Below, one piece after another: positions 1 to 64,000 of a stretch of DNA of 64,000 nucleotides. Numbering within the stretch: position 1 is the stretch's first letter; each line of letters opens with the position of its first letter. Both the position numbers and the translations under genes were made by a program. Source of the DNA: an uncultured Pseudomonadota bacterium (GTDB lineage: Bacteria > Myxococcota_A > UBA796 > SXON01). The stretch covers positions 1-64,000 of the forward strand of contig CAIMSU010000223.1 in assembly GCA_903844155.1 (NCBI GenBank), read 5' to 3'. The notes beneath the pieces are model-generated. The model was not told the DNA's origin and did not search any database. It was given only the letters and a program-made list of their open reading frames with translations.

Positions 1-61
1 CACGTTCGCCGCCAGCCGCCGAAGACGGCAGCCGGCACCGAACGTGCGGGGAACGCCGCGC

Positions 62-143
62 GGGGGGCCAATCCGACCAGCCATCCACGCGATTTCAGGT
101 GGATACAGACGCCATGTTTGCCGAGCGCACGGATTGGCCCCCC
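62..143. repeat. Inverted-repeat element downstream of queE
   Basis: A perfect 14-base inverted repeat (GGGGGGCCAATCCG at 62-75, its complement at 130-143) encloses 54 bases. Inside is a second inverted repeat, ATCCAC (83-88) against GTGGAT (99-104). It begins two bases beyond the queE stop. It could be a structured terminator without a T-run or a small MITE-like element. Bases 1-61 hold only an 8-base inverted repeat (CACGTTCG at 1-8, CGAACGTG at 39-46) and no gene that I can see. Confidence 0.5.
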
Positions 144-145
144 CG

Positions 146-802
146 TCAAACGCCCCGCTGGTCCGGTGGCCATACAACCTTGTGCATCTGCAGTTGAAAG
201 CGCACGGGCAGCTTGTCCTCCATGATCCAGTCCACCAGCACGCGGGGCTCCACGCTCCCCCAGACCGGTGAGAACAGCACGGCGCCGACACGCTCGTCGA
301 GGCCGTGCTCACGCACACGCTCGCGGGACCACTCGTAGTCGCGTCGCGAGGCGATCACGAACTTGACCTCGTCCTTCGGGCGCAACTTCGGCACGTTGGA
401 CCAGAGGTTCGCCCGCTCCTCCCCCGAATCGGGCGGCTTGAGGTCCAGGATGACGTGCACCTCGGCCGGCACGTCGCCGATGTCGCGGCTCCCGCTGGTC
501 TCCAGCAGCACCGTCAGCCCGCGGTCGACGAGGCGCTGCATGAGCGGCACCGCGTTGCGGTGGACAAGCGGCTCGCCGCCGGTCAGCTCCACGAGGGGGA
601 TGCCGCGGGCGACGACATCGTCGACGATCGCATCGACCGAGCGATGCTCGCCGCCCTTGAAGGTGAAGGTCGAGTCGCACCACACGCACCGCAGGTTGCA
701 GCCGGCGACGCGCACGAACACGCAGGGCAGGCCCGCCCAGGTGCTCTCCCCCTGCACGGACGCGTAGACCTCGATGAGACGGAGCTGGTCGGTCCCGGAC
801 AT
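146..802 (-). CDS. queE: 7-carboxy-7-deazaguanine synthase
   Basis: A 218-residue radical SAM enzyme that converts 6-carboxytetrahydropterin to 7-carboxy-7-deazaguanine in the queuosine/deazapurine pathway. The cluster-binding CxxxCxxC lies at C35-C39-C42 (CNLRCVWC), preceded by the family-typical EVYASVQGES and followed by ELTGGEPL. The frame stays open far upstream, but homology begins at MSGTDQLRLIEVYASVQGES, so I start at the ATG ending at 802. It is divergent from the TPR gene at 884. A second queuosine gene, queG, is at 45304. Confidence 0.93.
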   Translation of the reverse strand: MSGTDQLRLIEVYASVQGESTWAGLPCVFVRVAGCNLRCVWCDSTFTFKGGEHRSVDAIVDDVVARGIPLVELTGGEPLVHRNAVPLMQRLVDRGLTVLLETSGSRDIGDVPAEVHVILDLKPPDSGEERANLWSNVPKLRPKDEVKFVIASRRDYEWSRERVREHGLDERVGAVLFSPVWGSVEPRVLVDWIMEDKLPVRFQLQMHKVVWPPDQRGV

Positions 803-870
803 CGGGGGCCGGTAACGCGCGCCGACGGGCTCTGGCTCAGGGCCGTCGCCCGGTGAACCACCAACCCGGC

Positions 871-876
871 TACATT
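871..876 (+). promoter_or_regulatory. -10-like hexamer, probable leaderless start of TPR gene
   Basis: TACATT lies seven bases before the GTG start at 884, so transcription would begin at or within a base or two of the start codon. I see no convincing -35 and no Shine-Dalgarno sequence. Confidence 0.45.
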
Positions 877-883
877 CTCCGTT

Positions 884-3139
884 GTGAACGAGCAACGCGC
901 CGCCGACATCCGCCTGCCCTGTGCCCGCTGTGGGCAGCCGGTGGTGATGCCCGTGGCGGCGGCGTCGGTGCCGACCGGATGCGAGCGGTGCACGTCGGGA
1001 GCGGTCCGTGGCGTCGCGTACACGCTGCGTCAGGGCCCGCTCCGCCTGCTGCTCGACCACGCAGCCGTCGTCGGGAGGATCGAATCCCGGGAGCTCGCCG
1101 GAACCGACTTCATCCGCTCGGATGACGTCCACTGGCTCCCCGTCGCCGAACATCCGGCATTTCGGCAGTACTTTTTCCCCGGCGCCCCGCGAACCGCCCC
1201 CCCAGCTGCGAGCCCGACGCGATCGTTCGCCCCTGCCCTGCGCGCCGCAGCCGCCTTCGCTGGCGTCGGCGTTGTCGTCGTGATTGCAGGTTACGCCTGG
1301 ATGAACCAGCGGGAACCGGTGCTGCCTGCCCCGTCGGCCCCCCCTACCGCCGCTGCCCCGACCGCCCCAAAGCCGGCCGTCGTCGCCCCGGACGCGGACA
1401 CCGCGATGGCCGGCCTCGTCGCACGTGTTGGCGCAGTGCCCGAGGCGCGGGAGCTGCTGCTGGCGCAGGCGTGGAGCGCCCGACTGACCGGCGGTGCGGC
1501 TGGACTGCAGGAGGCTGTGCGCCTCGCTGAGCGCGCGGTGGTGCGTGTCCCCGACGTTGAGACCCTCGCCACGCTGGCGATGCTGTACGCCGAGACCCGC
1601 GCGGAGCCCGACCTGCGCTTGTCGCTGCTCAAGCGGGCCCGATACACCAACGCGGACCACGTCGCCGTCGTGCGGGCCGAAGTGGCGGAGGCGATCACCG
1701 AGGCGCGAAAGGACGACGCGCGGGCCCTCGTCGCCCGATGCCTGCAGGTCGACCCCAAAGACACCTGGTGCGCCGCCGCCGCCGTCGATCTGACGCAGGA
1801 CATCAGCCCGATGGATCGCATGCGGGCGTTTGACGCGTTGAGCGCGAAATCCCAACCCGGATGCGGGTTCCTGCTCCGGAAGTCGGCGACGGCGGCCATC
1901 GAGGCGCTCGCGCCGGACGCCGCCAAACGCGTCAACCTCGCGCTCAAGCAACTGCCCGGCGACCCCGAGCTCACCGGCTACAAGGCTGTCCTCGCCCTGC
2001 GAAACGGTGACCTCAAGCTCGCGATCGCCACCGCGCGCCAGCTTGGTGAACACGCCCCGGCCCGCCTCCGTCTGGATCTCGCTGGCCACGACATCGGCGC
2101 TGGAAACGCCGCGTCGGCCCGCGAGTGGCTGGCCCCCCTCGCGGCGCAGGAGCCGGACGACCCCGAGGACCGGTTCTGGCTCCACGTCCATGAGGCCCAG
2201 GCGGACTACCTGGAGGCGCTCGGGAACAAGGACCGCATGACCGGCGCCGCAGACTCCGCGGACGGGGTCCTCGCCGTTCGTCCGCACGACCCGACCGCTG
2301 CGCAGGTCCGGATGCTCGCAGCGCTGGCCGCGGGCGATGTGCAGGGCGCCCGGAAGGCATGGGGAAACGCCGACACCAAGGGGTTGCCGGGCCCGGATAC
2401 CGCCCAGCTTTTCTTGACGGCCGTGGAGCTCGACCTGGTGGGGCAGGTCGCGCGCGAGGCGATGCCTCAGTTGGAATCGGCCCAGCACGCCGATCCGGCC
2501 TCACCGGACGTGTGGCTCTGGACGGCGCGGATCGCGCTCGAGTCGAGCGACCCCGCCATGGCGATCGCCGCGATGCGATCGGCCGTGCGGCACGTCGACG
2601 GCTCGGCGGCCCGGCGGAACCCGCTCGCTTACGCGCTCCCGAGGCCCGCGGACGGGGCGCGCGTGGAGACGTTGTTTCACACCGCACTCGACGGAGCAGC
2701 GGGCCAGGAGAAGGGCCTTGCCGTCTCCCTGGCGACGGCCGAGTGGCTCCAGGGCCACGACGTCCGTGCGCTTGAGGGCATCCAACGCCTGCTGGAGGAC
2801 AGCACGGACCCGGAGGCGCTGGTGCTGGCGGCGAGGATCCACCTGGCTGCGGGCGCGCCTGCGGTCGCCCTCCCGCTCGTGGAGGCGGCGGCAGCCGCCC
2901 AGCCAAAGGAGGGGGAGTTCGCTCTGCTTCGGGCGCAATGTCTGCACGCGCTGGGTCGGGACAACGACGCCATGAAAGCGCTGGAGTACGTCAAGGGTGG
3001 CGCTGGCGTAGGCGCCAGCTACCACGTGCTGCTCGGGCAGATGGCGGGCCTCGGCGGAGGCGCGTCGCGACACGCGCAGGAGGCGCTGGCGATCGACCCC
3101 TACGACGAGGACGCTGTGCGGCTCGACAGCGCGGGGTAG
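884..3139 (+). CDS. Zinc-ribbon, membrane-anchored TPR-like protein
   Basis: A 751-residue protein of unknown function with a GTG start. The N-terminus has two CxxC pairs (CARC at residues 13-16 and CERC about 20 residues on), as in a zinc ribbon. A region resembling a GYF_2-type module follows (RIESRELAGTDFIRSDDVHW). One hydrophobic segment is near residues 116-136, then a Pro/Ala-rich linker, and the remainder is Ala/Leu-rich helical sequence typical of tetratricopeptide repeats. The predicted form is a single-pass protein with the zinc ribbon on one side and the TPR scaffold on the other. Its stop sits one base from that of the convergent methyltransferase gene. Confidence 0.75.
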   Translation: MNEQRAADIRLPCARCGQPVVMPVAAASVPTGCERCTSGAVRGVAYTLRQGPLRLLLDHAAVVGRIESRELAGTDFIRSDDVHWLPVAEHPAFRQYFFPGAPRTAPPAASPTRSFAPALRAAAAFAGVGVVVVIAGYAWMNQREPVLPAPSAPPTAAAPTAPKPAVVAPDADTAMAGLVARVGAVPEARELLLAQAWSARLTGGAAGLQEAVRLAERAVVRVPDVETLATLAMLYAETRAEPDLRLSLLKRARYTNADHVAVVRAEVAEAITEARKDDARALVARCLQVDPKDTWCAAAAVDLTQDISPMDRMRAFDALSAKSQPGCGFLLRKSATAAIEALAPDAAKRVNLALKQLPGDPELTGYKAVLALRNGDLKLAIATARQLGEHAPARLRLDLAGHDIGAGNAASAREWLAPLAAQEPDDPEDRFWLHVHEAQADYLEALGNKDRMTGAADSADGVLAVRPHDPTAAQVRMLAALAAGDVQGARKAWGNADTKGLPGPDTAQLFLTAVELDLVGQVAREAMPQLESAQHADPASPDVWLWTARIALESSDPAMAIAAMRSAVRHVDGSAARRNPLAYALPRPADGARVETLFHTALDGAAGQEKGLAVSLATAEWLQGHDVRALEGIQRLLEDSTDPEALVLAARIHLAAGAPAVALPLVEAAAAAQPKEGEFALLRAQCLHALGRDNDAMKALEYVKGGAGVGASYHVLLGQMAGLGGGASRHAQEALAIDPYDEDAVRLDSAG

Positions 3140-3140
3140 G

Positions 3141-3758
3141 TCACCGAAAGCGCGCGTACGGGTCGACCGCGACCTCCTCGCAGATCGACGGCCCCACGAC
3201 GTACTCGCCGAGCAGAAGCCCGCCGACGCGCGCACGCCGCCGCAGACCCGCATCGGGAACGTTCGGAAGGCCGACGGATGCCGGCACGACGACGCACACG
3301 CGCGGGGCACAACGGAGCCCGGCTGCGACAAACTCCGCAGGTCCGCCGGCGAGCGCGGTCCTGGCGTTGGCCTTGTGGTCGTCCGGGGAGCGGGGCCCGG
3401 CGGCGGGGTCGAACCAGGGCGGGTTCGCGACTGCGACGTCGACGCTCGGCAGCGGCAGGTTGCGAACGTCCCCTCGCAATAGCCGCAGCGTGAGCCCGCT
3501 CTCGGCTACCGACCGCTCCCAGCCCTCGGCCCACCGCTCGTCGCGCTCGATTCCCGTGACGGCCACGCCGCGACTGGCCATCAGCAACGCCACGATCCCG
3601 CTGCCGGTCCCCAGGTCGAGCGCCCTGACGGGGAGCGGATCCAGAGCGAAAGCGGCGAGCGCGTAGGCCTCGACGCCGTACCGGTAGCCCCTCCGCGGCT
3701 GGTAGCAGACGAGCCCCGGCGCGGGGGTCTCCCGCGTCCAACCGTCGGGAAAACTCAC
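3141..3758 (-). CDS. TrmN6-like tRNA adenine-N6 methyltransferase
   Basis: A 205-residue class I SAM-dependent methyltransferase. The SAM-binding motif is LDLGTGSGIVALLMA and the catalytic adenine-N6 motif is NPPWF. An N-terminal Y-R-Y-G-V-E segment (residues 25-31) matches the TrmN6/YfiC family, which modifies A37 of tRNA1(Val). A HemK-like or other N6-adenine substrate cannot be excluded. It starts at GTG 3758, overlapping the purD stop by a few bases, which implies translational coupling to purD. Confidence 0.7.
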   Translation of the reverse strand: MSFPDGWTRETPAPGLVCYQPRRGYRYGVEAYALAAFALDPLPVRALDLGTGSGIVALLMASRGVAVTGIERDERWAEGWERSVAESGLTLRLLRGDVRNLPLPSVDVAVANPPWFDPAAGPRSPDDHKANARTALAGGPAEFVAAGLRCAPRVCVVVPASVGLPNVPDAGLRRRARVGGLLLGEYVVGPSICEEVAVDPYARFR

Positions 3759-4951
3759 GTCCAGAGGCTGGCGCCGATGTCCGATCGGTAGGAGGCGCCC
3801 TCAAAACGCACCTGTCGCACGGCGGCGTAGGCCCGCTCGCGCGCCATCTCCGAGCTTGGCCCGATGCCCGTGACGCCAAGAACGCGCCCCCCGGTCGCCC
3901 GCAGCTCGCCCCCGACCCGCGCGGTGCCGGAATGGAACACCACCACGTCTGGCGTGTCCGCGGGTAGGGCCTCGACGGCGGCGTCCGCGCCCCGCTCCGG
4001 GTAGCCGTCCGCCGTCACCACCACGCAACAGGCGTGCGCCCAGCGCGTGCGGATCGTGCGGCCGGGGAGCCGACCGTGCGCGACGCCGAGGAACCAGGGC
4101 GCCGGGTCCTCATCCAGCAGCGTCATCAGCACCTGACACTCCGGATCGCCAAAGCGGGCGTTGAACTCCAGGAGGCGCGGCCCCTTCTTCGTCAGCATGA
4201 AGCCGCCGTAGAGCACCCCTCGGAACGGCACACCCTCGTGCGCCATCGCGGCAACGGCGCGCTGGAGGATCTCCACGCACTCCTCGCGCTCGGGGATGCC
4301 GACCGGTGCCACCGCTCCCATGCCCCCCGTGTTCGGGCCGCGGTCCCCGTCGAAGCGCCGCTTGTGGTCGCGCGCCGCGGGCAACGGGGTGATGCGCGTC
4401 CCATCCGAGAGCGCGAGCACGCTCACCTCCGGGCCGCTGAGCCGTTCCTCCAGAAGGATCTTGCCCTTGGGATTGATGCGCATGGCCTCGGAGACGGCGC
4501 GCCGAACCTCGGATTCGTCCGTGCAGACCCACACGCCTTTCCCAGCCGCCAACCCGTCGACCTTGATGACCCCCTGCTCAACCATCGGCAGCGTCTGTCC
4601 CGGCGCCAGCACCTGCGCCCGAGCGGTCGGGAGCCCGTGGCGGAGCATGAACTCCTTGGACCAGACTTTGGACGTCTCCAACCGGGCCGCCGCCTGAGTG
4701 GGCCCGAACGCGGGGATCGAGTGGGCATCGAGCTTGTCGACAAGGCCGGCGGCGAGCGGCGCCTCCGGGCCGATGACCACGAGGTCGGGTCTCAGCGCCA
4801 GCGCCCGCTCCAGCGGATCGCCGACCACGACCTCGCCCAGACCGTCAAAACCAGGGTTCTCGTGGGTGAAGTGCAGCGCGTGCCCATGCCTCCCGAGCGC
4901 CCACGCCAGCGCGTGCTCCCGACCACCACCGCCGACGAGGAGGATCTTCAT
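3755..4951 (-). CDS. purD: Phosphoribosylamine--glycine ligase
   Basis: A 398-residue GARS enzyme that joins glycine to 5-phosphoribosylamine in the second step of purine synthesis. The N-terminus has the dinucleotide-like motif MKILLVGGGGREHALAW and the typical VIGPEAPLAAG. The ATP-grasp core includes VIKVDGLAAGKGVWVC and RFGDPECQ. Length is slightly below the usual 420-430 residues. It lies 283 bases downstream of purH on the same strand but has its own promoter-like element. The start is the ATG at 4951. Confidence 0.95.
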   Translation of the reverse strand: MKILLVGGGGREHALAWALGRHGHALHFTHENPGFDGLGEVVVGDPLERALALRPDLVVIGPEAPLAAGLVDKLDAHSIPAFGPTQAAARLETSKVWSKEFMLRHGLPTARAQVLAPGQTLPMVEQGVIKVDGLAAGKGVWVCTDESEVRRAVSEAMRINPKGKILLEERLSGPEVSVLALSDGTRITPLPAARDHKRRFDGDRGPNTGGMGAVAPVGIPEREECVEILQRAVAAMAHEGVPFRGVLYGGFMLTKKGPRLLEFNARFGDPECQVLMTLLDEDPAPWFLGVAHGRLPGRTIRTRWAHACCVVVTADGYPERGADAAVEALPADTPDVVVFHSGTARVGGELRATGGRVLGVTGIGPSSEMARERAYAAVRQVRFEGASYRSDIGASLWT

Positions 4952-4958
4952 CGTTGCG

Positions 4959-4964
4959 ATTGTA
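4959..4964 (-). promoter_or_regulatory. -10-like hexamer of purD, probable leaderless start
   Basis: On the minus strand TACAAT ends exactly seven bases before the purD ATG, placing transcription start at the initiator codon. No Shine-Dalgarno sequence fits in the gap. This is the closest match to consensus among the leaderless-type starts in the window. Confidence 0.55.
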
Positions 4965-4984
4965 ATATGAAACGGCGGGGTCCG

Positions 4985-5255
4985 CTAGTGCCGAAAATGC
5001 CGCGCCTGGCGGGGGGCCGAACCAGCACGCGAAAACCAACGACCACCTTTACGAACGCAGCCCGGCCGGGGTTTTGGAGGGCGACCCGACGTACCCGGCG
5101 GGGCGACCGAACAAAACCCACTTTATTCGGGTACTCCCGAATAAAGTCAGGCCGGCGGCCCGCGCCCCGCGCGGGCAAGCAAGCAAACAGATCCCAACGA
5201 GCGCGATCGCACTCAAACCCGCTCGAATCCAATACTAGTGCCGAAAGTGCCGCGC
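4985..5255. repeat. Duplicated purH 3' tail flanking the purH-purD spacer
   Basis: The last 21 bases of purH (5235-5255) recur with one mismatch at 4985-5005, encoding the same ARHFRH-stop on the minus strand. Between the copies are about 230 bases without a recognisable gene, containing the palindrome at 5120-5147. Sequence beyond the two copies does not match. It looks like the trace of a duplication or recombination event. Confidence 0.5.
5120..5147. terminator. Perfect 12-bp palindromic hairpin in purH-purD spacer
   Basis: ACTTTATTCGGG (5120-5131) and its exact complement (5136-5147) are separated by the four-base loop TACT. It is 88 bases downstream of the purH stop and is far less GC-rich than its surroundings. 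It could terminate purH transcription or serve as a dyad binding site. There is no run of T after it in either direction. Confidence 0.45.
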
Positions 5256-6845
5256 TCCGGTGTACACCATCGCCGCCCAGGCCTTGGCGGCGGCGTCGCG
5301 CACCTCCGCGTCCCGGATCGAGCCTCCGGGCTGGACGATCGCGGCCACGCCCGCCTCCACCGCAGCGATGACGCCGTCCGCGAAAGGGAAGAAGGCATCG
5401 CTGGCGAGGACGCAGCCTGCGACCGGGCGTTGCGCCTTGCGAACGGCGAGGTGGACCGAGTCGACGCGGCTCATCTGGCCGGCGCCGACGCCGTTGAGCA
5501 CCCAGCCGCCATCGGCGCGACAGGCCAGCACGATGGCGTTGGACTTCACGCATCCGCAGACGGCCCACGCAAAACGCAAGCCCGCGCGTTCCTCCTCGGT
5601 GGGCGCGCGCAGCCCTTCGGCGTCGGTCCAGGCCGTGCGGTGGCCAACGTCCCAGTCCTGGAGGAGCCAGCCGCCCTGGACACGACGCGCATCCCGTCCG
5701 GCGGGACGGGACGCTTCCCAATCGGCCGGCAGCTCCACCACGCGAAGGTTCTTCTTCGCAGCGAACCTCAAACGAGCGCCAGGCGAGACACCCGGCGCGG
5801 CGATGACCTCGAAAAACACGCCGCTGGCGACGATCGCAGCCGCGTCCGCGTCCTCGATCGGCCGGTTGAACGCGAGGATGCCACCGTAGGCGCTCACGGG
5901 ATCGGCCGAGAGCGCGAGGGCGTAGGCGCGGGCGATGCCGCCATCGTGGACGGCCGCGCCGCAGGGGTTCATGTGCTTGACGATGACACAGGCGGGCAGC
6001 GTGTTCCCGTCGCCCTCTCCGGCAAAACAGGCCCCGACATCGAACGTGACGCGCAAGGTGGCGTCGAGGTCGGCGACGTTGTTGAAGGACAGTTCCTTCC
6101 CCTGCAGTTGCGTCGCCCGGGCGAGCGAGCGGCCGCCTTCGCCGGGCGTCGCGTAGAACGCCGCGCTCTGGTGCGGGTTCTCGCCGTAGCGCAGGGTCTG
6201 TTGCAGCCGCAATGGGATGGCACCTTCGGTCGGGTACGCCTCGCCTTCGACCCGGCCAGCCATCCACGTCGAAATCATCGCGTCGTACGCCGCAGTGTGC
6301 CGGAACGCCTTCACCGCGAGCCGCGTCCGCAACGCCGCCAGGCCCTCCCCGGTCACGAGCGCCGCACCAACCGCGCCGTAGTCGCCCGGATCGACAACGA
6401 TCGTCACCGAAGCATGATTCTTCGCCGCCGCCCGCACCATCGCCGGTCCGCCGATGTCGATCTGCTCGACCGCCTCCTCCCAGGTCGCCCCGCGCGCGAC
6501 CGTCGCCTCGAATGGGTAAAGGTTCACGACGACCACGTCGATCCACGGAATGCCTTGTTCGGCCGCGACGTCGTCGTCCTCGCCTCGCCGACCGAGGATG
6601 CCGCCGTGAATGCGCGGATGCAGGGTCTTCACCCGACCGCCGAAGATCTCGGGCGCGCCGGTGTGCGCCGAGACCGCAGTCACCGGAATGCCGGCCTCTA
6701 CCAGCGCCGCCTTCGTTCCGCCCGTGGACAACAGCACGAAGCCGGCGTCCGAAAGCTGACGGGCGAAGGGGACAAGTCCGGTCTTGTCCGAGACCGAGAG
6801 CAGGGCGTAGCGGTGCGGCGCGGGCGAGGGAGAGGAAGCGGGCAT
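5235..6845 (-). CDS. purH: Bifunctional AICAR transformylase / IMP cyclohydrolase
   Basis: A 536-residue enzyme for the last two steps of IMP synthesis. The N-terminal MGS-like cyclohydrolase domain begins at RYALLSVSDKTGLVPFARQL and includes the signature TLHPRIHGGILGRR. The C-terminal transformylase domain has RYGENPHQSAAFY and the catalytic VIKHMNPCGAAV. The frame is open well upstream, but homology starts about ten residues after the ATG at 6845, which has a GAGG ribosome-binding site. The final residues, ARHFRH, are duplicated downstream at 4985. Confidence 0.95.
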   Translation of the reverse strand: MPASSPSPAPHRYALLSVSDKTGLVPFARQLSDAGFVLLSTGGTKAALVEAGIPVTAVSAHTGAPEIFGGRVKTLHPRIHGGILGRRGEDDDVAAEQGIPWIDVVVVNLYPFEATVARGATWEEAVEQIDIGGPAMVRAAAKNHASVTIVVDPGDYGAVGAALVTGEGLAALRTRLAVKAFRHTAAYDAMISTWMAGRVEGEAYPTEGAIPLRLQQTLRYGENPHQSAAFYATPGEGGRSLARATQLQGKELSFNNVADLDATLRVTFDVGACFAGEGDGNTLPACVIVKHMNPCGAAVHDGGIARAYALALSADPVSAYGGILAFNRPIEDADAAAIVASGVFFEVIAAPGVSPGARLRFAAKKNLRVVELPADWEASRPAGRDARRVQGGWLLQDWDVGHRTAWTDAEGLRAPTEEERAGLRFAWAVCGCVKSNAIVLACRADGGWVLNGVGAGQMSRVDSVHLAVRKAQRPVAGCVLASDAFFPFADGVIAAVEAGVAAIVQPGGSIRDAEVRDAAAKAWAAMVYTGARHFRH

Positions 6846-6869
6846 GTAGACCTCGGCGGGCGCGGCGGG

Positions 6870-6875
6870 TAACCT
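6870..6875 (+). promoter_or_regulatory. -10-like hexamer before split lipoprotein gene
   Basis: TAACCT is six bases before the ATG at 6882. The spacing matches the other leaderless-type starts in the window. Confidence 0.35.
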
Positions 6876-6881
6876 TCGGGG

Positions 6882-7217
6882 ATGCCCTTTGCCCTGCTGA
6901 TCGCGCTCCTGACCGCGCTCCGGTGGCTGGCCGGCTGCCTCCACATCCCGCCCGTCGCGAACATGGCGATGCAGGAGAATCGTGGCGATCTCACGTTGGC
7001 GGCCGGCTATGGCGAGGGCCTCGGCGTGGTGGGCAGCTACGCGGTCACCGACCACATCGCAGTTCGCGCAGACACCAACGCCGTCGTCACCCACGGGCCC
7101 CTCGCGCAGTACCGCGCCGACGCCGGCGCCGCGTGGTTCTGGGCAGCCATCACCGGCCCCTTCGGTCCGGTGTTGGCTGTTTCTTCTGGGTCGGGCCTGC
7201 CAATTTCGGGTTTCTGA
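6882..7217 (+). CDS. N-terminal fragment of the split lipoprotein
   Basis: This 111-codon frame starts at an ATG and encodes a hydrophobic signal segment ending in the lipobox WLAGC, then sequence rich in Gly and beta-branched residues. Its last 15 or so residues come from the inserted DNA, which supplies the stop at 7217. Function is unknown, and the product is probably non-functional unless the fragment is stable alone. Confidence 0.5.
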   Translation: MPFALLIALLTALRWLAGCLHIPPVANMAMQENRGDLTLAAGYGEGLGVVGSYAVTDHIAVRADTNAVVTHGPLAQYRADAGAAWFWAAITGPFGPVLAVSSGSGLPISGF

Positions 7218-7378
7218 TCTGTTCGTGACGTCCTTGACCCGTCAACCATTCGGCATCCACGAGGCAGGCCCTCCCGTGGCCCACCCAGATCGAAGGCGCC
7301 GAACTTGCGGGGGCAAGTTAGGCGCCTTCGGGGTTGGCCACCCGGGCACGACCCGGACGAGCGAGCACGCCCGGGTCC
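7169..7378. mobile_element. Small palindromic insertion (MITE-like) within a lipoprotein gene
   Basis: These 210 bases interrupt a gene whose two halves are in register. They contain an imperfect inverted repeat, GGGTCGGGCC at 7188-7197 against GGCACGACCC at 7345-7354 (16 of 23 positions match when extended outward). A strong central hairpin pairs CGAAGGCGCC (7291-7300) with GGCGCCTTCG (7321-7330) and AACTTGC with GCAAGTT around a GGGG loop. The flanking stems GTGGCC (7276-7281) and GGCCAC (7336-7341) also pair. There is no transposase. The exact ends rest on the GGTCC repeat and are uncertain. Confidence 0.55.
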
Positions 7379-7865
7379 CAGGTTCTCCGTCAGCTTCGAT
7401 GTTGGCGGCGGGCACATCTACGACCGGGAGACGAAGTCGGAGACCGAGGCCTTCGGGACGTGCGACGGTTGCCCAAACCCGGTCGTGGAGGCAATATCCG
7501 CCTACGATGCCCTCGGGACGCTGCAGGTGATGGGCGGGTACAAGGCCCGCTGGTTCCAGGCGGCGCTGGCCGCACAGCTCACCGGCCAGCACCTGTTCCT
7601 CGACCGTGCCACGCGAACCTTCACCATGTCACCCCCGGACGTCCTCTACTTCCAGCCGCGCCTCCTGCTCAGAGCCGGTTGGTCGCCGATCTTCGTCGAG
7701 GGCCAGGCCGGCGTCTGGGCTGCGCTACTCAGCGGGAAAGCGTCCGGCGACACGCAGACCGACGGGTACGACTTGACCATCGGCCTCGCCCTGGACCTCG
7801 ACCGGCTCGGTCAGGGAAAAATGCCGTTTGACTGGAACTTCCGCCGGCGGTTGCCGCCAACCTGA
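7305..7865 (+). CDS. C-terminal fragment of the split lipoprotein
   Basis: The frame from a possible TTG at 7305 to the stop at 7865 carries coding-like sequence only from about 7379 (RFSVSFDVGGGHIYD onward). It has alternating hydrophobic and polar residues and Gly/aromatic content like an outer-membrane beta-barrel or exported beta-protein, and a CDGC pair near its middle. No ribosome-binding site is evident at 7305, which lies in the inserted hairpin, so separate translation is doubtful. Confidence 0.45.
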   Translation: MRGQVRRLRGWPPGHDPDERARPGPRFSVSFDVGGGHIYDRETKSETEAFGTCDGCPNPVVEAISAYDALGTLQVMGGYKARWFQAALAAQLTGQHLFLDRATRTFTMSPPDVLYFQPRLLLRAGWSPIFVEGQAGVWAALLSGKASGDTQTDGYDLTIGLALDLDRLGQGKMPFDWNFRRRLPPT

Positions 7866-7870
7866 CCGCG

Positions 7871-9037
7871 TCACCCGCCCGACGAGGCGCTCTGCACGCA
7901 CGTCGCGTCCGGAATGTTGAAGTAGATCCACCACGTCCCGTCCGGCGCCCGCGCAACGCTGCCCCCGGATGCGCCCGGGAGCTGCATCACCTGGCCGTAC
8001 GCGGTCCACGTCAGCCCGTCGGAGCTCGTCGCCATCGACTCCACGAGCGCGACGGAGTCGACGTAGTACATGCGGTACCCGCCGGCGCCATCGGGAAGCG
8101 TGTCGGGTCCTGCGGCCTCGAGCAGCGTGTCGACCGCAGGCGGGGAGTTGACGTCCCAGGCCACGGCATCCGGTGACGTCCAGCCCTTCGCTGTCTGGTC
8201 CCACGAGCTCGCGTAGAGCACTTCCCCGCCGTCGGGCAACGAGAGCATCGTCGGGTCAGCGTCGCCCTGATCGCCGTCGCTGGACTGGACGATCGTGCCG
8301 GCCGAAGGGAAATCCGCGGAATCGGACGATTCGCTGCGGAAGAACGCGTGGGGCTTGTCCGCCATGTAGGGGTCCCAGGTGCCGGCGGGCAGTCGGCCGG
8401 CCGGCACGGCGTACCAGGCAAAGCGCAGGTCCCCGTTCGGAAGCGCGTAGAGGTCTGGGTCGACCACCTCGGAGAGCGCGTCAAAGTGGGCGTCAAACGA
8501 CGCGTCGACAAAGCCGGTGCCGTCGTTGACGGCCATTCCGAGCCCGCCGAGCCCGAGCAGCCCCTGGCGCCAGAACCGCGCGGGGTCGGTCCGCAGCGTG
8601 TCGATGAGCAGGTCGGGGTCGAGGTCGTTGTAGACGACGATCTGCTCGCCGGTGGCGGTGATGGCGACGTCGGGCACGCTCGCATGCTCGTGGACCAGCT
8701 CAGGCGTGCCTTCAAACCACAACCCGTCGGGCGAGGAGAGGCGGTAGACGGCGTCGCACCAGACGGTCTGCTGCGCGTGAAAGAGCTGCATCTGCACGGC
8801 GAGCGCGTTCTGGTCGGCGGTCTGCAGGCAGCGCTGGTCGGAGAGGCGGCCGATGAGCGAGAGAAAGTCCATGGGGGCGGAGGGGTCGACGACGGCGGAG
8901 CAGGCCGCGGGCGAGGCCGAGTCCGACGGGGCGCTGTCGGCGACGGTCGAGGCGGGGTGACAACCGAGCGCGCCGAGGACGCCGCCGAGCCACCAGGCCG
9001 CGGATTCGGGCCTACGCGGTGCGGGCCGAACGGGCAT
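7871..9037 (-). CDS. Lipoprotein, beta-propeller-like, unknown function
   Basis: A 388-residue exported protein. I start at the ATG ending at 9037 because the signal peptide that follows ends in a lipobox (LGALGC) near residue 26, while an upstream GTG would add residues in front of it. A Ser/Ala/Asp-rich linker follows. The body has recurring PDG/SxDG and WxxY blocks, reminiscent of glycoside-hydrolase-43-type or other beta-propellers. Catalytic residues cannot be assigned. Confidence 0.7.
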   Translation of the reverse strand: MPVRPAPRRPESAAWWLGGVLGALGCHPASTVADSAPSDSASPAACSAVVDPSAPMDFLSLIGRLSDQRCLQTADQNALAVQMQLFHAQQTVWCDAVYRLSSPDGLWFEGTPELVHEHASVPDVAITATGEQIVVYNDLDPDLLIDTLRTDPARFWRQGLLGLGGLGMAVNDGTGFVDASFDAHFDALSEVVDPDLYALPNGDLRFAWYAVPAGRLPAGTWDPYMADKPHAFFRSESSDSADFPSAGTIVQSSDGDQGDADPTMLSLPDGGEVLYASSWDQTAKGWTSPDAVAWDVNSPPAVDTLLEAAGPDTLPDGAGGYRMYYVDSVALVESMATSSDGLTWTAYGQVMQLPGASGGSVARAPDGTWWIYFNIPDATCVQSASSGG

Positions 9038-9122
9038 GACGGATCCGGTGGACCCCCGTTGTAGCACGCGCTGGCCGGCATCCGCGCAGCCTCGCAGGAC
9101 CTCGCAGGCGCCCGGCGCGCGC

Positions 9123-9128
9123 TAAGCT
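9123..9128 (+). promoter_or_regulatory. -10-like hexamer before MopE-fibrinogen lipoprotein gene
   Basis: TAAGCT ends five bases before the ATG at 9134. No ribosome-binding site is visible between them. Confidence 0.3.
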
Positions 9129-9133
9129 GGCAA

Positions 9134-10926
<1,793 letters not shown>

Positions 10927-10945
<19 letters not shown>

Positions 10946-12942
10946 GTCGGCGGCCGCCTGCGCCCGAGGAGCAGGCCCACCGCGACAAAGCTGGCGGACA
11001 GGAATGGCGCGACCCCGCCATCCGCGCACCCGCACGCGACACCTTCGAGCGGCGGTGGCTGGACCGTCGCCGTGTCGCCGGAGTCAGCAGGTCCGGAGTC
11101 AGCGGGGCCGGAGTCAGGCACCCCTGAGTCCTGCTCGCCGGAGTCTCGCACACCCGAATCACCCCCGGTGTCACAGCTGGTGATCGTGGGATCGGTGTCG
11201 TTGCAATCGGTGCCGCCGGCGGCGATCGCGTCCACGCCGTCGCCGTCCACGTCGGTCAGGTCAGCTCCGGAGCAGTCCTGGTCGATGCCGTCGTAGGGGA
11301 TCTCGGTGGCGTGGGTGTTGATGGCGGCGTTGGTGTCGTCGCAGTCCGGGCCGCCGGCAACGATGGCGTCCTCGCCGTCCCCGTCCACGTCCGCGAGATC
11401 GCCGCCGGAGCAGTCCTGGTCGATGCCGTCGTAGGGAATGTCGCGGGCGACGGGGGAGATCGCCGGGTCTGTGTCGTCGCAGTCGGGACCGACGCTGCCG
11501 TCCGCGCGGGCGTTCGAGGCGGAGTCGTAGCCATCACCGTCCTGGTCGTAATCGTCGGCGCCATCGCAGTTTTCGTCGACGCCGTCGTACCAGATCTCAG
11601 CGGCAGTCGGGTGTGCGCGGGGGTCGGCGTCGTCGCAGTCGGTGCCGAGGAACGCGACGCTGTCGTAGCCGTCGCCATCGGCGTCAAAGTCGGAGAGGCC
11701 GTCGCAGTTGGCGTCGAGGCCGTCGTAGGGCACGTCGACAGCGCCGGGGTGGACGTTGGAGTTGGAGTCGTTGCAGTCCGTGCCGCCGGCCGAGATCGCG
11801 TCGTAGCCGTCGCCGTCCTGGTCGTTCGCGGTGCGGAGAGCGCAGTCGTCCACCAGCCCGTCCGTGGGGTCGTCCGGCGCGCCCACGTAGACGCTCGGGT
11901 TGGCGTCGTCACAGTCGGTGCCTCCGTAGCTGGCCGCGTCAAAACCGTCCCCGTCCGCGTCGTAATCGTCAGCACCGTCGCAGTTCTCGTCGACGCCGTC
12001 GTACCACATCTCGGTGGCAAGCGGCGAGATCGTGGCGTCGGAGTCGTCACAGTCGGTGCCGAAGGTGCCGTCGGCCTGGGCGTGATCGTCGGCGTCGACG
12101 CCGTCCCCGTCGGCATCGTAGTCGTCCGCGCCGTCGCAATTGCTGTCGACGCCGTCGTACCACGCGTCAGCCGCGCCCGGGTAGATTGTGTTGTCGGAAT
12201 CGTCGCAATCCCCGGAACCGACGACCTCGTCAGCCGCGGCGCTGCAGGCAGCCTCGCTCACGGCCCCGTCGCCGTACCCGTCCCCGTCAACGTCGGCATA
12301 CCAGATCGTGGCGTCCACGGCTGAATTGTCGACGACGCCGTCGCAGTCCTCGTCGACGCCGTCGCAGTGCTCGGGCGCGCCCGGGTAGATGCTGGCGTTG
12401 GTGTCGTCGCAGTCGCCGGCGCAGTCGGTCACGCCGTCGGCGTCGAGATCGTTGCAGCCATCATCGACGAGCAGGGTGAGGTTGCTGGCGAGGTTCCAGC
12501 CGTCGCCGTCCGAGCCGCCGTTGTTGTTGACGGCGTTGCCGGCGGCGTAAAGGGTGTAGGTGCCTTCGACGACCGGGGCGGTCCAACTGAAGTCGAAGAC
12601 GACGGCGGAGGAGGACATTTTGACGGGCGCCGAGTGGGTGATCTCGCTGGAGGAGAGCTTGTCGTTGGAGCCGGCGGCGAGGGCGCCAGAGGACGCGGAG
12701 ACGTCGAGGCCGGCGTAGGTGTGCGACGCGTCCGTGGTGGAGACGATGAGCGTGACGGTGACGGTGTCGCCGGGGTACACGGTCGTGGAGTCGGTCGCGA
12801 ACGCAACACTGGTGGTGCCGTCCGCCGTGCCGCCGTGGCAGGCGCCGCAACCGCTCTTGGAACGCCCAGTCTTACCGTTGGTGCTCGCGTGGGCGAGGAA
12901 CGGCGCCAGCAAGAGCGTCGCGATGAGCCAGGACCAGCGCAT
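10927..12942 (-). CDS. MYXO-CTERM surface protein with CxxCH motif and MopE-type repeats
   Basis: A 671-residue exported protein. A signal peptide (LIATLLLAPFLAHA) is followed by a single CGACH motif, a possible c-type haem site. A beta-sandwich domain of about 130 residues follows, resembling the choice-of-anchor V/Reeler-like family. Then come seven Asp-rich repeats with (Y/C)DGxDxxCxG knots, a Pro/Asp/Ser linker and a C-terminal tail with Cys, a hydrophobic segment and GRRRPP, as in MYXO-CTERM sorting signals. Two in-frame ATGs exist. I choose the second because a CATAAT hexamer overlaps the first and sits seven bases before the second. Confidence 0.82.
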
Positions 12943-12949
12943 GCACGTC

Positions 12950-12955
12950 ATTATG
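12950..12955 (-). promoter_or_regulatory. -10-like hexamer, leaderless start of MYXO-CTERM gene
   Basis: CATAAT on the minus strand ends seven bases before the ATG at 12942. It overlaps an upstream in-frame ATG (12951), which is therefore unlikely to be the start. Confidence 0.4.
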
Positions 12956-12975
12956 CGCCCACCCTCAGCCCGCGC

Positions 12976-13057
12976 ATGTATGAAAAGCGACGACGTCAGT
13001 TTTCATACATCCCTGCGCGCCGATGTATCAAAAGCGACGTCGTCAGTTTTCGTACAT
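12976..13057. repeat. Tandem pair of 35-bp palindromes
   Basis: Two 35-base near-palindromes lie at 12976-13010 and 13023-13057 (period 47). Both match the pattern ATGTATSAAAAGCGACG then WCGTCAGTTTTCRTACAT. The arms of the first (TGTATGAAAA and TTTTCATACA) are perfectly complementary. They differ at four positions, partly symmetric. They lie between the divergent-facing end of bioF and the start of the MYXO-CTERM gene, and bioF reads through the second copy into the first. Possible roles are a dispersed palindromic repeat, a bidirectional terminator or paired operators. Confidence 0.65.
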
Positions 13058-14178
13058 GCGGACGACACGGCGGTCAGGAGGCGGTCGATCTGCTCGTTTG
13101 AGTGCTCCGCGGAGAGCGTGATCCGCAGCCGCTCCGAGCCTCGCGCCACCGTCGGATAGCGCACGGCACCGACCAGGAAGCCGGCTTCCAACAGCTCTCC
13201 CGCCAGCGCCATCGTCCGCGCGCCGGTCACGATCGGGACGATGTGCGCCACCCCGAGCGCGTCGATCCCGAGGTCCTGCAGCCCCGCCCGGAGGCGCGCG
13301 GTGTTCGCCGCCAACCGCTCTCGTCGCTCGGCTGTCGCAAGCCGGACCCCGACCGACGCCGCCAGCGCCACCCCCTCCGGCAACGCTGTGGTGTAGATGA
13401 ACGGCCGCGCCGAAGAGATCAGGATCTCCCTCACCTCCGGCGGTCCGACGACAAAAGCACCCGCAGCCCCGAACGCCTTCCCGAGCGTCCCCACGACGAT
13501 GTCGGGGGTGACCCCCTCGCCGGCTGCCACGCCTCGCCCCTCAGGCCCGAGGCAGCCCAGCGCGTGGGCCTCGTCCACGACCAGCGTCCGGCCGCGCAAC
13601 GCCGACTGCAGGCGATCAAACGGCGGAACATCGCCGTCCATCGAGTAGAGCCCCTCGACCACGACCGCGGTCGCTTCATCCGGCAGCTCGGACGCGCCAT
13701 GCGTGACCACCCGCCTCGCACACCTGGAGAGTCGCAGCCCGTCGATGATCGACGCGTGGTTGTACGCGTCGGACGCGATCATGTCGCCCTCGCCGTACAG
13801 CGCGGTGAACACCGCGAGGTTCGCCAGGTAGCCGCTGCCAAAAAGCGTCGCCGGCCGCCCCAGCCACTCGCTCAGCTGCGCCTCCAGCGCGTCGTGCCCG
13901 CGCCGGTTTCCCGCGATGAGCCGCGCCGCCCCCGCACCGCCCGACGCCATCGCCGCCTCCACCTCCGGGTGCGCCGCCAGACCGAGGTAGTCGTTGGACG
14001 AGAACACGTCATAGACGCGATCCTCGCCCGCGATCAACGCGCGCGTCGCGTCCACGGGCACCTGGGCGCGCAACCGGCGCCGAAGTCCTTGCGCCTCGAT
14101 CTCCGCGGCCCTCGCCCGCCAACGCGCGCGCCCGCCGAGCCCCGTTGACGCTTCCGCGTCGCCCTCGTCGCCGATCAC
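13003..14178 (-). CDS. bioF: 8-amino-7-oxononanoate synthase
   Basis: A 391-residue PLP enzyme that condenses pimeloyl-ACP/CoA with alanine in biotin synthesis. Family signatures are FSSNDYLGLAAHP, LFGSGYLAN, DEAHALG and the PLP-binding GTLGKAFG (K234). It starts at GTG 14178, overlapping the bioB stop. The last 18 or so codons after QIDRLLTAV are encoded by the palindromic repeats at 12976-13057, giving a low-complexity tail (KTDDVAFDTSARRDV) that is probably not ancestral. Confidence 0.94.
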   Translation of the reverse strand: MIGDEGDAEASTGLGGRARWRARAAEIEAQGLRRRLRAQVPVDATRALIAGEDRVYDVFSSNDYLGLAAHPEVEAAMASGGAGAARLIAGNRRGHDALEAQLSEWLGRPATLFGSGYLANLAVFTALYGEGDMIASDAYNHASIIDGLRLSRCARRVVTHGASELPDEATAVVVEGLYSMDGDVPPFDRLQSALRGRTLVVDEAHALGCLGPEGRGVAAGEGVTPDIVVGTLGKAFGAAGAFVVGPPEVREILISSARPFIYTTALPEGVALAASVGVRLATAERRERLAANTARLRAGLQDLGIDALGVAHIVPIVTGARTMALAGELLEAGFLVGAVRYPTVARGSERLRITLSAEHSNEQIDRLLTAVSSACTKTDDVAFDTSARRDV

Positions 14179-15239
14179 GCCACGCCGTTGGCGTCCGTGC
14201 CCTCAACGCGAACGCCCGGCCGCAGGCTTGCGGGGTGCGGCTTGTGCGGCGGCGGGCGGATGACCATGCCCTCGCGCTCGATCATCTCCAGGTCCTCCGC
14301 CGCTTCTCGCCCAGCGGTCGTCAGGTAGTTCCCGAGCATGACTCCGTTGGCGCCGGCCCGGAAGATCTCGCTCTGCCGCTCGCCGAGGTTCACGCTGCGA
14401 CCGCCACAGACGATCAGATCCTTCGTCGGCAGCACCAGCCGGTAGAGCGCGATGATCTTGAGGCAGTCGAGCGCTGTGAGCTCGCGGTTGGCCTCCAGCG
14501 GCGTGCCCGGTCGCGGATTGAGGAAGTTCAACGGGACGGAGTCGACGTTCAGCTCCCGCAGCTCCATCGCCAGCTCGATGCGCTGGGCCCAGCTCTCGCC
14601 CATCCCGAAGATGCCGCCCGAGCACGTGTACATCCCGAGGTCACGGGCGGCCTTGATCGTGTCCACCTCGTCGTCGTAGGAGTGGCTGCTCACGATGTTC
14701 GCGTGGAAGGAGCGGGCGGTCTCGAGGTTGTGGTGGACGGCCTGCATGCCCGCCTCCTGCAGCTCGGCCAGCGCGTCCTTGCCCATCAGCCCGAGCGATG
14801 CGCACGTCTGCATGCCGGTATCGTCCCGGATCGCGGAGACCGCCGCCTTCATCGTCTCCAATTCCTTCCGATTCGTCATCGCGCGCCCGCTGGCGACGAG
14901 GCTGAACTCGCGCACGCCGTTCTCCCAGGCGAGCTTCGCCTCGGCCCGCAGCGTGTCGACGTCCTTGAGCTGGTACTTCGGCGCGTCGGTCTCAAAATGG
15001 GCGGACTGGCTGCAGAAGCTGCACACCTCCGGGCAGCGCCCCGACTTGGCGTTGGAGATGCCGCAGGTGTTCACGAAGTTGCCCTTGTGCTCGCGCCGGA
15101 CCGCTTGCGCGCACGCCCACAGCGCTTCGAGGTCGTCGGGGTCGGTCAGCGCGACGATCGCCCGGGCGTCATCGTCCGATATGCCGATGCCGCGCTCGGC
15201 GTTTTCGGCGATGGTCTTCCAGTCGAGGGCAACGCGCAT
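14175..15239 (-). CDS. bioB: Biotin synthase
   Basis: A 354-residue radical SAM enzyme that inserts sulphur into dethiobiotin. The SAM-cluster motif is CPEVCSFC (C69, C73, C76). Other signatures are YNHNLE-type VHHNLETA, SGGIFGMGESW, VPLNFLNPRPGTPL and an auxiliary-cluster region around C(A)SLG. It is the first gene of a bioB-bioF pair with a start-stop overlap. A GGAG sequence lies just before the ATG, within the hairpin at 15245-15262. Confidence 0.95.
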   Translation of the reverse strand: MRVALDWKTIAENAERGIGISDDDARAIVALTDPDDLEALWACAQAVRREHKGNFVNTCGISNAKSGRCPEVCSFCSQSAHFETDAPKYQLKDVDTLRAEAKLAWENGVREFSLVASGRAMTNRKELETMKAAVSAIRDDTGMQTCASLGLMGKDALAELQEAGMQAVHHNLETARSFHANIVSSHSYDDEVDTIKAARDLGMYTCSGGIFGMGESWAQRIELAMELRELNVDSVPLNFLNPRPGTPLEANRELTALDCLKIIALYRLVLPTKDLIVCGGRSVNLGERQSEIFRAGANGVMLGNYLTTAGREAAEDLEMIEREGMVIRPPPHKPHPASLRPGVRVEGTDANGVA

Positions 15240-15244
15240 GGGGG

Positions 15245-15262
15245 CTCCGGCGGGCGCCGGAG
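15245..15262. promoter_or_regulatory. Hairpin overlapping the bioB ribosome-binding region
   Basis: CTCCGGCG and CGCCGGAG form a tight inverted repeat with little or no loop, six bases before the bioB ATG. On the bioB transcript it would contain the GGAG ribosome-binding sequence. It may be an operator, an RNA switch controlling translation, or the terminator of the upstream surface-protein gene. Confidence 0.35.
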
Positions 15263-15314
15263 ATAACCGATGCCCCGCGACGAGGCGCAGCGATCGCGCC
15301 CAGACGGGCGGCGT

Positions 15315-16298
15315 TCAGCGGCGGCGGCGAGCCAGCAGCGCCCCGGCCAGCAGGGCCGCTCCGAGCACGCCATCACCGGCAGGCGACGTGGCGCATCCAC
15401 ATCCGGACGGCGAAATATTCAACGTCGCCGTACCCTTTCCGCCGTTTCCGCCGTTCCCCGAGCCCGAGTCACCACCGCTGTCCCCGACCGGACCGGTGTC
15501 CGGGCACGGTAGATCGCTGCCGTCACAATCCTGGTCGATGCCGTCGCCGCACGTCTCGACCGCGCCTGCGTAGATGAGCGGGTTGGAGTCGTCGCAGTCC
15601 GGGCCGCCGACGACGCTGGAGTCCTGGCCATCGCCGTCCACGTCCGTCAGGTCGCTGCCGTTGCAGTCCTGATCGATGCCGTCGTACGGGATCTCCGTCG
15701 TCGGCGCGCCGACGGTGGGGTCCGCGTCGTTGCAGTCGGTGCCACCCCAGTCGGTGCTGGCGACGCCGTCGTTGTCGACGTCCGCGTCGTCCGAGTCGAT
15801 CTCCATGTAGTAGAAATACTGCTCGGCAGCGGCCGAGAAGGACGTCGGAACCGTCGAGGACGGGTAGCGGTAGCTCGCCGTCACGCGTCCGAACCAGGGG
15901 TCCGCGGTGCCATCCTGCTCGTAGTAGTAGTACCAGCCGTCCGGCATCCACGCGCCGATCGCGTAGGTGCTGCCCTTGTCGAGCAGCCAGTGCGGGCTCG
16001 CCGAAGCCCATCCCTGCCCATCGTGGGGGAGGTCGGTGCCGTCGATCTGCTCCACGAGGTTGTAGGTGTCTCCATCGAGCTTGTAGAGCACCAGAACCGG
16101 GGTGACGTCGGACGCGTGGTTGTTGTAGACGCCAAACCGGAGACCGGAGACACCGGCGGCATGCGCGACGTCGACGCGCACGACCTTCAGCATGTCGCCG
16201 TTGTTGTTGTAGACGTCGGTGTTGCCGATGGTGTCGGTCGTGGTCGCATGCGCGGTCGACACGCCGAGCGCGAGGGAGAGGAGCAGGGTGGCGATCAA
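15315..16298 (-). CDS. MYXO-CTERM surface protein with MopE-type repeats
   Basis: A 327-residue exported protein of unknown function. A signal peptide (LLLSLALGVSTAHA) is followed by a beta-rich domain of about 150 residues with Tyr-rich stretches (YYYYEQDG). Two Asp/Cys repeats follow (PYDGIDQDCNG, CGDGIDQDCDG), then a Gly/Asn-rich linker and a MYXO-CTERM-like tail (SGCGCAT, hydrophobic segment, RRRR). The start is a TTG with GGAG seven bases upstream. A TACAAT hexamer lies 22 bases before the start. Confidence 0.75.
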   Translation of the reverse strand: MIATLLLSLALGVSTAHATTTDTIGNTDVYNNNGDMLKVVRVDVAHAAGVSGLRFGVYNNHASDVTPVLVLYKLDGDTYNLVEQIDGTDLPHDGQGWASASPHWLLDKGSTYAIGAWMPDGWYYYYEQDGTADPWFGRVTASYRYPSSTVPTSFSAAAEQYFYYMEIDSDDADVDNDGVASTDWGGTDCNDADPTVGAPTTEIPYDGIDQDCNGSDLTDVDGDGQDSSVVGGPDCDDSNPLIYAGAVETCGDGIDQDCDGSDLPCPDTGPVGDSGGDSGSGNGGNGGKGTATLNISPSGCGCATSPAGDGVLGAALLAGALLARRRR

Positions 16299-16320
16299 CG
16301 GTGTCTCCGGGACAGCGCGG

Positions 16321-16326
16321 ATTGTA
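16321..16326 (-). promoter_or_regulatory. -10-like hexamer with short leader
   Basis: TACAAT on the minus strand lies 22 bases before the TTG start at 16298, leaving room for the GGAG ribosome-binding site. This contrasts with the leaderless-type starts nearby. Confidence 0.4.
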
Positions 16327-16352
16327 GCCGGTAACGGCCGCCGCTGCCGGCG

Positions 16353-17156
16353 CTACTCGGCGAGCACGAAGTCGTCTAGCGCCTGCGCCCCGTTGGTCAT
16401 CGAGTTCACGACGATGCCGAGGACGACGTTTTCGGGCGGTGCCGCGGACCCGAGCGTCGCCACCATCCACGTCGCCTGGATGCTTCGGGACCCACCGGCG
16501 TCGTTGTTCGGGATGAACATCCAGGTGTAGTACTGCTGGTCGACGGTCAGGTAGGTCACGTTCAGCGTGGCGGGCACGCGCATCCACGTGCGCTCGATGG
16601 CGACGCGCCCAAAATCCGACGTGTCGACCCACCGCCACTGAACCATCGAGTTCACGTCTGCCGTGACGCCAAGCGCAAGGTTGATCGTGCTGAAGGTCTC
16701 CGCCTCCAGCGACAGGCAGTCGCCGTCGATGAAGCACTGCTCATCGCCATTGAACGTGCGCGTGGACGTGACGTACGTCGTCGGCTGGATGTCCATCGGG
16801 TTCGTGGCGACGTTCGCGACCATCAGGTCGTTGATCGCGACAGTCGACGTGAACCCCACCGCGGCGCCGCGCACCCCGTCGAGCGAGCGGGTCCCGTCGT
16901 TCAGCGCGTTGACAGCGTCGTCTGAGAGGGTGTTGACGGCGTACCCGGTGGTGGTGGTCTGATCGATGTTGGTGTCGAGCCAGGCGTCGAGGTTGATCGT
17001 CGCGGCCTCCAACGCGCCCGTTGACGGGTCATCGTCGGCATGCTCGAACATGTACCCGCACAATTCGTCGAGGGTCTGCGGCGCCTCGGGGAGTTTTTTG
17101 CAGCCCGCGCCGAGGAGCATGGGGGCGACGAAGATTGCGATGGACGAACGGTTCAC
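16353..17156 (-). CDS. Hypothetical lipoprotein
   Basis: A 267-residue protein with a signal peptide and lipobox (LLGAGC, Cys19). The mature part is Thr/Asn/Val-rich and beta-strand-like, with Cys pairs around CFIDGDC. I recognise no domain. It starts at GTG 17156, preceded at six bases by TAGACT. It lies between two other lipoprotein/surface genes on the same strand. Confidence 0.7.
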   Translation of the reverse strand: MNRSSIAIFVAPMLLGAGCKKLPEAPQTLDELCGYMFEHADDDPSTGALEAATINLDAWLDTNIDQTTTTGYAVNTLSDDAVNALNDGTRSLDGVRGAAVGFTSTVAINDLMVANVATNPMDIQPTTYVTSTRTFNGDEQCFIDGDCLSLEAETFSTINLALGVTADVNSMVQWRWVDTSDFGRVAIERTWMRVPATLNVTYLTVDQQYYTWMFIPNNDAGGSRSIQATWMVATLGSAAPPENVVLGIVVNSMTNGAQALDDFVLAE

Positions 17157-17162
17157 ACGCGC

Positions 17163-17168
17163 AGTCTA
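17163..17168 (-). promoter_or_regulatory. -10-like hexamer, leaderless-type start
   Basis: TAGACT on the minus strand ends six bases before the GTG at 17156. No Shine-Dalgarno sequence lies between. Confidence 0.35.
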
Positions 17169-17253
17169 CGCCGATTCTGGGGGGGATGGCGACGATCAGG
17201 TTGAGGTGTGGTCGCGAATTGTCATGGGTCGGTCGGAGGGGACCCAGCCACGA

Positions 17254-18084
17254 TCACGGGCAGGCCCAGGTGAAGTTGAACGGGGTGGTGTCCCACTGCG
17301 TGGTGTCCGGGGGAACGCTCCCGGTCGGCGTCGCGGCGCCCCAGTGCGCTCTCGCGGGGTGAACGGGGTCCCCGTCACCGTACTCGAATGTGACGGTCGC
17401 AAAGGCGTCAGTCCGCGAAACCACCCTTTCTCCCTCCCACGTCCACGTCTCCCCACAGCCGGAGAGGAGATGGTCACCATCCCACACGAACGAGCTGTCG
17501 TATTGGCTCGCCGGTTCGGACGTCTCGGAGAGCATGTGGTCGCCGTCGAACGCGAACAGGATGCTGTAGTTGCCAGCACTGCCCTCGGTTTGCAGCTCGG
17601 TCCATCCTGCCACCGCGGAGTAAGTGTTGAGCGTGACGGAGTCCAAAGAGCCGTCCTGTGTGTCGTCATGCAGGGTCACCGTATGGGCGGCGCGGTCGCA
17701 CGTTTCGGTGATGCCGTCGTTGGACTGCCAATCGTCGAAGTACGACGATGAAACCTCCTCCGTGAGGCAACCATGCTCGTCCCAGGCGTCCGTTGTCGTC
17801 CCCTCGAAGCCGTCGTCGTACACTTCGTCGGAGACGCGGTGGCCGTCGGCGTCGAACGTCTTCAACTCAGTCCTGTCGCCGTTTTGTCCGACGATGCTCA
17901 CCGTGCAACCCGCGTTCCTCGGCTCAAGCCAGGTCTGCCCGCAGTCTGAACCGAGGAGCCCCTCACCGGCGGGCTCCGCGGGCCACCATTGATTCGCCCA
18001 CTTCGGGTCGGCGACGCCAAACTCCGCGGTGTCCCGCGCGCCGGTGTCCGAATCCGGCGGCCGGTGACCGCAGGCGAGGAGCAC
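17254..18084 (-). CDS. Hypothetical lipoprotein with uncertain start
   Basis: A 276-residue protein whose frame opens with a lipobox-like LLAC only a few residues after the GTG at 18084. The frame is closed by a stop at 18097-18099. A CTG start at 18093, preceded by GAGGTG, would give a slightly longer but still very short signal peptide without a basic N-region. The body has repeated WDxxG/FDxDGxR-like units that resemble YD/RHS-type repeats. Function unknown. The 5' end may be damaged or use a non-standard start. Confidence 0.6.
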   Translation of the reverse strand: MLLACGHRPPDSDTGARDTAEFGVADPKWANQWWPAEPAGEGLLGSDCGQTWLEPRNAGCTVSIVGQNGDRTELKTFDADGHRVSDEVYDDGFEGTTTDAWDEHGCLTEEVSSSYFDDWQSNDGITETCDRAAHTVTLHDDTQDGSLDSVTLNTYSAVAGWTELQTEGSAGNYSILFAFDGDHMLSETSEPASQYDSSFVWDGDHLLSGCGETWTWEGERVVSRTDAFATVTFEYGDGDPVHPARAHWGAATPTGSVPPDTTQWDTTPFNFTWACP

Positions 18085-18111
18085 CCAGAGCAGATGTCAC
18101 CTCACCCCGAG

Positions 18112-18117
18112 ATTGTA
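18112..18117 (-). promoter_or_regulatory. -10-like hexamer upstream of the 17254-18084 lipoprotein gene
   Basis: TACAAT on the minus strand is 27 bases before the GTG at 18084 and 18 bases before the alternative CTG at 18093. It directly follows the hairpin that ends the rnpB unit. Confidence 0.4.
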
Positions 18118-18135
18118 ACCGGGAAAACGCCCGGT
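18118..18135 (-). terminator. Possible rnpB terminator hairpin
   Basis: ACCGGG (18118-18123) and CCCGGT (18130-18135) form a six-base stem about ten bases beyond the 3' end of the RNase P RNA. No T-run follows; instead the TACAAT promoter-like hexamer of the next gene does, so termination here is only a guess. Confidence 0.3.
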
Positions 18136-18144
18136 GGGCTAAGT

Positions 18145-18600
18145 CAAAGGCGCTCGTAAGCGGAGTTCTGTGCCCGGGCTCTGTCGCCATCACCCGGGTG
18201 GAAGCCATTCCTCTACGTCGACCGTTACCGGCCGACTTTAGCAGCCAACCCGGGTCCATACGCGGGCCACGCGGACCCTTCTTGGCCTTGCTCCGGAGGG
18301 GGTTTGCCTGGCCGCCCCTGTCACCAGGGGCGCCGGTGCGCTCTTGCCGCACCCTTTCAATCTCACCGCGACCCGAAGGCCGCCCCGTCGTCGCCGCCGC
18401 TCGACCGGGCAAGCCCGGATGACGTCGGCAATCGGGGAGGCGCCGACGATGCCCTCGCGGGTGTCGGCGTCCTGGCGTTCTGCTCTCTGTTGCGCTTTCC
18501 TCCAGCTCACGCTGACTGGGCGTTACCCAGCCTCCTGCCCTATGGAGCTCCGACTTTCCTCCCGCAGGTCACCCTGCCGGCGGCTTCCTGAGCGCCTTTG
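18145..18600 (-). ncRNA. rnpB: RNase P RNA, class A
   Basis: This is the catalytic RNA that matures the 5' ends of tRNAs. On the minus strand the terminal P1 stem pairs CAAAGGCGCTC at the 5' side (18590-18600) with GAGCGCCTTTG at the 3' side (18145-18155). The hallmark GGAGGAAAGTCGGAGCTCC is near the 5' end (about 18545-18565), and the conserved 3' portion includes GAACTCCGCTTAC. About 456 nt is somewhat longer than the roughly 380 nt of E. coli, with extra GC-rich helices. The 54 bases beyond its 5' end (18601-18654) hold no gene I can see. Confidence 0.93.
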
Positions 18601-18654
18601 ACTCGATCATCGCCTATGCCGCGAGGTAGCACGGGGCCAGCGCGCGCTGCATCG

Positions 18655-19191
18655 TCAGAACAGCAGCGCCCCGAACTCAAAATCAAGGCCAAGATCGAGC
18701 GACAATGGCGTCGTGTCCGACGGCGTGTACCCGGCGCCGACATGCCCGCCGAGCCGCAGCCGGGCAGAACTCCCGAGCGGCACCGAGTAGCCGCCGCTCC
18801 CACCGGCCGCGAACGTTGCCGCGCCATACGTCGAAGCGCCCCACACGTACGGCCCGCTGTAGGCGCCGACCATGCGCTCCTCCGACGCAATCGCCTCGAA
18901 GTAGTATGGCAATTCCAGCCGGCCGCCGACGGTGGTGATGCCGCTCTTGGTGCCGGCGCTCTCCAGCGTCAACTCGTAGCCCACCATCGGCGTGCCACGC
19001 AGCCCCAAGCGCGGTGCGATGCCGTACTCGACCGCGAACGGCGTAAGGTCAAACTGCAGGATCGTCTGCGAGCCGTTGCTTCCCACGCCAACCAGGGGGA
19101 GCCCAAAGGCAGCGTAGAACCTGTGAGGATCCCCTTCGGCCGCCGCCGCTCGACCCGAGATCAACGCGACGACCAGCAACACGGACCCCAC
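18655..19191 (-). CDS. Outer-membrane beta-barrel-like protein
   Basis: A 178-residue exported protein with a signal peptide (LLVVALISGRAAAA). The mature part alternates hydrophobic and polar residues with many Gly and aromatic residues and ends in FEFGALLF. The terminal Phe is typical of barrel proteins. The family was not recognised. It starts at GTG 19191, four bases after the stop of the Cys-rich lipoprotein gene, and is last in a glycosyltransferase operon. Confidence 0.65.
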   Translation of the reverse strand: MGSVLLVVALISGRAAAAEGDPHRFYAAFGLPLVGVGSNGSQTILQFDLTPFAVEYGIAPRLGLRGTPMVGYELTLESAGTKSGITTVGGRLELPYYFEAIASEERMVGAYSGPYVWGASTYGAATFAAGGSGGYSVPLGSSARLRLGGHVGAGYTPSDTTPLSLDLGLDFEFGALLF

Positions 19192-19195
19192 GCCC

Positions 19196-19597
19196 CTACC
19201 CTCCCGCCGCGTAGCGCACGCACGCGTAGAATTTGTCCGAACATGCTGCGCTATCGCCGCAGGTGCCGTGGTCGCCTTCGCAATCCGCCACGAGCGCCGA
19301 GCTCAGCCAGCCGCCGCAGGACTCCAGCGTGTCGTAGCAGGCGATGTTCGGCGAGGCCTGCATGCACGTGGCCCAGTCCGCGTCACAGCCGAGGCCGCCG
19401 CAGGTGTTCAGCGCGTCGTAGTTCGTGGCGTTGCCCGCCTGAAGATCGGCGGTGCAGGTCGGTGGGTCGGCGTTCGCTGCGGCGCCGCACGTGTAGTAGG
19501 CGTCGTTCGTGGCGGCCGCATCGTCGAGGTACGTCAAAAAGCAGGTCTGCTCGACGTCGTCCTGGGTCTTGCATGCGAGGAACATGGCGAGGAGCAT
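19196..19597 (-). CDS. Small Cys-rich lipoprotein
   Basis: A 133-residue protein with a very short signal segment and lipobox (MFLAC, Cys9). The mature part has about a dozen cysteines, often spaced CGGxxC or as pairs about 10 residues apart, pointing to a disulphide-stabilised extracytoplasmic fold. No family was recognised. A similar style is seen in the lipoprotein at 59407. It lies two bases downstream of the glycosyltransferase stop. Confidence 0.65.
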   Translation of the reverse strand: MLLAMFLACKTQDDVEQTCFLTYLDDAAATNDAYYTCGAAANADPPTCTADLQAGNATNYDALNTCGGLGCDADWATCMQASPNIACYDTLESCGGWLSSALVADCEGDHGTCGDSAACSDKFYACVRYAAGG

Positions 19598-19599
19598 GC

Positions 19600-20541
19600 C
19601 TAAGCATACCCCGATGTGGCGCGAAGGACGCGGACGGCCCGCTCGGGCCCGTGCCTCGCCGCCACGAATTCGACGGCGGCCTCCCGGGCACCCGCCCCGA
19701 ATTCCGGAAGCGGGTCCACGTCCGGATCCGCGAGAACCGCCATCGCCGCTTCGGGCAGCCCCCCAACGGGCGAGCCAACGGTCGGGATGCCTCGGGCCGC
19801 CGCCTCGACCAGCACGAGACCAAAGCCCTCCGCGCCCGTTCCGTCGCTGTCGGTGCGGGAGAGGAGGACGGCGGCGTGGTGGCCGTCCCAGGGGATCCCG
19901 GCGCGGGCGAGGCGGCCAGTGAACGTGGCGCGAACACCCAGATCGCGGGCGAGGAGTTCAAGCGCGGAGCGGGCGGGGCCGTCGCCGACAACGGTGAGCG
20001 GGCGACCACAGCGCGCGGCGAGGCGGATGGCACGGTCCACGCCCTTGAGCGGGCCGAGGCGGGCGATCGCGAGGAGCGCGTCACCGGGGATCGCGCGAGG
20101 AGCCGGCGCGAGCGGCATCGGGAGGACGGTGTGGGGTGCAGCAAGCAGGCCGCCGAGGAAGCGGGAGACGGGCAGAAGCACAGCGCCCCGCTTCACGGCG
20201 TCGAGGCCGGGCTGGGCGGCAGTACGGGTGAGGTCGGAGCCGTGAAAGACAGCGGAGACGTCGGCGCGGCCGATGAGGGAGACCGCGAGGGGCCAGGTCG
20301 CGGCGACGACGCGGTCGCCGGACTTCAGCCGCGGCAACACCTGCGCAGCCACCCAGACGTGCCCCCAGGTCTGCCACGATCGGCCCCAGAGCGGCGTCGT
20401 CCCCACTGACCCCACCCTCCTCGGCGTATACACCCGAACTTCCTCGCCCGCGGCGGTCAACGCAGCCGCCGTGTCCGCCGCCCAGGACGCGATCCCCCCG
20501 TCCATCGGCGGAAAGTCCATCGTGACCAGATGCCAGGTCAT
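19600..20541 (-). CDS. GT4-family glycosyltransferase
   Basis: A 313-residue GT-B glycosyltransferase (group 1). The N-terminal acceptor domain begins MTWHLVTMDFPPMDGGIASW. The C-terminal nucleotide-sugar domain has LLAIARLGPLKGVDRAI, VVGDGPARSALE and the EX7E-type motif EGFGLVLVEAAARGIP. It is probably cytoplasmic or membrane-associated, and is likely to act on envelope glycans given the GT9 partner that overlaps it by ATGA. The substrate cannot be predicted. Confidence 0.85.
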   Translation of the reverse strand: MTWHLVTMDFPPMDGGIASWAADTAAALTAAGEEVRVYTPRRVGSVGTTPLWGRSWQTWGHVWVAAQVLPRLKSGDRVVAATWPLAVSLIGRADVSAVFHGSDLTRTAAQPGLDAVKRGAVLLPVSRFLGGLLAAPHTVLPMPLAPAPRAIPGDALLAIARLGPLKGVDRAIRLAARCGRPLTVVGDGPARSALELLARDLGVRATFTGRLARAGIPWDGHHAAVLLSRTDSDGTGAEGFGLVLVEAAARGIPTVGSPVGGLPEAAMAVLADPDVDPLPEFGAGAREAAVEFVAARHGPERAVRVLRATSGYA

Positions 20542-21386
20542 GCCGCTCCAGAGCGCGGGGCCGTCACGCGCTCAATCGCGGCGATCACCCGGGCAACGTC
20601 GATCCCCCGCATGCAGGCGTGGTCCCCGACGGCGCACACGGCCCCGCCGAAGCGCGAGCACGGTCGACACGGCAGCGGCAACTCGACCGCCTCCCCAGCG
20701 TGGCACCAGAACCCGTCTGCCGATGTTGTCGGCCCAAAAATCCCGACAACGGGGAGACCTACCGCCGCCGCGAGGTGCAGCAGGCCCGTGTCGCCGCCAA
20801 CCAACGCGCAGGCCCCGTTCATCGCCTCCAATGTCCGGACCCAGCCGTCCTCGCAGACGCCGCCGATGTCCGCGATCGCCGCCTCATCGCCGGGACCTCC
20901 GAGCGCGCGGACAGGCCCCGGCCAGGCCTTCGCCAGCGCGCGCCAGTACGGCCAGCGCTTCGTGGCGTGCGCCGCCCCCGGCGCGATGATCAGCGTGCCG
21001 CCTCGCTCCGCGGCCGGGAACCAGGGAGCCGGCGCGACCGCCACGCCTGCCGCCAACGCGTACCGGTCGACGACGAGATCGCCGGGCCGCGTCTTGAACG
21101 CGACATGCAGGCGACGACGCAGGTCCTGGCGTTCGACGCCACGGACGTTCCGGCCGAGCGTCAGCCTCCGGCTCGCGGGCGAGTTGTGGAGGTCGACGAT
21201 GGGGACGTCGGGAAGCACGTCGCCGGGGACGTAGACCGCGCTGACACCCCGGGCGCGAGCGATGAGGTCCGCGTAGCGTGGCAGCGTCAACACGCCCGTG
21301 TCGCCCGGAAAGGCCGCAGTGATCGCGCCGACGAGCACAACGTCCCCGAGCGACGAGAGGCGAACGAGGACACGATCAGGCGGCAT
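20538..21386 (-). CDS. GT9-family (heptosyltransferase-like) glycosyltransferase
   Basis: A 282-residue protein of the ADP-heptose:LPS heptosyltransferase family. The N-terminus RVLVRLSSLGDVVL is the family's usual opening, and the C-terminal domain has LVGGDTGLLHLAAAVGLPVVGIFGPT. A Cys-rich stretch near the end (CRPCSRFGGAVC, then C) is common in this family. I start at the ATG ending at 21386 rather than an upstream in-frame codon because homology begins there. It is first in an operon with the GT4 enzyme, a lipoprotein and a barrel-like protein. Confidence 0.85.
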   Translation of the reverse strand: MPPDRVLVRLSSLGDVVLVGAITAAFPGDTGVLTLPRYADLIARARGVSAVYVPGDVLPDVPIVDLHNSPASRRLTLGRNVRGVERQDLRRRLHVAFKTRPGDLVVDRYALAAGVAVAPAPWFPAAERGGTLIIAPGAAHATKRWPYWRALAKAWPGPVRALGGPGDEAAIADIGGVCEDGWVRTLEAMNGACALVGGDTGLLHLAAAVGLPVVGIFGPTTSADGFWCHAGEAVELPLPCRPCSRFGGAVCAVGDHACMRGIDVARVIAAIERVTAPRSGAA

Positions 21387-21480
21387 GGGGGGTCGGCCTA
21401 TAATCCAAACGCGCTCCGAACCGCCGCCGCCTTCTTGCAACTCTGTTGCCGTATCAGGCGAGTTGGATTATCATGGAGTC

Positions 21481-22917
21481 GTGCTCCTCCTCGCCCTGAT
21501 CCCGCTCGCCGTCGCGCCCGCGCTGGACGCCGGTGCCAGGCGCGTGCTGGCGGGCGACCGCGCCTCCGAGCGGCTCTCGGCGTTGGACGCGTGGATGGCC
21601 GTGGTGGTGAGCGGCGTGGTGCTGCTCGACGTGCTGCCCGAGGGGATCGAAGAGCTGGGCATCTACGCGATCGTCGTGGCCTTCGTCGGCGCCGTGCTCA
21701 CAAGCGCCGCCCACCACGGCGGCGGCGACCGCTGGCTTGGCATCGCTGCGCTCGTTGGCCTCGGCGCCCACTCCTTCCTCGACGGCGTCGCCATCGAGAG
21801 CGCGAACGCCGCGAGCGCTCTCGGCATCGGAGCGGCGATCGCCCTGCACAATACACCGGCGGGGGTGGCGATCTGGCGCGCGGCGGGGCGTCATGGCCCT
21901 CCCGTTCTCGCGCTCGCCATCTGCGCCACCCTCCTCGGCGGCGCTGCGGGCGGGTTTGGCGTGGCGACCGGCGGTCCCGGCATCGCACCCCTGCTCGCCG
22001 GGATCCAGTGCTTTGTTGCCGGCTCCGTCCTCCACATCGCGACGGACGCCGCGATGCCGCGTGCCCGCCCCCCTGCGCCCACCGGCGCCCCCGCCCGTCC
22101 CGGTGCGGCCGCCCGATGGAGCGCCGTCGGAGCGCTTGTCGGGGCCGCGACTGTCGGGCTGGTCTGCCTCGTTCACCCCGCCGAAGCGCCGCTGGCGACC
22201 GAGCTCCAGCCCCTGCCCACCGCACTCGCGCTCTGGCTGGAAGGTGGCCCGTGGATCTTCGTCGGCCTCCTCGGGCTCACCCTCGCCGCACCCCGCCTCC
22301 CAGACCGCACGATCCCAGCGTTTGCCGGTGTTTTTGCAGCCGCCGCCTGGCTCGGCCCGATGGTGACCGGCGTCCAGGCGGCATGCCTCGGCGCGCTCCT
22401 CGTCCTGCGCCCGCCGGAAGCCGAGGGCGGCAGGGCTGCTTCCCACGACGTCGTCGCCGAGGTCGCCCCCTGGCTGCTCGCCGGGCTCGTTGCTGCGAGC
22501 CTCGTGGAACCCTGGATGGCACAGGACCTCGCCCGCGTCCCGGTCGGCGTACAGCTCGTCACCGCCGCGCTTCTGCCCTGGTTCGTCGCGTCGCCCCTGG
22601 CGCTCGCACCCGTTGCAGCCGTGCTCGTCCACAAGGGCGCGGACCCCAGCGTCGCGGTCGCGCTGACCGTCCCGGCGCTGCTTTCGCCGGCCACCCGGAT
22701 CGAGCAGCTCCTCGCCAGCGCTGTCGCCCTCGCCGTAGCAGCCCTCGCGTTCTCCTCATCCGTCCCCTTCGCCATCCCCGACCTGCACGCCTCGGCGGCC
22801 CACCCGCACAGCCTCATCGAGTACGCGTCGGGCACCGCGGTGGCCGTGCTGACCCTCGCTGCCCTGCTCCGGGCTGGCTTGTTCGGGTTCGCCCGCACGC
22901 TCTCCACGGCGCGATAA
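21481..22917 (+). CDS. ZIP-like metal transporter with a long C-terminal membrane extension
   Basis: A 478-residue polytopic membrane protein. The first 170 or so residues have ZIP-family metal-site motifs in neighbouring helices: AHSFLDGVAI (H97, D101) and ALHNTPAGVAI (H123, N124, P126). ZIP proteins import divalent metals such as Zn2+. The remaining 300 residues add several hydrophobic segments that ZIP proteins usually lack. The start is uncertain: GTG 21481 gives a normal hydrophobic N-terminus, and TTG 21463 is possible. The 94 bases upstream hold TATAAT at 21399 on this strand. Confidence 0.7.
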   Translation: MLLLALIPLAVAPALDAGARRVLAGDRASERLSALDAWMAVVVSGVVLLDVLPEGIEELGIYAIVVAFVGAVLTSAAHHGGGDRWLGIAALVGLGAHSFLDGVAIESANAASALGIGAAIALHNTPAGVAIWRAAGRHGPPVLALAICATLLGGAAGGFGVATGGPGIAPLLAGIQCFVAGSVLHIATDAAMPRARPPAPTGAPARPGAAARWSAVGALVGAATVGLVCLVHPAEAPLATELQPLPTALALWLEGGPWIFVGLLGLTLAAPRLPDRTIPAFAGVFAAAAWLGPMVTGVQAACLGALLVLRPPEAEGGRAASHDVVAEVAPWLLAGLVAASLVEPWMAQDLARVPVGVQLVTAALLPWFVASPLALAPVAAVLVHKGADPSVAVALTVPALLSPATRIEQLLASAVALAVAALAFSSSVPFAIPDLHASAAHPHSLIEYASGTAVAVLTLAALLRAGLFGFARTLSTAR

Positions 22918-22927
22918 CGGCCGCGGC

Positions 22928-24667
22928 ATGGTCGTCTACCGCCTCTCCGCCCCAAGCCCCGGCACGCACCGCCTGCATGTCGAGGCGACGTTCCCGCGCG
23001 GCGGCACCTTCGCGTTCCCGAGCTGGGCGCCGGGCAGCTACTTGCAGCGCGAGTTTGCCAGGAACCTTCGTGATCTCTCGGCATCCACGCCCGAGGGCGG
23101 TCCCCTCCCCTACTCACGCGTTTCCCGGAATGAATGGCGTGTGGACGTTGTCGGACCGGTGGTCATGCGGTACGAGGTCTACTGCCGAGAAAAGAGTGTT
23201 CGGACGCCGTATGTCGATGAGTCCCTGTGGTTCTTCCTCCCCTCCAACGTCCTGCTGTACGATCCCGCTGACACCAGCGCCGGCTTCGAGGTCCGATTCG
23301 ACGTTCCCCGCGGCCTGACCGCCGTCTGCGCGCTTGGTGAGCGCCACAGCCATGGCCCCGGCGAATCCGCCTGCTTCCACGCCGAGACCGTCGACAAGCT
23401 GATGGACGCCCCGATCAGCGTCGCCGCGTTTGAGCACACCGAATTCGCCGTCGACGGCATCGCGCACCACCACTGGATCGAGCCCGGCCACAACGGGGAC
23501 ATCGCCAGGATGAACGCGGACCTTGAGCGTATCGTACGCGCCGCCCGGGACACCGTCGGCGTCCTCCCGTACGGCGTCTACCACTTCATCAGCCTGACCA
23601 TGGCGCGGGGACACGGCGGCCTCGAACACAACGACTGCAGCGTGCTGCTCCGGCCCCGCCTCGGGTTCGCGGACCCGAAGGGCTACGAAGAATTCCTCAC
23701 GTTGGCCGCCCATGAACACTTCCACGCCTGGAACGTGAAGCGGATCCGACCCGCCGGCCTGGGCCCGCCGTTTGACTACCGGCGGGAACACTACATCTAC
23801 GATCTCTGGTGGCTGGAGGGCGGCACGGTCTACTACGAGGAGCGCATTGCCTACCGGGCGGGTGTGGTCTCGGCCGACCGGCACCTGGAGCGCATGGCCG
23901 AGCTGGTCCGGGACCTGCGCTCCCAGCCAGGCCGCCTGCACCAGTCGCTTGAAGACTCGAGCTTTGACGCCTGGATAAAGCTGTACCGCCCGGGCGAGGA
24001 CAGCAAGAACTCGACGATCAGCTACTACCTCAAGGGCGCGGTGGTCGTGTGGGCCATGGACCTGGAGCTGCTGGCGTTGACCGGTGGAAAGCGAGGGGTC
24101 GACGACCTCCTTCGGTGGCTGTGGACGGAGTGGGGCGCTCGCGACCTGGGTTTTCCGGACCGGACGGCCCTGCTGGAGGGCGCAGCCCGGATCGCCGGCG
24201 CCGATCCGGACGGGGGCTGGGCGAGGTGGTGGGACCGGCACGTTTGCGGGACGGGCGAGGTGGAGATCGAGGCGGCCTGCGAGAAGGCGGGGTTGCAGCT
24301 TCGATGGAGCGGCGGCGGGACGCCCTGGCTCGGCGTCGAGACACAGAGTGGCGAGCGCATCGTCGTCAGCGCTGTCCGGGAGGATGGCCCGTCGGCGACC
24401 GCGCTCGCTCCGGGAGACGAGATCCTGGCGTTCAACGACGAGCGCGTGCTCGGCTCGGACCTCGGTGACCGGCTGAAAGCGCTCAAAGCGGGCACCGACA
24501 TGCGCATCCTCGTCGCCCGCGACGGTCGCATCCTGGAACGGAAGGTCACGCTCGGTCTCTCGCCGCCCACCGAATTGAAAATCGAGCGGGCTGCGGCTAT
24601 TACCGACGGGATACAGGCGGTTCGGACCGCCTGGCTTTCCCTGCCTCCTTCGGCCCACACCCCCTGA
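22928..24667 (+). CDS. M61-family peptidase with PDZ domain
   Basis: A 579-residue metallopeptidase of the glycyl-aminopeptidase (M61) family. An N-terminal beta domain precedes the catalytic motif HEHFHAWNVKRIRP (zinc ligands H262 and H266, catalytic E263). The third ligand is expected to be E297 in WWLEGGTVYYEE, where the usual EGFT is EGGT. A PDZ-like domain occupies about residues 470-540 (LGVETQSGERIVVSAV). I see no signal peptide, so it is probably cytoplasmic. It lies 10 bases downstream of the ZIP-like gene. Confidence 0.85.
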   Translation: MVVYRLSAPSPGTHRLHVEATFPRGGTFAFPSWAPGSYLQREFARNLRDLSASTPEGGPLPYSRVSRNEWRVDVVGPVVMRYEVYCREKSVRTPYVDESLWFFLPSNVLLYDPADTSAGFEVRFDVPRGLTAVCALGERHSHGPGESACFHAETVDKLMDAPISVAAFEHTEFAVDGIAHHHWIEPGHNGDIARMNADLERIVRAARDTVGVLPYGVYHFISLTMARGHGGLEHNDCSVLLRPRLGFADPKGYEEFLTLAAHEHFHAWNVKRIRPAGLGPPFDYRREHYIYDLWWLEGGTVYYEERIAYRAGVVSADRHLERMAELVRDLRSQPGRLHQSLEDSSFDAWIKLYRPGEDSKNSTISYYLKGAVVVWAMDLELLALTGGKRGVDDLLRWLWTEWGARDLGFPDRTALLEGAARIAGADPDGGWARWWDRHVCGTGEVEIEAACEKAGLQLRWSGGGTPWLGVETQSGERIVVSAVREDGPSATALAPGDEILAFNDERVLGSDLGDRLKALKAGTDMRILVARDGRILERKVTLGLSPPTELKIERAAAITDGIQAVRTAWLSLPPSAHTP

Positions 24668-24692
24668 CCCCCGACACGACGGACGCCGCACC

Positions 24693-25658
24693 ATGCCGGT
24701 CCCGCCCAAGAGCGCCCCCGCATCCAAGCAGCAGGAATTGCTGCTGGCTGACGACGACGCGGCGGGCGAGAAGACCCGCAAGGTCCACCTCCTGCGCAGC
24801 GGCCCGTCGCGAAAGGTGGTCGTCAACACGCTGCGTGTCGTCGCCGGTCGGGACATGCTCCGCTATGTGACGTTGGAGGAGGATGAATCGGTAGTTATCG
24901 GCCGCGATGAGACGGCGACGCTCTCGCTGACGGACGCCTCAGTCTCGCGCCGGCATGCCAAGGTCCGGTTGATGGACGGCCAGGTGCTCGTGGAGGATCT
25001 GGGGTCGACGAACGGGACCGCGGTCAACGGCCAGATCATCGACCGTGCGGCGCTGAACGTTGGCGACCACCTTGAGATCGGCGCCGTCTCCTTGCGCCTG
25101 GATCTGTTGAGCCTCGAAGAGGTCGGCCACCTCGAAAGCGTGCTTGAACGCCTGCAAGGTGCGAAGCGCGACCCGCTCACTGGCTTGCACACACGCGCGT
25201 ACATGGACGACGAGCTGCCCGACCTGATGCAGCGCTGCGGTCGGTCCAAGGTCGACCTCTCCTGCGTTTTTCTCGACATCGACAACTTCAAGCAGGTGAA
25301 TGACCGGTTTGGCCATCAGGTTGGGGACGACGCCCTCGTCGCCGTCTCCCGGCTGCTGATGGTCAGCCTGCGCGACTCGGACCCGAGCGTCCGGTACGGC
25401 GGCGAGGAGCTACTGATGGTGCTTCAAGACTCCAACGAGAGCGCCAGCTACGAGGTCGCCGAGCGCATCCGCAAGGCGATCCACGGCCACGACTGGGCGC
25501 GCACCTCGGCCGGGCTGCGCGTGACTGCGTCGATGGGCGTCGCCCAGTGGGACGGGGTCGAGTCGCAGAAGGACTGGATCGGCCGGGCAGACAAGGCGTT
25601 GTACGCCGCCAAGGCGAGCGGCAGGAACCGGGTCATGCGGGCGAGCGAGGCGAAGTAG
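24693..25658 (+). CDS. FHA-GGDEF protein (diguanylate cyclase)
   Basis: A 321-residue signalling protein. An N-terminal FHA domain (about residues 68-120; GRDETATLSLTD, SVSRRHAKV, STNGTAVNG) should bind phosphothreonine peptides. A C-terminal GGDEF domain (about 160-315) has FLDIDNFKQVNDRFGHQVGD and the active-site variant YGGEEL, consistent with c-di-GMP synthesis. No RxxD inhibitory site is obvious. This would couple Ser/Thr phosphorylation to c-di-GMP, fitting the nearby phospho-signalling operon. Confidence 0.9.
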   Translation: MPVPPKSAPASKQQELLLADDDAAGEKTRKVHLLRSGPSRKVVVNTLRVVAGRDMLRYVTLEEDESVVIGRDETATLSLTDASVSRRHAKVRLMDGQVLVEDLGSTNGTAVNGQIIDRAALNVGDHLEIGAVSLRLDLLSLEEVGHLESVLERLQGAKRDPLTGLHTRAYMDDELPDLMQRCGRSKVDLSCVFLDIDNFKQVNDRFGHQVGDDALVAVSRLLMVSLRDSDPSVRYGGEELLMVLQDSNESASYEVAERIRKAIHGHDWARTSAGLRVTASMGVAQWDGVESQKDWIGRADKALYAAKASGRNRVMRASEAK

Positions 25659-25661
25659 GGG

Positions 25662-27668
25662 CTACTCGACGACGAGGAAGGCAGACCCGGCCCAGCTCGC
25701 GGCGTCGTCGGAATACGGTGCGCCGATGATGATGTCGTCGAGGCCGTCGCCGTTGGTGTCGCCGGCACCAGACACCGTCGAACCGGCCTCTCCCGACGCC
25801 GCGTAGTCCGAATCTGCCCGGGTGAGGTCGTAGGACGCGGGGGTCGCCCGGCCGCGAATCATGTAGGCGCCACACGTGCTGCCGATGAGGAGGTCGGCGA
25901 AGCCGTCGGCGTCGACGTCGCCCGCGCCCGCCACGCCGTCCCCCGCGTAGCAGTCGGCTGTCACCCCCGTAAAGACAGCGTCGGCGGATGCCAGATCCCC
26001 GCTTGCGAGCGAAGCCGTCCCGAGCACCAAAAACACTGCACCCGTTGACGACCCGGCAGCGGAGTCCACCGGTCGCCCGAAGAGGAGATCCGCGTAGCCA
26101 TCGCCGTTGACGTCGCCCACCCCCGCGTCCGTCCCCGGCAGTTGCTCCTCCGCGGCGCCGCTGTACGCCGCATCTGCGTCCCCCAGCGACCGGGAGATCG
26201 GCGCCGCCTCGCCACGAAGCAGGTAGACAACGCCGAAGCCGGGGTAGCGATCACTCCCGACCAGGACGTCGTCGAAACCATCGCCGTCGACGTCCCCGGC
26301 CGCCGCCACGGTCCGGCCCGCCATCTCGCCGCGGGCCTCGCCTGTGAATTCCACCGAGAGGGACGCGATGCTCCCCGACTCGGGCGTCCCGCCCCCGAGC
26401 ACGAGGAACGCAGCCCCGGCGTCCTCGCCTGCGTCGTCGTTCGCTCCCGCCCCCAGGACCAGATCGGCGAACCCGTCGCCGTCCACATCCCCCGCGCCCG
26501 CCGCGTCACTGAGCAGCCCGGTGTAGACGGCATCGGCCGCTCCGAGCCCCCGCGAGGTCGGGGCCGAGCCCCCAAGGACGAGCCACGCCGCTGCGTAGGC
26601 GCCCGCGTCGGTCGTGTCTGCACCCGCGAGGACGATGTCGTCGTACCCGTCACCGTCAACGTCGCCCGCCTTGGCAACCGCGCACCCGATCCCGTCTGCG
26701 GCCCCCTCGCCCGTCAAGATGACGTCGGCCAGTCCCAGGTCGCCGGACGTGTGCGCCCGCCCGCCGAGGATCACGTAAGCGACGCCTGCCTCGCTCCCAC
26801 CCCGGTCACTCCCGTACGCCCCCACGATCACGTCCGCGTACCCATCCCCGTTGACGTCCCCGAGGCCGGCGACGCCGCTCCCGGCGTGATCCGCGGCCGC
26901 CTCGCCGACGAATTCGACGCCGACTGCGCCAAGATCGAGCACCGTGTCCTTCGCCCCGTCGCAGTCCTCGTCCACCTCGTCGCCGACGATCTCGGCTTCT
27001 CCGGGGTTCGCGTTCGGGTCGGCGTCGTCGCAGTCCCCGGACACGGGCGCCCCGGTCCCGGTGACGCAGTCGAGGCTGGAGCCCGGCCAGGTCCTGTCGG
27101 TCCCGTAGTTGTCGTTGTCGTCGTCGACCCAGCATTGGTCGACGCCATCGCAGTCCTGATCGATGCCGTCGCCGATGATCTCGTTCGCGTGTGGGTGGAT
27201 GGCCGGGTCGGAGTCATCGCAATCGTTGCCGCCCGCGGACACCGCCGTGTATTCGTCGTCGTCGGCGTCCCCAAGGTTCTGCACCGAAATCGTGACGGTC
27301 GCCGTGCGGGTGTTTCCGGCCGAGTCCGTCGCCTGCGCCGAGACGGTGTGGTCGCCATTCCCGAGCCCACCCGTGCTTCGAACGGTCTCCACGCGCGAGG
27401 ACGCCGAGGTGAGGATGACCTGCCCGTCCACCAGCAGGTCGAGGGTCGCGACGGCGCGGTCGTCGGACGCCTCGGCGTCGATGCGAAAGTAGTCTTCGAC
27501 GACGTCGCCGTCATTCGGTTCGAACAGCGCGACGCGCGGCGGCGATGAGTCCACCGGCGCGGACATCTCCCCCGAGTCCGCCGCGGGGGGCCCCGAATGG
27601 TGCCTTGTCGCCTCCGGGGAGGGCGCGCCGCAGCCAGCCATCCACACGAACGGAAACGCCCAGATCAT
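25662..27668 (-). CDS. FG-GAP / integrin-alpha-like lipoprotein with MopE-type repeats
   Basis: A 668-residue surface lipoprotein with lipobox VWMAGC. After a linker there is an Ig-like domain (residues about 45-135), two Asp/Cys repeats (GDGIDQDCDG, GDEVDEDCDG), then about seven FG-GAP repeats with DVNGDGYADV-type Ca2+-binding loops that should form a beta-propeller. I start at ATG 27668 because the signal peptide follows directly and a TATTCT hexamer lies six bases upstream, though the frame is open further 5'. Confidence 0.85.
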   Translation of the reverse strand: MIWAFPFVWMAGCGAPSPEATRHHSGPPAADSGEMSAPVDSSPPRVALFEPNDGDVVEDYFRIDAEASDDRAVATLDLLVDGQVILTSASSRVETVRSTGGLGNGDHTVSAQATDSAGNTRTATVTISVQNLGDADDDEYTAVSAGGNDCDDSDPAIHPHANEIIGDGIDQDCDGVDQCWVDDDNDNYGTDRTWPGSSLDCVTGTGAPVSGDCDDADPNANPGEAEIVGDEVDEDCDGAKDTVLDLGAVGVEFVGEAAADHAGSGVAGLGDVNGDGYADVIVGAYGSDRGGSEAGVAYVILGGRAHTSGDLGLADVILTGEGAADGIGCAVAKAGDVDGDGYDDIVLAGADTTDAGAYAAAWLVLGGSAPTSRGLGAADAVYTGLLSDAAGAGDVDGDGFADLVLGAGANDDAGEDAGAAFLVLGGGTPESGSIASLSVEFTGEARGEMAGRTVAAAGDVDGDGFDDVLVGSDRYPGFGVVYLLRGEAAPISRSLGDADAAYSGAAEEQLPGTDAGVGDVNGDGYADLLFGRPVDSAAGSSTGAVFLVLGTASLASGDLASADAVFTGVTADCYAGDGVAGAGDVDADGFADLLIGSTCGAYMIRGRATPASYDLTRADSDYAASGEAGSTVSGAGDTNGDGLDDIIIGAPYSDDAASWAGSAFLVVE

Positions 27669-27674
27669 GTCGTC

Positions 27675-27680
27675 AGAATA
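27675..27680 (-). promoter_or_regulatory. -10-like hexamer, leaderless start of FG-GAP gene
   Basis: TATTCT on the minus strand ends six bases before the ATG at 27668. It supports this start over the open frame upstream. Confidence 0.4.
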
Positions 27681-27747
27681 CGCCACTTGCTGCGAGATCC
27701 CATGCTCCGCGCCGAATTCTTGATAGCTCCCCACCCCGGAGCGCCCG

Positions 27748-28506
27748 ATGGAATGGATCAAAAAGCTCAAGACCTCCGTGACCACCGCCGTCCAGGCCGG
27801 CGCGGAGACCGTCGCCACCGCGGGCGATGATGAGCTTGGACGCGAGGATCTGCTGCGCGATGCCTGCGACGGCATCCTCAAGCTGAAGCGCTTTGGCGCG
27901 AGGGGCAAGGAGGTTTTCCCGCCGGGGGTGGTCATCCACGTCACGGCGCGCGGGGGCAGCCTGGAGAGCTTGCGCCGCTTTGTCGTCGACCCCCAGTTTG
28001 AGCGGGATCTCGACGCCATGCTGCGAAACCGCCTCGTCGAACCTGGCCTGCTTCCCGCGCGCAAGTACGACGTGCAAGCGGGCGACCTCAACCGGGTGAG
28101 CGTCGAGGACGACACGATGGGCGTGCAGGCGCAGTTCGTGATCGAGGGAGGCGACAAGGACGGCGATGTGCACCTCGTGGCGCTCTCCGCGCGTGAATGG
28201 CGACTCGGACGCGGGCGCTGGCACCAGGAGTCCGGCGACGATCAGCGCGTTGCCAACGACGTGATCCTCACCGAGACGCTCCCCTGGATCAGCCGGGCTG
28301 CGGCGGTGATCGAGCGAAAGGGCGCGTTCCTGGAGGTCGTGAGTCGTCAACAGAAGGACTTTCTGGTAGTCGTGAAGGCAGACGGTGCGAAGATTCGTCC
28401 GCACCTCACGGCCTCGGGCCGCGCGCCCGTCGCTGTGGGGGACCGCCTCGAATTTCACGATGGAGCGTCCGGTTTGCTCACCCTGCGCGTCGACAAGCTG
28501 CCATGA
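27748..28506 (+). CDS. FhaA-like protein (DUF3662-type)
   Basis: A 252-residue protein that opens the envelope-signalling operon. The N-terminal half (residues about 30-130) resembles the DUF3662 region of actinobacterial FhaA: helices followed by PPGVVIHV and LPARKYDVQAGDLNRVSVED. The C-terminal part looks like a degenerate FHA-type beta domain without a clear GR/SxxH/NG set. The assignment rests partly on its position in front of FhaB-, PstP-, RodA/PBP- and kinase-like genes. It has GGAG six bases before the ATG and shares ATGA with the next gene. Confidence 0.6.
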   Translation: MEWIKKLKTSVTTAVQAGAETVATAGDDELGREDLLRDACDGILKLKRFGARGKEVFPPGVVIHVTARGGSLESLRRFVVDPQFERDLDAMLRNRLVEPGLLPARKYDVQAGDLNRVSVEDDTMGVQAQFVIEGGDKDGDVHLVALSAREWRLGRGRWHQESGDDQRVANDVILTETLPWISRAAAVIERKGAFLEVVSRQQKDFLVVVKADGAKIRPHLTASGRAPVAVGDRLEFHDGASGLLTLRVDKLP

Positions 28507-29315
28507 TCGTCAAGCTGGACTCCTCCCGGTACGCCGTGGACTTCTCGCAGGTCAAGCGCCCCGGTCAGGGCGTGATGAGCATGTTTTCGAAGCGCACGGT
28601 GGAAGTGGACGCCTACGCCGTTGGGCAAGCGCTCCGGGCCGTGCTGCGACACTGCTCGACGCTGGACGTAGAAGGCAGGTTGCAGGTGTGGAATGACTTC
28701 CGGCTGTTCCTCGACCGCACGGACTACGAGGAGCTGCGCAAGAAGGCGCCTACGTTGCAGCACCAGCTCGGCCCGGCGTTGGAGGACGAGGTTCTCAAGC
28801 TCAAAGCCAGCTACCTCGGCGCGCCGGTGCTGCGCCTCCACGTGGATGAAGGCGGCGAGGTGGAGCCCGGCCATGGCGTGCTCAAGGTCGACTGGAACGC
28901 GGATGAGAGCGGTGTCCCCTCGGCTGCGGGCGAGGTGACGGTGAGGCTCGACAAGCCGGGGAGCCCGGGCAGGCCCGCGACGGGCGCGAAGACGGAGCGT
29001 GCCGGAAGCGCGCTGCTCAAGCACGCCCAGGGCACGTTCGCGCTGGTCTCGGGGCTGCACTACGTGGTCGGTCGCAGCTTCCCGAACGCGGGGCCCGAGC
29101 ACATCGCGATCCCGGGCGCGAGCGGCCGGATCAACAAGCGGCAGGTGACGATCGACGTGGAGGGGACGATGGCGCTGATCAGCCGCGAACCTGGGGAATC
29201 CAACCCGGTGAGCGTGAACGGGCAGGCGCTGGCCGTCGGCGGGTCGACGAGGGTGCCGTTGCCCGCTGAATTGCTGCTGTCCAACGAGCTCAAGCTGGAG
29301 ATCCTGCCATGCTGA
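28503..29315 (+). CDS. FHA-like protein (FhaB position)
   Basis: A 270-residue protein. The C-terminal 100 residues resemble an FHA domain (YVVGRSFPNAG, INKRQVTIDV, VSVNGQALAVGG), but the conserved SxxH is replaced by NKRQ, so phosphothreonine binding may be altered. The N-terminal half shares the helical DUF3662-like style of the preceding protein. I start at the ATG that overlaps the upstream stop. A seven-base overlap with the phosphatase gene indicates coupled expression. Confidence 0.6.
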   Translation: MIVKLDSSRYAVDFSQVKRPGQGVMSMFSKRTVEVDAYAVGQALRAVLRHCSTLDVEGRLQVWNDFRLFLDRTDYEELRKKAPTLQHQLGPALEDEVLKLKASYLGAPVLRLHVDEGGEVEPGHGVLKVDWNADESGVPSAAGEVTVRLDKPGSPGRPATGAKTERAGSALLKHAQGTFALVSGLHYVVGRSFPNAGPEHIAIPGASGRINKRQVTIDVEGTMALISREPGESNPVSVNGQALAVGGSTRVPLPAELLLSNELKLEILPC

Positions 29316-30622
29316 GCACGCCGAACTGGCGACCCTGGCCGCGCATGGACGCAGCCGCGCGCACGCACGCCGGAAAGGTCCGCGCCAACAACGAGGACGC
29401 GCTGCTTTGCAAGCCGGAAGCTGGCTTGTTTGCGGTCGTCGACGGGATGGGGGGCGAGGAGTCGGGTGAGGTCGCCGCAGCCATCGCGATCGCCACCCTG
29501 GCGCAGGTCGCGGACCAGACCGGGCCGAGCGAAACGTTGCTGGCCCGGGCGTTTTCGGAGGCCCGGGAGCGCGTGCTCGCGGAGGGGGTGAAGAACCCGC
29601 TGCACGGCAACATGGGGGCGGTCGCGACCGCCGTGCGTTTCGAGGACAACGGCCGGTTCATCGGGGTCGCGCACGTCGGCGACACACGGCTCTACCGCGT
29701 CGACAAGCGCGGCGTTCGCGTGCTGACGACGGACCACGTCCAGGCGATGCCGGACCAGCCAAACCGGCAGGCCGTAGCGCGCGACCTGGGCCGCAAGCAG
29801 ATGCAGGACGGCTGGGTGGAGTCGAGCCGCTACGCCGTCGGCATGGGCGATCTGCTCGTGCTGTGCAGCGATGGGCTCTACGGGCCCGTCGAGCCAAAAG
29901 AGCTGGAGAGCACGCTGATCGCCATCCAGCAGCGGAAGATGGACGCGGACAGCGCCGCGCAGAAGCTCGTTGCGCTGGCGCTCGCGCGGGGCGGGCCGGA
30001 CAACGTCACGGTCGTGGTCATCCGGGTCGGGCGATTCCGGCGGGGCCGACGCGTCCCGCGGTTGACGCTCGCCGTGGCGATCCCCGTGCTGCTGCTGCTC
30101 ATCGGACTCGCGTCGGTGACGGGCGTGTGGGGCGGGCTCGACGGCCTCGGCAGGCACCCGAACGTGCTCCCGCTCGCCGTCGACCGCGACGTGGTCCTCA
30201 AGGTCACAGACGCGACCGCGCTCGGCGCAGGTGCCAGGACGGAGGTCAAGCCCGGCGTGATGTTCGACGTCCGCGGCGCCGATCTTTCCGGACCCGCCTG
30301 GACGTTGCACCTCGACAAGGGCGCCCACGCGCGCATCGACCGCGCCGTCCTCCGCATCGACGGTGACCTGCACGTGGAGCTGGACGACGGCTCCGACGTC
30401 ACCTTCGTCGACAGCCGGATCCAGGCGGGGTCGCTCACGATCACGGCCACCGGCCCCCGACCGCCGCAGGTCTCGTTCCTCGGCATCATCGGCACCGTCG
30501 GCGCGCTGTCGATCGACGGCCAGATCACGCCGACCGTCAACGCCGTCTACGGGACGGGCTTTGACCCGCTCGCCGCCTACCCAGCGCCTCCGAGCGGCCC
30601 ACCACCGGGTCCGAACCCCTGA
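29309..30622 (+). CDS. PP2C-type Ser/Thr phosphatase, membrane-anchored (PstP-like)
   Basis: A 437-residue protein. The catalytic domain (residues 1-245) carries the metal-binding motifs VRANNEDA, VVDGMGGE, GVAHVGDTRLYRV, LCSDGLYG and GGPDNVTVVVI. One transmembrane helix (about 255-275) is followed by an extracytoplasmic domain of about 160 residues. This is the architecture of actinobacterial PstP, which reverses envelope Ser/Thr kinases. It overlaps the upstream FHA-like gene and shares a TGATG junction with the synthase gene. Confidence 0.9.
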   Translation: MLSTPNWRPWPRMDAAARTHAGKVRANNEDALLCKPEAGLFAVVDGMGGEESGEVAAAIAIATLAQVADQTGPSETLLARAFSEARERVLAEGVKNPLHGNMGAVATAVRFEDNGRFIGVAHVGDTRLYRVDKRGVRVLTTDHVQAMPDQPNRQAVARDLGRKQMQDGWVESSRYAVGMGDLLVLCSDGLYGPVEPKELESTLIAIQQRKMDADSAAQKLVALALARGGPDNVTVVVIRVGRFRRGRRVPRLTLAVAIPVLLLLIGLASVTGVWGGLDGLGRHPNVLPLAVDRDVVLKVTDATALGAGARTEVKPGVMFDVRGADLSGPAWTLHLDKGAHARIDRAVLRIDGDLHVELDDGSDVTFVDSRIQAGSLTITATGPRPPQVSFLGIIGTVGALSIDGQITPTVNAVYGTGFDPLAAYPAPPSGPPPGPNP

Positions 30623-33600
30623 TGCCGATCCTGATCGAGGTCGGCCTGCTGGCGCTGATCGCGGTCCTTGGCGCGATCGGGGCCAACTTCGCCGTACACG
30701 GGGTCCTTGGGGCGGCAGCGCTTCGGGGGCTGACGGGTCCGGGGCTGGACTCGGCTGGCGTCCTCGCGGCCGGTCAGCGCGCGCAGATCGAGTGGGTCGC
30801 CGCCGTCGCCCTGCTCGTCGTGGCGCGGGTCATCGCGAGTCGGCGCAGGGGCACCCACATCCCCACGCCGATCCTGCTCCCCGCGGTGGCGACCGCGATG
30901 GCGCTCGGCTTGTGCATCCAGCTCGGCTACGGCAATCCGTTCTCGAAGGACTGGCCCGGGCCGGACTTCGCGAACGGGATCCTGCTCGCGTCGATCGTCG
31001 GGTCGGCGATCCTGCTCTCGCCGCTGGACCCGGGCGAGTGGATCCCACGCCTGCGCTGGCCACTCGCGGCGTTCGTCGTCGGAATCTTTGGGGTGATGTC
31101 GGTGTTCGGGCAGGCGCCTGGGCACTCGGACCAGAAGGTGAACCTGAACGTTGGCGTGACGGTACAGCCCATCGAGCTGGCAAAGCTCGGCGCGGTGCTC
31201 TTCATCGCGGTGGAGCTCGGGAGACGGGCGTCCAAGTTGCGTTATCAGCGCGACCGCGTCAGCATCCTCAAGTTCCCGCGCCCGCGCCTGCTGCTCTCCG
31301 CGGTCGTGGCCCTGCTTGCGACGCTCGGCGGGATGCTGGCGGTCAAGGATCTGGGCCCCACGCTGATCCTCGGCGGCGTGTTCCTCGCGATGTACTTCGT
31401 GGTCACGCGCTCGGTGGGGTGGGTGGGCCTGGCGGTCACGGTCGGCGCGGGCGTGCTCGGCGCGCTCTGGGCGGACCCCACGCTCGCGCACTCGCAAACC
31501 GTCGAATTGCGCATCCGCATGTGGGCCGATCCGTGGTTCAACGGCCTCGCGCACGGTGATCAGCTCTCCATGGCAAGATGGGCGTTGGCGGCTGGTGGTT
31601 TCTCGGGCGTGGGCCTCGGCGACGGGTTCCCCGGAGCGCTGGCAGCCGGGCACACGGACCTCGTCTACGCGCACCTTGTAGAGGAGCTCGGGCAGGCCGG
31701 AGGGACGTTGTACCTTGGCATCCTCGTCGGCATCGTGCTCTCCACGCTGCACGTCGGCATGCGCTCGCGCACCCCCGAGCGGGCGATGATGGCGGCGGCC
31801 ATTGGCTTTCTCATCACTTTTCAGACCGCGACCATCCTTGGTGGCACGCTCGGGGCCATCCCGCTCACGGGCGTGGTCGTCCCGTTCCTCTCGCACGGCA
31901 AGACGGGGATGATCGCGTTCGTCGCGGCCGTTTGCCTCGTCGGCCGACTCGCGCAGGACGGTGCCATCCGAGCGCCCACGGATGAGATGCGGGAGCTGGC
32001 GCGGGGGATTCGGGAGGGCGGCTACGGCATCGTCGCGCTGGCTGGCGTGGCGATCGTGCTGACGGCGCTGGAGGCCGTGGCCTGGCGCGATGAGACCACG
32101 CTGCGACCCGCGGTGACCACCCTGGAGGAGGGACAGCCGAAGCTGGAGTTTGATCGCCGCGTTCGCTTCGTCGCCGACAACATCCGGCGCGGCTCGATCC
32201 TCGACCGAAACGGGCAACCGCTCGCCGCCTCGCCAGAGCCCGGCACCCGCATCGACCCCCTCGGCAACGCGCTCGGAACGCTGCTCGGGCCCGCGGACGA
32301 CGACGTCCTGCGGGCGTCGTGGAGCCTGGAGCGCGTAGAGGACGAAAGGCTCAGGGGCTACCCGAATGCCAAGGACGGACCGGCGATCTGGCTCGGAGAC
32401 CTCGGCGGCACCGACCACGTGGTCCTGGCCGTCAAGAGCGCCGCACACGAGGCGCTGGACGAGGAGGCGCGGGCGACGGCGGAGTGGGTCCGACGGGGCG
32501 GAACCCCACGCGCGCCCGGGCAGCACGACGTCCGCCGTGTCGCCCTGGCCACCCCCGATCTCTCCGGCCTGCTGCCGATCGTACGGCTCCCGCTCGCCAC
32601 GCGCGGACAGGCGATCCAGAAGCTCTCCGACGACGTCGCCAGCCGGTCGCTCCAGACCACGATCGACGCGCGCCTGCAAGCCGCCGTCGCCATCGCGGTC
32701 CGCAAGGCCGCTGCGAAAAGCCAGGTCGGCGTCGCTGCGGCCGTCGTGATCGACCCCGCCAACGGCCAGATCCTCGCCCGCGCGCAGTGGCCCGACTACG
32801 ACCCGTCCGCACCCGAGACCGTCGCCGGCCCGAACGACCACACGGCGCGAACCACGGACTGGCACGCGCTCCGTCGCTCGAATGATCCCCGGTTCATGGG
32901 CGTCTACGGGCCATGGGCCGACAAGACCGGCAGCGGCAACTACGGATTCTTGCAGGCGGGCTCCGTCTTCAAGCTCGTCACCTCCCTCGCCGCGGTTCGC
33001 ACCGGGCTGGTACAGCCTTCGGCACCGAGCGAGCACTCCAGAAAGCATCCCGACGACGCCACCTGCCCGACCAGCGTGCTCCCACGCTACACCTGTGGCC
33101 CGGAATTCACACTTCCCGGCTGGACAAAGCCGATCCACAACCACAAGGACGGCGGTGGCACCGGCTCGGTCGACCTGATCGCGGCGCTGGCCCAGTCCTC
33201 CAACGTCTACTTCGGGCAGCTTGGCCTCACCCTCGGCCCCCAGCCGTACCGGGATCTGCTCGCTGCAGGCGTCAACTTCGGCCTGCCGGGCCTCGCCAGG
33301 GAGCCCGACGGGCCCTACACCGGCATCGGGGCGACCGGCAGCCGTCGCCTTGCGCTCACCGCGTTCGGCCAGGGCGCCGCAGCCTGGACGGTCACGGAAG
33401 CCGCCCAGTTCACCGCGGCCCTCGCCAACGGCGGCGACTACCGCACGTGCGAGCTGCGCAGCGATCGGCCCTGCGCCGACGTCAAGCTCGTCGACGACCC
33501 CTCCTCCCTCGTCCCCATCCTCTCGGGCATGCGCGCGGTGATGGACAGCGGCACCGGCGCGCACCTTCGTCACCTCAAAGGCGTCCGGATCTACGGCAAG

Positions 33601-33861
33601 ACCGGAACCGCCGATGCCCCCGGAAACGTCGACGAGGCGCCCTACGGCGTGAAAGCGAAGTCCGACGGCCAGCCGCACTCCTGGTTCGTCGCCATCGCCG
33701 AGTCGGCCGACGCGACGGACTGCAGCGCCACGACAACCGGGCGGTATGCGATCGCGACCGTCGCACCCCATGCCGGGTTCGGCGCGAGCGTCGCCGGACC
33801 GCTCGCCATCGACATCGCGGAGGCGCTGCAGCAGCTCCAGTACCTCCCGTCGGGGGGCTGA
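30622..33861 (+). CDS. RodA/FtsW (SEDS) glycosyltransferase fused to a class B PBP transpeptidase
   Basis: A 1079-residue fusion of the two activities that build peptidoglycan. The N-terminal 475 residues are a SEDS polymerase with many transmembrane helices, the catalytic-type HTD (H344-D346) in AAGHTDLVYAHLVEELG, and the late motif VVPFLSHGKTGM. After another membrane segment (about 475-492) comes a class B penicillin-binding protein with a dimerisation-type region and a transpeptidase domain: SVFK (S781, K784), SSN (859-861) and KTGT (993-996). No stop or frameshift separates the parts. In most bacteria these are two genes. Confidence 0.93.
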   Translation: MPILIEVGLLALIAVLGAIGANFAVHGVLGAAALRGLTGPGLDSAGVLAAGQRAQIEWVAAVALLVVARVIASRRRGTHIPTPILLPAVATAMALGLCIQLGYGNPFSKDWPGPDFANGILLASIVGSAILLSPLDPGEWIPRLRWPLAAFVVGIFGVMSVFGQAPGHSDQKVNLNVGVTVQPIELAKLGAVLFIAVELGRRASKLRYQRDRVSILKFPRPRLLLSAVVALLATLGGMLAVKDLGPTLILGGVFLAMYFVVTRSVGWVGLAVTVGAGVLGALWADPTLAHSQTVELRIRMWADPWFNGLAHGDQLSMARWALAAGGFSGVGLGDGFPGALAAGHTDLVYAHLVEELGQAGGTLYLGILVGIVLSTLHVGMRSRTPERAMMAAAIGFLITFQTATILGGTLGAIPLTGVVVPFLSHGKTGMIAFVAAVCLVGRLAQDGAIRAPTDEMRELARGIREGGYGIVALAGVAIVLTALEAVAWRDETTLRPAVTTLEEGQPKLEFDRRVRFVADNIRRGSILDRNGQPLAASPEPGTRIDPLGNALGTLLGPADDDVLRASWSLERVEDERLRGYPNAKDGPAIWLGDLGGTDHVVLAVKSAAHEALDEEARATAEWVRRGGTPRAPGQHDVRRVALATPDLSGLLPIVRLPLATRGQAIQKLSDDVASRSLQTTIDARLQAAVAIAVRKAAAKSQVGVAAAVVIDPANGQILARAQWPDYDPSAPETVAGPNDHTARTTDWHALRRSNDPRFMGVYGPWADKTGSGNYGFLQAGSVFKLVTSLAAVRTGLVQPSAPSEHSRKHPDDATCPTSVLPRYTCGPEFTLPGWTKPIHNHKDGGGTGSVDLIAALAQSSNVYFGQLGLTLGPQPYRDLLAAGVNFGLPGLAREPDGPYTGIGATGSRRLALTAFGQGAAAWTVTEAAQFTAALANGGDYRTCELRSDRPCADVKLVDDPSSLVPILSGMRAVMDSGTGAHLRHLKGVRIYGKTGTADAPGNVDEAPYGVKAKSDGQPHSWFVAIAESADATDCSATTTGRYAIATVAPHAGFGASVAGPLAIDIAEALQQLQYLPSGG

Positions 33862-33886
33862 TGGCGCCCCCGGAACGGCGAGGGCG

Positions 33887-35890
33887 ATGATCGACATCCC
33901 CAACCACACGCCGGTCACCCGTCTGGGCGGCACCCCCGGCCAGCGGGAGGTGTGGCGCACGGAGTTCAACGGCCGCCCGTGCGTGACCCGCGTGCTCGCT
34001 CGAGACAGGCTGCACGTGAACTTTGCGGCGAGCATCCGGCGGATTGTCCTGGAGGGGCATGGCTCCGTCGCAAACCTGCCGGAGAACATCCAGCTCACGA
34101 TCGAGGGGTACCGCGTCGCCGCGAACATCCCGGCCGGCCGCGGCGCGGGGCCAGACCCGCGCTGGCCTCGCGCGCTGGATGCGGGCCTTACGCCTGAGGG
34201 CTTTGTCTACGTGACGACCGAGTGGATCGACGGCGCGCCGCTCGCCCGGATCCAGCCGGTTGCCCCCGACCTTCGCGTGCCGATCGCGCGGGGTGTCGGC
34301 CGCATCCTCGCCATCCTGCACGCGTCCAACGTGGCGTACGGCGATCTCAAGGCCGAGAACCTCGTGATTGGCCCCGCTGGCGAGGTCTCGCTCATCGATC
34401 TGGACACGATGCGCGAGGTGCCCGGGCCGACCCTCGCGGTGCCGACCCGCGATCTGACCCTCTCGTGGGCCGCCCCTGAGCAGCGCCACCAACAGCAGAC
34501 CTACCTTGCCAGCGATCTCTGGGCGTTTGGACGGCTGATCCGCGAGCTCTTCGACGAGGACGTGCCCGAGGACTGGCGCGCGCTCATCGCCGGCTGCTCG
34601 CATCCGAGCCCCCTCGATCGCCCGCGCACCGCCTCGCTCGTCGCCCGGCTGCACGACCCCGACGCCCCGCTCGTCGACTGGCTGGACGAGCCGCTTCGCG
34701 CTCCGGAGGCGGGCACCGGGGAGCGCGCCGGGGACGACGGAAAAACCCAACGCGTCGCCGAGTCGACCCTGGATCCCGGCCGCACAGAGCGCGTCGCAGA
34801 GACCAGCGGACCGGCCCTCGACCGCCCCTCCCCGTTCCAACCCGCACCGGATCTTCCGTCAGCACGGCCGAGCTACGCGCTTCGAAGCTGCATTGTGATC
34901 CCGCTCGTCGGCGGCCTCCTGGGCATCGGCACGTGCGCGGGCCTGGGTGCCTGGTGGGACCGCACCCAGATCGCGCTCGCCAACTCGGCGGCCGATGACG
35001 CATTGGCCGCCTTGAAGTCCTACAAGACGCGTCCCGAGGTCAACAGGGACACCTCCCAGCGCACGGCGATCCGGGCGCAGGCCGACGCCGCATGGAACAC
35101 CCGAAAAACCCCCCACGCCATCGCCGTCCGCGCGCTCGCGCTCGTGTGGGAGCAGGGCTGGCAGGACGGGGGACGGAAGTGGGACGTCCAGAAGTATGAC
35201 GACGGAATCGCCGCTTTGAACGGCGCTGCCGACGAGCCGGCCGCGGCGATGGCCCGGGCGACGGTCGAGGGCGGGGCGTGCCGACTCAATCGCGCCGACG
35301 CGCGCTCAGCCGGGCACTGCGATCGCGCGCTGGACGCGATCGGGTTGCTGCGCAAGGAGCTGCCCGACAAGGACGACAGCAACTGGCTGCGCGTCGAGGC
35401 GGCGTGGACTGAGGAGCTGGTCCGCGGCGAATTGGCCGAACAGGCGGTGACCGCGAAGACCGGCGAGGCGCCCCAGCGGCTGGCGGCCGTCTTGGCGACC
35501 TGCGACGATGCCCGTCCCTACTTGTCCTTCGGGCCTGTGAACGCCATCGAGCTCGAACAGGACTGCCTCGCCTACGCCGGCCTGGCTGGGGACTGGGCGC
35601 ACTACTTCGCGTCGGCCGACTACCTTTTTGACAACGACACCGCGAAGAACACGATGCCGCTCGTGTACCGGTCCGCAGGCGCCCAATGCGCAGACATCCC
35701 CGTCAAGCAGGGGCGCTCGGACTGGAGCGTCAAGGGCGACCCGTGGTGCGTTGCCGTCGGCGACGCCGCGCGTGGGTGCGTGGCCGCAGCGCAGAGTGAC
35801 ATCGCGAAAAACGCGTTGACCGAGCCCGATCAGCACTGGGACAGCCTCTACGCCGCGCTCGCGAGCCGAACCGAACGGTGCCGGAGATGA
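33887..35890 (+). CDS. Membrane-anchored Ser/Thr-kinase-like protein
   Basis: A 667-residue protein. The first 250 residues are kinase-like: catalytic loop YGDLKAEN (D153, K155, N158) in place of HRDLKxxN, DLD (171-173) in place of DFG, WAAPEQ for the APE motif and SDLWAFG. The glycine loop is poor and the beta-3 lysine appears to be Arg (CVTRVL). It may be an atypical or dead kinase. One transmembrane helix (about 331-353) leads to an extracytoplasmic, Cys-containing helical domain. It occupies the position of pknA/pknB in the actinobacterial cluster and overlaps the histidine kinase gene by ATGA. Confidence 0.8.
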   Translation: MIDIPNHTPVTRLGGTPGQREVWRTEFNGRPCVTRVLARDRLHVNFAASIRRIVLEGHGSVANLPENIQLTIEGYRVAANIPAGRGAGPDPRWPRALDAGLTPEGFVYVTTEWIDGAPLARIQPVAPDLRVPIARGVGRILAILHASNVAYGDLKAENLVIGPAGEVSLIDLDTMREVPGPTLAVPTRDLTLSWAAPEQRHQQQTYLASDLWAFGRLIRELFDEDVPEDWRALIAGCSHPSPLDRPRTASLVARLHDPDAPLVDWLDEPLRAPEAGTGERAGDDGKTQRVAESTLDPGRTERVAETSGPALDRPSPFQPAPDLPSARPSYALRSCIVIPLVGGLLGIGTCAGLGAWWDRTQIALANSAADDALAALKSYKTRPEVNRDTSQRTAIRAQADAAWNTRKTPHAIAVRALALVWEQGWQDGGRKWDVQKYDDGIAALNGAADEPAAAMARATVEGGACRLNRADARSAGHCDRALDAIGLLRKELPDKDDSNWLRVEAAWTEELVRGELAEQAVTAKTGEAPQRLAAVLATCDDARPYLSFGPVNAIELEQDCLAYAGLAGDWAHYFASADYLFDNDTAKNTMPLVYRSAGAQCADIPVKQGRSDWSVKGDPWCVAVGDAARGCVAAAQSDIAKNALTEPDQHWDSLYAALASRTERCRR

Positions 35891-37878
35891 GGCCGGTGCT
35901 CTACGCGACCATCGCCTTGCTCCTGCTGATCCTGGCGGGCGTGCTGGTCAAACAGTCGGCAGACTGGCGGGCCGACGCCGAAGATCGCGAGCGGGACCGC
36001 GCGCAGGAGCGGCTGGACCAGCTCATGCAGGCGTGGGAGAGCTACATCGACGATTTTGTGACGCTGCAGCTCCGCGCGCTGGCACCACCGGAGCCCGGCC
36101 CCGCCGTGCTGGAAGCAAGCTTGCGCGAGGAGAAGCCGTGGGTCGACTCGGTGTATTTGTGGGAGCCGGGCGACGTGCTGTTCCCGGGCGAACCATTCCC
36201 CGAGAACCTCGCGGCGATGCAGACCACGCCGTGCATCGCCCGCGCGATGGCGGCCACCGGCGGCGAGGACGAAACGCTCACGGCAAAGCGCTACCTGAGC
36301 TGCCAGAGTCAGGGCGACCGCCAGACGCTGCTTTACGCCACCTCCCAGGCCGCCGAGCTGCTCCTCGACGCCGACCACCCCGAGGTCGTCGACGCGGAGA
36401 TCCGCGGAATCGGCGCCTTGCCAGCCATGAACATTGGCCTCGCCGCCGACTACCGCGTGAACGCGAGCCGCCTCGTCGAGCTGCGCCTGCAGCACACGCG
36501 CGCGGAGCGAGCGCTCGGGCGTGACGACATCGCCGAACGCTGGCTCGCCGGCATGCGCGAGGAGATCCTCGGCCTTGACGGCCCGACGTTGCAGAGCTTG
36601 CTGGAGATCTACACCCAGAACGTGAAGCCCCAGCTCGCGTTGACCGCCAACGCCCGCACGGCGCCGACCAGCACCGGCCTGGACGACGACGACCCCCTCG
36701 AAGCACGCGCGATGCGCCGGCTCGCGATCTGGAAGATGGTGCGGGAGCGTGACTGGGCGAACGCCGACATTCCGTCGCTTCACGACGGACCGAAGCTCCT
36801 GATGGACTCCTCGACCGACCCGCCCGGCCTGCTCTACGTCGCCAAGCTCGGCGTCGGGGAGCTGTACGGCGGTATCGAGCTCGACCAGGCCGAGCTGCTC
36901 CGCACGCTGTTCCGCGGGGCCGGCAAGCTCGCGCCCCACCTCACCGTGCGAGACTCGGATGGCAACGTGCTCGCCGGCTCAGCCGAGTCGATCTCCGTTC
37001 ACCGCAGCGTCGGCCACCTCATGCCGTCGCTTGAGGTGGGGATCACCGAGGGCGCGATCCCCAGCGTCGCGGCAGACACAACGTTGTACGCCCAGTTTGG
37101 CGTCATCGCCATCGGGATGATGGCAGGCGTGTTCTCCCTCGTCACGCTGATCCGAACGGACCGCGAGCAGGTCTCCATCCTCGCCCGACAGCGCGAATTC
37201 ATGACCCGGGTGACCCACGAATTGAAGACCCCGCTCGCCGGTATCCGCGTGATCGCCGAGAACCTTGAGATGGGCGCCTACCGCGACACAGAGCAGGTCG
37301 AAGCCTACGCGCGCATCATCATCGCGGAGGCTGAGCGGCTCGGGCTGCGGGTCGACGAGGTCATCCGCGCTGCCAACGGGCCGGCGCGCGAGGATGCTCG
37401 GGCGTTTGACCTCACGAAGATGCTGGAGGAGCTCGTCGTCACCTGGCGCGAGCGCTACGCAGCGAGCGGAGCTCCGGGCACCGAGCCGGCGACGATCGAG
37501 CTGGACGCCCCGCAGGCCGTCCCGATGCACGGCAAAGTCGGGATCCTGCGCGACGCGATCACCAACCTGCTGGACAACGCGCTCAAGTACCGGCGCGAGG
37601 ATCGCGTGCTGCACGTGATCGTTCGCGCCCGGGTGCAGGGGCGGTTGGTGAGCGTGGAGGTCGAGGACAACGGGATGGGCGTGCCGGCGAACCTCCGGAC
37701 GGCCATCTTCGAGAAGTTTCGCCGGGTGGAAGGCCCGGGTCGCGGGCTCTCGGGCGGCCACGGGCTGGGGCTATCTTTTGTCTCGGACGCAGCCCGCCTC
37801 CACGGCGGGACTATAGAGTGCAGGGAGAGTCGAACCGGTGGCTCGACCTTCGTGATGCGCATAAAGCGCGATTCTTGA
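35887..37878 (+). CDS. Sensor histidine kinase
   Basis: A 663-residue two-component sensor. Transmembrane helix 1 is at residues 3-20 and helix 2 at about 400-420, enclosing an extracytoplasmic sensor domain of about 380 residues of unknown fold. The HisKA box is FMTRVTHELKTPLAG with phosphoacceptor H444. HATPase_c motifs are LRDAITNLLDNALKY, VEVEDNGMGVP and GGHGLGLSFV. I start at the ATG overlapping the kinase-like gene's stop; a GTG nine bases upstream is possible. The regulator gene follows after 35 bases. Confidence 0.92.
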   Translation: MRPVLYATIALLLLILAGVLVKQSADWRADAEDRERDRAQERLDQLMQAWESYIDDFVTLQLRALAPPEPGPAVLEASLREEKPWVDSVYLWEPGDVLFPGEPFPENLAAMQTTPCIARAMAATGGEDETLTAKRYLSCQSQGDRQTLLYATSQAAELLLDADHPEVVDAEIRGIGALPAMNIGLAADYRVNASRLVELRLQHTRAERALGRDDIAERWLAGMREEILGLDGPTLQSLLEIYTQNVKPQLALTANARTAPTSTGLDDDDPLEARAMRRLAIWKMVRERDWANADIPSLHDGPKLLMDSSTDPPGLLYVAKLGVGELYGGIELDQAELLRTLFRGAGKLAPHLTVRDSDGNVLAGSAESISVHRSVGHLMPSLEVGITEGAIPSVAADTTLYAQFGVIAIGMMAGVFSLVTLIRTDREQVSILARQREFMTRVTHELKTPLAGIRVIAENLEMGAYRDTEQVEAYARIIIAEAERLGLRVDEVIRAANGPAREDARAFDLTKMLEELVVTWRERYAASGAPGTEPATIELDAPQAVPMHGKVGILRDAITNLLDNALKYRREDRVLHVIVRARVQGRLVSVEVEDNGMGVPANLRTAIFEKFRRVEGPGRGLSGGHGLGLSFVSDAARLHGGTIECRESRTGGSTFVMRIKRDS

Positions 37879-37913
37879 CTTTCTTTCTGCGAAATCAGCG
37901 GGAGTAGATCCTC

Positions 37914-38606
37914 ATGGAATTCAACGGTGCCAGTGTCCTTCTTGTCGAAGACGATCCCACCATCGCCATGGGCGTCGTCGGGGGGCTGGAGCACGAGCAC
38001 TTCGCCGTCACGCACGTCACAAGCGGGGAAGCGGCGTTGAGCTCGATCGACGACGATCCGCCGGACTGCTTGATCCTTGACGTCATGCTCCCCGGCATGG
38101 ACGGCCTCGACGTGCTCCGCCGCGTCAAGAAGGAACATCCCGAGATGCCCATCCTGCTCGTGACGGCCAAGGCCGCCGAGCTCGACCGCGTGCTTGGCCT
38201 TGAACTCGGCGCCGACGACTACGTCACCAAGCCGTTCTCGCTGCGCGAGCTCATCGCCCGCGTGAAGGCGCGCCTGCGGACGCGTCCGGCGGCACCGCGC
38301 GCGCCTGAGCGCTACCGGTTCGGCCAGAACGAGGTGGACCTGCGCCGCCGGATCCTGTTCCGCGCCGGCGTGGAGGAGCGCATGACCACCCACGAGGCTG
38401 GCGTACTCTCCTACTTGATCGCCCACAAGGGGCGAGACGTGAGCCGCGAGGAGCTCCTGCAGCACGTCTGGGGCTATTCCCCGCAGATGGCAACGCGGAC
38501 CGTCGACAACCAGATCCTGAAGCTCCGCAAGAAGGTCGAGGAACAACCTGCCGATCCTCGCCACATCCTCACCGTGCACGGGACGGGCTACCGCTTCGAG
38601 GAGTGA
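37914..38606 (+). CDS. OmpR-family response regulator
   Basis: A 230-residue regulator with a receiver domain (LLVEDDP acidic pair, phosphoacceptor D56 in ILDVMLPGMDG, T/K switch residues VTAK and KPF) and a C-terminal winged helix (about 130-230; ELLQHVWGY, RTVDNQILKLRKK, GTGYRFEE). It is the cognate regulator for the preceding sensor kinase, probably controlling envelope genes. It has a GGGAG ribosome-binding site nine bases upstream. Its 3' end overlaps the convergent surface-protein gene by 19 bases. Confidence 0.94.
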   Translation: MEFNGASVLLVEDDPTIAMGVVGGLEHEHFAVTHVTSGEAALSSIDDDPPDCLILDVMLPGMDGLDVLRRVKKEHPEMPILLVTAKAAELDRVLGLELGADDYVTKPFSLRELIARVKARLRTRPAAPRAPERYRFGQNEVDLRRRILFRAGVEERMTTHEAGVLSYLIAHKGRDVSREELLQHVWGYSPQMATRTVDNQILKLRKKVEEQPADPRHILTVHGTGYRFEE

Positions 38607-40327
38607 CCCCGTCGACGGAATGCGAGCACAGCAGCCAGAATGCCAAGGCCAACGCCCGCGTCCCCTGGCGCAGTTGAGCACGTGTGCCCCGTGCCCTGGG
38701 TCGTCGAGTTCTTGACGGTCAACGTCACGCCCCCGAAGACCCGCACGCCGTCGTCCACCGTCACGGTGCGGTCGCCGAGGGCCGCGTCCCCCGCCACCGT
38801 CACGTCCACCTGCAGCGTCCCGGCGCCAACGGAGACAGCGTCGACGACGATGCCATCGCCAAGCGCCACGGTCGGCGATGTTGTCGCCATCGTACCGACG
38901 TACCCGATCGCGAGCCTGGCCTTCTCGCCCTGGCGCACGGTCAGGTCGGCGGCGACCAGCTGCGGCCGGTCAGTGCCGTCGAGGACCGTGAACGCGCCCG
39001 CGACGGTGGTGTTGCCGACCGACGTCGTGAGGACCAGGTCGCGCGCGCCCGGCGCGGCGGCGTCGGCGATCTGCACGTCCAGCACGGCATTGTCGACGTC
39101 GCGGACGCTCACGCCAACGCTCACGCCGTCGCCAAGCGTGGCCGTCACCGCGCCCTCGACCATCAACAGCGAGACCCCGGTCAGCGCGACGTGCAGGTGG
39201 TCTCCCGGCCAGCCCTCCGCGGGGGTGAGCCCGTTGACCGCGGGAATGCTGGCGGTGACGGTGAGCGGCTCCGAGGCGTCCCCCGCGCCTTCGCCGTAGA
39301 CCGCCGCGACCGTGAACACGTCGTCGCCGCCCGTGACGGGGACCTGGGCGCCGGTCCGCGTGGACCGGGCGACCACCACGCCACCTTCGGAGACCTGGTA
39401 GCCGTCCACGACGTGCGGCGTTGTCGGCGGATCCCACGTCAGCGGCACCGTCGGACCGATGGCGCGGGGCTCGTCGAGCCGCAGGTTGGTCGGTGCCTCC
39501 AGGAAGTAGCGGAACGTCTGGGGCGACGAGGTCGTCACGTTGGTCCCGTCGGTCGCCAGCACTTCCCAGGTCACGGTCGTCCCAGGGCCTTCGCCGGGGA
39601 TCTCGGCGGTGTACCCATCGCCGGACGCGTGCGACATCGGCACGTCGACGGGGTCCGCGCTGTCGAGGGCGTAGCGTAGGGTGACGGACTGGAGCGCGAC
39701 ATCGTCCCGCACCGTCGCGTCCACTTCGCGCGCGACGTCGACGGCGTCCGTGTCCCCGAGCGATGTCAGCGCCAGGATGGCCGGGGCGACCGGGTCCCCG
39801 TCCCAGTAGGTCAGGTCGTCCACGAACCAACCCCCGCCCACCCCGGAGACGTCCGCCGCCATCACCCAGCGCAGCGCGACCGGCCCCGTCCAGCCCGTCA
39901 GATCGACGGAGGCCGCGCGCCAGCCCCCGCTGCTGCCGGTGAACGTCGTCTCCGGCCCGGTGTACACCGCTGCGACGGGGCTCCACGTGGTGCCATCGCC
40001 AATTTCCAGCGACCCGTAATCGCCAACGTCGAGGTCGTACCACTCCTCAAACTGGATGACGGGACGGACCGCCCCTGTGACGTCGACCGCTGGACAGGAG
40101 AGCGTGTCCGTCGCGTCGTTCAGGTAGCCGCCCGCGAGGTTCAGCGCCCACGCCTTGGACCCGTCAAACGCCGAACCTGAGCCACCCGTGACCGCGCCCC
40201 ATGCCCACTGCGCGGTCTCCCCTCCAGCCACGCAGCCGCCGTCGTCCGCTTCAAAATCGGTCCCGGAGAGCAGCGTTGCCGCGTGAGCGGCGAGCACCGA
40301 GGCGAGCAGCAGGGCCGACACCCCCAC
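38588..40327 (-). CDS. Exported multidomain surface protein with MYXO-CTERM-like tail
   Basis: A 579-residue protein with a signal peptide (ALLLASVLAAHAA). Residues about 20-160 look like a MAM/immune-inhibitor-A-type jelly-roll (ESGxF-like opening, VIQFEEWYDLD, GGWFVDDLTYW). Several Ig/FnIII/IPT-like beta domains follow. The C-terminus has Cys, a hydrophobic stretch (GVGLGILAAVLAF) and RRRGHSSKR, as in MYXO-CTERM anchors. It starts at GTG 40327, adjoining the stop of the VWA lipoprotein gene upstream. Confidence 0.75.
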   Translation of the reverse strand: MGVSALLLASVLAAHAATLLSGTDFEADDGGCVAGGETAQWAWGAVTGGSGSAFDGSKAWALNLAGGYLNDATDTLSCPAVDVTGAVRPVIQFEEWYDLDVGDYGSLEIGDGTTWSPVAAVYTGPETTFTGSSGGWRAASVDLTGWTGPVALRWVMAADVSGVGGGWFVDDLTYWDGDPVAPAILALTSLGDTDAVDVAREVDATVRDDVALQSVTLRYALDSADPVDVPMSHASGDGYTAEIPGEGPGTTVTWEVLATDGTNVTTSSPQTFRYFLEAPTNLRLDEPRAIGPTVPLTWDPPTTPHVVDGYQVSEGGVVVARSTRTGAQVPVTGGDDVFTVAAVYGEGAGDASEPLTVTASIPAVNGLTPAEGWPGDHLHVALTGVSLLMVEGAVTATLGDGVSVGVSVRDVDNAVLDVQIADAAAPGARDLVLTTSVGNTTVAGAFTVLDGTDRPQLVAADLTVRQGEKARLAIGYVGTMATTSPTVALGDGIVVDAVSVGAGTLQVDVTVAGDAALGDRTVTVDDGVRVFGGVTLTVKNSTTQGTGHTCSTAPGDAGVGLGILAAVLAFRRRGHSSKR

Positions 40328-41260
40328 CTAGCCTGCCGAGAGCTGGTAGGTCACGGAGATGAGCGCGTCCGGCGGCGGGGCAGTCTGGAAGACCAGCGCC
40401 GGGCCAGCATCGTCGATGACCCAGCCGGACTCAACCAGCACTGTGTTGACGTATACCTTCGCGGAGCCGGCGATCGGGTCAGCCTGGAGCGGAAAGCTGA
40501 GCTGCCAGTCTGCTGACCCCGCGCCAATGGCCGCCGCGATGCTGCTGAAGTCCCCGGCGCAGATGCTCGCGACCGTCCCGCCCGAGTCCGCGGCGACCTT
40601 CGCGTAGCGCGTGCCAGGAAGTGCGGTCCCGCTGGTTCCCGTGCAGCCGCCCGGAACGTCCCCGACCACCGCACTCGCGCGCGCGGTGAGGCCATTGCCG
40701 CTCGCCTCCGTGGAGAGCATCGCCTCAAAAGCGCTGACCGGATCGGCGCCGAGGACGGGGCCGCTATCGTCGTCCGCGTCGGAGACGAAAACGACCTGAA
40801 GGCTCGCGTCCGGGCGACGAAAACCAATGTTAAAACCTAGTGGATCGGTGAGTGCGAGCGCCGCTGCGTCCAGACCCGCGGAGGGCGGGGTCGACCCCGT
40901 GCCGACGGCAAGGTTCTTCGCGAGGTCGGCCGCGAGCCCCTCATCGTCCGGCGTGAGGATCCAGGGCACGCCCAGGAGCGCGCCTTCGTCCGCCACGTCC
41001 ATCGACGTGACGCCGATCTGGTAGTCGAGCCCGAGCGCATCGAGCGACGCGACAAATCCCCCGGCCGCCGCGCCGAAACCGGCCTGCTCCTCCGCCATGC
41101 TCCCGGTGCTGTCGATCACGAACAGGACATCCACGCCCGGCACGGGCGCCTGCGTGAACGTCTCCGTCACCGTCTGCGTGCTGATGGTCGTGTTCTTCCC
41201 GTCGACGAAGTAGTCGATGCAGCCGAGCGGGAGCCATAGCAGGGCGGGTGCGAGGATCAT
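40328..41260 (-). CDS. VWA-domain lipoprotein
   Basis: A 310-residue lipoprotein with signal peptide and lipobox (WLPLGC, Cys14). A von Willebrand A domain begins DVLFVIDSTGSM, a DxSxS-type MIDAS loop in the variant form D-S-T-G-S. The C-terminal 60 residues form a separate beta region. The start is ATG 41260, sharing ATGA with the upstream lipoprotein gene. Its role may be metal-dependent adhesion or protein binding at the cell surface. Confidence 0.8.
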   Translation of the reverse strand: MILAPALLWLPLGCIDYFVDGKNTTISTQTVTETFTQAPVPGVDVLFVIDSTGSMAEEQAGFGAAAGGFVASLDALGLDYQIGVTSMDVADEGALLGVPWILTPDDEGLAADLAKNLAVGTGSTPPSAGLDAAALALTDPLGFNIGFRRPDASLQVVFVSDADDDSGPVLGADPVSAFEAMLSTEASGNGLTARASAVVGDVPGGCTGTSGTALPGTRYAKVAADSGGTVASICAGDFSSIAAAIGAGSADWQLSFPLQADPIAGSAKVYVNTVLVESGWVIDDAGPALVFQTAPPPDALISVTYQLSAG

Positions 41261-41826
41261 GAAACCAGCGCCCGCCAGGCCTGGACCCGCACGATGTCCT
41301 CGCTGTCCCGCGCCTTTCGCGTGAAGATCACCCGCCGGAAGCCCCACTGGTTGAGCACGCGGTACTCGCCGCTGAACTCCGCCCAGTTGAGCGCCGCCGA
41401 CACCGGGAATCCGCACATGCCGAGCGCTTGATCGCGCCGGACCGGCTCAGGCAGCGGCACGTCGACCAGGTAGATGCGGTCGTTGTAGACGCGCAGGGTG
41501 CCGCGCTCCAGCTTGATCTCCTGGCCCTGTCCCGGCGGCAGATCGGTCTGGCTGACGAGCGCGCCAAGCTGCGCTTCGATCTCGCCCCGGGCCACGGTGT
41601 AGGTCTGCTGACCGAGGTAGCGCGCGTCCACATACACCCCGTCCGGCTTGGCATAAACGAGGGCTGCCGCGGTGTTCGGGTGGTGCTTCAGCTCGTCCTT
41701 GGCGCGCGTCCGAGCGATGTCCTCCGGGGTTTGCCGCGCCGGCTGCACGACCGCGGGCGCCGCCGGCGTCCCCGAGCAGCCCCCGAGCACCGAGGCAAGC
41801 AGCAACGCTGAAAACACGGGCATCAT
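41257..41826 (-). CDS. Hypothetical lipoprotein
   Basis: A 189-residue lipoprotein (lipobox VLGGC, Cys17). The mature part is basic and helical/beta mixed, with no recognised domain. I start at the first of two adjacent ATGs (41826), eight bases from a TAGACT hexamer; a GTG at 41844 would add six residues. It heads a three-gene surface-protein unit with the VWA lipoprotein and the MAM-like protein. Confidence 0.65.
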   Translation of the reverse strand: MMPVFSALLLASVLGGCSGTPAAPAVVQPARQTPEDIARTRAKDELKHHPNTAAALVYAKPDGVYVDARYLGQQTYTVARGEIEAQLGALVSQTDLPPGQGQEIKLERGTLRVYNDRIYLVDVPLPEPVRRDQALGMCGFPVSAALNWAEFSGEYRVLNQWGFRRVIFTRKARDSEDIVRVQAWRALVS

Positions 41827-41834
41827 CGACCGCG

Positions 41835-41840
41835 AGTCTA
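41835..41840 (-). promoter_or_regulatory. -10-like hexamer before lipoprotein operon
   Basis: TAGACT on the minus strand ends eight bases before the ATG at 41826, the same hexamer as at 17163-17168. Confidence 0.3.
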
Positions 41841-41924
41841 TCACCTTTGGGACCGCCGATCCCGGCGCTCAGCGAACCTCCCGGCGCCGATCCCGGCGAC
41901 CCGGGATTGTGGTTAGCCCGCGGC

Positions 41925-42152
41925 ATGCGCCTGCACCTGCTCTACTTTGCCGTCCTGCGGGAGCGCGCCGGGGCGCCGGAGGAGTGGCTTGAGGTGCCGA
42001 CGGAGGCCACGCCCGCGAGCGTCTACGCCGGCCGCTTCCCGCAGCTCGCCCTGCGCGTCGGCTACGCGCGGAACGGGCGGATCTGCCCTGCGGACACGCC
42101 GCTTTTCGAGGGGGACGAGCTCGCCCTGCTCCCGCCCGTGGGTGGCGGATGA
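41925..42152 (+). CDS. moaD: Molybdopterin synthase small subunit
   Basis: A 75-residue ubiquitin-like sulphur carrier for molybdenum cofactor synthesis. The N-terminus MRLHLLYFAVLRERAG is typical and the C-terminus ends in Gly-Gly (PPVGGG, with one Gly beyond the usual GG), the site of thiocarboxylation by MoeB. An open frame continues upstream, but the fold begins at the ATG at 41925. It overlaps moaE by ATGA. Confidence 0.9.
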   Translation: MRLHLLYFAVLRERAGAPEEWLEVPTEATPASVYAGRFPQLALRVGYARNGRICPADTPLFEGDELALLPPVGGG

Positions 42153-42577
42153 CCGGGCTCTCCGCCGATCCCATCGACGTACTCGCGGTGACCGACGCCG
42201 TCCGGTCGCCCGCGCACGGCGCTGTCTTGACCTTTGAGGGCGTGGGACGCAACGAGTTCGCGGGGCGACCCGTGATCGCGCTGGAGTACGAGGCCTGGGC
42301 GCCAGCCGCCACGAAGGAGCTGGAGGCCATCTGCGAGGAGGCGGCGGCGCGGTGGCCGGTGCGCGTTGCGATCGTTCACCGCACGGGCCGGGTCGGGATC
42401 GGGGAGCCAAGCGTGGTGATCGCGGTCGGCGCGGGGCACCGCGGGGAGGCCTACGACGCCTCGCGGTATTGCATCGAGGAGCTCAAACGCCGGGTTCCGG
42501 TGTGGAAGAAGGAGATCTACGGCGATGGAAGCGACGCCACGTGGATCGCCAACGGGCCGGGGGACCCCCGACGATGA
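42149..42577 (+). CDS. moaE: Molybdopterin synthase catalytic subunit
   Basis: A 142-residue subunit that receives sulphur from MoaD to convert precursor Z to molybdopterin. Family signatures are GAVLTFEGVGRNEFAGRPV, LEYEAWAP, HRTGRVGIGEPSV and the catalytic KRRVPVWKKEIY. It is coupled by four-base overlaps to moaD upstream and trmB downstream. Other Moa genes are not in the window. Confidence 0.95.
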   Translation: MTGLSADPIDVLAVTDAVRSPAHGAVLTFEGVGRNEFAGRPVIALEYEAWAPAATKELEAICEEAAARWPVRVAIVHRTGRVGIGEPSVVIAVGAGHRGEAYDASRYCIEELKRRVPVWKKEIYGDGSDATWIANGPGDPRR

Positions 42578-43296
42578 ACGAGCCCCTCACCCCCCGAACG
42601 AGGGTTCGACAACAGCCGTTGAACCGTCCTTTTCGCGATCGGACCGTCGCCGAGGCCGAGGGCGTGAACCCCCACGTGGCGCTGCACCGCACGATGTCGC
42701 AGGTCATACCGGCCGAAACTGCCGAAGGGTTTCGTGGGCGATGGGAGGAGGCGTTCGCCTCGCCCGGCCCGGTGACGCTCGAGATCGGCAGCGGGAACGG
42801 GTTCTATCTCTCGGGCATGGCCGCAAAGCACCCCGAGCAGCGCTGGCTTGGGCTGGAGCTGCGGTTCAAGCGCGTCGTGCTCGCCGCGCGCAAGCTCGAG
42901 GCCGCGGGCGTGGACAACGCCCGTCTCGTCCGGTTCGACGCCTACAACCTTGCCCGGCTGTTCGCTCCCGGGGACCTGGCCGGTGTGCACATCAACCACC
43001 CGGACCCATGGGCCAAGGACCGGCAAGCCCACCGCCGCCTGATCAGCGCGCCCGTGCTCACCCAGCTCGCGGAGTTCGTCCGGATCGGCGGCGAACTTCG
43101 CCTGAAAACCGACTTCCGCCCGCACGTGGACGCGCTCCTCGCGCTCGCGGCGGAGACGGGCTGGGCGCCGGTCGAGACCTCCGACGACGTGCTGCGTGAC
43201 GGCGCGCCCTGGGCGAACGACGTATGCACGAACTACCAGCGGAAGTTCAACGAGAAGGGGTTGCCGGTGTACGCGGTGTGGTTGCGTCGGGCTTGA
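42574..43296 (+). CDS. trmB: tRNA (guanine-N7-)-methyltransferase
   Basis: A 240-residue SAM-dependent enzyme that forms m7G46 in tRNA. It has the SAM motif TLEIGSGNGFYLSGMA, the family feature HINHPDPWAKDRQAHRR (usually FPDPWPKKRH) and a basic N-terminal extension of about 35 residues. I start at the ATG sharing ATGA with moaE. The last 50 bases overlap the convergent ATP-grasp gene. Confidence 0.9.
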   Translation: MNEPLTPRTRVRQQPLNRPFRDRTVAEAEGVNPHVALHRTMSQVIPAETAEGFRGRWEEAFASPGPVTLEIGSGNGFYLSGMAAKHPEQRWLGLELRFKRVVLAARKLEAAGVDNARLVRFDAYNLARLFAPGDLAGVHINHPDPWAKDRQAHRRLISAPVLTQLAEFVRIGGELRLKTDFRPHVDALLALAAETGWAPVETSDDVLRDGAPWANDVCTNYQRKFNEKGLPVYAVWLRRA

Positions 43297-44191
43297 GCCA
43301 GGCGCACACTGCGTCTGCAAACTTCGTGGCTGCAACCTCGGACGTCCGGAAGTAGAGCGAGGGTTCGACCAGCTCCAACTCCATCAGCGCGAGTCGCCCG
43401 TCGGCAAGGCGCACGAGGTCGACGCGGGCCTGCAGCAGCGGCTCTCGTCGCTCGCGCCCGCACGCCGCGAGCACCCGCTCGCCCGCGACGCGCAGCTCGC
43501 GGAGCACCGTAGCCGTCTCGTCGACCGCTACGATCTCCCCGCCCCACTCCTCCTGCACCCGAAAATCCCCGTCCTTTGGACGTTTCACGATGGCATGGCT
43601 GAACTCGAGCGCTCCGCCCGGCCCCGACGCGAACCAGAACAGCGAATATTCGCCTTCCGTCAGCACCGACGCGACGAACGGCTGCGCCATCCATTCGCGG
43701 GCTACAAAGCGGGCGATGATGTCGGCGCGCTGGGCGCTGGCGGTCGGGGCGGTCATTCCGGACCCGATGCGGAACGTGTCCGCCCCGCCCGCGCCAACAA
43801 CAGGCTTCAACACGCCTTCCTGCATGGCCAACGCCGATAGTTGCCCGTCGTCCAGCCCCACGCCCCAGATCGTCGGCACCGTCAGCACCCCCGCTGCCTC
43901 CAGCGCTCGCAAATACGACTTGTGGACGTTCCAACGGATCACCTCCAGCGAGTTCACGACGTGCGTCACCTCCGCGATCTGCTCGAGCACGGAGAGGAAC
44001 CGCTCCACGTCGTGCTGGTAGTCCCACGTCGTTCGCACCACGACGAGATCATAGACGGACCAGTCCACCTCTTCCGTCCACGGGACCTCGTCGACGGTGA
44101 TGCCCCGGCGTTCGAGCTCCGGAATGACGACGTCATCGTCGATGACATAGTCGGCGCGATCCGCCATCGTCAAAAAGGCGACGCGGCTCAT
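43247..44191 (-). CDS. RimK-like ATP-grasp protein
   Basis: A 314-residue protein of the ATP-grasp ligase superfamily. Signs are the N-terminal Rossmann-like MSRVAFLTMADRADYVIDDD, VRTTWDYQHD, KPVVGAGGADTFRI (lysine and glycine-rich loop) and the C-terminal metal-ligand region LLQARVDLVRL then LMELELVEPSLYF. The family includes glutathione synthase-like and DcsG-like enzymes; the substrate is unknown. It overlaps the 3' end of trmB by 50 bases on the opposite strand. Confidence 0.8.
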   Translation of the reverse strand: MSRVAFLTMADRADYVIDDDVVIPELERRGITVDEVPWTEEVDWSVYDLVVVRTTWDYQHDVERFLSVLEQIAEVTHVVNSLEVIRWNVHKSYLRALEAAGVLTVPTIWGVGLDDGQLSALAMQEGVLKPVVGAGGADTFRIGSGMTAPTASAQRADIIARFVAREWMAQPFVASVLTEGEYSLFWFASGPGGALEFSHAIVKRPKDGDFRVQEEWGGEIVAVDETATVLRELRVAGERVLAACGRERREPLLQARVDLVRLADGRLALMELELVEPSLYFRTSEVAATKFADAVCAWLKPDATTPRTPATPSR

Positions 44192-44200
44192 CCCGCGCGC

Positions 44201-45145
44201 CTAGCCGTGTCCGGCTTTCTGCTCTTCCAACCAGCGCTCGCACTCGATCGCCGCCATGCAGCCCGACCCCGCAGCGCTCACGGCCTGCCGGTAGTAGTGA
44301 TCCTGCACGTCCCCCGCCGCGAAGACGCCGGGGATGTTGGTGGCGGTGCGGCCGGGGACGGTCTTGAGGTAGCCGTTCTCGTCGTGGTCGATCCAGTCGA
44401 CGAAGGGCTTGGTGTTCGGGTCGTGCCCGATGCCCAGGAACATGCCGCCGATGGGCTTGTCGTAGACCTCGCCGGTCAGGTTGTTCCGGCAGCGAACGCC
44501 GGTGATCCGCGCATCACCGAGCACCTCGAGCGGAGAGGTGTTCCAGACGATCTCGAGCTTCGGGTTTGACTCCGCGCGCGTCTGCATCGCCTTTGATGCC
44601 CGCAACTTCCCGCTTCGGACGAGGAGATACACCTTGGACGCGAACTTCGTTAGGAACGTGGCCTCCTCAACCGCGGTGTCGCCCCCGCCGACCACAATCA
44701 GCTCCACGCCCTTGTAGAAGAAGCCGTCGCAGGTCGCGCACGCGCTCACGCCACCGCCGGACTTCTGGAGCCGCTCCTCGTTGGGAATCCCGAGGTACTT
44801 CGCCGAGGCTCCGGTGGCAATGATCAGCGCATCGCAGGTCAGCGTCTCGCCGTTCTCGGTGTTCAGGACGAAGGGGCGCTTGGAGAGATCGCAGCTCGTG
44901 ACCTTCTCGATCGCAAAGCGCGTCCCGAAGCGCTCGACTTGCTTGCGCATCGTCTCCATCAGCTCCGGGCCCATCACGCCGTGTTCAAAGCCCGGGTAAT
45001 TCTCGACGTCCGTGGTGATCATGAGCTGGCCGCCAGCGAGGTCGCCGTCCAGCACGAGCGGGTTCAGGTTCGCGCGCGCGGCGTAGAGCGCGGCGGTGAG
45101 GCCGGCAGGGCCGGAGCCGAGGATGATGACGTGTTCGTGGGACAT
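44201..45145 (-). CDS. trxB: Thioredoxin-disulphide reductase
   Basis: A 314-residue FAD enzyme that reduces thioredoxin with NADPH. The FAD motif is IILGSGPAGLTAALYAARA, the redox pair is CATC (about residues 135-138), the NADPH motif is IVVGGGDTAVEEATF and the C-terminal FAD motif is GVFAAGDVQDHYYRQAVSAA. The start is ATG 45145; a GTG nine bases upstream is possible. The gene is divergent from queG. Confidence 0.95.
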   Translation of the reverse strand: MSHEHVIILGSGPAGLTAALYAARANLNPLVLDGDLAGGQLMITTDVENYPGFEHGVMGPELMETMRKQVERFGTRFAIEKVTSCDLSKRPFVLNTENGETLTCDALIIATGASAKYLGIPNEERLQKSGGGVSACATCDGFFYKGVELIVVGGGDTAVEEATFLTKFASKVYLLVRSGKLRASKAMQTRAESNPKLEIVWNTSPLEVLGDARITGVRCRNNLTGEVYDKPIGGMFLGIGHDPNTKPFVDWIDHDENGYLKTVPGRTATNIPGVFAAGDVQDHYYRQAVSAAGSGCMAAIECERWLEEQKAGHG

Positions 45146-45242
45146 CGCGGGCACCTCTGGGATGGAATTGGAGCGCCGTCTCCTATCCGACCCCGGCGCC
45201 CCCCGCCCCGTCTCAGAAACGCCCTACGCGAATCTGAGCCCT

Positions 45243-45257
45243 GGACAGAATTTGTCC
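45243..45257. promoter_or_regulatory. Short dyad in the trxB-queG intergenic region
   Basis: GGACA and TGTCC flank GAATT in the 158-base divergent spacer between trxB and queG. It could be an operator for one of the two genes. I see nothing else in this spacer. Confidence 0.25.
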
Positions 45258-45303
45258 GGGCCGGTTGGCGGACGTGGAGGTTGGCGCGGGGTTAGTTCGA
45301 GAC

Positions 45304-46308
45304 GTGGTTGATTTACGCAGCGACGTTTCCCGAACCGCTCGCGCGCTCGGCTTCGCGGACTGCCGCTTCGCGGACGCGCGCACCGGGCTCCCCGCCGAGC
45401 GCTTCCGGGCCTTCGTCGAAGCGAATCACCACGCCGCGATGGGCTGGCTGGCGACGAGCGAGGGCGACCGCGTCGACGTGCACAGGATCTTCCCGAGCGT
45501 CCGCTCCGTCGCGGTCCTGCGCATGGACTACGGCGGCATCGTCCCGCCCTCGCCCGGCCCCGGGTTTGGCCGCGTCGCGAGCTACGCGTGGGGGCGCGAC
45601 TACCACAACCTCATCGGGCGACGGTTGCGGAAGCTCCAGAATCGCATGAAGGAATCGCATCCAACTGTCCGTACCTACACGAGTATCGACAGTCGGCCGG
45701 TGTGGGAGCGGGCCTGGGCCGAGGCCGCTGGCATCGGGTACGCCGCGAAGAACGGAAACATCCTCACGCCCTCGCAAGGCGCCTACTACTTCATCGCCAC
45801 GGTGCTCCTCAGCGAGCCGATCGAGCCCGACGTCCCCGTCGCTGCGCGCTGCGGCGCATGCACCCGCTGCCTGCCCGCGTGCCCGACCGCCGCCCTCCCC
45901 GGCGACGGCAGCGTGACCGCCGAGCGCTGCATCTCCTACCTGACCATCGAGGAGCCGCGCGCCATCCCGGTAGACCTACGCGCCAAGCTGGGAAGTTGGG
46001 TGTTCGGGTGCGACGACTGCCAGGAGGTCTGCCCGCATGTCGGCGCCGAGCACCCCCCGGTGCCGCCCGAGCTCCAACCCCACAACGCCTGGCTCGATCT
46101 CGCGCGGATCCTCGACGCCGAAGACGACTGGTTGACGGCCGTGACGACGGGAACGCCGCTGCGGCGAGCGTCACCGCTGCGGCTGAAGCGAAACGCCGCG
46201 ATCGTGCTCGGGAATCAGCGAGTCGGGCGAGTTTCACTGGAGTCCGCCTCGCACCACCGCTCGGCGCTCGTCGCCGAAGCGGCCGAGTGGGCGTTGGAAC
46301 AGTGGTGA
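45304..46308 (+). CDS. queG: Epoxyqueuosine reductase
   Basis: A 334-residue cobalamin- and Fe-S-dependent enzyme for the last step of queuosine synthesis on tRNA. It carries two 4Fe-4S sets, CGACTRCLPACPTAAL and CDDCQEVCPH, and the N-terminal ALGFADCRF and HHAAMGWL features. I choose GTG 45304 because homology starts about 13 residues later and a TTAGTT sequence lies six bases upstream; a TTG at 45265 would add 13 residues. Its stop overlaps the next start by GTGA. Confidence 0.93.
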   Translation: MVDLRSDVSRTARALGFADCRFADARTGLPAERFRAFVEANHHAAMGWLATSEGDRVDVHRIFPSVRSVAVLRMDYGGIVPPSPGPGFGRVASYAWGRDYHNLIGRRLRKLQNRMKESHPTVRTYTSIDSRPVWERAWAEAAGIGYAAKNGNILTPSQGAYYFIATVLLSEPIEPDVPVAARCGACTRCLPACPTAALPGDGSVTAERCISYLTIEEPRAIPVDLRAKLGSWVFGCDDCQEVCPHVGAEHPPVPPELQPHNAWLDLARILDAEDDWLTAVTTGTPLRRASPLRLKRNAAIVLGNQRVGRVSLESASHHRSALVAEAAEWALEQW

Positions 46309-47126
46309 TCGCGCTCCTGAGCCTCCTCGCCTGCGCCCAGCAGCCCGCGCGCGACGTCCCGGTCGCCGTCAACCAATGGGTGTGGACGAAGGCCGACGTC
46401 CCCCTGCTCGCGTCCCTTCGCGCGACCCACCCGACCGCGGTCGCCGGTGTCCACGTCGCCACCATCCGGTATGGGGCGATGGACGCGGCGAACCCGGGCG
46501 AGGACCCAGCGGCCGTTCATGTCGATCTCGGCCTCCCGCCCACCGCGGTCCCCGCGCCCGTGGCTCTCGTCATCCGCATCGACGACAGCGTAAACGCCGC
46601 GTGGGACGCTGATCCTGGGCTGGTGGCCGACCTCGGCGACGCTCTCGGACGCATCCTCGCGCTGGCCCGCACGCGCGAAGTCGGCTGGTCTGAGGTGCAG
46701 ATCGACTACGACGTCCCCGTTCGGCGCCTGCCCGAGTGGGCCGCCGCGCTCAGCGCGCTGCAGCGCGGATCGTTGGCGGGCGAGACGGTGTGGGTCACCT
46801 CGCTCGTCAGCCACTTGCGCGCCCCCCGGTACGGCGAACTGATGCGTCCCCTCGTCGCTGGCGACATCGTGCAGGTCTTCGACACGGGCGACAACGCCGT
46901 CGCCGCCTCGGCGATCGCATCTCTCGCGAATGCCACCGCGGTCCCGTGGCGCCTCGGAGTCGGGGCGTTTGAGCGGGTGCATGGCGACGGCACCGTCGCG
47001 ACGTCGCACCGAGCCTGGTTTTCAAGCCTGGACACCGCCTGCCCCGCGCCACTTTGCACCGCCGTATGGGTCTTTCCCGGCGGGGAACCGTACGCAGACC
47101 TGCTCCCGGCGGCACCCGGACGTTAG
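46305..47126 (+). CDS. DUF3142-like lipoprotein
   Basis: A 273-residue lipoprotein with a short signal segment and lipobox (LSLLAC, Cys10). The body matches what I know of DUF3142: an early W-V-W motif (NQWVWTKADVP), LVIRIDDSV, EVQIDYDVPVRRL and a TIM-barrel-like pattern of alternating strands and helices. Function unknown. It starts at GTG 46305 inside the queG stop (46302 is a second option). A large exported protein follows after nine bases. Confidence 0.72.
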   Translation: MIALLSLLACAQQPARDVPVAVNQWVWTKADVPLLASLRATHPTAVAGVHVATIRYGAMDAANPGEDPAAVHVDLGLPPTAVPAPVALVIRIDDSVNAAWDADPGLVADLGDALGRILALARTREVGWSEVQIDYDVPVRRLPEWAAALSALQRGSLAGETVWVTSLVSHLRAPRYGELMRPLVAGDIVQVFDTGDNAVAASAIASLANATAVPWRLGVGAFERVHGDGTVATSHRAWFSSLDTACPAPLCTAVWVFPGGEPYADLLPAAPGR

Positions 47127-47135
47127 TTCACCGAC

Positions 47136-49157
47136 ATGCTCTCCCTCCTCACGCTCCTCGCCCTCGCCGTCCTCACCCCCTCGCCCGCCGAGGCCTGCGG
47201 CGGCCCCGACTCCCGCGAGCTGGATCTCCCCTTGCAACCGGTCTCAGCGCGCGCCAACGTCTGGCTCGACCCCTGGGATGGCGAGGCAGACAACCCCGAG
47301 CCCGTCACCCGCTTCCTCTACGCCTTCCGGGCCGCAAACCCGGATCTCTACGCCGCATTGGACGGCGCGAACACGATGGGCGCGATGGATCACGTCGGGG
47401 CAGCGGAGTCGGTCGTGCCACCCGCCGCCGGGAGCTTTCCCGAGCAGGTCATGCCCGCGACCGACCATTTTCACGCAGCCCTCGCAAAGGGAGACTACAA
47501 CGCCGCGAACACAGCCGCCGTCGCGATGGTCAAGGCGATCCTCGACCTGCCGGCGACGCTCGCCGAGCCCTACGGAGAGCAACTCCGCCTCGCCGTCGAG
47601 TTCATCGAGGTTCGACCAACGTTGACGGGCGTGCCGGCCGACGCCGTCGCCGCGTGGTTCGCCAACACCCACGCGTCTGCGATTGGGCTCCCCGTACCGC
47701 TCGCTGCGGTCGCCGCGGTGCGATCCACGGCGATGCAGGCTGCGAAGCCGGACCGAGCCAGCCCGCGTGCGGCCTCCTTGCGATGGCTGGCGATCCGGCA
47801 GGCCCTGAAGGTCGGCGTGCCGGACGGCTGGAGCGCGGACGACATCGCCACCGCCGCCGCGAAGACGGGCGATCCTGGCTTTTCCAGCCTGCAAAGCCAG
47901 CTTGACGGCTGGCTTCGGGACTACCCCGACCATCCGCTCGCGGACCTGGCGCGTCTCAAGAAGGTCCGGCTCTACTATCTGGCGAAAGACCCGGACAACG
48001 CCTGGAAGCTGCTCATCGCCATGTACCCGCGCCACCCCGCGCGCGTCGCCAACGAGCTGCGATTCCTGACGATGCAAGGGTCGATCCCCGCGAACCTCCC
48101 CGTCGGCACGCCGCCCGAGGCGCTCGTCGGCCTGCTCGACTCGCACCCCCTCGACGCGAACCAATGGACGACGCTGTGGGGACGTGCCCAGGCTGCGAAG
48201 GGTCAGCCCTGGGCGCTGCCTGTCGAGGAGAAGCTGCTGCTGCAATTGGTCGACGGTCCCGCCGACGATCCGCTGCCCGCCGCGTTTCCGGCTGTCGCAG
48301 CGGCACCGTCGCAGACCTGGGCGAAGCTCAGACTGCTCGTCCTCGCGGCCCGCCCCGCGTTGTCGACCAGCGCGGACTTCGCGGCTCAGCTCGCGCTCAT
48401 CGACGCCAAGGACCCGCTCCTGCCGCCGATCATCGCCCACGTCGCGCTCGCGCGCCACGACTGGGTCGGCGCGATCCGGACGCCCGGGCTGGCGCCGGCA
48501 AGCGTCCAGTACCTGATCCGCGTGCTCGCTCCGGAGGACGAACTCAAGAAGCTCGCGGATGACCCGGACAAGACCATTCGTTGGGAGGTGCGCCTATCGC
48601 TCGCGAGCCGGCAGCTCTCCCGAAACGGGGACTGGAACGCCGGTGCCGCGATGCTGGAGCCGGTCGACCCGGCCCGCGCGGTCCTGTGGCGCGACGCGGG
48701 CAAACTGGCCGCCTCCAACGACCCGAAACAGGTGCTCGCGTACGCACGGTTCCTGCGCGCGAACGGCGGCATGATCTTTGTCGGGAACGGGTACGAGGAC
48801 GTCGTGTGGTACCGCTCCCTGCCGGTCAGCGGCCCGCCCGAGCCCGGGGCCATCTACAATCACGCCGGCGTGACGCCGACCGACGAGTGGGCTGCGACAG
48901 ACGCGTGGTTGAAGCGGTCGTTCTCGACGTACTACGCGCTCGGCGCCTACGCGCGCTGGCTCGACCTGCTGCCGCCCGGGCACCCGCGCGGGTCCGCTCT
49001 AACGGACGACTACAAGGTGCTCGCCGAGGCAGACACCACGTACAACCTGCTCTTGAACTACGGGAGCGGCGACTACTACGCCTGGGCGCGGGCGCTCCCC
49101 GGGAGCCAGCCGGCGAAGGATGTTCGGCGGGTTGGACGGGTCATCAGGGCGAAGTAG
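47136..49157 (+). CDS. Large exported protein, helical-repeat type
   Basis: A 673-residue protein with a signal peptide (LLTLLALAVLTPSPAEA). The mature part is helical, with TPR/SEL-like alternation, Trp/Tyr-rich patches and no recognised catalytic motif. I do not recognise the family. Its neighbour is the DUF3142-like lipoprotein nine bases upstream, and the two are probably co-expressed and may act together in the periplasm. The 3' end overlaps the convergent membrane-protein gene by 14 bases. Confidence 0.7.
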   Translation: MLSLLTLLALAVLTPSPAEACGGPDSRELDLPLQPVSARANVWLDPWDGEADNPEPVTRFLYAFRAANPDLYAALDGANTMGAMDHVGAAESVVPPAAGSFPEQVMPATDHFHAALAKGDYNAANTAAVAMVKAILDLPATLAEPYGEQLRLAVEFIEVRPTLTGVPADAVAAWFANTHASAIGLPVPLAAVAAVRSTAMQAAKPDRASPRAASLRWLAIRQALKVGVPDGWSADDIATAAAKTGDPGFSSLQSQLDGWLRDYPDHPLADLARLKKVRLYYLAKDPDNAWKLLIAMYPRHPARVANELRFLTMQGSIPANLPVGTPPEALVGLLDSHPLDANQWTTLWGRAQAAKGQPWALPVEEKLLLQLVDGPADDPLPAAFPAVAAAPSQTWAKLRLLVLAARPALSTSADFAAQLALIDAKDPLLPPIIAHVALARHDWVGAIRTPGLAPASVQYLIRVLAPEDELKKLADDPDKTIRWEVRLSLASRQLSRNGDWNAGAAMLEPVDPARAVLWRDAGKLAASNDPKQVLAYARFLRANGGMIFVGNGYEDVVWYRSLPVSGPPEPGAIYNHAGVTPTDEWAATDAWLKRSFSTYYALGAYARWLDLLPPGHPRGSALTDDYKVLAEADTTYNLLLNYGSGDYYAWARALPGSQPAKDVRRVGRVIRAK

Positions 49158-51111
49158 GGCGCGAGGCGCCGGCGGGGAGGAGCAGGATCGGATGCTCCGC
49201 CCCCGCCATCGGGTCGAGCACCCCAGCCGCAAACGCCGTCCCCGCGTGGATCCCCTCGCAATCGCCAAGCGGGGCTCCGGGTTGCACACAGAACACCCCG
49301 GCACCGTACAGGACCTCGTCAGAATCGGCTTTTTCGAGGCCCGCGACGGCCAGTGTCAGGCAGTCGGTGGTGGCTTCGGGCTGCGGCTGTCGGCAGTTCT
49401 CGATCGCTGCGAGGCCGGCGGCGGCGCACAGGCGACACGGCTGGTCGGGCGAGAGGCCCGCCCGGAGCCGACGGACGGTGTCGGCCACGGCCCGAGCGGC
49501 GTTGGCCGGCGAGCGGTCGCGCGGGCGCGCCCTCCCCTTGTCCTGGTCGACGAGGCCGAAGCCGAGGTTCCAGGCCATGCCTCGCCCCTGGGCCGCGGTG
49601 GTGGCGTCAGCGTTCAGGCCGGACGTAGCGTCCCACAGCTCCGGCAGCGTCGTCGCCTGCGCGAACCCCTCGATGGCCGCCTCCGAGCCCATGCGGAAAA
49701 CGTCCCCCTCCAGCACCACGCGGCCGTCTTTCGCAGCCGCCGCCGCCCGATACCCCTCCATCCGTCGCAGCCACGACTCGGTTTTCGCGTCGGCAGAGTG
49801 CGCGCTGGCAAGGCGCGCGTCATCGAACCGCCAGACAGCGACGCTCGCAAAGTCTGCATGGTTCACCGCGGCGATCTCGGTGATCCCCGGCGTCAGGTGC
49901 GCCGTCCTCAGCGAGCGCGCCCAGCCGGCCAGGGACGGCCCCAGCATCAGCACGGCCACGGCCACGCCAAGCGCCCGTCGCCCTCCCCCCTGCTCGATCC
50001 CAACGCCCGCCGCGACACCCCCGATGACCAGCAAGACGTAGAACCACGGCGCATCGTAGCGGGTGTGGATGACGCCCGCGTGCCCGCCGACGTCCGCGAT
50101 CGGGAACGCGGAGGCGCAGTAGAAGAACGCGAACGCCCCCGCAATCGCCACCCACACGCGCCCGCCGCTGGGCCGACGGAAGAGCAGGAAGCAAGCAGCG
50201 ATCGCAGCTCCGACCAGCCACCCAGCGGTCTCGACGACCATGCCATCGAGCGTCCGGAACAGGTGCCCGGCGAGCACGTCGGCGTCGAACAACCCCCTCC
50301 CCCGGAGTAATCCTGCGTGAACGCCGGAAGCGAAGAGGTTCGCTCGGACGGAGAGGTCGTAGTACCCGGCGTCCCCACGGGCAGCAGGCACGGCCATCAG
50401 CCCGGCCCCGGCAGCGAGACCGAGGCCAAACGCGGGGATCCGAATCGCCGCGGGCCGACCCCGACTGTCACGGGTCATCGCCCACAAAGCGAGCGGGATG
50501 AGCACAACGGCAGCGTAGGCGAAGGTTCGGGTGAACCAGAACGAGACGCCGAGCCAGAGCCCCAGCGCCGCCCAGCCGCCAACCCCGCCGGTCCCCGTCA
50601 CCCCGAGCCGGACCGACAGCCACACGCCAATCGCCACGAACAACGCCGACTCCGAGTGGTTCCCCCAGAGCATCAGCGACACGTCCGAAAGCCCCACCGG
50701 CGCCACCGCCAGCAACACCAGGGAACCCCACGCCGCCGCGCGACCGATCCCGCGATCCACCGCCACGAACGTCCCGCACAACGTCGCCGCCGTCCAGGCC
50801 AACGCGATCCCCTTCCACGCGAGAAACGAATCGCCCGCGACGCCGAGCACTGGCGCGCCGAGCACGCCAAGGACCGTGCAACCGCCACAAAAGCTCTTGT
50901 ACTGCAGGTTCAGGAGCTGATCCCACATCCCCGCATGCCACGCGTACCAGGCGACCCCCGCCGTGTGCGCCTCCTCGGCGTTCCAGTAGGCGCGCGGGTT
51001 CGCGGCGAGCCGGCTCGCGTCCAACCCCAGCCGAAGCGCGACGAGGACCACGACGAGCGCCAAAGTCCGCAGCGTCGGCCGTTTCTTCGCGGTGAGGCCC
51101 TCCCCGGCCAC
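49144..51111 (-). CDS. Polytopic membrane protein, GT39/ArnT-like topology
   Basis: A 655-residue protein with roughly ten hydrophobic segments in the first 450 residues and a soluble Cys-containing C-terminal domain of about 200 residues. An early acidic pair in YWNAEEAHTAG resembles the first-loop acidic motif of GT-C glycosyltransferases that use polyprenyl-phosphate sugars. No firm family assignment. I start at GTG 51111, just beyond the antiporter stop; the frame is open further but would overlap that gene. Confidence 0.65.
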   Translation of the reverse strand: MAGEGLTAKKRPTLRTLALVVVLVALRLGLDASRLAANPRAYWNAEEAHTAGVAWYAWHAGMWDQLLNLQYKSFCGGCTVLGVLGAPVLGVAGDSFLAWKGIALAWTAATLCGTFVAVDRGIGRAAAWGSLVLLAVAPVGLSDVSLMLWGNHSESALFVAIGVWLSVRLGVTGTGGVGGWAALGLWLGVSFWFTRTFAYAAVVLIPLALWAMTRDSRGRPAAIRIPAFGLGLAAGAGLMAVPAARGDAGYYDLSVRANLFASGVHAGLLRGRGLFDADVLAGHLFRTLDGMVVETAGWLVGAAIAACFLLFRRPSGGRVWVAIAGAFAFFYCASAFPIADVGGHAGVIHTRYDAPWFYVLLVIGGVAAGVGIEQGGGRRALGVAVAVLMLGPSLAGWARSLRTAHLTPGITEIAAVNHADFASVAVWRFDDARLASAHSADAKTESWLRRMEGYRAAAAAKDGRVVLEGDVFRMGSEAAIEGFAQATTLPELWDATSGLNADATTAAQGRGMAWNLGFGLVDQDKGRARPRDRSPANAARAVADTVRRLRAGLSPDQPCRLCAAAGLAAIENCRQPQPEATTDCLTLAVAGLEKADSDEVLYGAGVFCVQPGAPLGDCEGIHAGTAFAAGVLDPMAGAEHPILLLPAGASRPTSP

Positions 51112-51113
51112 CG

Positions 51114-53111
51114 CTAGGACGCGCCCCGCACCGCCAGCAGCGTCGTCGCGATGCCCTGCCCGAGCCGCTCGCGATGCCACGGGGTCGGCGACGGGTCCAG
51201 GTCCCAGGTGGCGTTCATGCCGACCACCACGAGATCGTAGCCGCGCTCAGCCTCGGCGAGCAGGCCCTCTGTTCGATCGCCATCGGCCGCTCCGGGGGCT
51301 GCTGCGGGCTCCCAGCGCGTGACCGACGCCCCGCCGCGCTCAAGTTGGGCGGCCACGGTGGCCGCGGCGCGACCGTCCTCACTGTCGTCGACGGCGAGCA
51401 GCACGCGGTCGACGGCCACGAGCCCACGGTCGACGAGCACGCCCACCGGCAATTCGGCGCGGGCGACCACGTCGGCGACGACGCCGCCGAGCATCGATCG
51501 CTGCAGCAGTGGCCGATGGGACCCGAGCAGGATCAGCTCCACGCCGACCTCGTCGGCCACCCGGCAGATGTCACGCGCCGGCTTGGCCGACGGAAAACTC
51601 CGCGTTGCGACCGTGATCGCCAGCTCGGCGGCCCGCTCGTCCACCGACGAGAGTCCCTCCAGCGCCTCTCCCGGCGTTGCAGTCGACAGGTAGTTGGACG
51701 GTTTTTCGATGGGGAGCAGCCGCAACGCGAGGATGGGCTTGCCTCGGCCCCGCGAAAACCGCTCCGCGAACGTCACCATCGGTCCGCCGATGGTCGGGTC
51801 CGAGATGCAGAGGAGCACTGCCGGCGGGGTCACCGCAGGGGGTTTGGACGCCGTCGCCTCGGCCGCGCCCTTGGCGGCAAGCTCCCGCTCGATCTGGGCC
51901 CGCGGATAGACCCACTCCAACGCCGGCGACGTCATCATCGTCGTCACGATGGCCATGACCACCATCATCGCGAAGAGCTCGGGCGAGATGACCTTCAGGT
52001 CCAGCCCGATGTTCAGGACGATGAGCTGGATGAGGCCGCGCGTGTTCATGAGGATCCCGATGGCGCTCGACTCCTGCCAGGTCAGGCCGCTCGCGCGCGC
52101 GGCGACGAGGCTGCCGCCAAACTTGCCGACACAGGCGACGACGATGATGGCGGCGCAGACCGTCCATGCGCTCGTCGACGCCATCAACGTGAGGTCCGTC
52201 CGCAGGCCGCTGCACGCGAAATAGACGGGGAGGAGCACGATGATGACGACGTCTTCGAGCTTCTCCGCCAGCGCGCGGGTGAACCCGGACTCGCGCGGGG
52301 TGATGACACCCATCGCGAACGCGCCAAACAGCGCGTGGATGCCGATCAGCTCGGTGATCGCGGCACTGACGAACACCAGCAGGAACATGACCGCGAGCAG
52401 CCCCTGGGACGCGCCCTCCCGCGTGCGCTCGCCAATCCGCCCCAGCAGCGGCCGCACGAGCGTGAGCATGACGAGGACGTAGGCCGCGGCTTCGACCACG
52501 GTGAGGACGGCGCTCTCCGCCCCTTCGACCCGCGCCACCGCGACGACGAACGCGAGGATGCACCACGCGGTTACGTCGTTCACAGCAGCACAGGCAAGCG
52601 CGATGGCACCGATCCGCGTGCGGAGGGCCTGGCGCTCTGCCAGGATCCGCGCGAGCACCGGGAACGCGGTGATGCTCATCGCCACGCCGAGGAACAGCGC
52701 GAACGGCAGGAACGGCACGCCCGGCGGCGCGAACTGGACGTAGAGCGGCCACGCCAGGCCGATTCCCATGGCGAACGGCGCGGCGATGCTCGACGTGCTG
52801 ATGAACACGCTGGCGCGGCCCAACCCCTTGATCAGCGTCGCGTCAAACTCCAGTCCGACGAGGAACATGAACAGCACCAGCCCAAGCTGCCCGACGGCGT
52901 TCAGCGCCGGGAGCGAGTCCGGCGCCCAGAGCGCCGAAAGACCCGCCGGCCAGAGCACGCCAAGCAGCGAGGGGCCCAGCGCAACCCCTGCGATCACCTG
53001 CGCCACCACGGCCGGCTGCCCCACGCGCCGCGCCGCCAGCGCGAGGAGCTGACCGACCGCGACGATGACCAGGATCTGGACGAGCAGGGTGACTGTGGCG
53101 CTGGCGTGCAT
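51114..53111 (-). CDS. CPA2 (Kef/NapA-type) antiporter fused to UspA-like domains
   Basis: A 665-residue protein. The first 400 residues form a 12-13-helix monovalent cation:proton antiporter domain (GVALGPSLLG, FLVGLEFD, AMSITAFPVLARIL, NDVTAWCIL with an ND pair, MNTRGLIQLIVLNIGLD). The C-terminal 240 residues look like two universal-stress-protein folds, with the nucleotide-type GSHRPLLQRSMLGGVVADVVA and VLLAVDDSEDGRAAA. USP domains on such transporters may regulate them by nucleotide. It lies nine bases downstream of the aspartoacylase-like pair. Confidence 0.88.
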   Translation of the reverse strand: MHASATVTLLVQILVIVAVGQLLALAARRVGQPAVVAQVIAGVALGPSLLGVLWPAGLSALWAPDSLPALNAVGQLGLVLFMFLVGLEFDATLIKGLGRASVFISTSSIAAPFAMGIGLAWPLYVQFAPPGVPFLPFALFLGVAMSITAFPVLARILAERQALRTRIGAIALACAAVNDVTAWCILAFVVAVARVEGAESAVLTVVEAAAYVLVMLTLVRPLLGRIGERTREGASQGLLAVMFLLVFVSAAITELIGIHALFGAFAMGVITPRESGFTRALAEKLEDVVIIVLLPVYFACSGLRTDLTLMASTSAWTVCAAIIVVACVGKFGGSLVAARASGLTWQESSAIGILMNTRGLIQLIVLNIGLDLKVISPELFAMMVVMAIVTTMMTSPALEWVYPRAQIERELAAKGAAEATASKPPAVTPPAVLLCISDPTIGGPMVTFAERFSRGRGKPILALRLLPIEKPSNYLSTATPGEALEGLSSVDERAAELAITVATRSFPSAKPARDICRVADEVGVELILLGSHRPLLQRSMLGGVVADVVARAELPVGVLVDRGLVAVDRVLLAVDDSEDGRAAATVAAQLERGGASVTRWEPAAAPGAADGDRTEGLLAEAERGYDLVVVGMNATWDLDPSPTPWHRERLGQGIATTLLAVRGAS

Positions 53112-53120
53112 CGATCTCCG

Positions 53121-53999
53121 TCAGCCGACCGCGACCCGAACCAACAACTCGCGCGCGTTCACAAGCGGGTAGACGCGCGCTGAAAGGACGATTCCAGGCC
53201 GAAGGATGCGAACCTCCTCCACCGTGTCCCCACCGATCGGTGAGCGGACGACGCCGAGCACGGCACCCGCCCGAACGCGCTCGCCCACCCGGACCTCGGC
53301 GGCGAAGAACCCGGCGAAGCTCGATCGGTACTCATCGACCTGATCCGTTTCGAGCACCGGGTTCGCGGCCGATGCCTCCGGAGGCACCAGCCCCCGCGCG
53401 GCCAGGATCCGGACGATCGCCCGCGCGAGCTGCCGGGACGCATCTGCGGACAACACGCCCGCTTGTCCACCCCGCAACGTGAGCGCCGGTCGCGCCTCGG
53501 CCCGCCACGCGCCCATCAACCCGCCGTCAAAGTGCTTGCCAGCGCGCTTCCAGACGACCGGCAGCCCGCTCGCCCGGCCCGCCTCAAGCGCCCGCCCGTA
53601 CAGCGGCGTCCGAGCGTGGGGAAGTTCGTCCGTGACGCGATTGCCGCTTTGTACCTCGATGCACAGCTCGCCCGCGGTAGCGTCGACGACGGCCCCGGCG
53701 ACACGTCCGGCAGGGGACGTCGGCCCGCCCAGGAACGCAGCGTCCAACTCCTCGCCAAGGAACGTCTTTTCCCCGGTCTCAGCGCCCGGTGTGTTGACGC
53801 AGGGCAGCAAGTAGACCGCCCCGGAAGGCCGCTGCACGGCGAGCACACCGGCGACAAGGTTCACCGCGTGCATGCCGGTCACCTCGTCGCCGTCGATGCC
53901 CGCCACCACGCTGACCTGGGGCGCTCCGGACCCGTAGGCGAGGCGGTGGAGCCGGTAGGGCGGGCGGAGCGGCAGCGGCAGCTCAAAAACGACGCTCAT
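53121..53999 (-). CDS. Aspartoacylase/AstE-like protein lacking zinc ligands
   Basis: A 292-residue M14-type fold. The usual GxHGxE zinc motif reads GIDGDE (His lost, Glu kept), and the usual DLH reads IEVQ. NRVTDELPHAR still matches the substrate-binding segment. The C-terminal 70 residues form a lipoyl/biotinyl-like beta barrel (VGERVRAGAVLGVV), as in other family members. Catalysis as a zinc hydrolase is unlikely. It overlaps the upstream paralogue by ATGA. Confidence 0.75.
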   Translation of the reverse strand: MSVVFELPLPLRPPYRLHRLAYGSGAPQVSVVAGIDGDEVTGMHAVNLVAGVLAVQRPSGAVYLLPCVNTPGAETGEKTFLGEELDAAFLGGPTSPAGRVAGAVVDATAGELCIEVQSGNRVTDELPHARTPLYGRALEAGRASGLPVVWKRAGKHFDGGLMGAWRAEARPALTLRGGQAGVLSADASRQLARAIVRILAARGLVPPEASAANPVLETDQVDEYRSSFAGFFAAEVRVGERVRAGAVLGVVRSPIGGDTVEEVRILRPGIVLSARVYPLVNARELLVRVAVG

Positions 54000-54838
54000 G
54001 AGCCGCTCCCCGGCGGTGAACGGACGAGCCTGGCAAGCACAGACCCCACGTGGGCGGTCGGTTTGTCGCGGAGCGCGAGAACGGTACCGTCAGTCTGCGC
54101 GCAGATGCTGGCGCCATCGAGCTCGCCGAGAACGTCGCCCGCGACCACGCGAGCGCCGGGCAGCGCGCGAGGGATGAACACCCCCGCGGCCTCCGCAAAC
54201 GTCGTGAGCACGTCCACGCCTGCACGCTCGCCGAGCGGCCCCTCGACCCACGCGAGCACCGCCGCGACCAGGTTGGCAACGCCGGTCGGGTGCACACGGC
54301 CCGTCCGCCCACCGCGCAGGCGGATCGCACCCCACGCACCCGGCGAGCCGGCGGGCGCGCGGTCGGCGAGTCGCACGAGGGGCAGTTGCAACGCCGGCAC
54401 CTTCGCATCGGCCCAGACCTCGGCGTGGACCACCTCCCAGAGACCCGGGTCGGGGGCGCCAAGCTCGATGACCCGTTCGGCCTGCGAGAGATGCTCAAAG
54501 AGCGCCGCCGCGATCCGGTCGGGGGCGTGCCCGTTCGCATCGCCCGGCAGTCGAGCCGCAAAATCCACGTCCAAACCCGGCCATCGGTGCGACCCGTGGA
54601 GGACGGCGAGCGGGTTCAGGCACCCAAAAAGGATGACGGACCGGGGCGGCGGCTGCGCCGACCAGTGCGCGGCGAGGGCGAGGGCAGCGGCGACTCCCTC
54701 GGCAGCGTCGCCATGCAAGCCGGCGAGGACGATGGCTGAGGGCCCAGAGAGCGGCCCGAACGCCTGCCCGCCGACGGGCACGGCGTCCCCGCCGGGTAGT
54801 TCAATCTCGCCAAGCGGCACGCGCACTGCCGGCTTCAC
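53996..54838 (-). CDS. Second aspartoacylase/AstE-like protein lacking zinc ligands
   Basis: A 280-residue paralogue of the next gene. The zinc motif is GLHGDAAEG: His kept, but the HxxE glutamate replaced by Ala. The DLH position reads IELG. A C-terminal barrel with GARVVAGDVLGELDG is present. The pattern of loss is complementary to that in the downstream paralogue. The two genes share ATGA overlaps with each other and with the carboxylase-like gene upstream, pointing to one complex or pathway. Confidence 0.75.
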   Translation of the reverse strand: MKPAVRVPLGEIELPGGDAVPVGGQAFGPLSGPSAIVLAGLHGDAAEGVAAALALAAHWSAQPPPRSVILFGCLNPLAVLHGSHRWPGLDVDFAARLPGDANGHAPDRIAAALFEHLSQAERVIELGAPDPGLWEVVHAEVWADAKVPALQLPLVRLADRAPAGSPGAWGAIRLRGGRTGRVHPTGVANLVAAVLAWVEGPLGERAGVDVLTTFAEAAGVFIPRALPGARVVAGDVLGELDGASICAQTDGTVLALRDKPTAHVGSVLARLVRSPPGSGS

Positions 54839-55860
54839 GACGACTCTCCGAACAAGCGCGACCGTAGCGCCGCCGCGTTGGTGTGGGGCAGCGGACAGCC
54901 CCGGAGCGCCTCCGCGAGCTGCACACGCGCAGCGAGCAGCGTGGGGGCCGACCGGGCGAGGAGCAGGACGGGCGTGCTTCGGGCCGCATGGCCTGGCCCG
55001 ATCAGCAGGGTCGCGCCGTCTCCGGGGTCGGGAGCGGCCTCGAGATCGCAGTCGACGAGCGTGCGGACGACCGCCGCCACCGTCGGCCGCACCTCCGGAC
55101 GCTCGGTCTCCCAGCGCAACGGCTCACCGGTCGCGATCTGCACCTGTGCCGCGACGAGATCGGCCCCGAGCGCATGATCGAACATGAACCACCCCGGCAG
55201 CGCCGGCTGCGCGCCGAGCAGGCTCACACGGCCCGACGGCGCGAGCCACAGGTCAAAACTGGCGAGCCCGACGAGGCGCAGCGCCGCCCCCAGCGCGATC
55301 GCAGCGCGCGCCAGGGGGTCCACGCACGGCCCGACCTCCGCGAGACCGGCCGTGACGATCCGCTGCTGCCCGAGCAGGATCGCCTGTCCCCCGTCCCCCA
55401 GGACCCCAACGCGCACCGACTCGCCGCCAACCTTGCGGTCCCCCGGGCCTACGCCCATCCCGGTCACCGCCGCCGCCTCGGCCACCACGCTCGTCCAGCG
55501 CTCCAGCAGGTCCGCCTGGACGCCGATCCAGGCGAGGCCGCTGGCGGTCGTCAAGCGCGCGAGGTCGGCCGAAGCGGCGCTTTGACCGGCGCCAGGATGC
55601 AAAGCATCGGCGCCCGCATCCAGCGCAGCGGAGACGAGGCGCTGGGGATCGCCCCACGGGTCATCGTCGGCGTCGCGGGCGATGAGCGGCGCGTCCCAAT
55701 CGGCCTGGGCCACCCAGGGCGCGTCGGCGCTCGCCTCGTCGAACGCGGCGATCACCTCGAGGCCCATCGCCTGGACCGACCGCACGATCACCGCAGCGTC
55801 GCCACCGGTGCACGCAGCGAGCACCCGTTGGAGGTTGCGACGGGGGGGCGCTTCGGGCAT
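54835..55860 (-). CDS. Degenerate biotin-carboxylase-like protein
   Basis: A 341-residue relative of biotin carboxylase (about 450 residues). Recognisable pieces are the N-terminal RVLAACTGGDAAVIVRS and ADALHPGAGQSAASADLA, AWIGVQADLLERW, and the late GADLVAAQVQIATGEPLRW. The glycine-rich ATP-lid domain is missing between TGMGVGPG and ESVRVGVLGDG, and the catalytic region usually reading MEMNxRxQVEH has become LLGAQPALPGWF. It is probably a non-catalytic scaffold. It is first in the operon, with TACGTT six bases before the ATG. Confidence 0.75.
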   Translation of the reverse strand: MPEAPPRRNLQRVLAACTGGDAAVIVRSVQAMGLEVIAAFDEASADAPWVAQADWDAPLIARDADDDPWGDPQRLVSAALDAGADALHPGAGQSAASADLARLTTASGLAWIGVQADLLERWTSVVAEAAAVTGMGVGPGDRKVGGESVRVGVLGDGGQAILLGQQRIVTAGLAEVGPCVDPLARAAIALGAALRLVGLASFDLWLAPSGRVSLLGAQPALPGWFMFDHALGADLVAAQVQIATGEPLRWETERPEVRPTVAAVVRTLVDCDLEAAPDPGDGATLLIGPGHAARSTPVLLLARSAPTLLAARVQLAEALRGCPLPHTNAAALRSRLFGESS

Positions 55861-55866
55861 GGGGTG

Positions 55867-55872
55867 AACGTA
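55867..55872 (-). promoter_or_regulatory. -10-like hexamer of the pseudoenzyme operon
   Basis: TACGTT on the minus strand ends six bases before the ATG at 55860, a leaderless-type arrangement heading the five-gene unit down to 49144. Confidence 0.4.
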
Positions 55873-55891
55873 GCGCGTTACCGGACTGCAA

Positions 55892-56593
55892 ATGCGCGTC
55901 GCCCTCCTCGGCCCCGGACGCCTCGGACGAAGCCTCGCGTTGCTCCTGCCTTCAGCGGGCCAGCCCGTCACCCTCTGGTCCCGCGGCGAACCCCTCCCGG
56001 ACGCCGATGTCTACTGGCTCACGGTCCGCGACGGCGCCCTGGCCGACGTCGCCGCCCTGCTCCCGCGCGACCGCGTCGTCCTGCACGCATCGGGTGCCCT
56101 CGGTCCCGAGGTCCTCGCCCATCCCCTCGGCGGCGTCCTTCACCCGTTGATGACGTTTCCCGGCCCGGAATTGGGACTACCGTCTCTTGCGGGCGTCGGA
56201 GCGCGCGTAGACGGTCCGGAGCCAGCCCGAATCGCTGCCCGCTCCATCGCGCGCACCCTCGGAATGGTGCCGGTCGAGGGGGTGGAGGCGGTGGCCTGGC
56301 ACGCCGCGGCGTCGATGGTCTCCGGCCATCTCGCAGCGTTGTTCCTGGATGCTGCGGAGGTCCTCGAACGCGCTGGTGCAACGGGCAACGCGCGCGACCT
56401 CCTGCTCCCGCTCGCCCGCGAGAGCCTGGAGCGCGCTGCATCGATCGGCGCCTCCGCCATCACGGGACCGGCGGCGCGAGGCGACGAGGCCACGATAGCG
56501 CTTCACCGGGCCGCGCTAGGCCCCGAACTTCCCGCCTACGACGCGCTGGATGCGCGAATCCGCGCCCTCAAATCGAGAAATCCACCTCGATGA
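55892..56593 (+). CDS. Rossmann-fold DUF2520-type protein
   Basis: A 233-residue protein with an N-terminal NAD(P)-type motif (VALLGPGRLGRSLA) and a C-terminal helical domain carrying ITGPAARGDEATIALH, close to the signature of DUF2520 proteins related to ketopantoate reductase and F420-dependent oxidoreductases. Function is unknown. It is divergent from the pseudoenzyme operon with only 31 bases between starts. Its end overlaps the small gene on the other strand by 26 bases. Confidence 0.8.
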   Translation: MRVALLGPGRLGRSLALLLPSAGQPVTLWSRGEPLPDADVYWLTVRDGALADVAALLPRDRVVLHASGALGPEVLAHPLGGVLHPLMTFPGPELGLPSLAGVGARVDGPEPARIAARSIARTLGMVPVEGVEAVAWHAAASMVSGHLAALFLDAAEVLERAGATGNARDLLLPLARESLERAASIGASAITGPAARGDEATIALHRAALGPELPAYDALDARIRALKSRNPPR

Positions 56594-56738
56594 TCCCGCG
56601 CTCCGCCTCGCTCTCAAAGGGCGTGCGCGGTTGCGGGTCCGGATCGGCCGGAGGAACCTCGATCTGGACCGGCGCGCGGTGGTCGTGAGCAGCCTCACGC
56701 TCGCGGCGAATCCGGTCGATGATGAAGGCGTCAAGCAT
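56568..56738 (-). CDS. Small conserved protein, 56 residues
   Basis: A short basic/acidic protein opening MLDAFIIDRIRREREAA, a start I recall from small hypothetical proteins in diverse bacteria, followed by a Pro-rich middle and an acidic hydrophobic end (GIIEVDFSI). No function is known to me. Support for a real gene: GGAGG five bases before the ATG and TACATT at 56764-56769. The end overlaps the convergent DUF2520-type gene. Confidence 0.65.
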   Translation of the reverse strand: MLDAFIIDRIRREREAAHDHRAPVQIEVPPADPDPQPRTPFESEAERGIIEVDFSI

Positions 56739-56763
56739 CAAGGCCTCCGTGTCTCTGCCTGTA

Positions 56764-56769
56764 AATGTA
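56764..56769 (-). promoter_or_regulatory. -10-like hexamer for the 56-residue protein
   Basis: TACATT on the minus strand lies 25 bases before the ATG at 56738, leaving a short leader with GGAGG. Confidence 0.35.
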
Positions 56770-56832
56770 GCACCCGTGCTTGACGCGGCAATGGAATTGT
56801 GGACCCGGTCGCTACTCGCCGCCGGATGACGT

Positions 56833-58182
56833 TCAGAAACCTGCCACGAAGCTCGTGTAGCCGATCTGGAGCTCGTCCTCGAGGTCGTAGTAGCCGACGA
56901 CCGTGTCGTTGGTGTCGAGGATCCGCACCTCACCGGTGTCGCCCCAGGAGGCGAGCTTGGCGTCGTCGGCGAGATCGATGCTGCCGAGGACGACGTTGTA
57001 GGGCGCGGTCTCGGGCTGCCAGCTCCACGATTGCGTTGCTGTCATCGCCGTGGCGTCAATCGTGTATTCGGCGAGGCGGGAGCCGGCGGCGACGTCCGAG
57101 TCGTTGTCGAACATGTAGAGGGAACCGCCGACCCGAATGGGGCTGTGCTGAGGCCCGAACGAGGGTGAAACTGCGAAATTCGAGTCGTTACCGCCGAGGA
57201 TCCAGTCCATCGTCCAGGTGGTCGGGTCGATCTCCAGGATGGCGTGCTCGTAGTAGAGCGAGACGTAGATGAGGCCCGTGTCCGGATCCCGGTTCAGCCC
57301 ATTGAAATGGGTCCAGTCCGCGGCGCCGTCCGGCGAACGGACGTTCCACCCCTCGTTCTCGCGGACCGTGAGGTGGTCAAAGGCGCTCCAGACGCTGGTG
57401 AGGCTCCCGTCGCTGGTGTCGAGGACGACCAGATCGTCCCCCTCGATGGTGTCGCCGTCGATCGGGCGCTCGTCGGAGACGGTCAGGAGGTACTTGCCGT
57501 CGCCGAGATCGAGGCTGTCGTGGTGCGCGAACGGGGCGGGCCAACGCTCGGTCGGGCCAGACATGCCCGCGCGCACGAACTCGGTGTCGGTGCCGTTGAG
57601 CGCGGTCTCGACCGCGTAGACGAGGTGATTGACGGCGTCGTAGTGCGCGTGGCTGACGATCTGGTTCGTCGGGATCGGCTCCCACCACACGAGGTCGCCC
57701 GACACCGTGCTCATCGACATCGCCGCGCCATCGGGCAACGCGATCGCCGATGTGAGGATGTAGCCCTCGTCGAGCGCCGGGCTGTCGAGCAGCGGGTCGA
57801 AGAGGGGGTCGAGGTGGGGGACGCCGTCGGGCGTGGTGGTGGTGATCGCGGTTGCCGACGACGGCGCGACCTCCTCCGCGCCCGATTCTGCGACCACGCT
57901 CACTGCGGCGTTCACTGGGAGGCCGAGGATCGTGGCGGTCTGGATGCCGTCGGCGCCGATCACCGTCTGCGCCACGCCGCTGAAGGACTCCGCGCCGACC
58001 GTGGCCGTCCAGCCCGCCTCGCAGGAGACGTCGGCGATCGCCGACGCTGTTGCAATCACCGCCGTAGGGTGGGCAGCGTCGAGCGCGAGGTTGAACTTCG
58101 GCGCTGTCGAGCCGGGCGCGCAGCCCGCCAGACCCGGCACGCCAGCGAGCGCGGTGGCGGCCAGGGCGAGGCGAACGTTCAT
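56833..58182 (-). CDS. Arylsulfotransferase-like lipoprotein
   Basis: A 449-residue lipoprotein (lipobox GLAGC, Cys21). An N-terminal Ig-like domain of about 110 residues precedes a beta-propeller resembling the ASST/arylsulfotransferase family: HAHYDAVNHLVYAVE, HHDSLDLGDGKYLLTV, DWTHFNGLNRDPDTGLIYVS, FGPQHSPI. True ASST uses a catalytic His that I cannot place with certainty, so activity is open. The frame continues upstream, but the signal peptide fixes the ATG at 58182. Confidence 0.78.
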   Translation of the reverse strand: MNVRLALAATALAGVPGLAGCAPGSTAPKFNLALDAAHPTAVIATASAIADVSCEAGWTATVGAESFSGVAQTVIGADGIQTATILGLPVNAAVSVVAESGAEEVAPSSATAITTTTPDGVPHLDPLFDPLLDSPALDEGYILTSAIALPDGAAMSMSTVSGDLVWWEPIPTNQIVSHAHYDAVNHLVYAVETALNGTDTEFVRAGMSGPTERWPAPFAHHDSLDLGDGKYLLTVSDERPIDGDTIEGDDLVVLDTSDGSLTSVWSAFDHLTVRENEGWNVRSPDGAADWTHFNGLNRDPDTGLIYVSLYYEHAILEIDPTTWTMDWILGGNDSNFAVSPSFGPQHSPIRVGGSLYMFDNDSDVAAGSRLAEYTIDATAMTATQSWSWQPETAPYNVVLGSIDLADDAKLASWGDTGEVRILDTNDTVVGYYDLEDELQIGYTSFVAGF

Positions 58183-58198
58183 AGGAGGCCGTAACCCT

Positions 58199-59272
58199 TC
58201 ACCCTGCCGACAGCGCCGACAGCGCCGCCCGCGTCCACCCCTCCTCCGACGCCCCGACCGGGACGGCCACATCCACCGGCAACGCACCTCCCGCGACGTC
58301 AAAATGGCCGATGCTGAGCTGCAGCGCGCTGCCATCTTCGTACCGGATTATCGTCTCGATCGCCCGTTTTCCGACCGTCGCCCGACCGACGACCCGGGCA
58401 TGCACCCGCTCCCGCAACGCCGCCGCCGCGATCTCGGCCGCGCTGGCGGTGCCTTCGTCGACCAGCACGACAACGCGCCCGGTGACCTCGTCGCCGTCGT
58501 TCTTCGCCGAATACTCCACAGGCGTCTCGCCTCGCACCGTGCTTCGCACGACAAAACCCTCCGTCGCGAACCGGTCGACGAAGGTGACCGCCTCCTGCAA
58601 TTCACCGCCTGGATCGCCGCGTAGGTCGACGACGACGGGCCGCCCGGCATCCTTTGCCGTTGCGACGGGCCAGAGCGCGGTCATGCCGGCCGGGAAGCTC
58701 GCCACGTGGAGCCAGACGACGGAAGGTTGTGCCGCAACCGGCACGATCTGCAGGGGAGCGCCCCCGCGAAAGTCGCGTCGCACGGGGACAACACTGCCAA
58801 GCCCGCCGCGCTGAACCTCCAAAACGCTCGCCGTTCGCGCGCTGCCAAGCAGGCGACTCGCCCGATCACCCGCCGCGAGCCCCGCCAACTTCACCCCGTC
58901 GACCGCGACGATGCAGTCGCCGACGCGCAGACCGGCGCCCCGCGCGGGCTCGCCCACCGACGCGACCAGAAGGCCACACTCCGCCGATGTCGTCGCCGCG
59001 CCGATCCCCATGTCCGCCGGATCGGCAGTCAGCGTGGCGACCTCCGAGGGCGCATAGAACCGCGACCACCGGTCGAGCAGCGTCGTCATCCCGTGAATCG
59101 CCGCATACGTCAAGGCATCCCGGGTCGGCGGCGTCGGGTAGCGGTTGACAACGTCGTCCGTCACCCGGCGGAGGGTTTCGGCGGGGTCCGGCGCGTCCGC
59201 TACCGCTGTTCCGTGACAGATCCAGCCGAGGCAGCCGCCAGTGACCAGCAGCAAGAACGATCGTGCGCGCAT
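58199..59272 (-). CDS. S41-family C-terminal processing protease
   Basis: A 357-residue exported serine protease. After a signal segment (LLLVTGGCLGW, possibly a lipoprotein at Cys15) comes a PDZ domain (about 95-165; LLVASVGEPARGAGLRVGD) and the tail-specific protease core: VVDLRGDPGGEL, the nucleophile motif EGTASAAEI and the lysine motif GRATVGKRAIE. I start at ATG 59272; an upstream in-frame ATG would place residues before the signal. It lies 16 bases upstream of the arylsulfotransferase-like gene. Confidence 0.88.
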   Translation of the reverse strand: MRARSFLLLVTGGCLGWICHGTAVADAPDPAETLRRVTDDVVNRYPTPPTRDALTYAAIHGMTTLLDRWSRFYAPSEVATLTADPADMGIGAATTSAECGLLVASVGEPARGAGLRVGDCIVAVDGVKLAGLAAGDRASRLLGSARTASVLEVQRGGLGSVVPVRRDFRGGAPLQIVPVAAQPSVVWLHVASFPAGMTALWPVATAKDAGRPVVVDLRGDPGGELQEAVTFVDRFATEGFVVRSTVRGETPVEYSAKNDGDEVTGRVVVLVDEGTASAAEIAAAALRERVHARVVGRATVGKRAIETIIRYEDGSALQLSIGHFDVAGGALPVDVAVPVGASEEGWTRAALSALSAG

Positions 59273-59367
59273 GCAGACCCGCTTAGTCTGCAACCCTGGA
59301 GCGCGGCGGTTTGTGGCCGCGCGCGGGCGTCATCGGCCGCATGACGTTCTTCCTCCCCCTTCCCCCA

Positions 59368-59388
59368 GCGGCACGTTACAGGTGCCGC
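59368..59388. promoter_or_regulatory. Dyad upstream of small Cys-rich lipoprotein gene
   Basis: GCGGCAC and GTGCCGC flank the seven bases GTTACAG. It is 18 bases before the ATG at 59407. It may be an operator overlapping a -10-like TTACAG, or a leader hairpin. Confidence 0.3.
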
Positions 59389-59406
59389 GCCAACGAGGAT
59401 TCGCCC

Positions 59407-59727
59407 ATGTCTCTCCGCCTTTCCGCCCTCTCCCTGCTCGCCCTCACCCTCGCGGCATGCGCCCCCGCCGGTGGCGACAGCACGGGCATCAGCACCCGCC
59501 CCGTGCAGTGCTCCGCCTACTGCGGCACCTACATGGCGAATTGCACCAACGCCAACAACGAGTACACCTCCGAGTCCGACTGCGAGACCCAGTGCGGCGC
59601 GTGGACGCAGGGCCAGCCGGGCGACACGAGCGGGAACTCGGTCACCTGCCACGACACCTACGCCAAGCAGGCGAACGACAACGGCGCGTGCGGCGACGCC
59701 GGGCCGAACAGCACGACCTGCATCTAA
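59407..59727 (+). CDS. Small Cys-rich lipoprotein
   Basis: A 106-residue lipoprotein (LTLAAC, Cys18). The mature part has seven or eight further cysteines in spacings such as CSAYCGTYMANC and CETQC, suggesting a disulphide-bonded fold like that of the lipoprotein at 19196. No function was recognised. GAGG lies about 10 bases before the ATG. It is convergent with the LON-domain gene, with 10 bases between them. Confidence 0.7.
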   Translation: MSLRLSALSLLALTLAACAPAGGDSTGISTRPVQCSAYCGTYMANCTNANNEYTSESDCETQCGAWTQGQPGDTSGNSVTCHDTYAKQANDNGACGDAGPNSTTCI

Positions 59728-59737
59728 GCGCGCGCGG

Positions 59738-60418
59738 CTAGGCGTCCCCGGACGTCTCGCCAAGGCTCGCGATGACGCCGAGCACCGCCTCCTCGATGAG
59801 GAGCGCGCGTGCTACGGCGTCGTTTTGCGCGAGGTAGGTCTGGCGCTCGGCCGTGTCCCGAAGCACGAACGGGGCGATCGCCTCGGCCACCCGCCCGACG
59901 CCGAGCTCCGAGAGCCCCTTGCGTAGCTCCGCCGCGCGCGGGCCCATCCGCGCGAGCACCGGACCGACGAGCGCCAGCAGACGCGCCCCAACACGCTCGA
60001 TCTCCCGAGGGACGAACGGCGTATCCGACAGCAGCGCCATCCGGCCGACGCGGTAGGGCTCCGGCCGCCCGGTCAGCTCCTCGACGAGCCGGACGCGGGC
60101 GATGGGCATCACGAGGATGTTGTAGCGCCCGTCGTCAAGCTCGCGGTGACCGAGGATCTTGCCCGCCGAGGCGTAGGGCAGGATCGCGGGGCCTGCGGGA
60201 CCGTCCGAGGGCGCGGGCTCAGCCATCTGCGGAATGGCGAAGAAGCCGTCGGCGAGCACATCCTGGACGAGGCGACGGTAGCGCGGCTCGAAGACGTGGA
60301 GCGGCAGGGCGGGGCCGGGGAGGAGGACGACGCCGGGGAGCGGGAACAGCGGGAGCGCGGAGCACGCGCTGGCGAGGCGGCGGAGGTCGGGCGAGGCGAG
60401 GGCCGGGATCGTGGACAT
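59738..60418 (-). CDS. LON substrate-binding domain protein
   Basis: A 226-residue stand-alone N-terminal domain of the Lon protease (ALPLFPLPGVVLLPGPALPLHVFEPRYR), without ATPase or protease domains. Such proteins are widespread and of uncertain role, perhaps substrate handling. The ATG at 60418 was chosen because the domain begins about 25 residues later; an upstream start is possible. It lies 48 bases downstream of the rhomboid gene. Confidence 0.85.
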   Translation of the reverse strand: MSTIPALASPDLRRLASACSALPLFPLPGVVLLPGPALPLHVFEPRYRRLVQDVLADGFFAIPQMAEPAPSDGPAGPAILPYASAGKILGHRELDDGRYNILVMPIARVRLVEELTGRPEPYRVGRMALLSDTPFVPREIERVGARLLALVGPVLARMGPRAAELRKGLSELGVGRVAEAIAPFVLRDTAERQTYLAQNDAVARALLIEEAVLGVIASLGETSGDA

Positions 60419-60466
60419 GGATTTTCTCGGAGTCTCCCCCACCGGTAGACACCAGAGGGGCCACCA

Positions 60467-62152
60467 TCAACGAGGAGCGGGCGCGGTCACTTCGGAGGGC
60501 AAGTCGGGGAGCACGGTCAGCAGCGCGGTCAGGCCCGTGAGGGTCGTGTCACCGGGACGGGCGAGGAGGCCGTCGGCGAGCAGGCGGGCGGCGACGTCGA
60601 CGTCGTGATTGGCGGCATGGGCGCGGATCAAGGCTGCGCGCTGGGCGACGGAGCCGGGGAGGGCGAGGCCGGGGTCGGCCCTGGCGGCTCCGTCGCCGGC
60701 GAGGAGCACGGGCGCGCAGGCGGGCGATGGCTCGGGAGAGCAGAGGCCGAGGGCAGCGAGCAATTCCTTGGGATCGGTCAACCGAAAGCCGGCGAGCGCC
60801 TCTGCGTCGCGGCCGAGGTCGAGGAGCGCGCGGCCGCGAAGCGTTCGGGCGCGGAGGCTGTCGGTTCCCTGCGCCGAGGCCTCGGTGAGCGCGGCGGGGT
60901 CGGTGAGGTGTAGGGAGGCGTGGCTCGCGGCTTCCAGGGCGGCCAGGTCGAGGCCCGCGGGCGCATCCCAACTGTAGACGTGGCGGTAGTGGCCGCGGAC
61001 GTAGACTTCGACGACGCTGGACATGGCAACTGGAACGCCGGCAGTTGCCCGTGCCGACGCCGCCGAGCCGAGGCCCGCGTGCCAGTGAACCTGCAGACGG
61101 GCGCCGGCCACGCCGTCCAGCGTGACATCCGACCGCGCGACGACTGCGTCGGCATCGGCCTCCCGATAGTGCCCGACGACCTCGTCGACGGCGTCGGCCA
61201 GCGCCTGGCGCACTCCGCGGCGCTCGGTCGTCAGCCCGGTCGCCGCGAGTCCCTGCGCGCGGGCAAGCGACCCATCCCCCGCGTTGGACGCCGCTGTCTT
61301 CTCGACCCAGCCCGTCCCACCCGCCTGGGTCCACGCCGGGTCCCACCACGCCGGACGCGTCCCCACGATGCCGTCCGCCTCCGCCGGCGTCATCGGCAGG
61401 AGCCGCCACCCGCCCACCCGCACCGCGAGCAGCGCCAGCAGCACGGCGACCGTCGCCGCTACGGAAATACCCATGTTCGCCAGACCGAACCACCCACGAC
61501 CCGGCCGTACCGGCACCAACTGCGCGCCGTAGACCACACCGGCCACGAGCCCGCCGAAGTGGGCCCAACTGTCCACCTCCTTCCCCGCGAGTCCCCCAAA
61601 GAACGCATAAAGCGTGAACACCGCGATGCCGCCCCCAAACCGCGCCCGCGCCGCCGTCGGGATGAGGTCCAGCCAACGCCAGCCGACGACCGCCGCCGCC
61701 GCAAGGAACCCGAAGTCGCCGCCGCTCGCCCCGATCGACGGCAGCGCGGGGTTCAAGAACGTCGCCAGCAACCCCCCGAACCCCGTCGACGCCACCCACA
61801 GCCCCAGCATCGCCCACGGCCCGACGATGCGCTCCAGTGAAAACCCGATGAACACCAGAAAACTCAGGTTCGAGACGATGTGCCCGGGGCTCGCGTGGAG
61901 GAACGCATAGGTCAGCGGGCGCCACACCTCGCCGCGCAGCACGATGTCGTCCGAGGATCGCGCGAGCGCCACGTCCCAACCACCCGTCCCCCACAGGTAG
62001 CTGCGCACGCAAAGCCCGCACAGCAACGCCGTCGCCCACGGCACCTCGGGTCGCTCCCACGCCGCCCGAAAATCAGCCGCCGGCGTCCCCACGATGTGCT
62101 GGAACACGGCAAGCTCGCGCGCGGGCACTGCAGCCGCGTCGCCAACGCGCAC
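60467..62152 (-). CDS. Rhomboid-family intramembrane serine protease with long C-terminal domain
   Basis: A protein of at least 561 residues. The six-helix rhomboid core spans about residues 40-260, with the catalytic serine S143 in GASGGDFGF and histidine H198 in SWAHFGGLVAG, plus an HxxxN-type site (HASPGHIVSN). A soluble C-terminal region of about 300 residues with TPR-like tail is unusual. GTG 62152 is the first standard start, but the 34 codons before it (to the TAG at 62255) read like a GYF_2-type module (DLVRAGRIDAETPVR), so translation may begin earlier at a non-standard codon. Confidence 0.88.
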   Translation of the reverse strand: MRVGDAAAVPARELAVFQHIVGTPAADFRAAWERPEVPWATALLCGLCVRSYLWGTGGWDVALARSSDDIVLRGEVWRPLTYAFLHASPGHIVSNLSFLVFIGFSLERIVGPWAMLGLWVASTGFGGLLATFLNPALPSIGASGGDFGFLAAAAVVGWRWLDLIPTAARARFGGGIAVFTLYAFFGGLAGKEVDSWAHFGGLVAGVVYGAQLVPVRPGRGWFGLANMGISVAATVAVLLALLAVRVGGWRLLPMTPAEADGIVGTRPAWWDPAWTQAGGTGWVEKTAASNAGDGSLARAQGLAATGLTTERRGVRQALADAVDEVVGHYREADADAVVARSDVTLDGVAGARLQVHWHAGLGSAASARATAGVPVAMSSVVEVYVRGHYRHVYSWDAPAGLDLAALEAASHASLHLTDPAALTEASAQGTDSLRARTLRGRALLDLGRDAEALAGFRLTDPKELLAALGLCSPEPSPACAPVLLAGDGAARADPGLALPGSVAQRAALIRAHAANHDVDVAARLLADGLLARPGDTTLTGLTALLTVLPDLPSEVTAPAPR

Positions 62153-62254
62153 CGGCGTTTCGGCGTCGATGCGGCCGGCCCGGACCAGGTCCTCGAAGTC
62201 GGCGACGAGGACGGCCCGTTCCGCGCCGTCGATCAGCGCATGGAGGACCAGGGC

Positions 62255-64000
62255 CTAGAGTCCGCAGTCGTCGGAGCAGCCGTCCTGCGTCCCGAGCGTG
62301 TTTCCAGAGAGGTCGTTCGCGGCGCAGGAGGTGAACGTCGCGTCCGTGCACGCCATGCCAAACCGGGAGTTCCCGGTGATCACGTTGGACTCCACGTCCG
62401 CCGCAGCGACGTTCTTGAGCGTGACCCCGACCGACCGGCCCGTGACGGAGGAGTTGGTGATGGTGCCGGACGCCAGCGTCGAGAACTCCATCCCATTGGA
62501 GTCGCCGCCGCCAACGGTCACGTTGTCCACCTCCACCGTGCTGTCTCCTGCGCTCCGACCAGTCACGCTCACACCGTCGCCGGTCGGCGCGGGAAAGCTG
62601 GCGTTTGAGATGGACACATCCGCGAGGTTGCTGGCGCTGACCGCCGTGCCGGTCACGGCGTCGAACTCGAGGTTGGAGAGCGCGATGTACGAGGACCCGC
62701 TGGTGTAGCTGTACAGCGAGATCCCGCCGCCGAGGGCGTTGCCGATCGTGAGCCCGTCGATGACCACGAGCGGATCCTGCGAGTACCAGTACCCGTAGAC
62801 CGCGCCCGACGCCTGCGACGCGCCGACGGTGCCGATGTCGATGTTCGAGAACTCCAGGCCGCACTCGTAGTCGCTGACCAGGTAGGACTGCAGGGTGTCG
62901 GCGGTCAGGCCGTTGATGATGAGATCCCCGGCCACGACGTTTCCGCTCTGGTCGTAGCCATCGTCGGCGTAGGCCAGGGGCGGGTAGCTGGTGTACGTGA
63001 CGGGGTAACCGTCCTCCAACACGCCATCCTGGTAGTACGAGTAGCTCTGCGTGAGCCCACCCGTCGTGCCAACCGTGTTGTCGTCGAGCTCAACCGACCC
63101 GCCGTTGACGGAGACCAGCGCCCCGTTGAGACCGTCGACGCTGTTGCCCTTGAAAAGCGTGCGGGCGTTGTCCGAGGCGACGAGGATGTCAGCCGCATAC
63201 GTCGTGAACGTCGAGTCGCTGACCTCAACGTCTGCGAGGTAGCTGTAGATCGCCTCCACGCCGCCGGTGAAGGTGGAGCCCGTGATGACATCCGTGCTGC
63301 TGTTCAGCGAGATGTCCACACCGGAGATCGAGGTGTACTCGTAGGTGATGGTGTGCCCGCTGCCGTCGTCGTAGGAGTACGAGTCAGTCGCCGTGAGGTC
63401 ATTCCCGGTGAACGAGCTGTCCGTGACCGTGGTCGCGCCGATGTAGTCCCAGAGGCTCCCGAGCGCGGAGTAGCCGGTGAACGCGGAGTTGGTGAGCGTG
63501 ACCGCCCCCTCGAAGTTCAGCAGGGAGCTGCACGCGCTGTCCGAGAACGTCGTCGCGTCGACCTTGGCCCGGCCCGTGGCGACCACCATGCCCCAGCCCT
63601 GGTTTCCGCTGAACACCCCGCCGGTCATGGTGATGTCCCCGCCGTTGATCAGCATGGCCGGTGAATCCGAGATGACGTAGCCCCCGCTCGGGTCGACGCA
63701 CGGCGTCGCCAGCTCGGGCTCGCGCAGGTTCGTGACGCTGACGTTCGTCGCCGTGGTGGACGCACCGGACAGGTAGATGCCGTTGCGGCCGGTGCTGTCG
63801 ACGGTGAGGTTGGTCAACGTCGCGACGGTGGACGTGGCGGTGAATGGGGCGATCAACACGCCGAAGTCGTTGAAGCCAGTGACCGCGTCGTCCGTCAACG
63901 TCACCCCGACGTCGGCGGCGATGAAGACACCCCCGCAGGCATAGTTGCCCCCGTTGAACGCTGCGTAGTTGTTGTCACAGGCGGTGGTCGCGTCCGCGGA
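62255..64000 (-). CDS. Right-handed beta-helix surface protein, 5' end outside window
   Basis: The last 581 residues of a larger protein; the frame stays open to the window edge. It is made of short repeats rich in Thr, Ser, Asn, Val and Gly (TNxTVDSTGRNGIYLSG, VTDSSFTGND) typical of parallel beta-helix proteins such as pectate-lyase-like or adhesin folds. The C-terminus has Cys-rich DGCSDDCGL. It is probably secreted or surface-exposed. The TAG stop is in frame with the rhomboid gene that follows. Confidence 0.8.
   Translation of the reverse strand, partial: SADATTACDNNYAAFNGGNYACGGVFIAADVGVTLTDDAVTGFNDFGVLIAPFTATSTVATLTNLTVDSTGRNGIYLSGASTTATNVSVTNLREPELATPCVDPSGGYVISDSPAMLINGGDITMTGGVFSGNQGWGMVVATGRAKVDATTFSDSACSSLLNFEGAVTLTNSAFTGYSALGSLWDYIGATTVTDSSFTGNDLTATDSYSYDDGSGHTITYEYTSISGVDISLNSSTDVITGSTFTGGVEAIYSYLADVEVSDSTFTTYAADILVASDNARTLFKGNSVDGLNGALVSVNGGSVELDDNTVGTTGGLTQSYSYYQDGVLEDGYPVTYTSYPPLAYADDGYDQSGNVVAGDLIINGLTADTLQSYLVSDYECGLEFSNIDIGTVGASQASGAVYGYWYSQDPLVVIDGLTIGNALGGGISLYSYTSGSSYIALSNLEFDAVTGTAVSASNLADVSISNASFPAPTGDGVSVTGRSAGDSTVEVDNVTVGGGDSNGMEFSTLASGTITNSSVTGRSVGVTLKNVAAADVESNVITGNSRFGMACTDATFTSCAANDLSGNTLGTQDGCSDDCGL

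Follow-up and report, generated by a model that had tools for sequence, protein, structure and literature searches.

Seven contiguous genes on the forward strand (27748-38606 of the window, the whole stretch of 64,000 nucleotides analysed here) appear to encode one phospho-regulated peptidoglycan synthase, in which a (pseudo)kinase would act as the hub, FHA proteins would dock and a PP2C phosphatase would reset the system. We hold this reading at somewhat better than even odds, roughly 0.55. Sequence motifs point to the phospho-control of this cassette, and gene spacing suggests its co-transcription.

The gene run and its recurrence

The first-pass annotation had described seven same-strand genes in the actinobacterial-type order, and ORF and Pfam analysis of the window confirmed the run (Table 1). 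The order itself stands, as do the FhaA_N/FHA, PP2C and RodA-PBP identities, but RodA and the PBP are fused, the kinase is degenerate and there is no clear separate FhaB. The HMM searches suggested at that time matched FhaA_N, PP2C, FTSW_RODA_SPOVE with Transpeptidase, Pkinase (C-lobe), HisKA with HATPase_c, and Response_reg with Trans_reg_C. The fhaA2 ORF opens at 28197, and orthologues favour the ATG at 28503, which gives a -4 overlap with fhaA1; for the PP2C gene, 29309 is an alternative start. Promoter and terminator scans, uninformative at 70% GC, found no terminator-like sites between the cassette genes.

Table 1. Features of the cassette and of the upstream FHA-GGDEF gene.
Feature	Position	Strand	Basis
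up321, FHA-GGDEF diguanylate cyclase	24693..25658	+	Pfam GGDEF 4e-41, FHA 6.6e-18
fhaA1, 252-aa FHA-like adaptor without TM	27748..28506	+	invariant residues, weak hhalign match
fhaA2, FhaA_N domain, TER linker and FHA domain, 270 aa, no TM	28503..29315	+	Pfam, hhalign
PP2C Ser/Thr phosphatase, one TM helix, C-terminal extracytoplasmic part (PstP-like layout)	29345..30622	+	Pfam PP2C 8.9e-12
1079-aa fusion of a RodA/FtsW (SEDS) glycosyltransferase and a class B PBP transpeptidase	30622..33861	+	Pfam
Kinase-fold membrane protein, one TM, helical extracytoplasmic domain	33887..35890	+	motif alignment, Pfam Pkinase C-lobe
Putative phospho-Thr FHA docking sites TQRV (aa 287) and TERV (aa 300), in tandem on the linker that joins the kinase fold to the TM helix	34745..34798	+	motif enrichment
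Membrane histidine kinase, two TM, large periplasmic sensor region	35878..37878	+	HisKA 8.7e-11, HATPase_c 7.7e-21
OmpR/PhoB-type response regulator	37914..38606	+	Response_reg, Trans_reg_C

A gene-neighbourhood survey, also proposed earlier, found all seven genes in identical order in 13 genomes of the window's family (the window counted). The five-gene core keeps its arrangement throughout the taxonomic order, f2, f6 and f3 included, and is partly present in two distant genomes. Because the seven-gene order repeats in this manner, and the core with it, the cassette does not look like a product of chance, and such conserved synteny supports a functional unit. Among 379 genomes of the phylum, 18 of the 18 above-cutoff FhaA_N domains adjoin a RodA-PBP fusion. 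One further FhaA_N match, in G091, was borderline with no cassette around it and was set aside, as was a Clostridia match (L004) that a tblastn table presented as a fusion and that consists of two adjacent ORFs. In G284, no recognisable kinase gene adjoins the fusion.

Adaptors, phosphatase and fused synthase

Two FHA/DUF3662-like proteins had been proposed at the head of the run; the second carries both FhaA_N and FHA domains, but the first appears FHA-like, with no detectable FhaA_N. In the window's fhaA2, FhaA_N lies slightly below the Pfam cutoff (E 5e-5, 24.1 bits); the domain is present in 16/16 orthologues (best 1.7e-10) and passes the cutoff in 18 genomes. The FHA domain of fhaA2 is matched by hhalign (E 2.8e-6, probability 88%), and T164 is invariant among orthologues. 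Most members have Asn at the canonical FHA Ser position, so affinity for pThr is not assured. The window's fhaA1 has no significant Pfam match. Its C-terminus is weakly indicated to be FHA-like by an alignment of 18 orthologues, in which G154-R155, N170-D171 and S182-R183 are invariant, and by a faint hhalign match to the FHA domain of up321 (E 0.006, probability 6%). Whole-length hhalign comparisons of fhaA1 with fhaA2 and with the FHA-GGDEF protein gave no match, and trimmed domains supported fhaA2 alone; PDB profile searches with the fhaA1 and fhaA2 alignments returned nothing meaningful. AlphaFold2 models made from two sequences each were not of usable quality (pLDDT 41.6 for fhaA1 and 35.5 for the kinase-fold protein).

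Upstream of the rodA part, the phosphatase has the single transmembrane helix expected of it, and its PP2C Asp motif positions are mostly invariant. The RodA/FtsW-PBP protein proved to be a single ORF holding both FTSW_RODA_SPOVE (3.4e-38) and Transpeptidase (7.9e-28). The orthologues, 40-78% identical at full length, are likewise single-ORF fusions rather than separate rodA and pbpA genes, and the motifs HTD (SEDS) and SxxK, SxN and KTG (PBP) are invariant among full-length members. The PBP half finds its best match in PBP2/MrdA.

Fusion-bearing genomes have FtsW and the fusion, with a divergent second fusion in G017 and G020. A stand-alone RodA occurs only in G023 and G032, the same two in which MreC scores above cutoff; in the other fusion genomes Pfam detected no MreC, and, judged by MreC, the fusion does not co-occur with a Rod complex. 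With FtsW and the fusion as the complement and no detectable MreC, the fusion is thus the only RodA-like synthase. Two MreB genes are present in the window's genome. Many genomes of the order have FtsW only, neither RodA nor fusion, so a second SEDS protein is dispensable there.

The kinase-fold protein and the adjoining signalling genes

The kinase-like membrane protein does have a kinase fold and one transmembrane helix, but it has lost the Gly-rich loop and the beta3 Lys and lacks PASTA. Its N-lobe is degenerate, and Pfam Pkinase covers only the C-lobe (aa 107-227). The ATP-binding Lys of VAIK is replaced by Arg in 17/17 members (Arg35 in the window) and by Leu in two further ones, G060 and G061, where it is found together with a DLE motif. 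The catalytic loop D153-L-K155 with N158 is retained, and D171-L-D173 stands where DFG is expected; D153/K155/N158, D171 and APE are invariant, so that neither the catalytic nor the metal Asp is lost. No PASTA domain was matched by Pfam in any member. Judged by these motifs, the protein is probably a pseudokinase or an atypical kinase. It is nearer to the MviN pseudokinase than to PknA/PknB, and since it is also degenerate and without PASTA, the phosphorylating kinase is probably encoded elsewhere.

The juxtamembrane linker is rich in short threonine motifs. T.R[VL] occurs 36 times across 17/17 linkers, against a mean of 1.9 and a maximum of 7 in 2000 shuffles, and its T-x-R-[VL] spacing resembles that of pT-x-x-V, the motif which a known FHA domain recognises. 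The motif is common in the fhaA2 linkers as well; two different proteins share TxR motifs. The idea of TxRV as a genome-wide motif was rejected: a codon-biased DNA pattern gave few matches outside the cassette, near the reversed-pattern control.

Domain matches bore out the histidine kinase and the OmpR-type regulator that close the run. As an extension of the operon the pair stands in part: it adjoins the cassette in the 13 family genomes, but it is restricted to that family, an add-on outside the core. The kinase motif HELKTPL is kept in 14/14. The regulator, at 77-96% identity between family members, is better conserved than any other protein of the cassette, and its best NCBIfam scores are to YycF(WalR), MtrA and PhoB, every one below cutoff. 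Most family members also have an FHA-diguanylate cyclase directly upstream of fhaA1. In the window this gene, up321, lies 2 kb upstream of the operon with an opposite-strand gene between them; its best PDB match is 6hbz (E 4.4e-41), and its N-terminal tail carries TRKV with a near-invariant T28, although the +3 residue is not kept in all genera.

Proposed mechanism, alternatives and known systems

The following scheme, from phosphorylation and FHA docking to control of the synthase and the sign of regulation, is our inference. Lipid II would be polymerised by the SEDS half and the product cross-linked by the PBP half, in a 1:1 stoichiometry fixed by the fusion. The kinase-fold membrane protein would be the (pseudo)kinase hub: the T-x-R-V motifs of its linker, and probably also the TER site of fhaA2, would be phosphorylated by a Ser/Thr kinase whose gene lies elsewhere. 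FHA proteins would then dock on these phosphothreonines and tune the synthase at the membrane, until dephosphorylation by the membrane PP2C returns the switch to its starting state. Within the window's family, the adjacent FHA-diguanylate cyclase could relay a signal of this kind into c-di-GMP, while the WalKR/MtrAB/PhoBR-like His-Asp pair of the gene run could match expression to envelope state.

Might the hub be an active atypical Ser/Thr kinase, autophosphorylating the TERV linker, phosphorylating synthase or adaptors and thus equivalent to PknA/PknB? The invariant catalytic residues and APE speak for it, and Arg35 with D171-L-D173 parallels the salt bridge proposed for DYD proteins, which are predicted to bind ATP (PMC12599244); the missing Gly-rich loop, the restriction of Pfam Pkinase to the C-lobe and the Leu/DLE variants speak against it, and we consider it unlikely. 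A slightly stronger case, doubtful all the same, is that the same module regulates an accessory synthase (for predation, sporulation or envelope repair) rather than elongation. This agrees with the dispensability of a second SEDS protein in the order, but sits poorly with the PBP2/MrdA-like PBP half and with a core that resembles the actinobacterial growth locus. That chance or general operon shuffling produced the order, with shared expression but no phospho-switch, is very improbable: the weak identification of fhaA1 as FHA speaks for it, but the arrangement persists at protein identities as low as 33-48% over many genera, the FhaA_N-fusion association is exclusive, and two different proteins share the TxR motifs.

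The phospho-regulated synthase favoured here has its closest known counterpart in the actinobacterial locus fhaA-fhaB-pstP-rodA-pbpA-pknA-pknB (PMC6554272, PMC11898655). Both run from FHA or FHA-like adaptors, FhaA_N included, through a one-TM PP2C, RodA and a class B PBP to a membrane protein with a kinase fold, and Rod-complex parts are missing in mycobacteria and corynebacteria too (PMC8262863). Contrary to the actinobacterial locus, RodA and PBP are fused here and there is no clear separate fhaB; active kinases with VAIK/HRD/DFG, and a PknB with PASTA, give way to a single degenerate kinase without PASTA; the His-Asp pair and FHA-GGDEF are extra in one family; and two MreB genes remain in an apparently Gram-negative phylum. 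The mycobacterial MviN pseudokinase-FhaA phospho-complex likewise places a pseudokinase in a wall-synthesis membrane protein, with tail Thr sites proposed as FHA ligands (PMC12599244, PMC11898655), whereas here there is no MurJ/MviN fusion, the catalytic loop is kept, TxRV is in tandem and the protein is encoded within the synthase operon. By motif, it also appears to resemble the DYD-type (pseudo)kinases of actinobacteria and firmicutes, membrane proteins with beta3 Lys->Arg and D-x-D for DFG (PMC12599244), though with a Leu/DLE variant in addition. Bdellovibrio DgcB, whose FHA domain reads pT with +3 Val (PDB 6hbz, PMC6733907), shares with up321 the FHA-GGDEF layout, the N-terminal Thr tail and the +3 Val, the last not in all genera here, where the gene lies near a wall-synthase operon. 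As for SEDS-PBP fusions, natural examples have been mentioned and synthetic ones are functional (PMC10449877); they too hold the domains of both activities in a single ORF, but the present one lies within an FHA/PP2C/pseudokinase operon and is its genome's only RodA-like synthase.

More tentatively, and at less than even odds, the pseudokinase with its tandem TxRV may be the switch to which FHA proteins bind, and the fused RodA-PBP under its control may stand in for the Rod complex in some members of the phylum, so that actinobacterial phospho-control would have a second, Gram-negative version on which c-di-GMP and His-Asp signalling converge. The associations suggest that, beyond the actinobacteria, FhaA_N systems and RodA-PBP move together as one unit. 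Whether FHA/(pseudo)kinase control inhibits or activates late wall synthesis in actinobacteria is debated (PMC11898655). With no canonical RodA or detectable MreC, a one-polypeptide synthase, a phosphatase of its own and a probable pseudokinase that bears short repeats of a putative docking motif, this compact version would be a simple system for testing whether a SEDS-PBP enzyme is gated directly by docking on phospho-Thr.

Anatomy of the cassette and its upstream neighbour

As the first-pass annotation had proposed, seven plus-strand genes, overlapping or separated by short gaps, make up the cassette. Pfam agreed with the domain identities given there for genes 2–7 but not for gene 1, which has no significant match. 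The start of gene 2 was adjusted on the basis of the MIxx... shared by its orthologues, resulting in a −4 overlap with gene 1.

Features of the window and their assignments
Feature	Position	Strand	Assignment
RNase P RNA	18142-18599	minus	class A
M61 glycyl aminopeptidase	22928-24667		PDZ domain; in several family members lies 5′ of, and co-directional with, the FHA-GGDEF gene
FHA-GGDEF protein gene	24693-25658	plus	canonical FHA; missed at first pass
Surface-type protein	25662-27740	minus	FG-GAP, MopE-motif, Ig-domain
Cassette	27748-38606	plus	seven genes
Gene 1 (fhaA1)		plus	FHA-like
Gene 2 (fhaA2)	start 28503	plus	FhaA_N
Gene 3	start probably 29345	plus	PP2C
Gene 4 (SEDS-PBP fusion)		plus	FTSW_RODA_SPOVE and Transpeptidase in one ORF
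Gene 5 (kinase-fold)		plus	Pkinase
Gene 6		plus	HisKA/HATPase_c
Gene 7		plus	Response_reg/Trans_reg_C

The orthologues of gene 1 share an invariant G-R ... N-D ... S-R pattern, which is typical of FHA loops. Its C-terminal half aligns over the full length with the neighbouring FHA domain, but with an E of 0.006 and a probability of 6%; for this reason, and for want of a Pfam match, it is named FHA-like rather than FHA.

In most members of the window's family the FHA-GGDEF gene is the immediate 5′ neighbour of fhaA1, and the two often overlap or lie no more than 100 bases apart; in the window the opposite-strand FG-GAP/MopE-type gene separates them. The GG[DE]E motif is intact in 11 of 12 orthologues. 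The nearest solved structure is 6hbz, itself FHA-GGDEF, which we take to be DgcB. The DgcB FHA recognises phospho-Thr14 in the protein's own tail, with the +3 Val as key recognition feature (PMC6733907).

Conservation across the phylum

The gene-neighbourhood survey suggested at first pass found the order kept in the window's family and the core recurring in others. Gene order and strand are the same for all seven in 13 family genomes, window included; further members, interrupted by contig ends, fall outside this count. Protein identity within the family drops to 33–48%, which argues that gene order is under selection. The five-gene core (fhaA1 to the kinase-fold gene) is complete in one genome of each of three other families (G022, f2; G038, f6; G061, f3) and near-complete in G060, whose contig breaks off 5′ of fhaA2. 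It is partial in G041 (f5), G284 (f24) and G367 (f30), through contig ends or lack of a recognised kinase gene. In G022, G038, G060 and G061 neither the histidine kinase nor the regulator has a match downstream of the kinase; the two-component extension noted at first pass thus stands in the window's family, as a family-level addition.

Among the 379 phylum genomes, 24 carry the fusion and 18 an FhaA_N match over cutoff, every one adjoining a fusion; the contig of G006 stops within the PP2C gene, which leaves its fusion out of view. The sole further borderline match (G091) has no cassette around it.

A fused SEDS-PBP synthase

The 1079-aa fusion retains intact SEDS and PBP catalytic motifs (HTD, SxxK, SxN, KTG). 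Its SEDS half scores best with the FtsW model and its PBP half with PBP2/MrdA, all far under cutoffs, and the fusion is therefore divergent. Natural SEDS-PBP fusions were mentioned earlier (PMC10449877), so the fusion as such is not new. A PF01098 survey of relatives found FtsW plus the fusion in fusion genomes, and FtsW only in most fusion-free genomes of the order. Most genomes of the order have FtsW as their one SEDS protein and no detectable MreC, and so lack both a canonical RodA and a complete Rod complex. A separate RodA occurs only in G023 and G032, which are also alone in having MreC over cutoff. Two clear MreB genes, but no MreC and no other RodA, were found in the window's genome, a MAG of 95.6% completeness; MreD, RodZ and this incompleteness are caveats. 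One MreB gene (L065, G000:C295:41294-42274) adjoins a bpMoxR AAA/ivWA pair, not mreCD.

G017 and G020 encode a second, very divergent fusion of ~1100 aa besides the first (L117:382-3693 and L116:5960-9313, respectively). In L117 a weak fhaA1-like gene lies 5′ of it, and the SEDS HTD is apparently altered to AND.

By analogy, the cassette would work like the actinobacterial fha-pstP-rodA-pbpA-pkn locus (PMC6554272, PMC11898655), the likeness drawn at first pass. However, the cassette differs from that locus in two tested features, the separate rodA and pbpA, fused here, and the active PASTA kinase; it is therefore not counted as a member. No description of this cassette was found in the literature searched, which excluded subscription journals and preprints.

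The kinase-fold protein, its linker and a proposed mechanism

The kinase-like membrane protein of the first-pass annotation has a Pkinase match and a kinase fold, but has lost the Gly-rich loop and the β3 Lys, replaced by Arg in 17/17 proteins (T34-R35 invariant); in the two most divergent orthologues the position is Leu. These losses speak against an active kinase, a rival that we keep since D153, K155 and N158 of the catalytic loop are retained, as is the first Asp of DFG, here D-L-D. The residue pattern matches both pseudokinases and the DYD-type proteins, for which a pairing of the second Asp with the β3 Arg has been proposed and ATP binding predicted (PMC12599244). The favoured reading is a hub that has little activity or none. 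In G038 a second kinase-fold gene (L063:13973-15391) lies directly 5′ of fhaA1, with β3 Lys and HRD intact and AFG at the DFG position.

Between the kinase fold and the TM helix runs a linker that is otherwise unalignable but carries T-x-R-[VL] in 17/17 proteins, usually in two copies. The total is 36, whereas 2000 shuffles gave a mean of 1.9 and a maximum of 7; the remaining 9927 residues hold only 2. The T-x-R-V spacing is, by analogy, the pT-x-x-V spacing that the DgcB FHA reads. T164 in the fhaA2 linker, N-terminal to the FHA, is an invariant Thr; it sits in a TER context that is replaced by TxRV in G038, G060 and G061. In G284, where no recognisable kinase gene lies 3′ of the fusion, the fhaA2 linker (L114:12751-13839) carries three (G)xATVR[TP]S-type repeats.

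Anatomy, synteny, motifs and co-occurrence are observed; from them we infer all regulatory steps. A trans-acting Ser/Thr kinase would phosphorylate the TxRV sites, on which fhaA2 would dock, as perhaps would fhaA1 and the FHA-GGDEF protein. Docking would activate or restrain the synthase, no sign being predicted, PP2C would reverse the phosphorylation, and the His-Asp pair would set expression.
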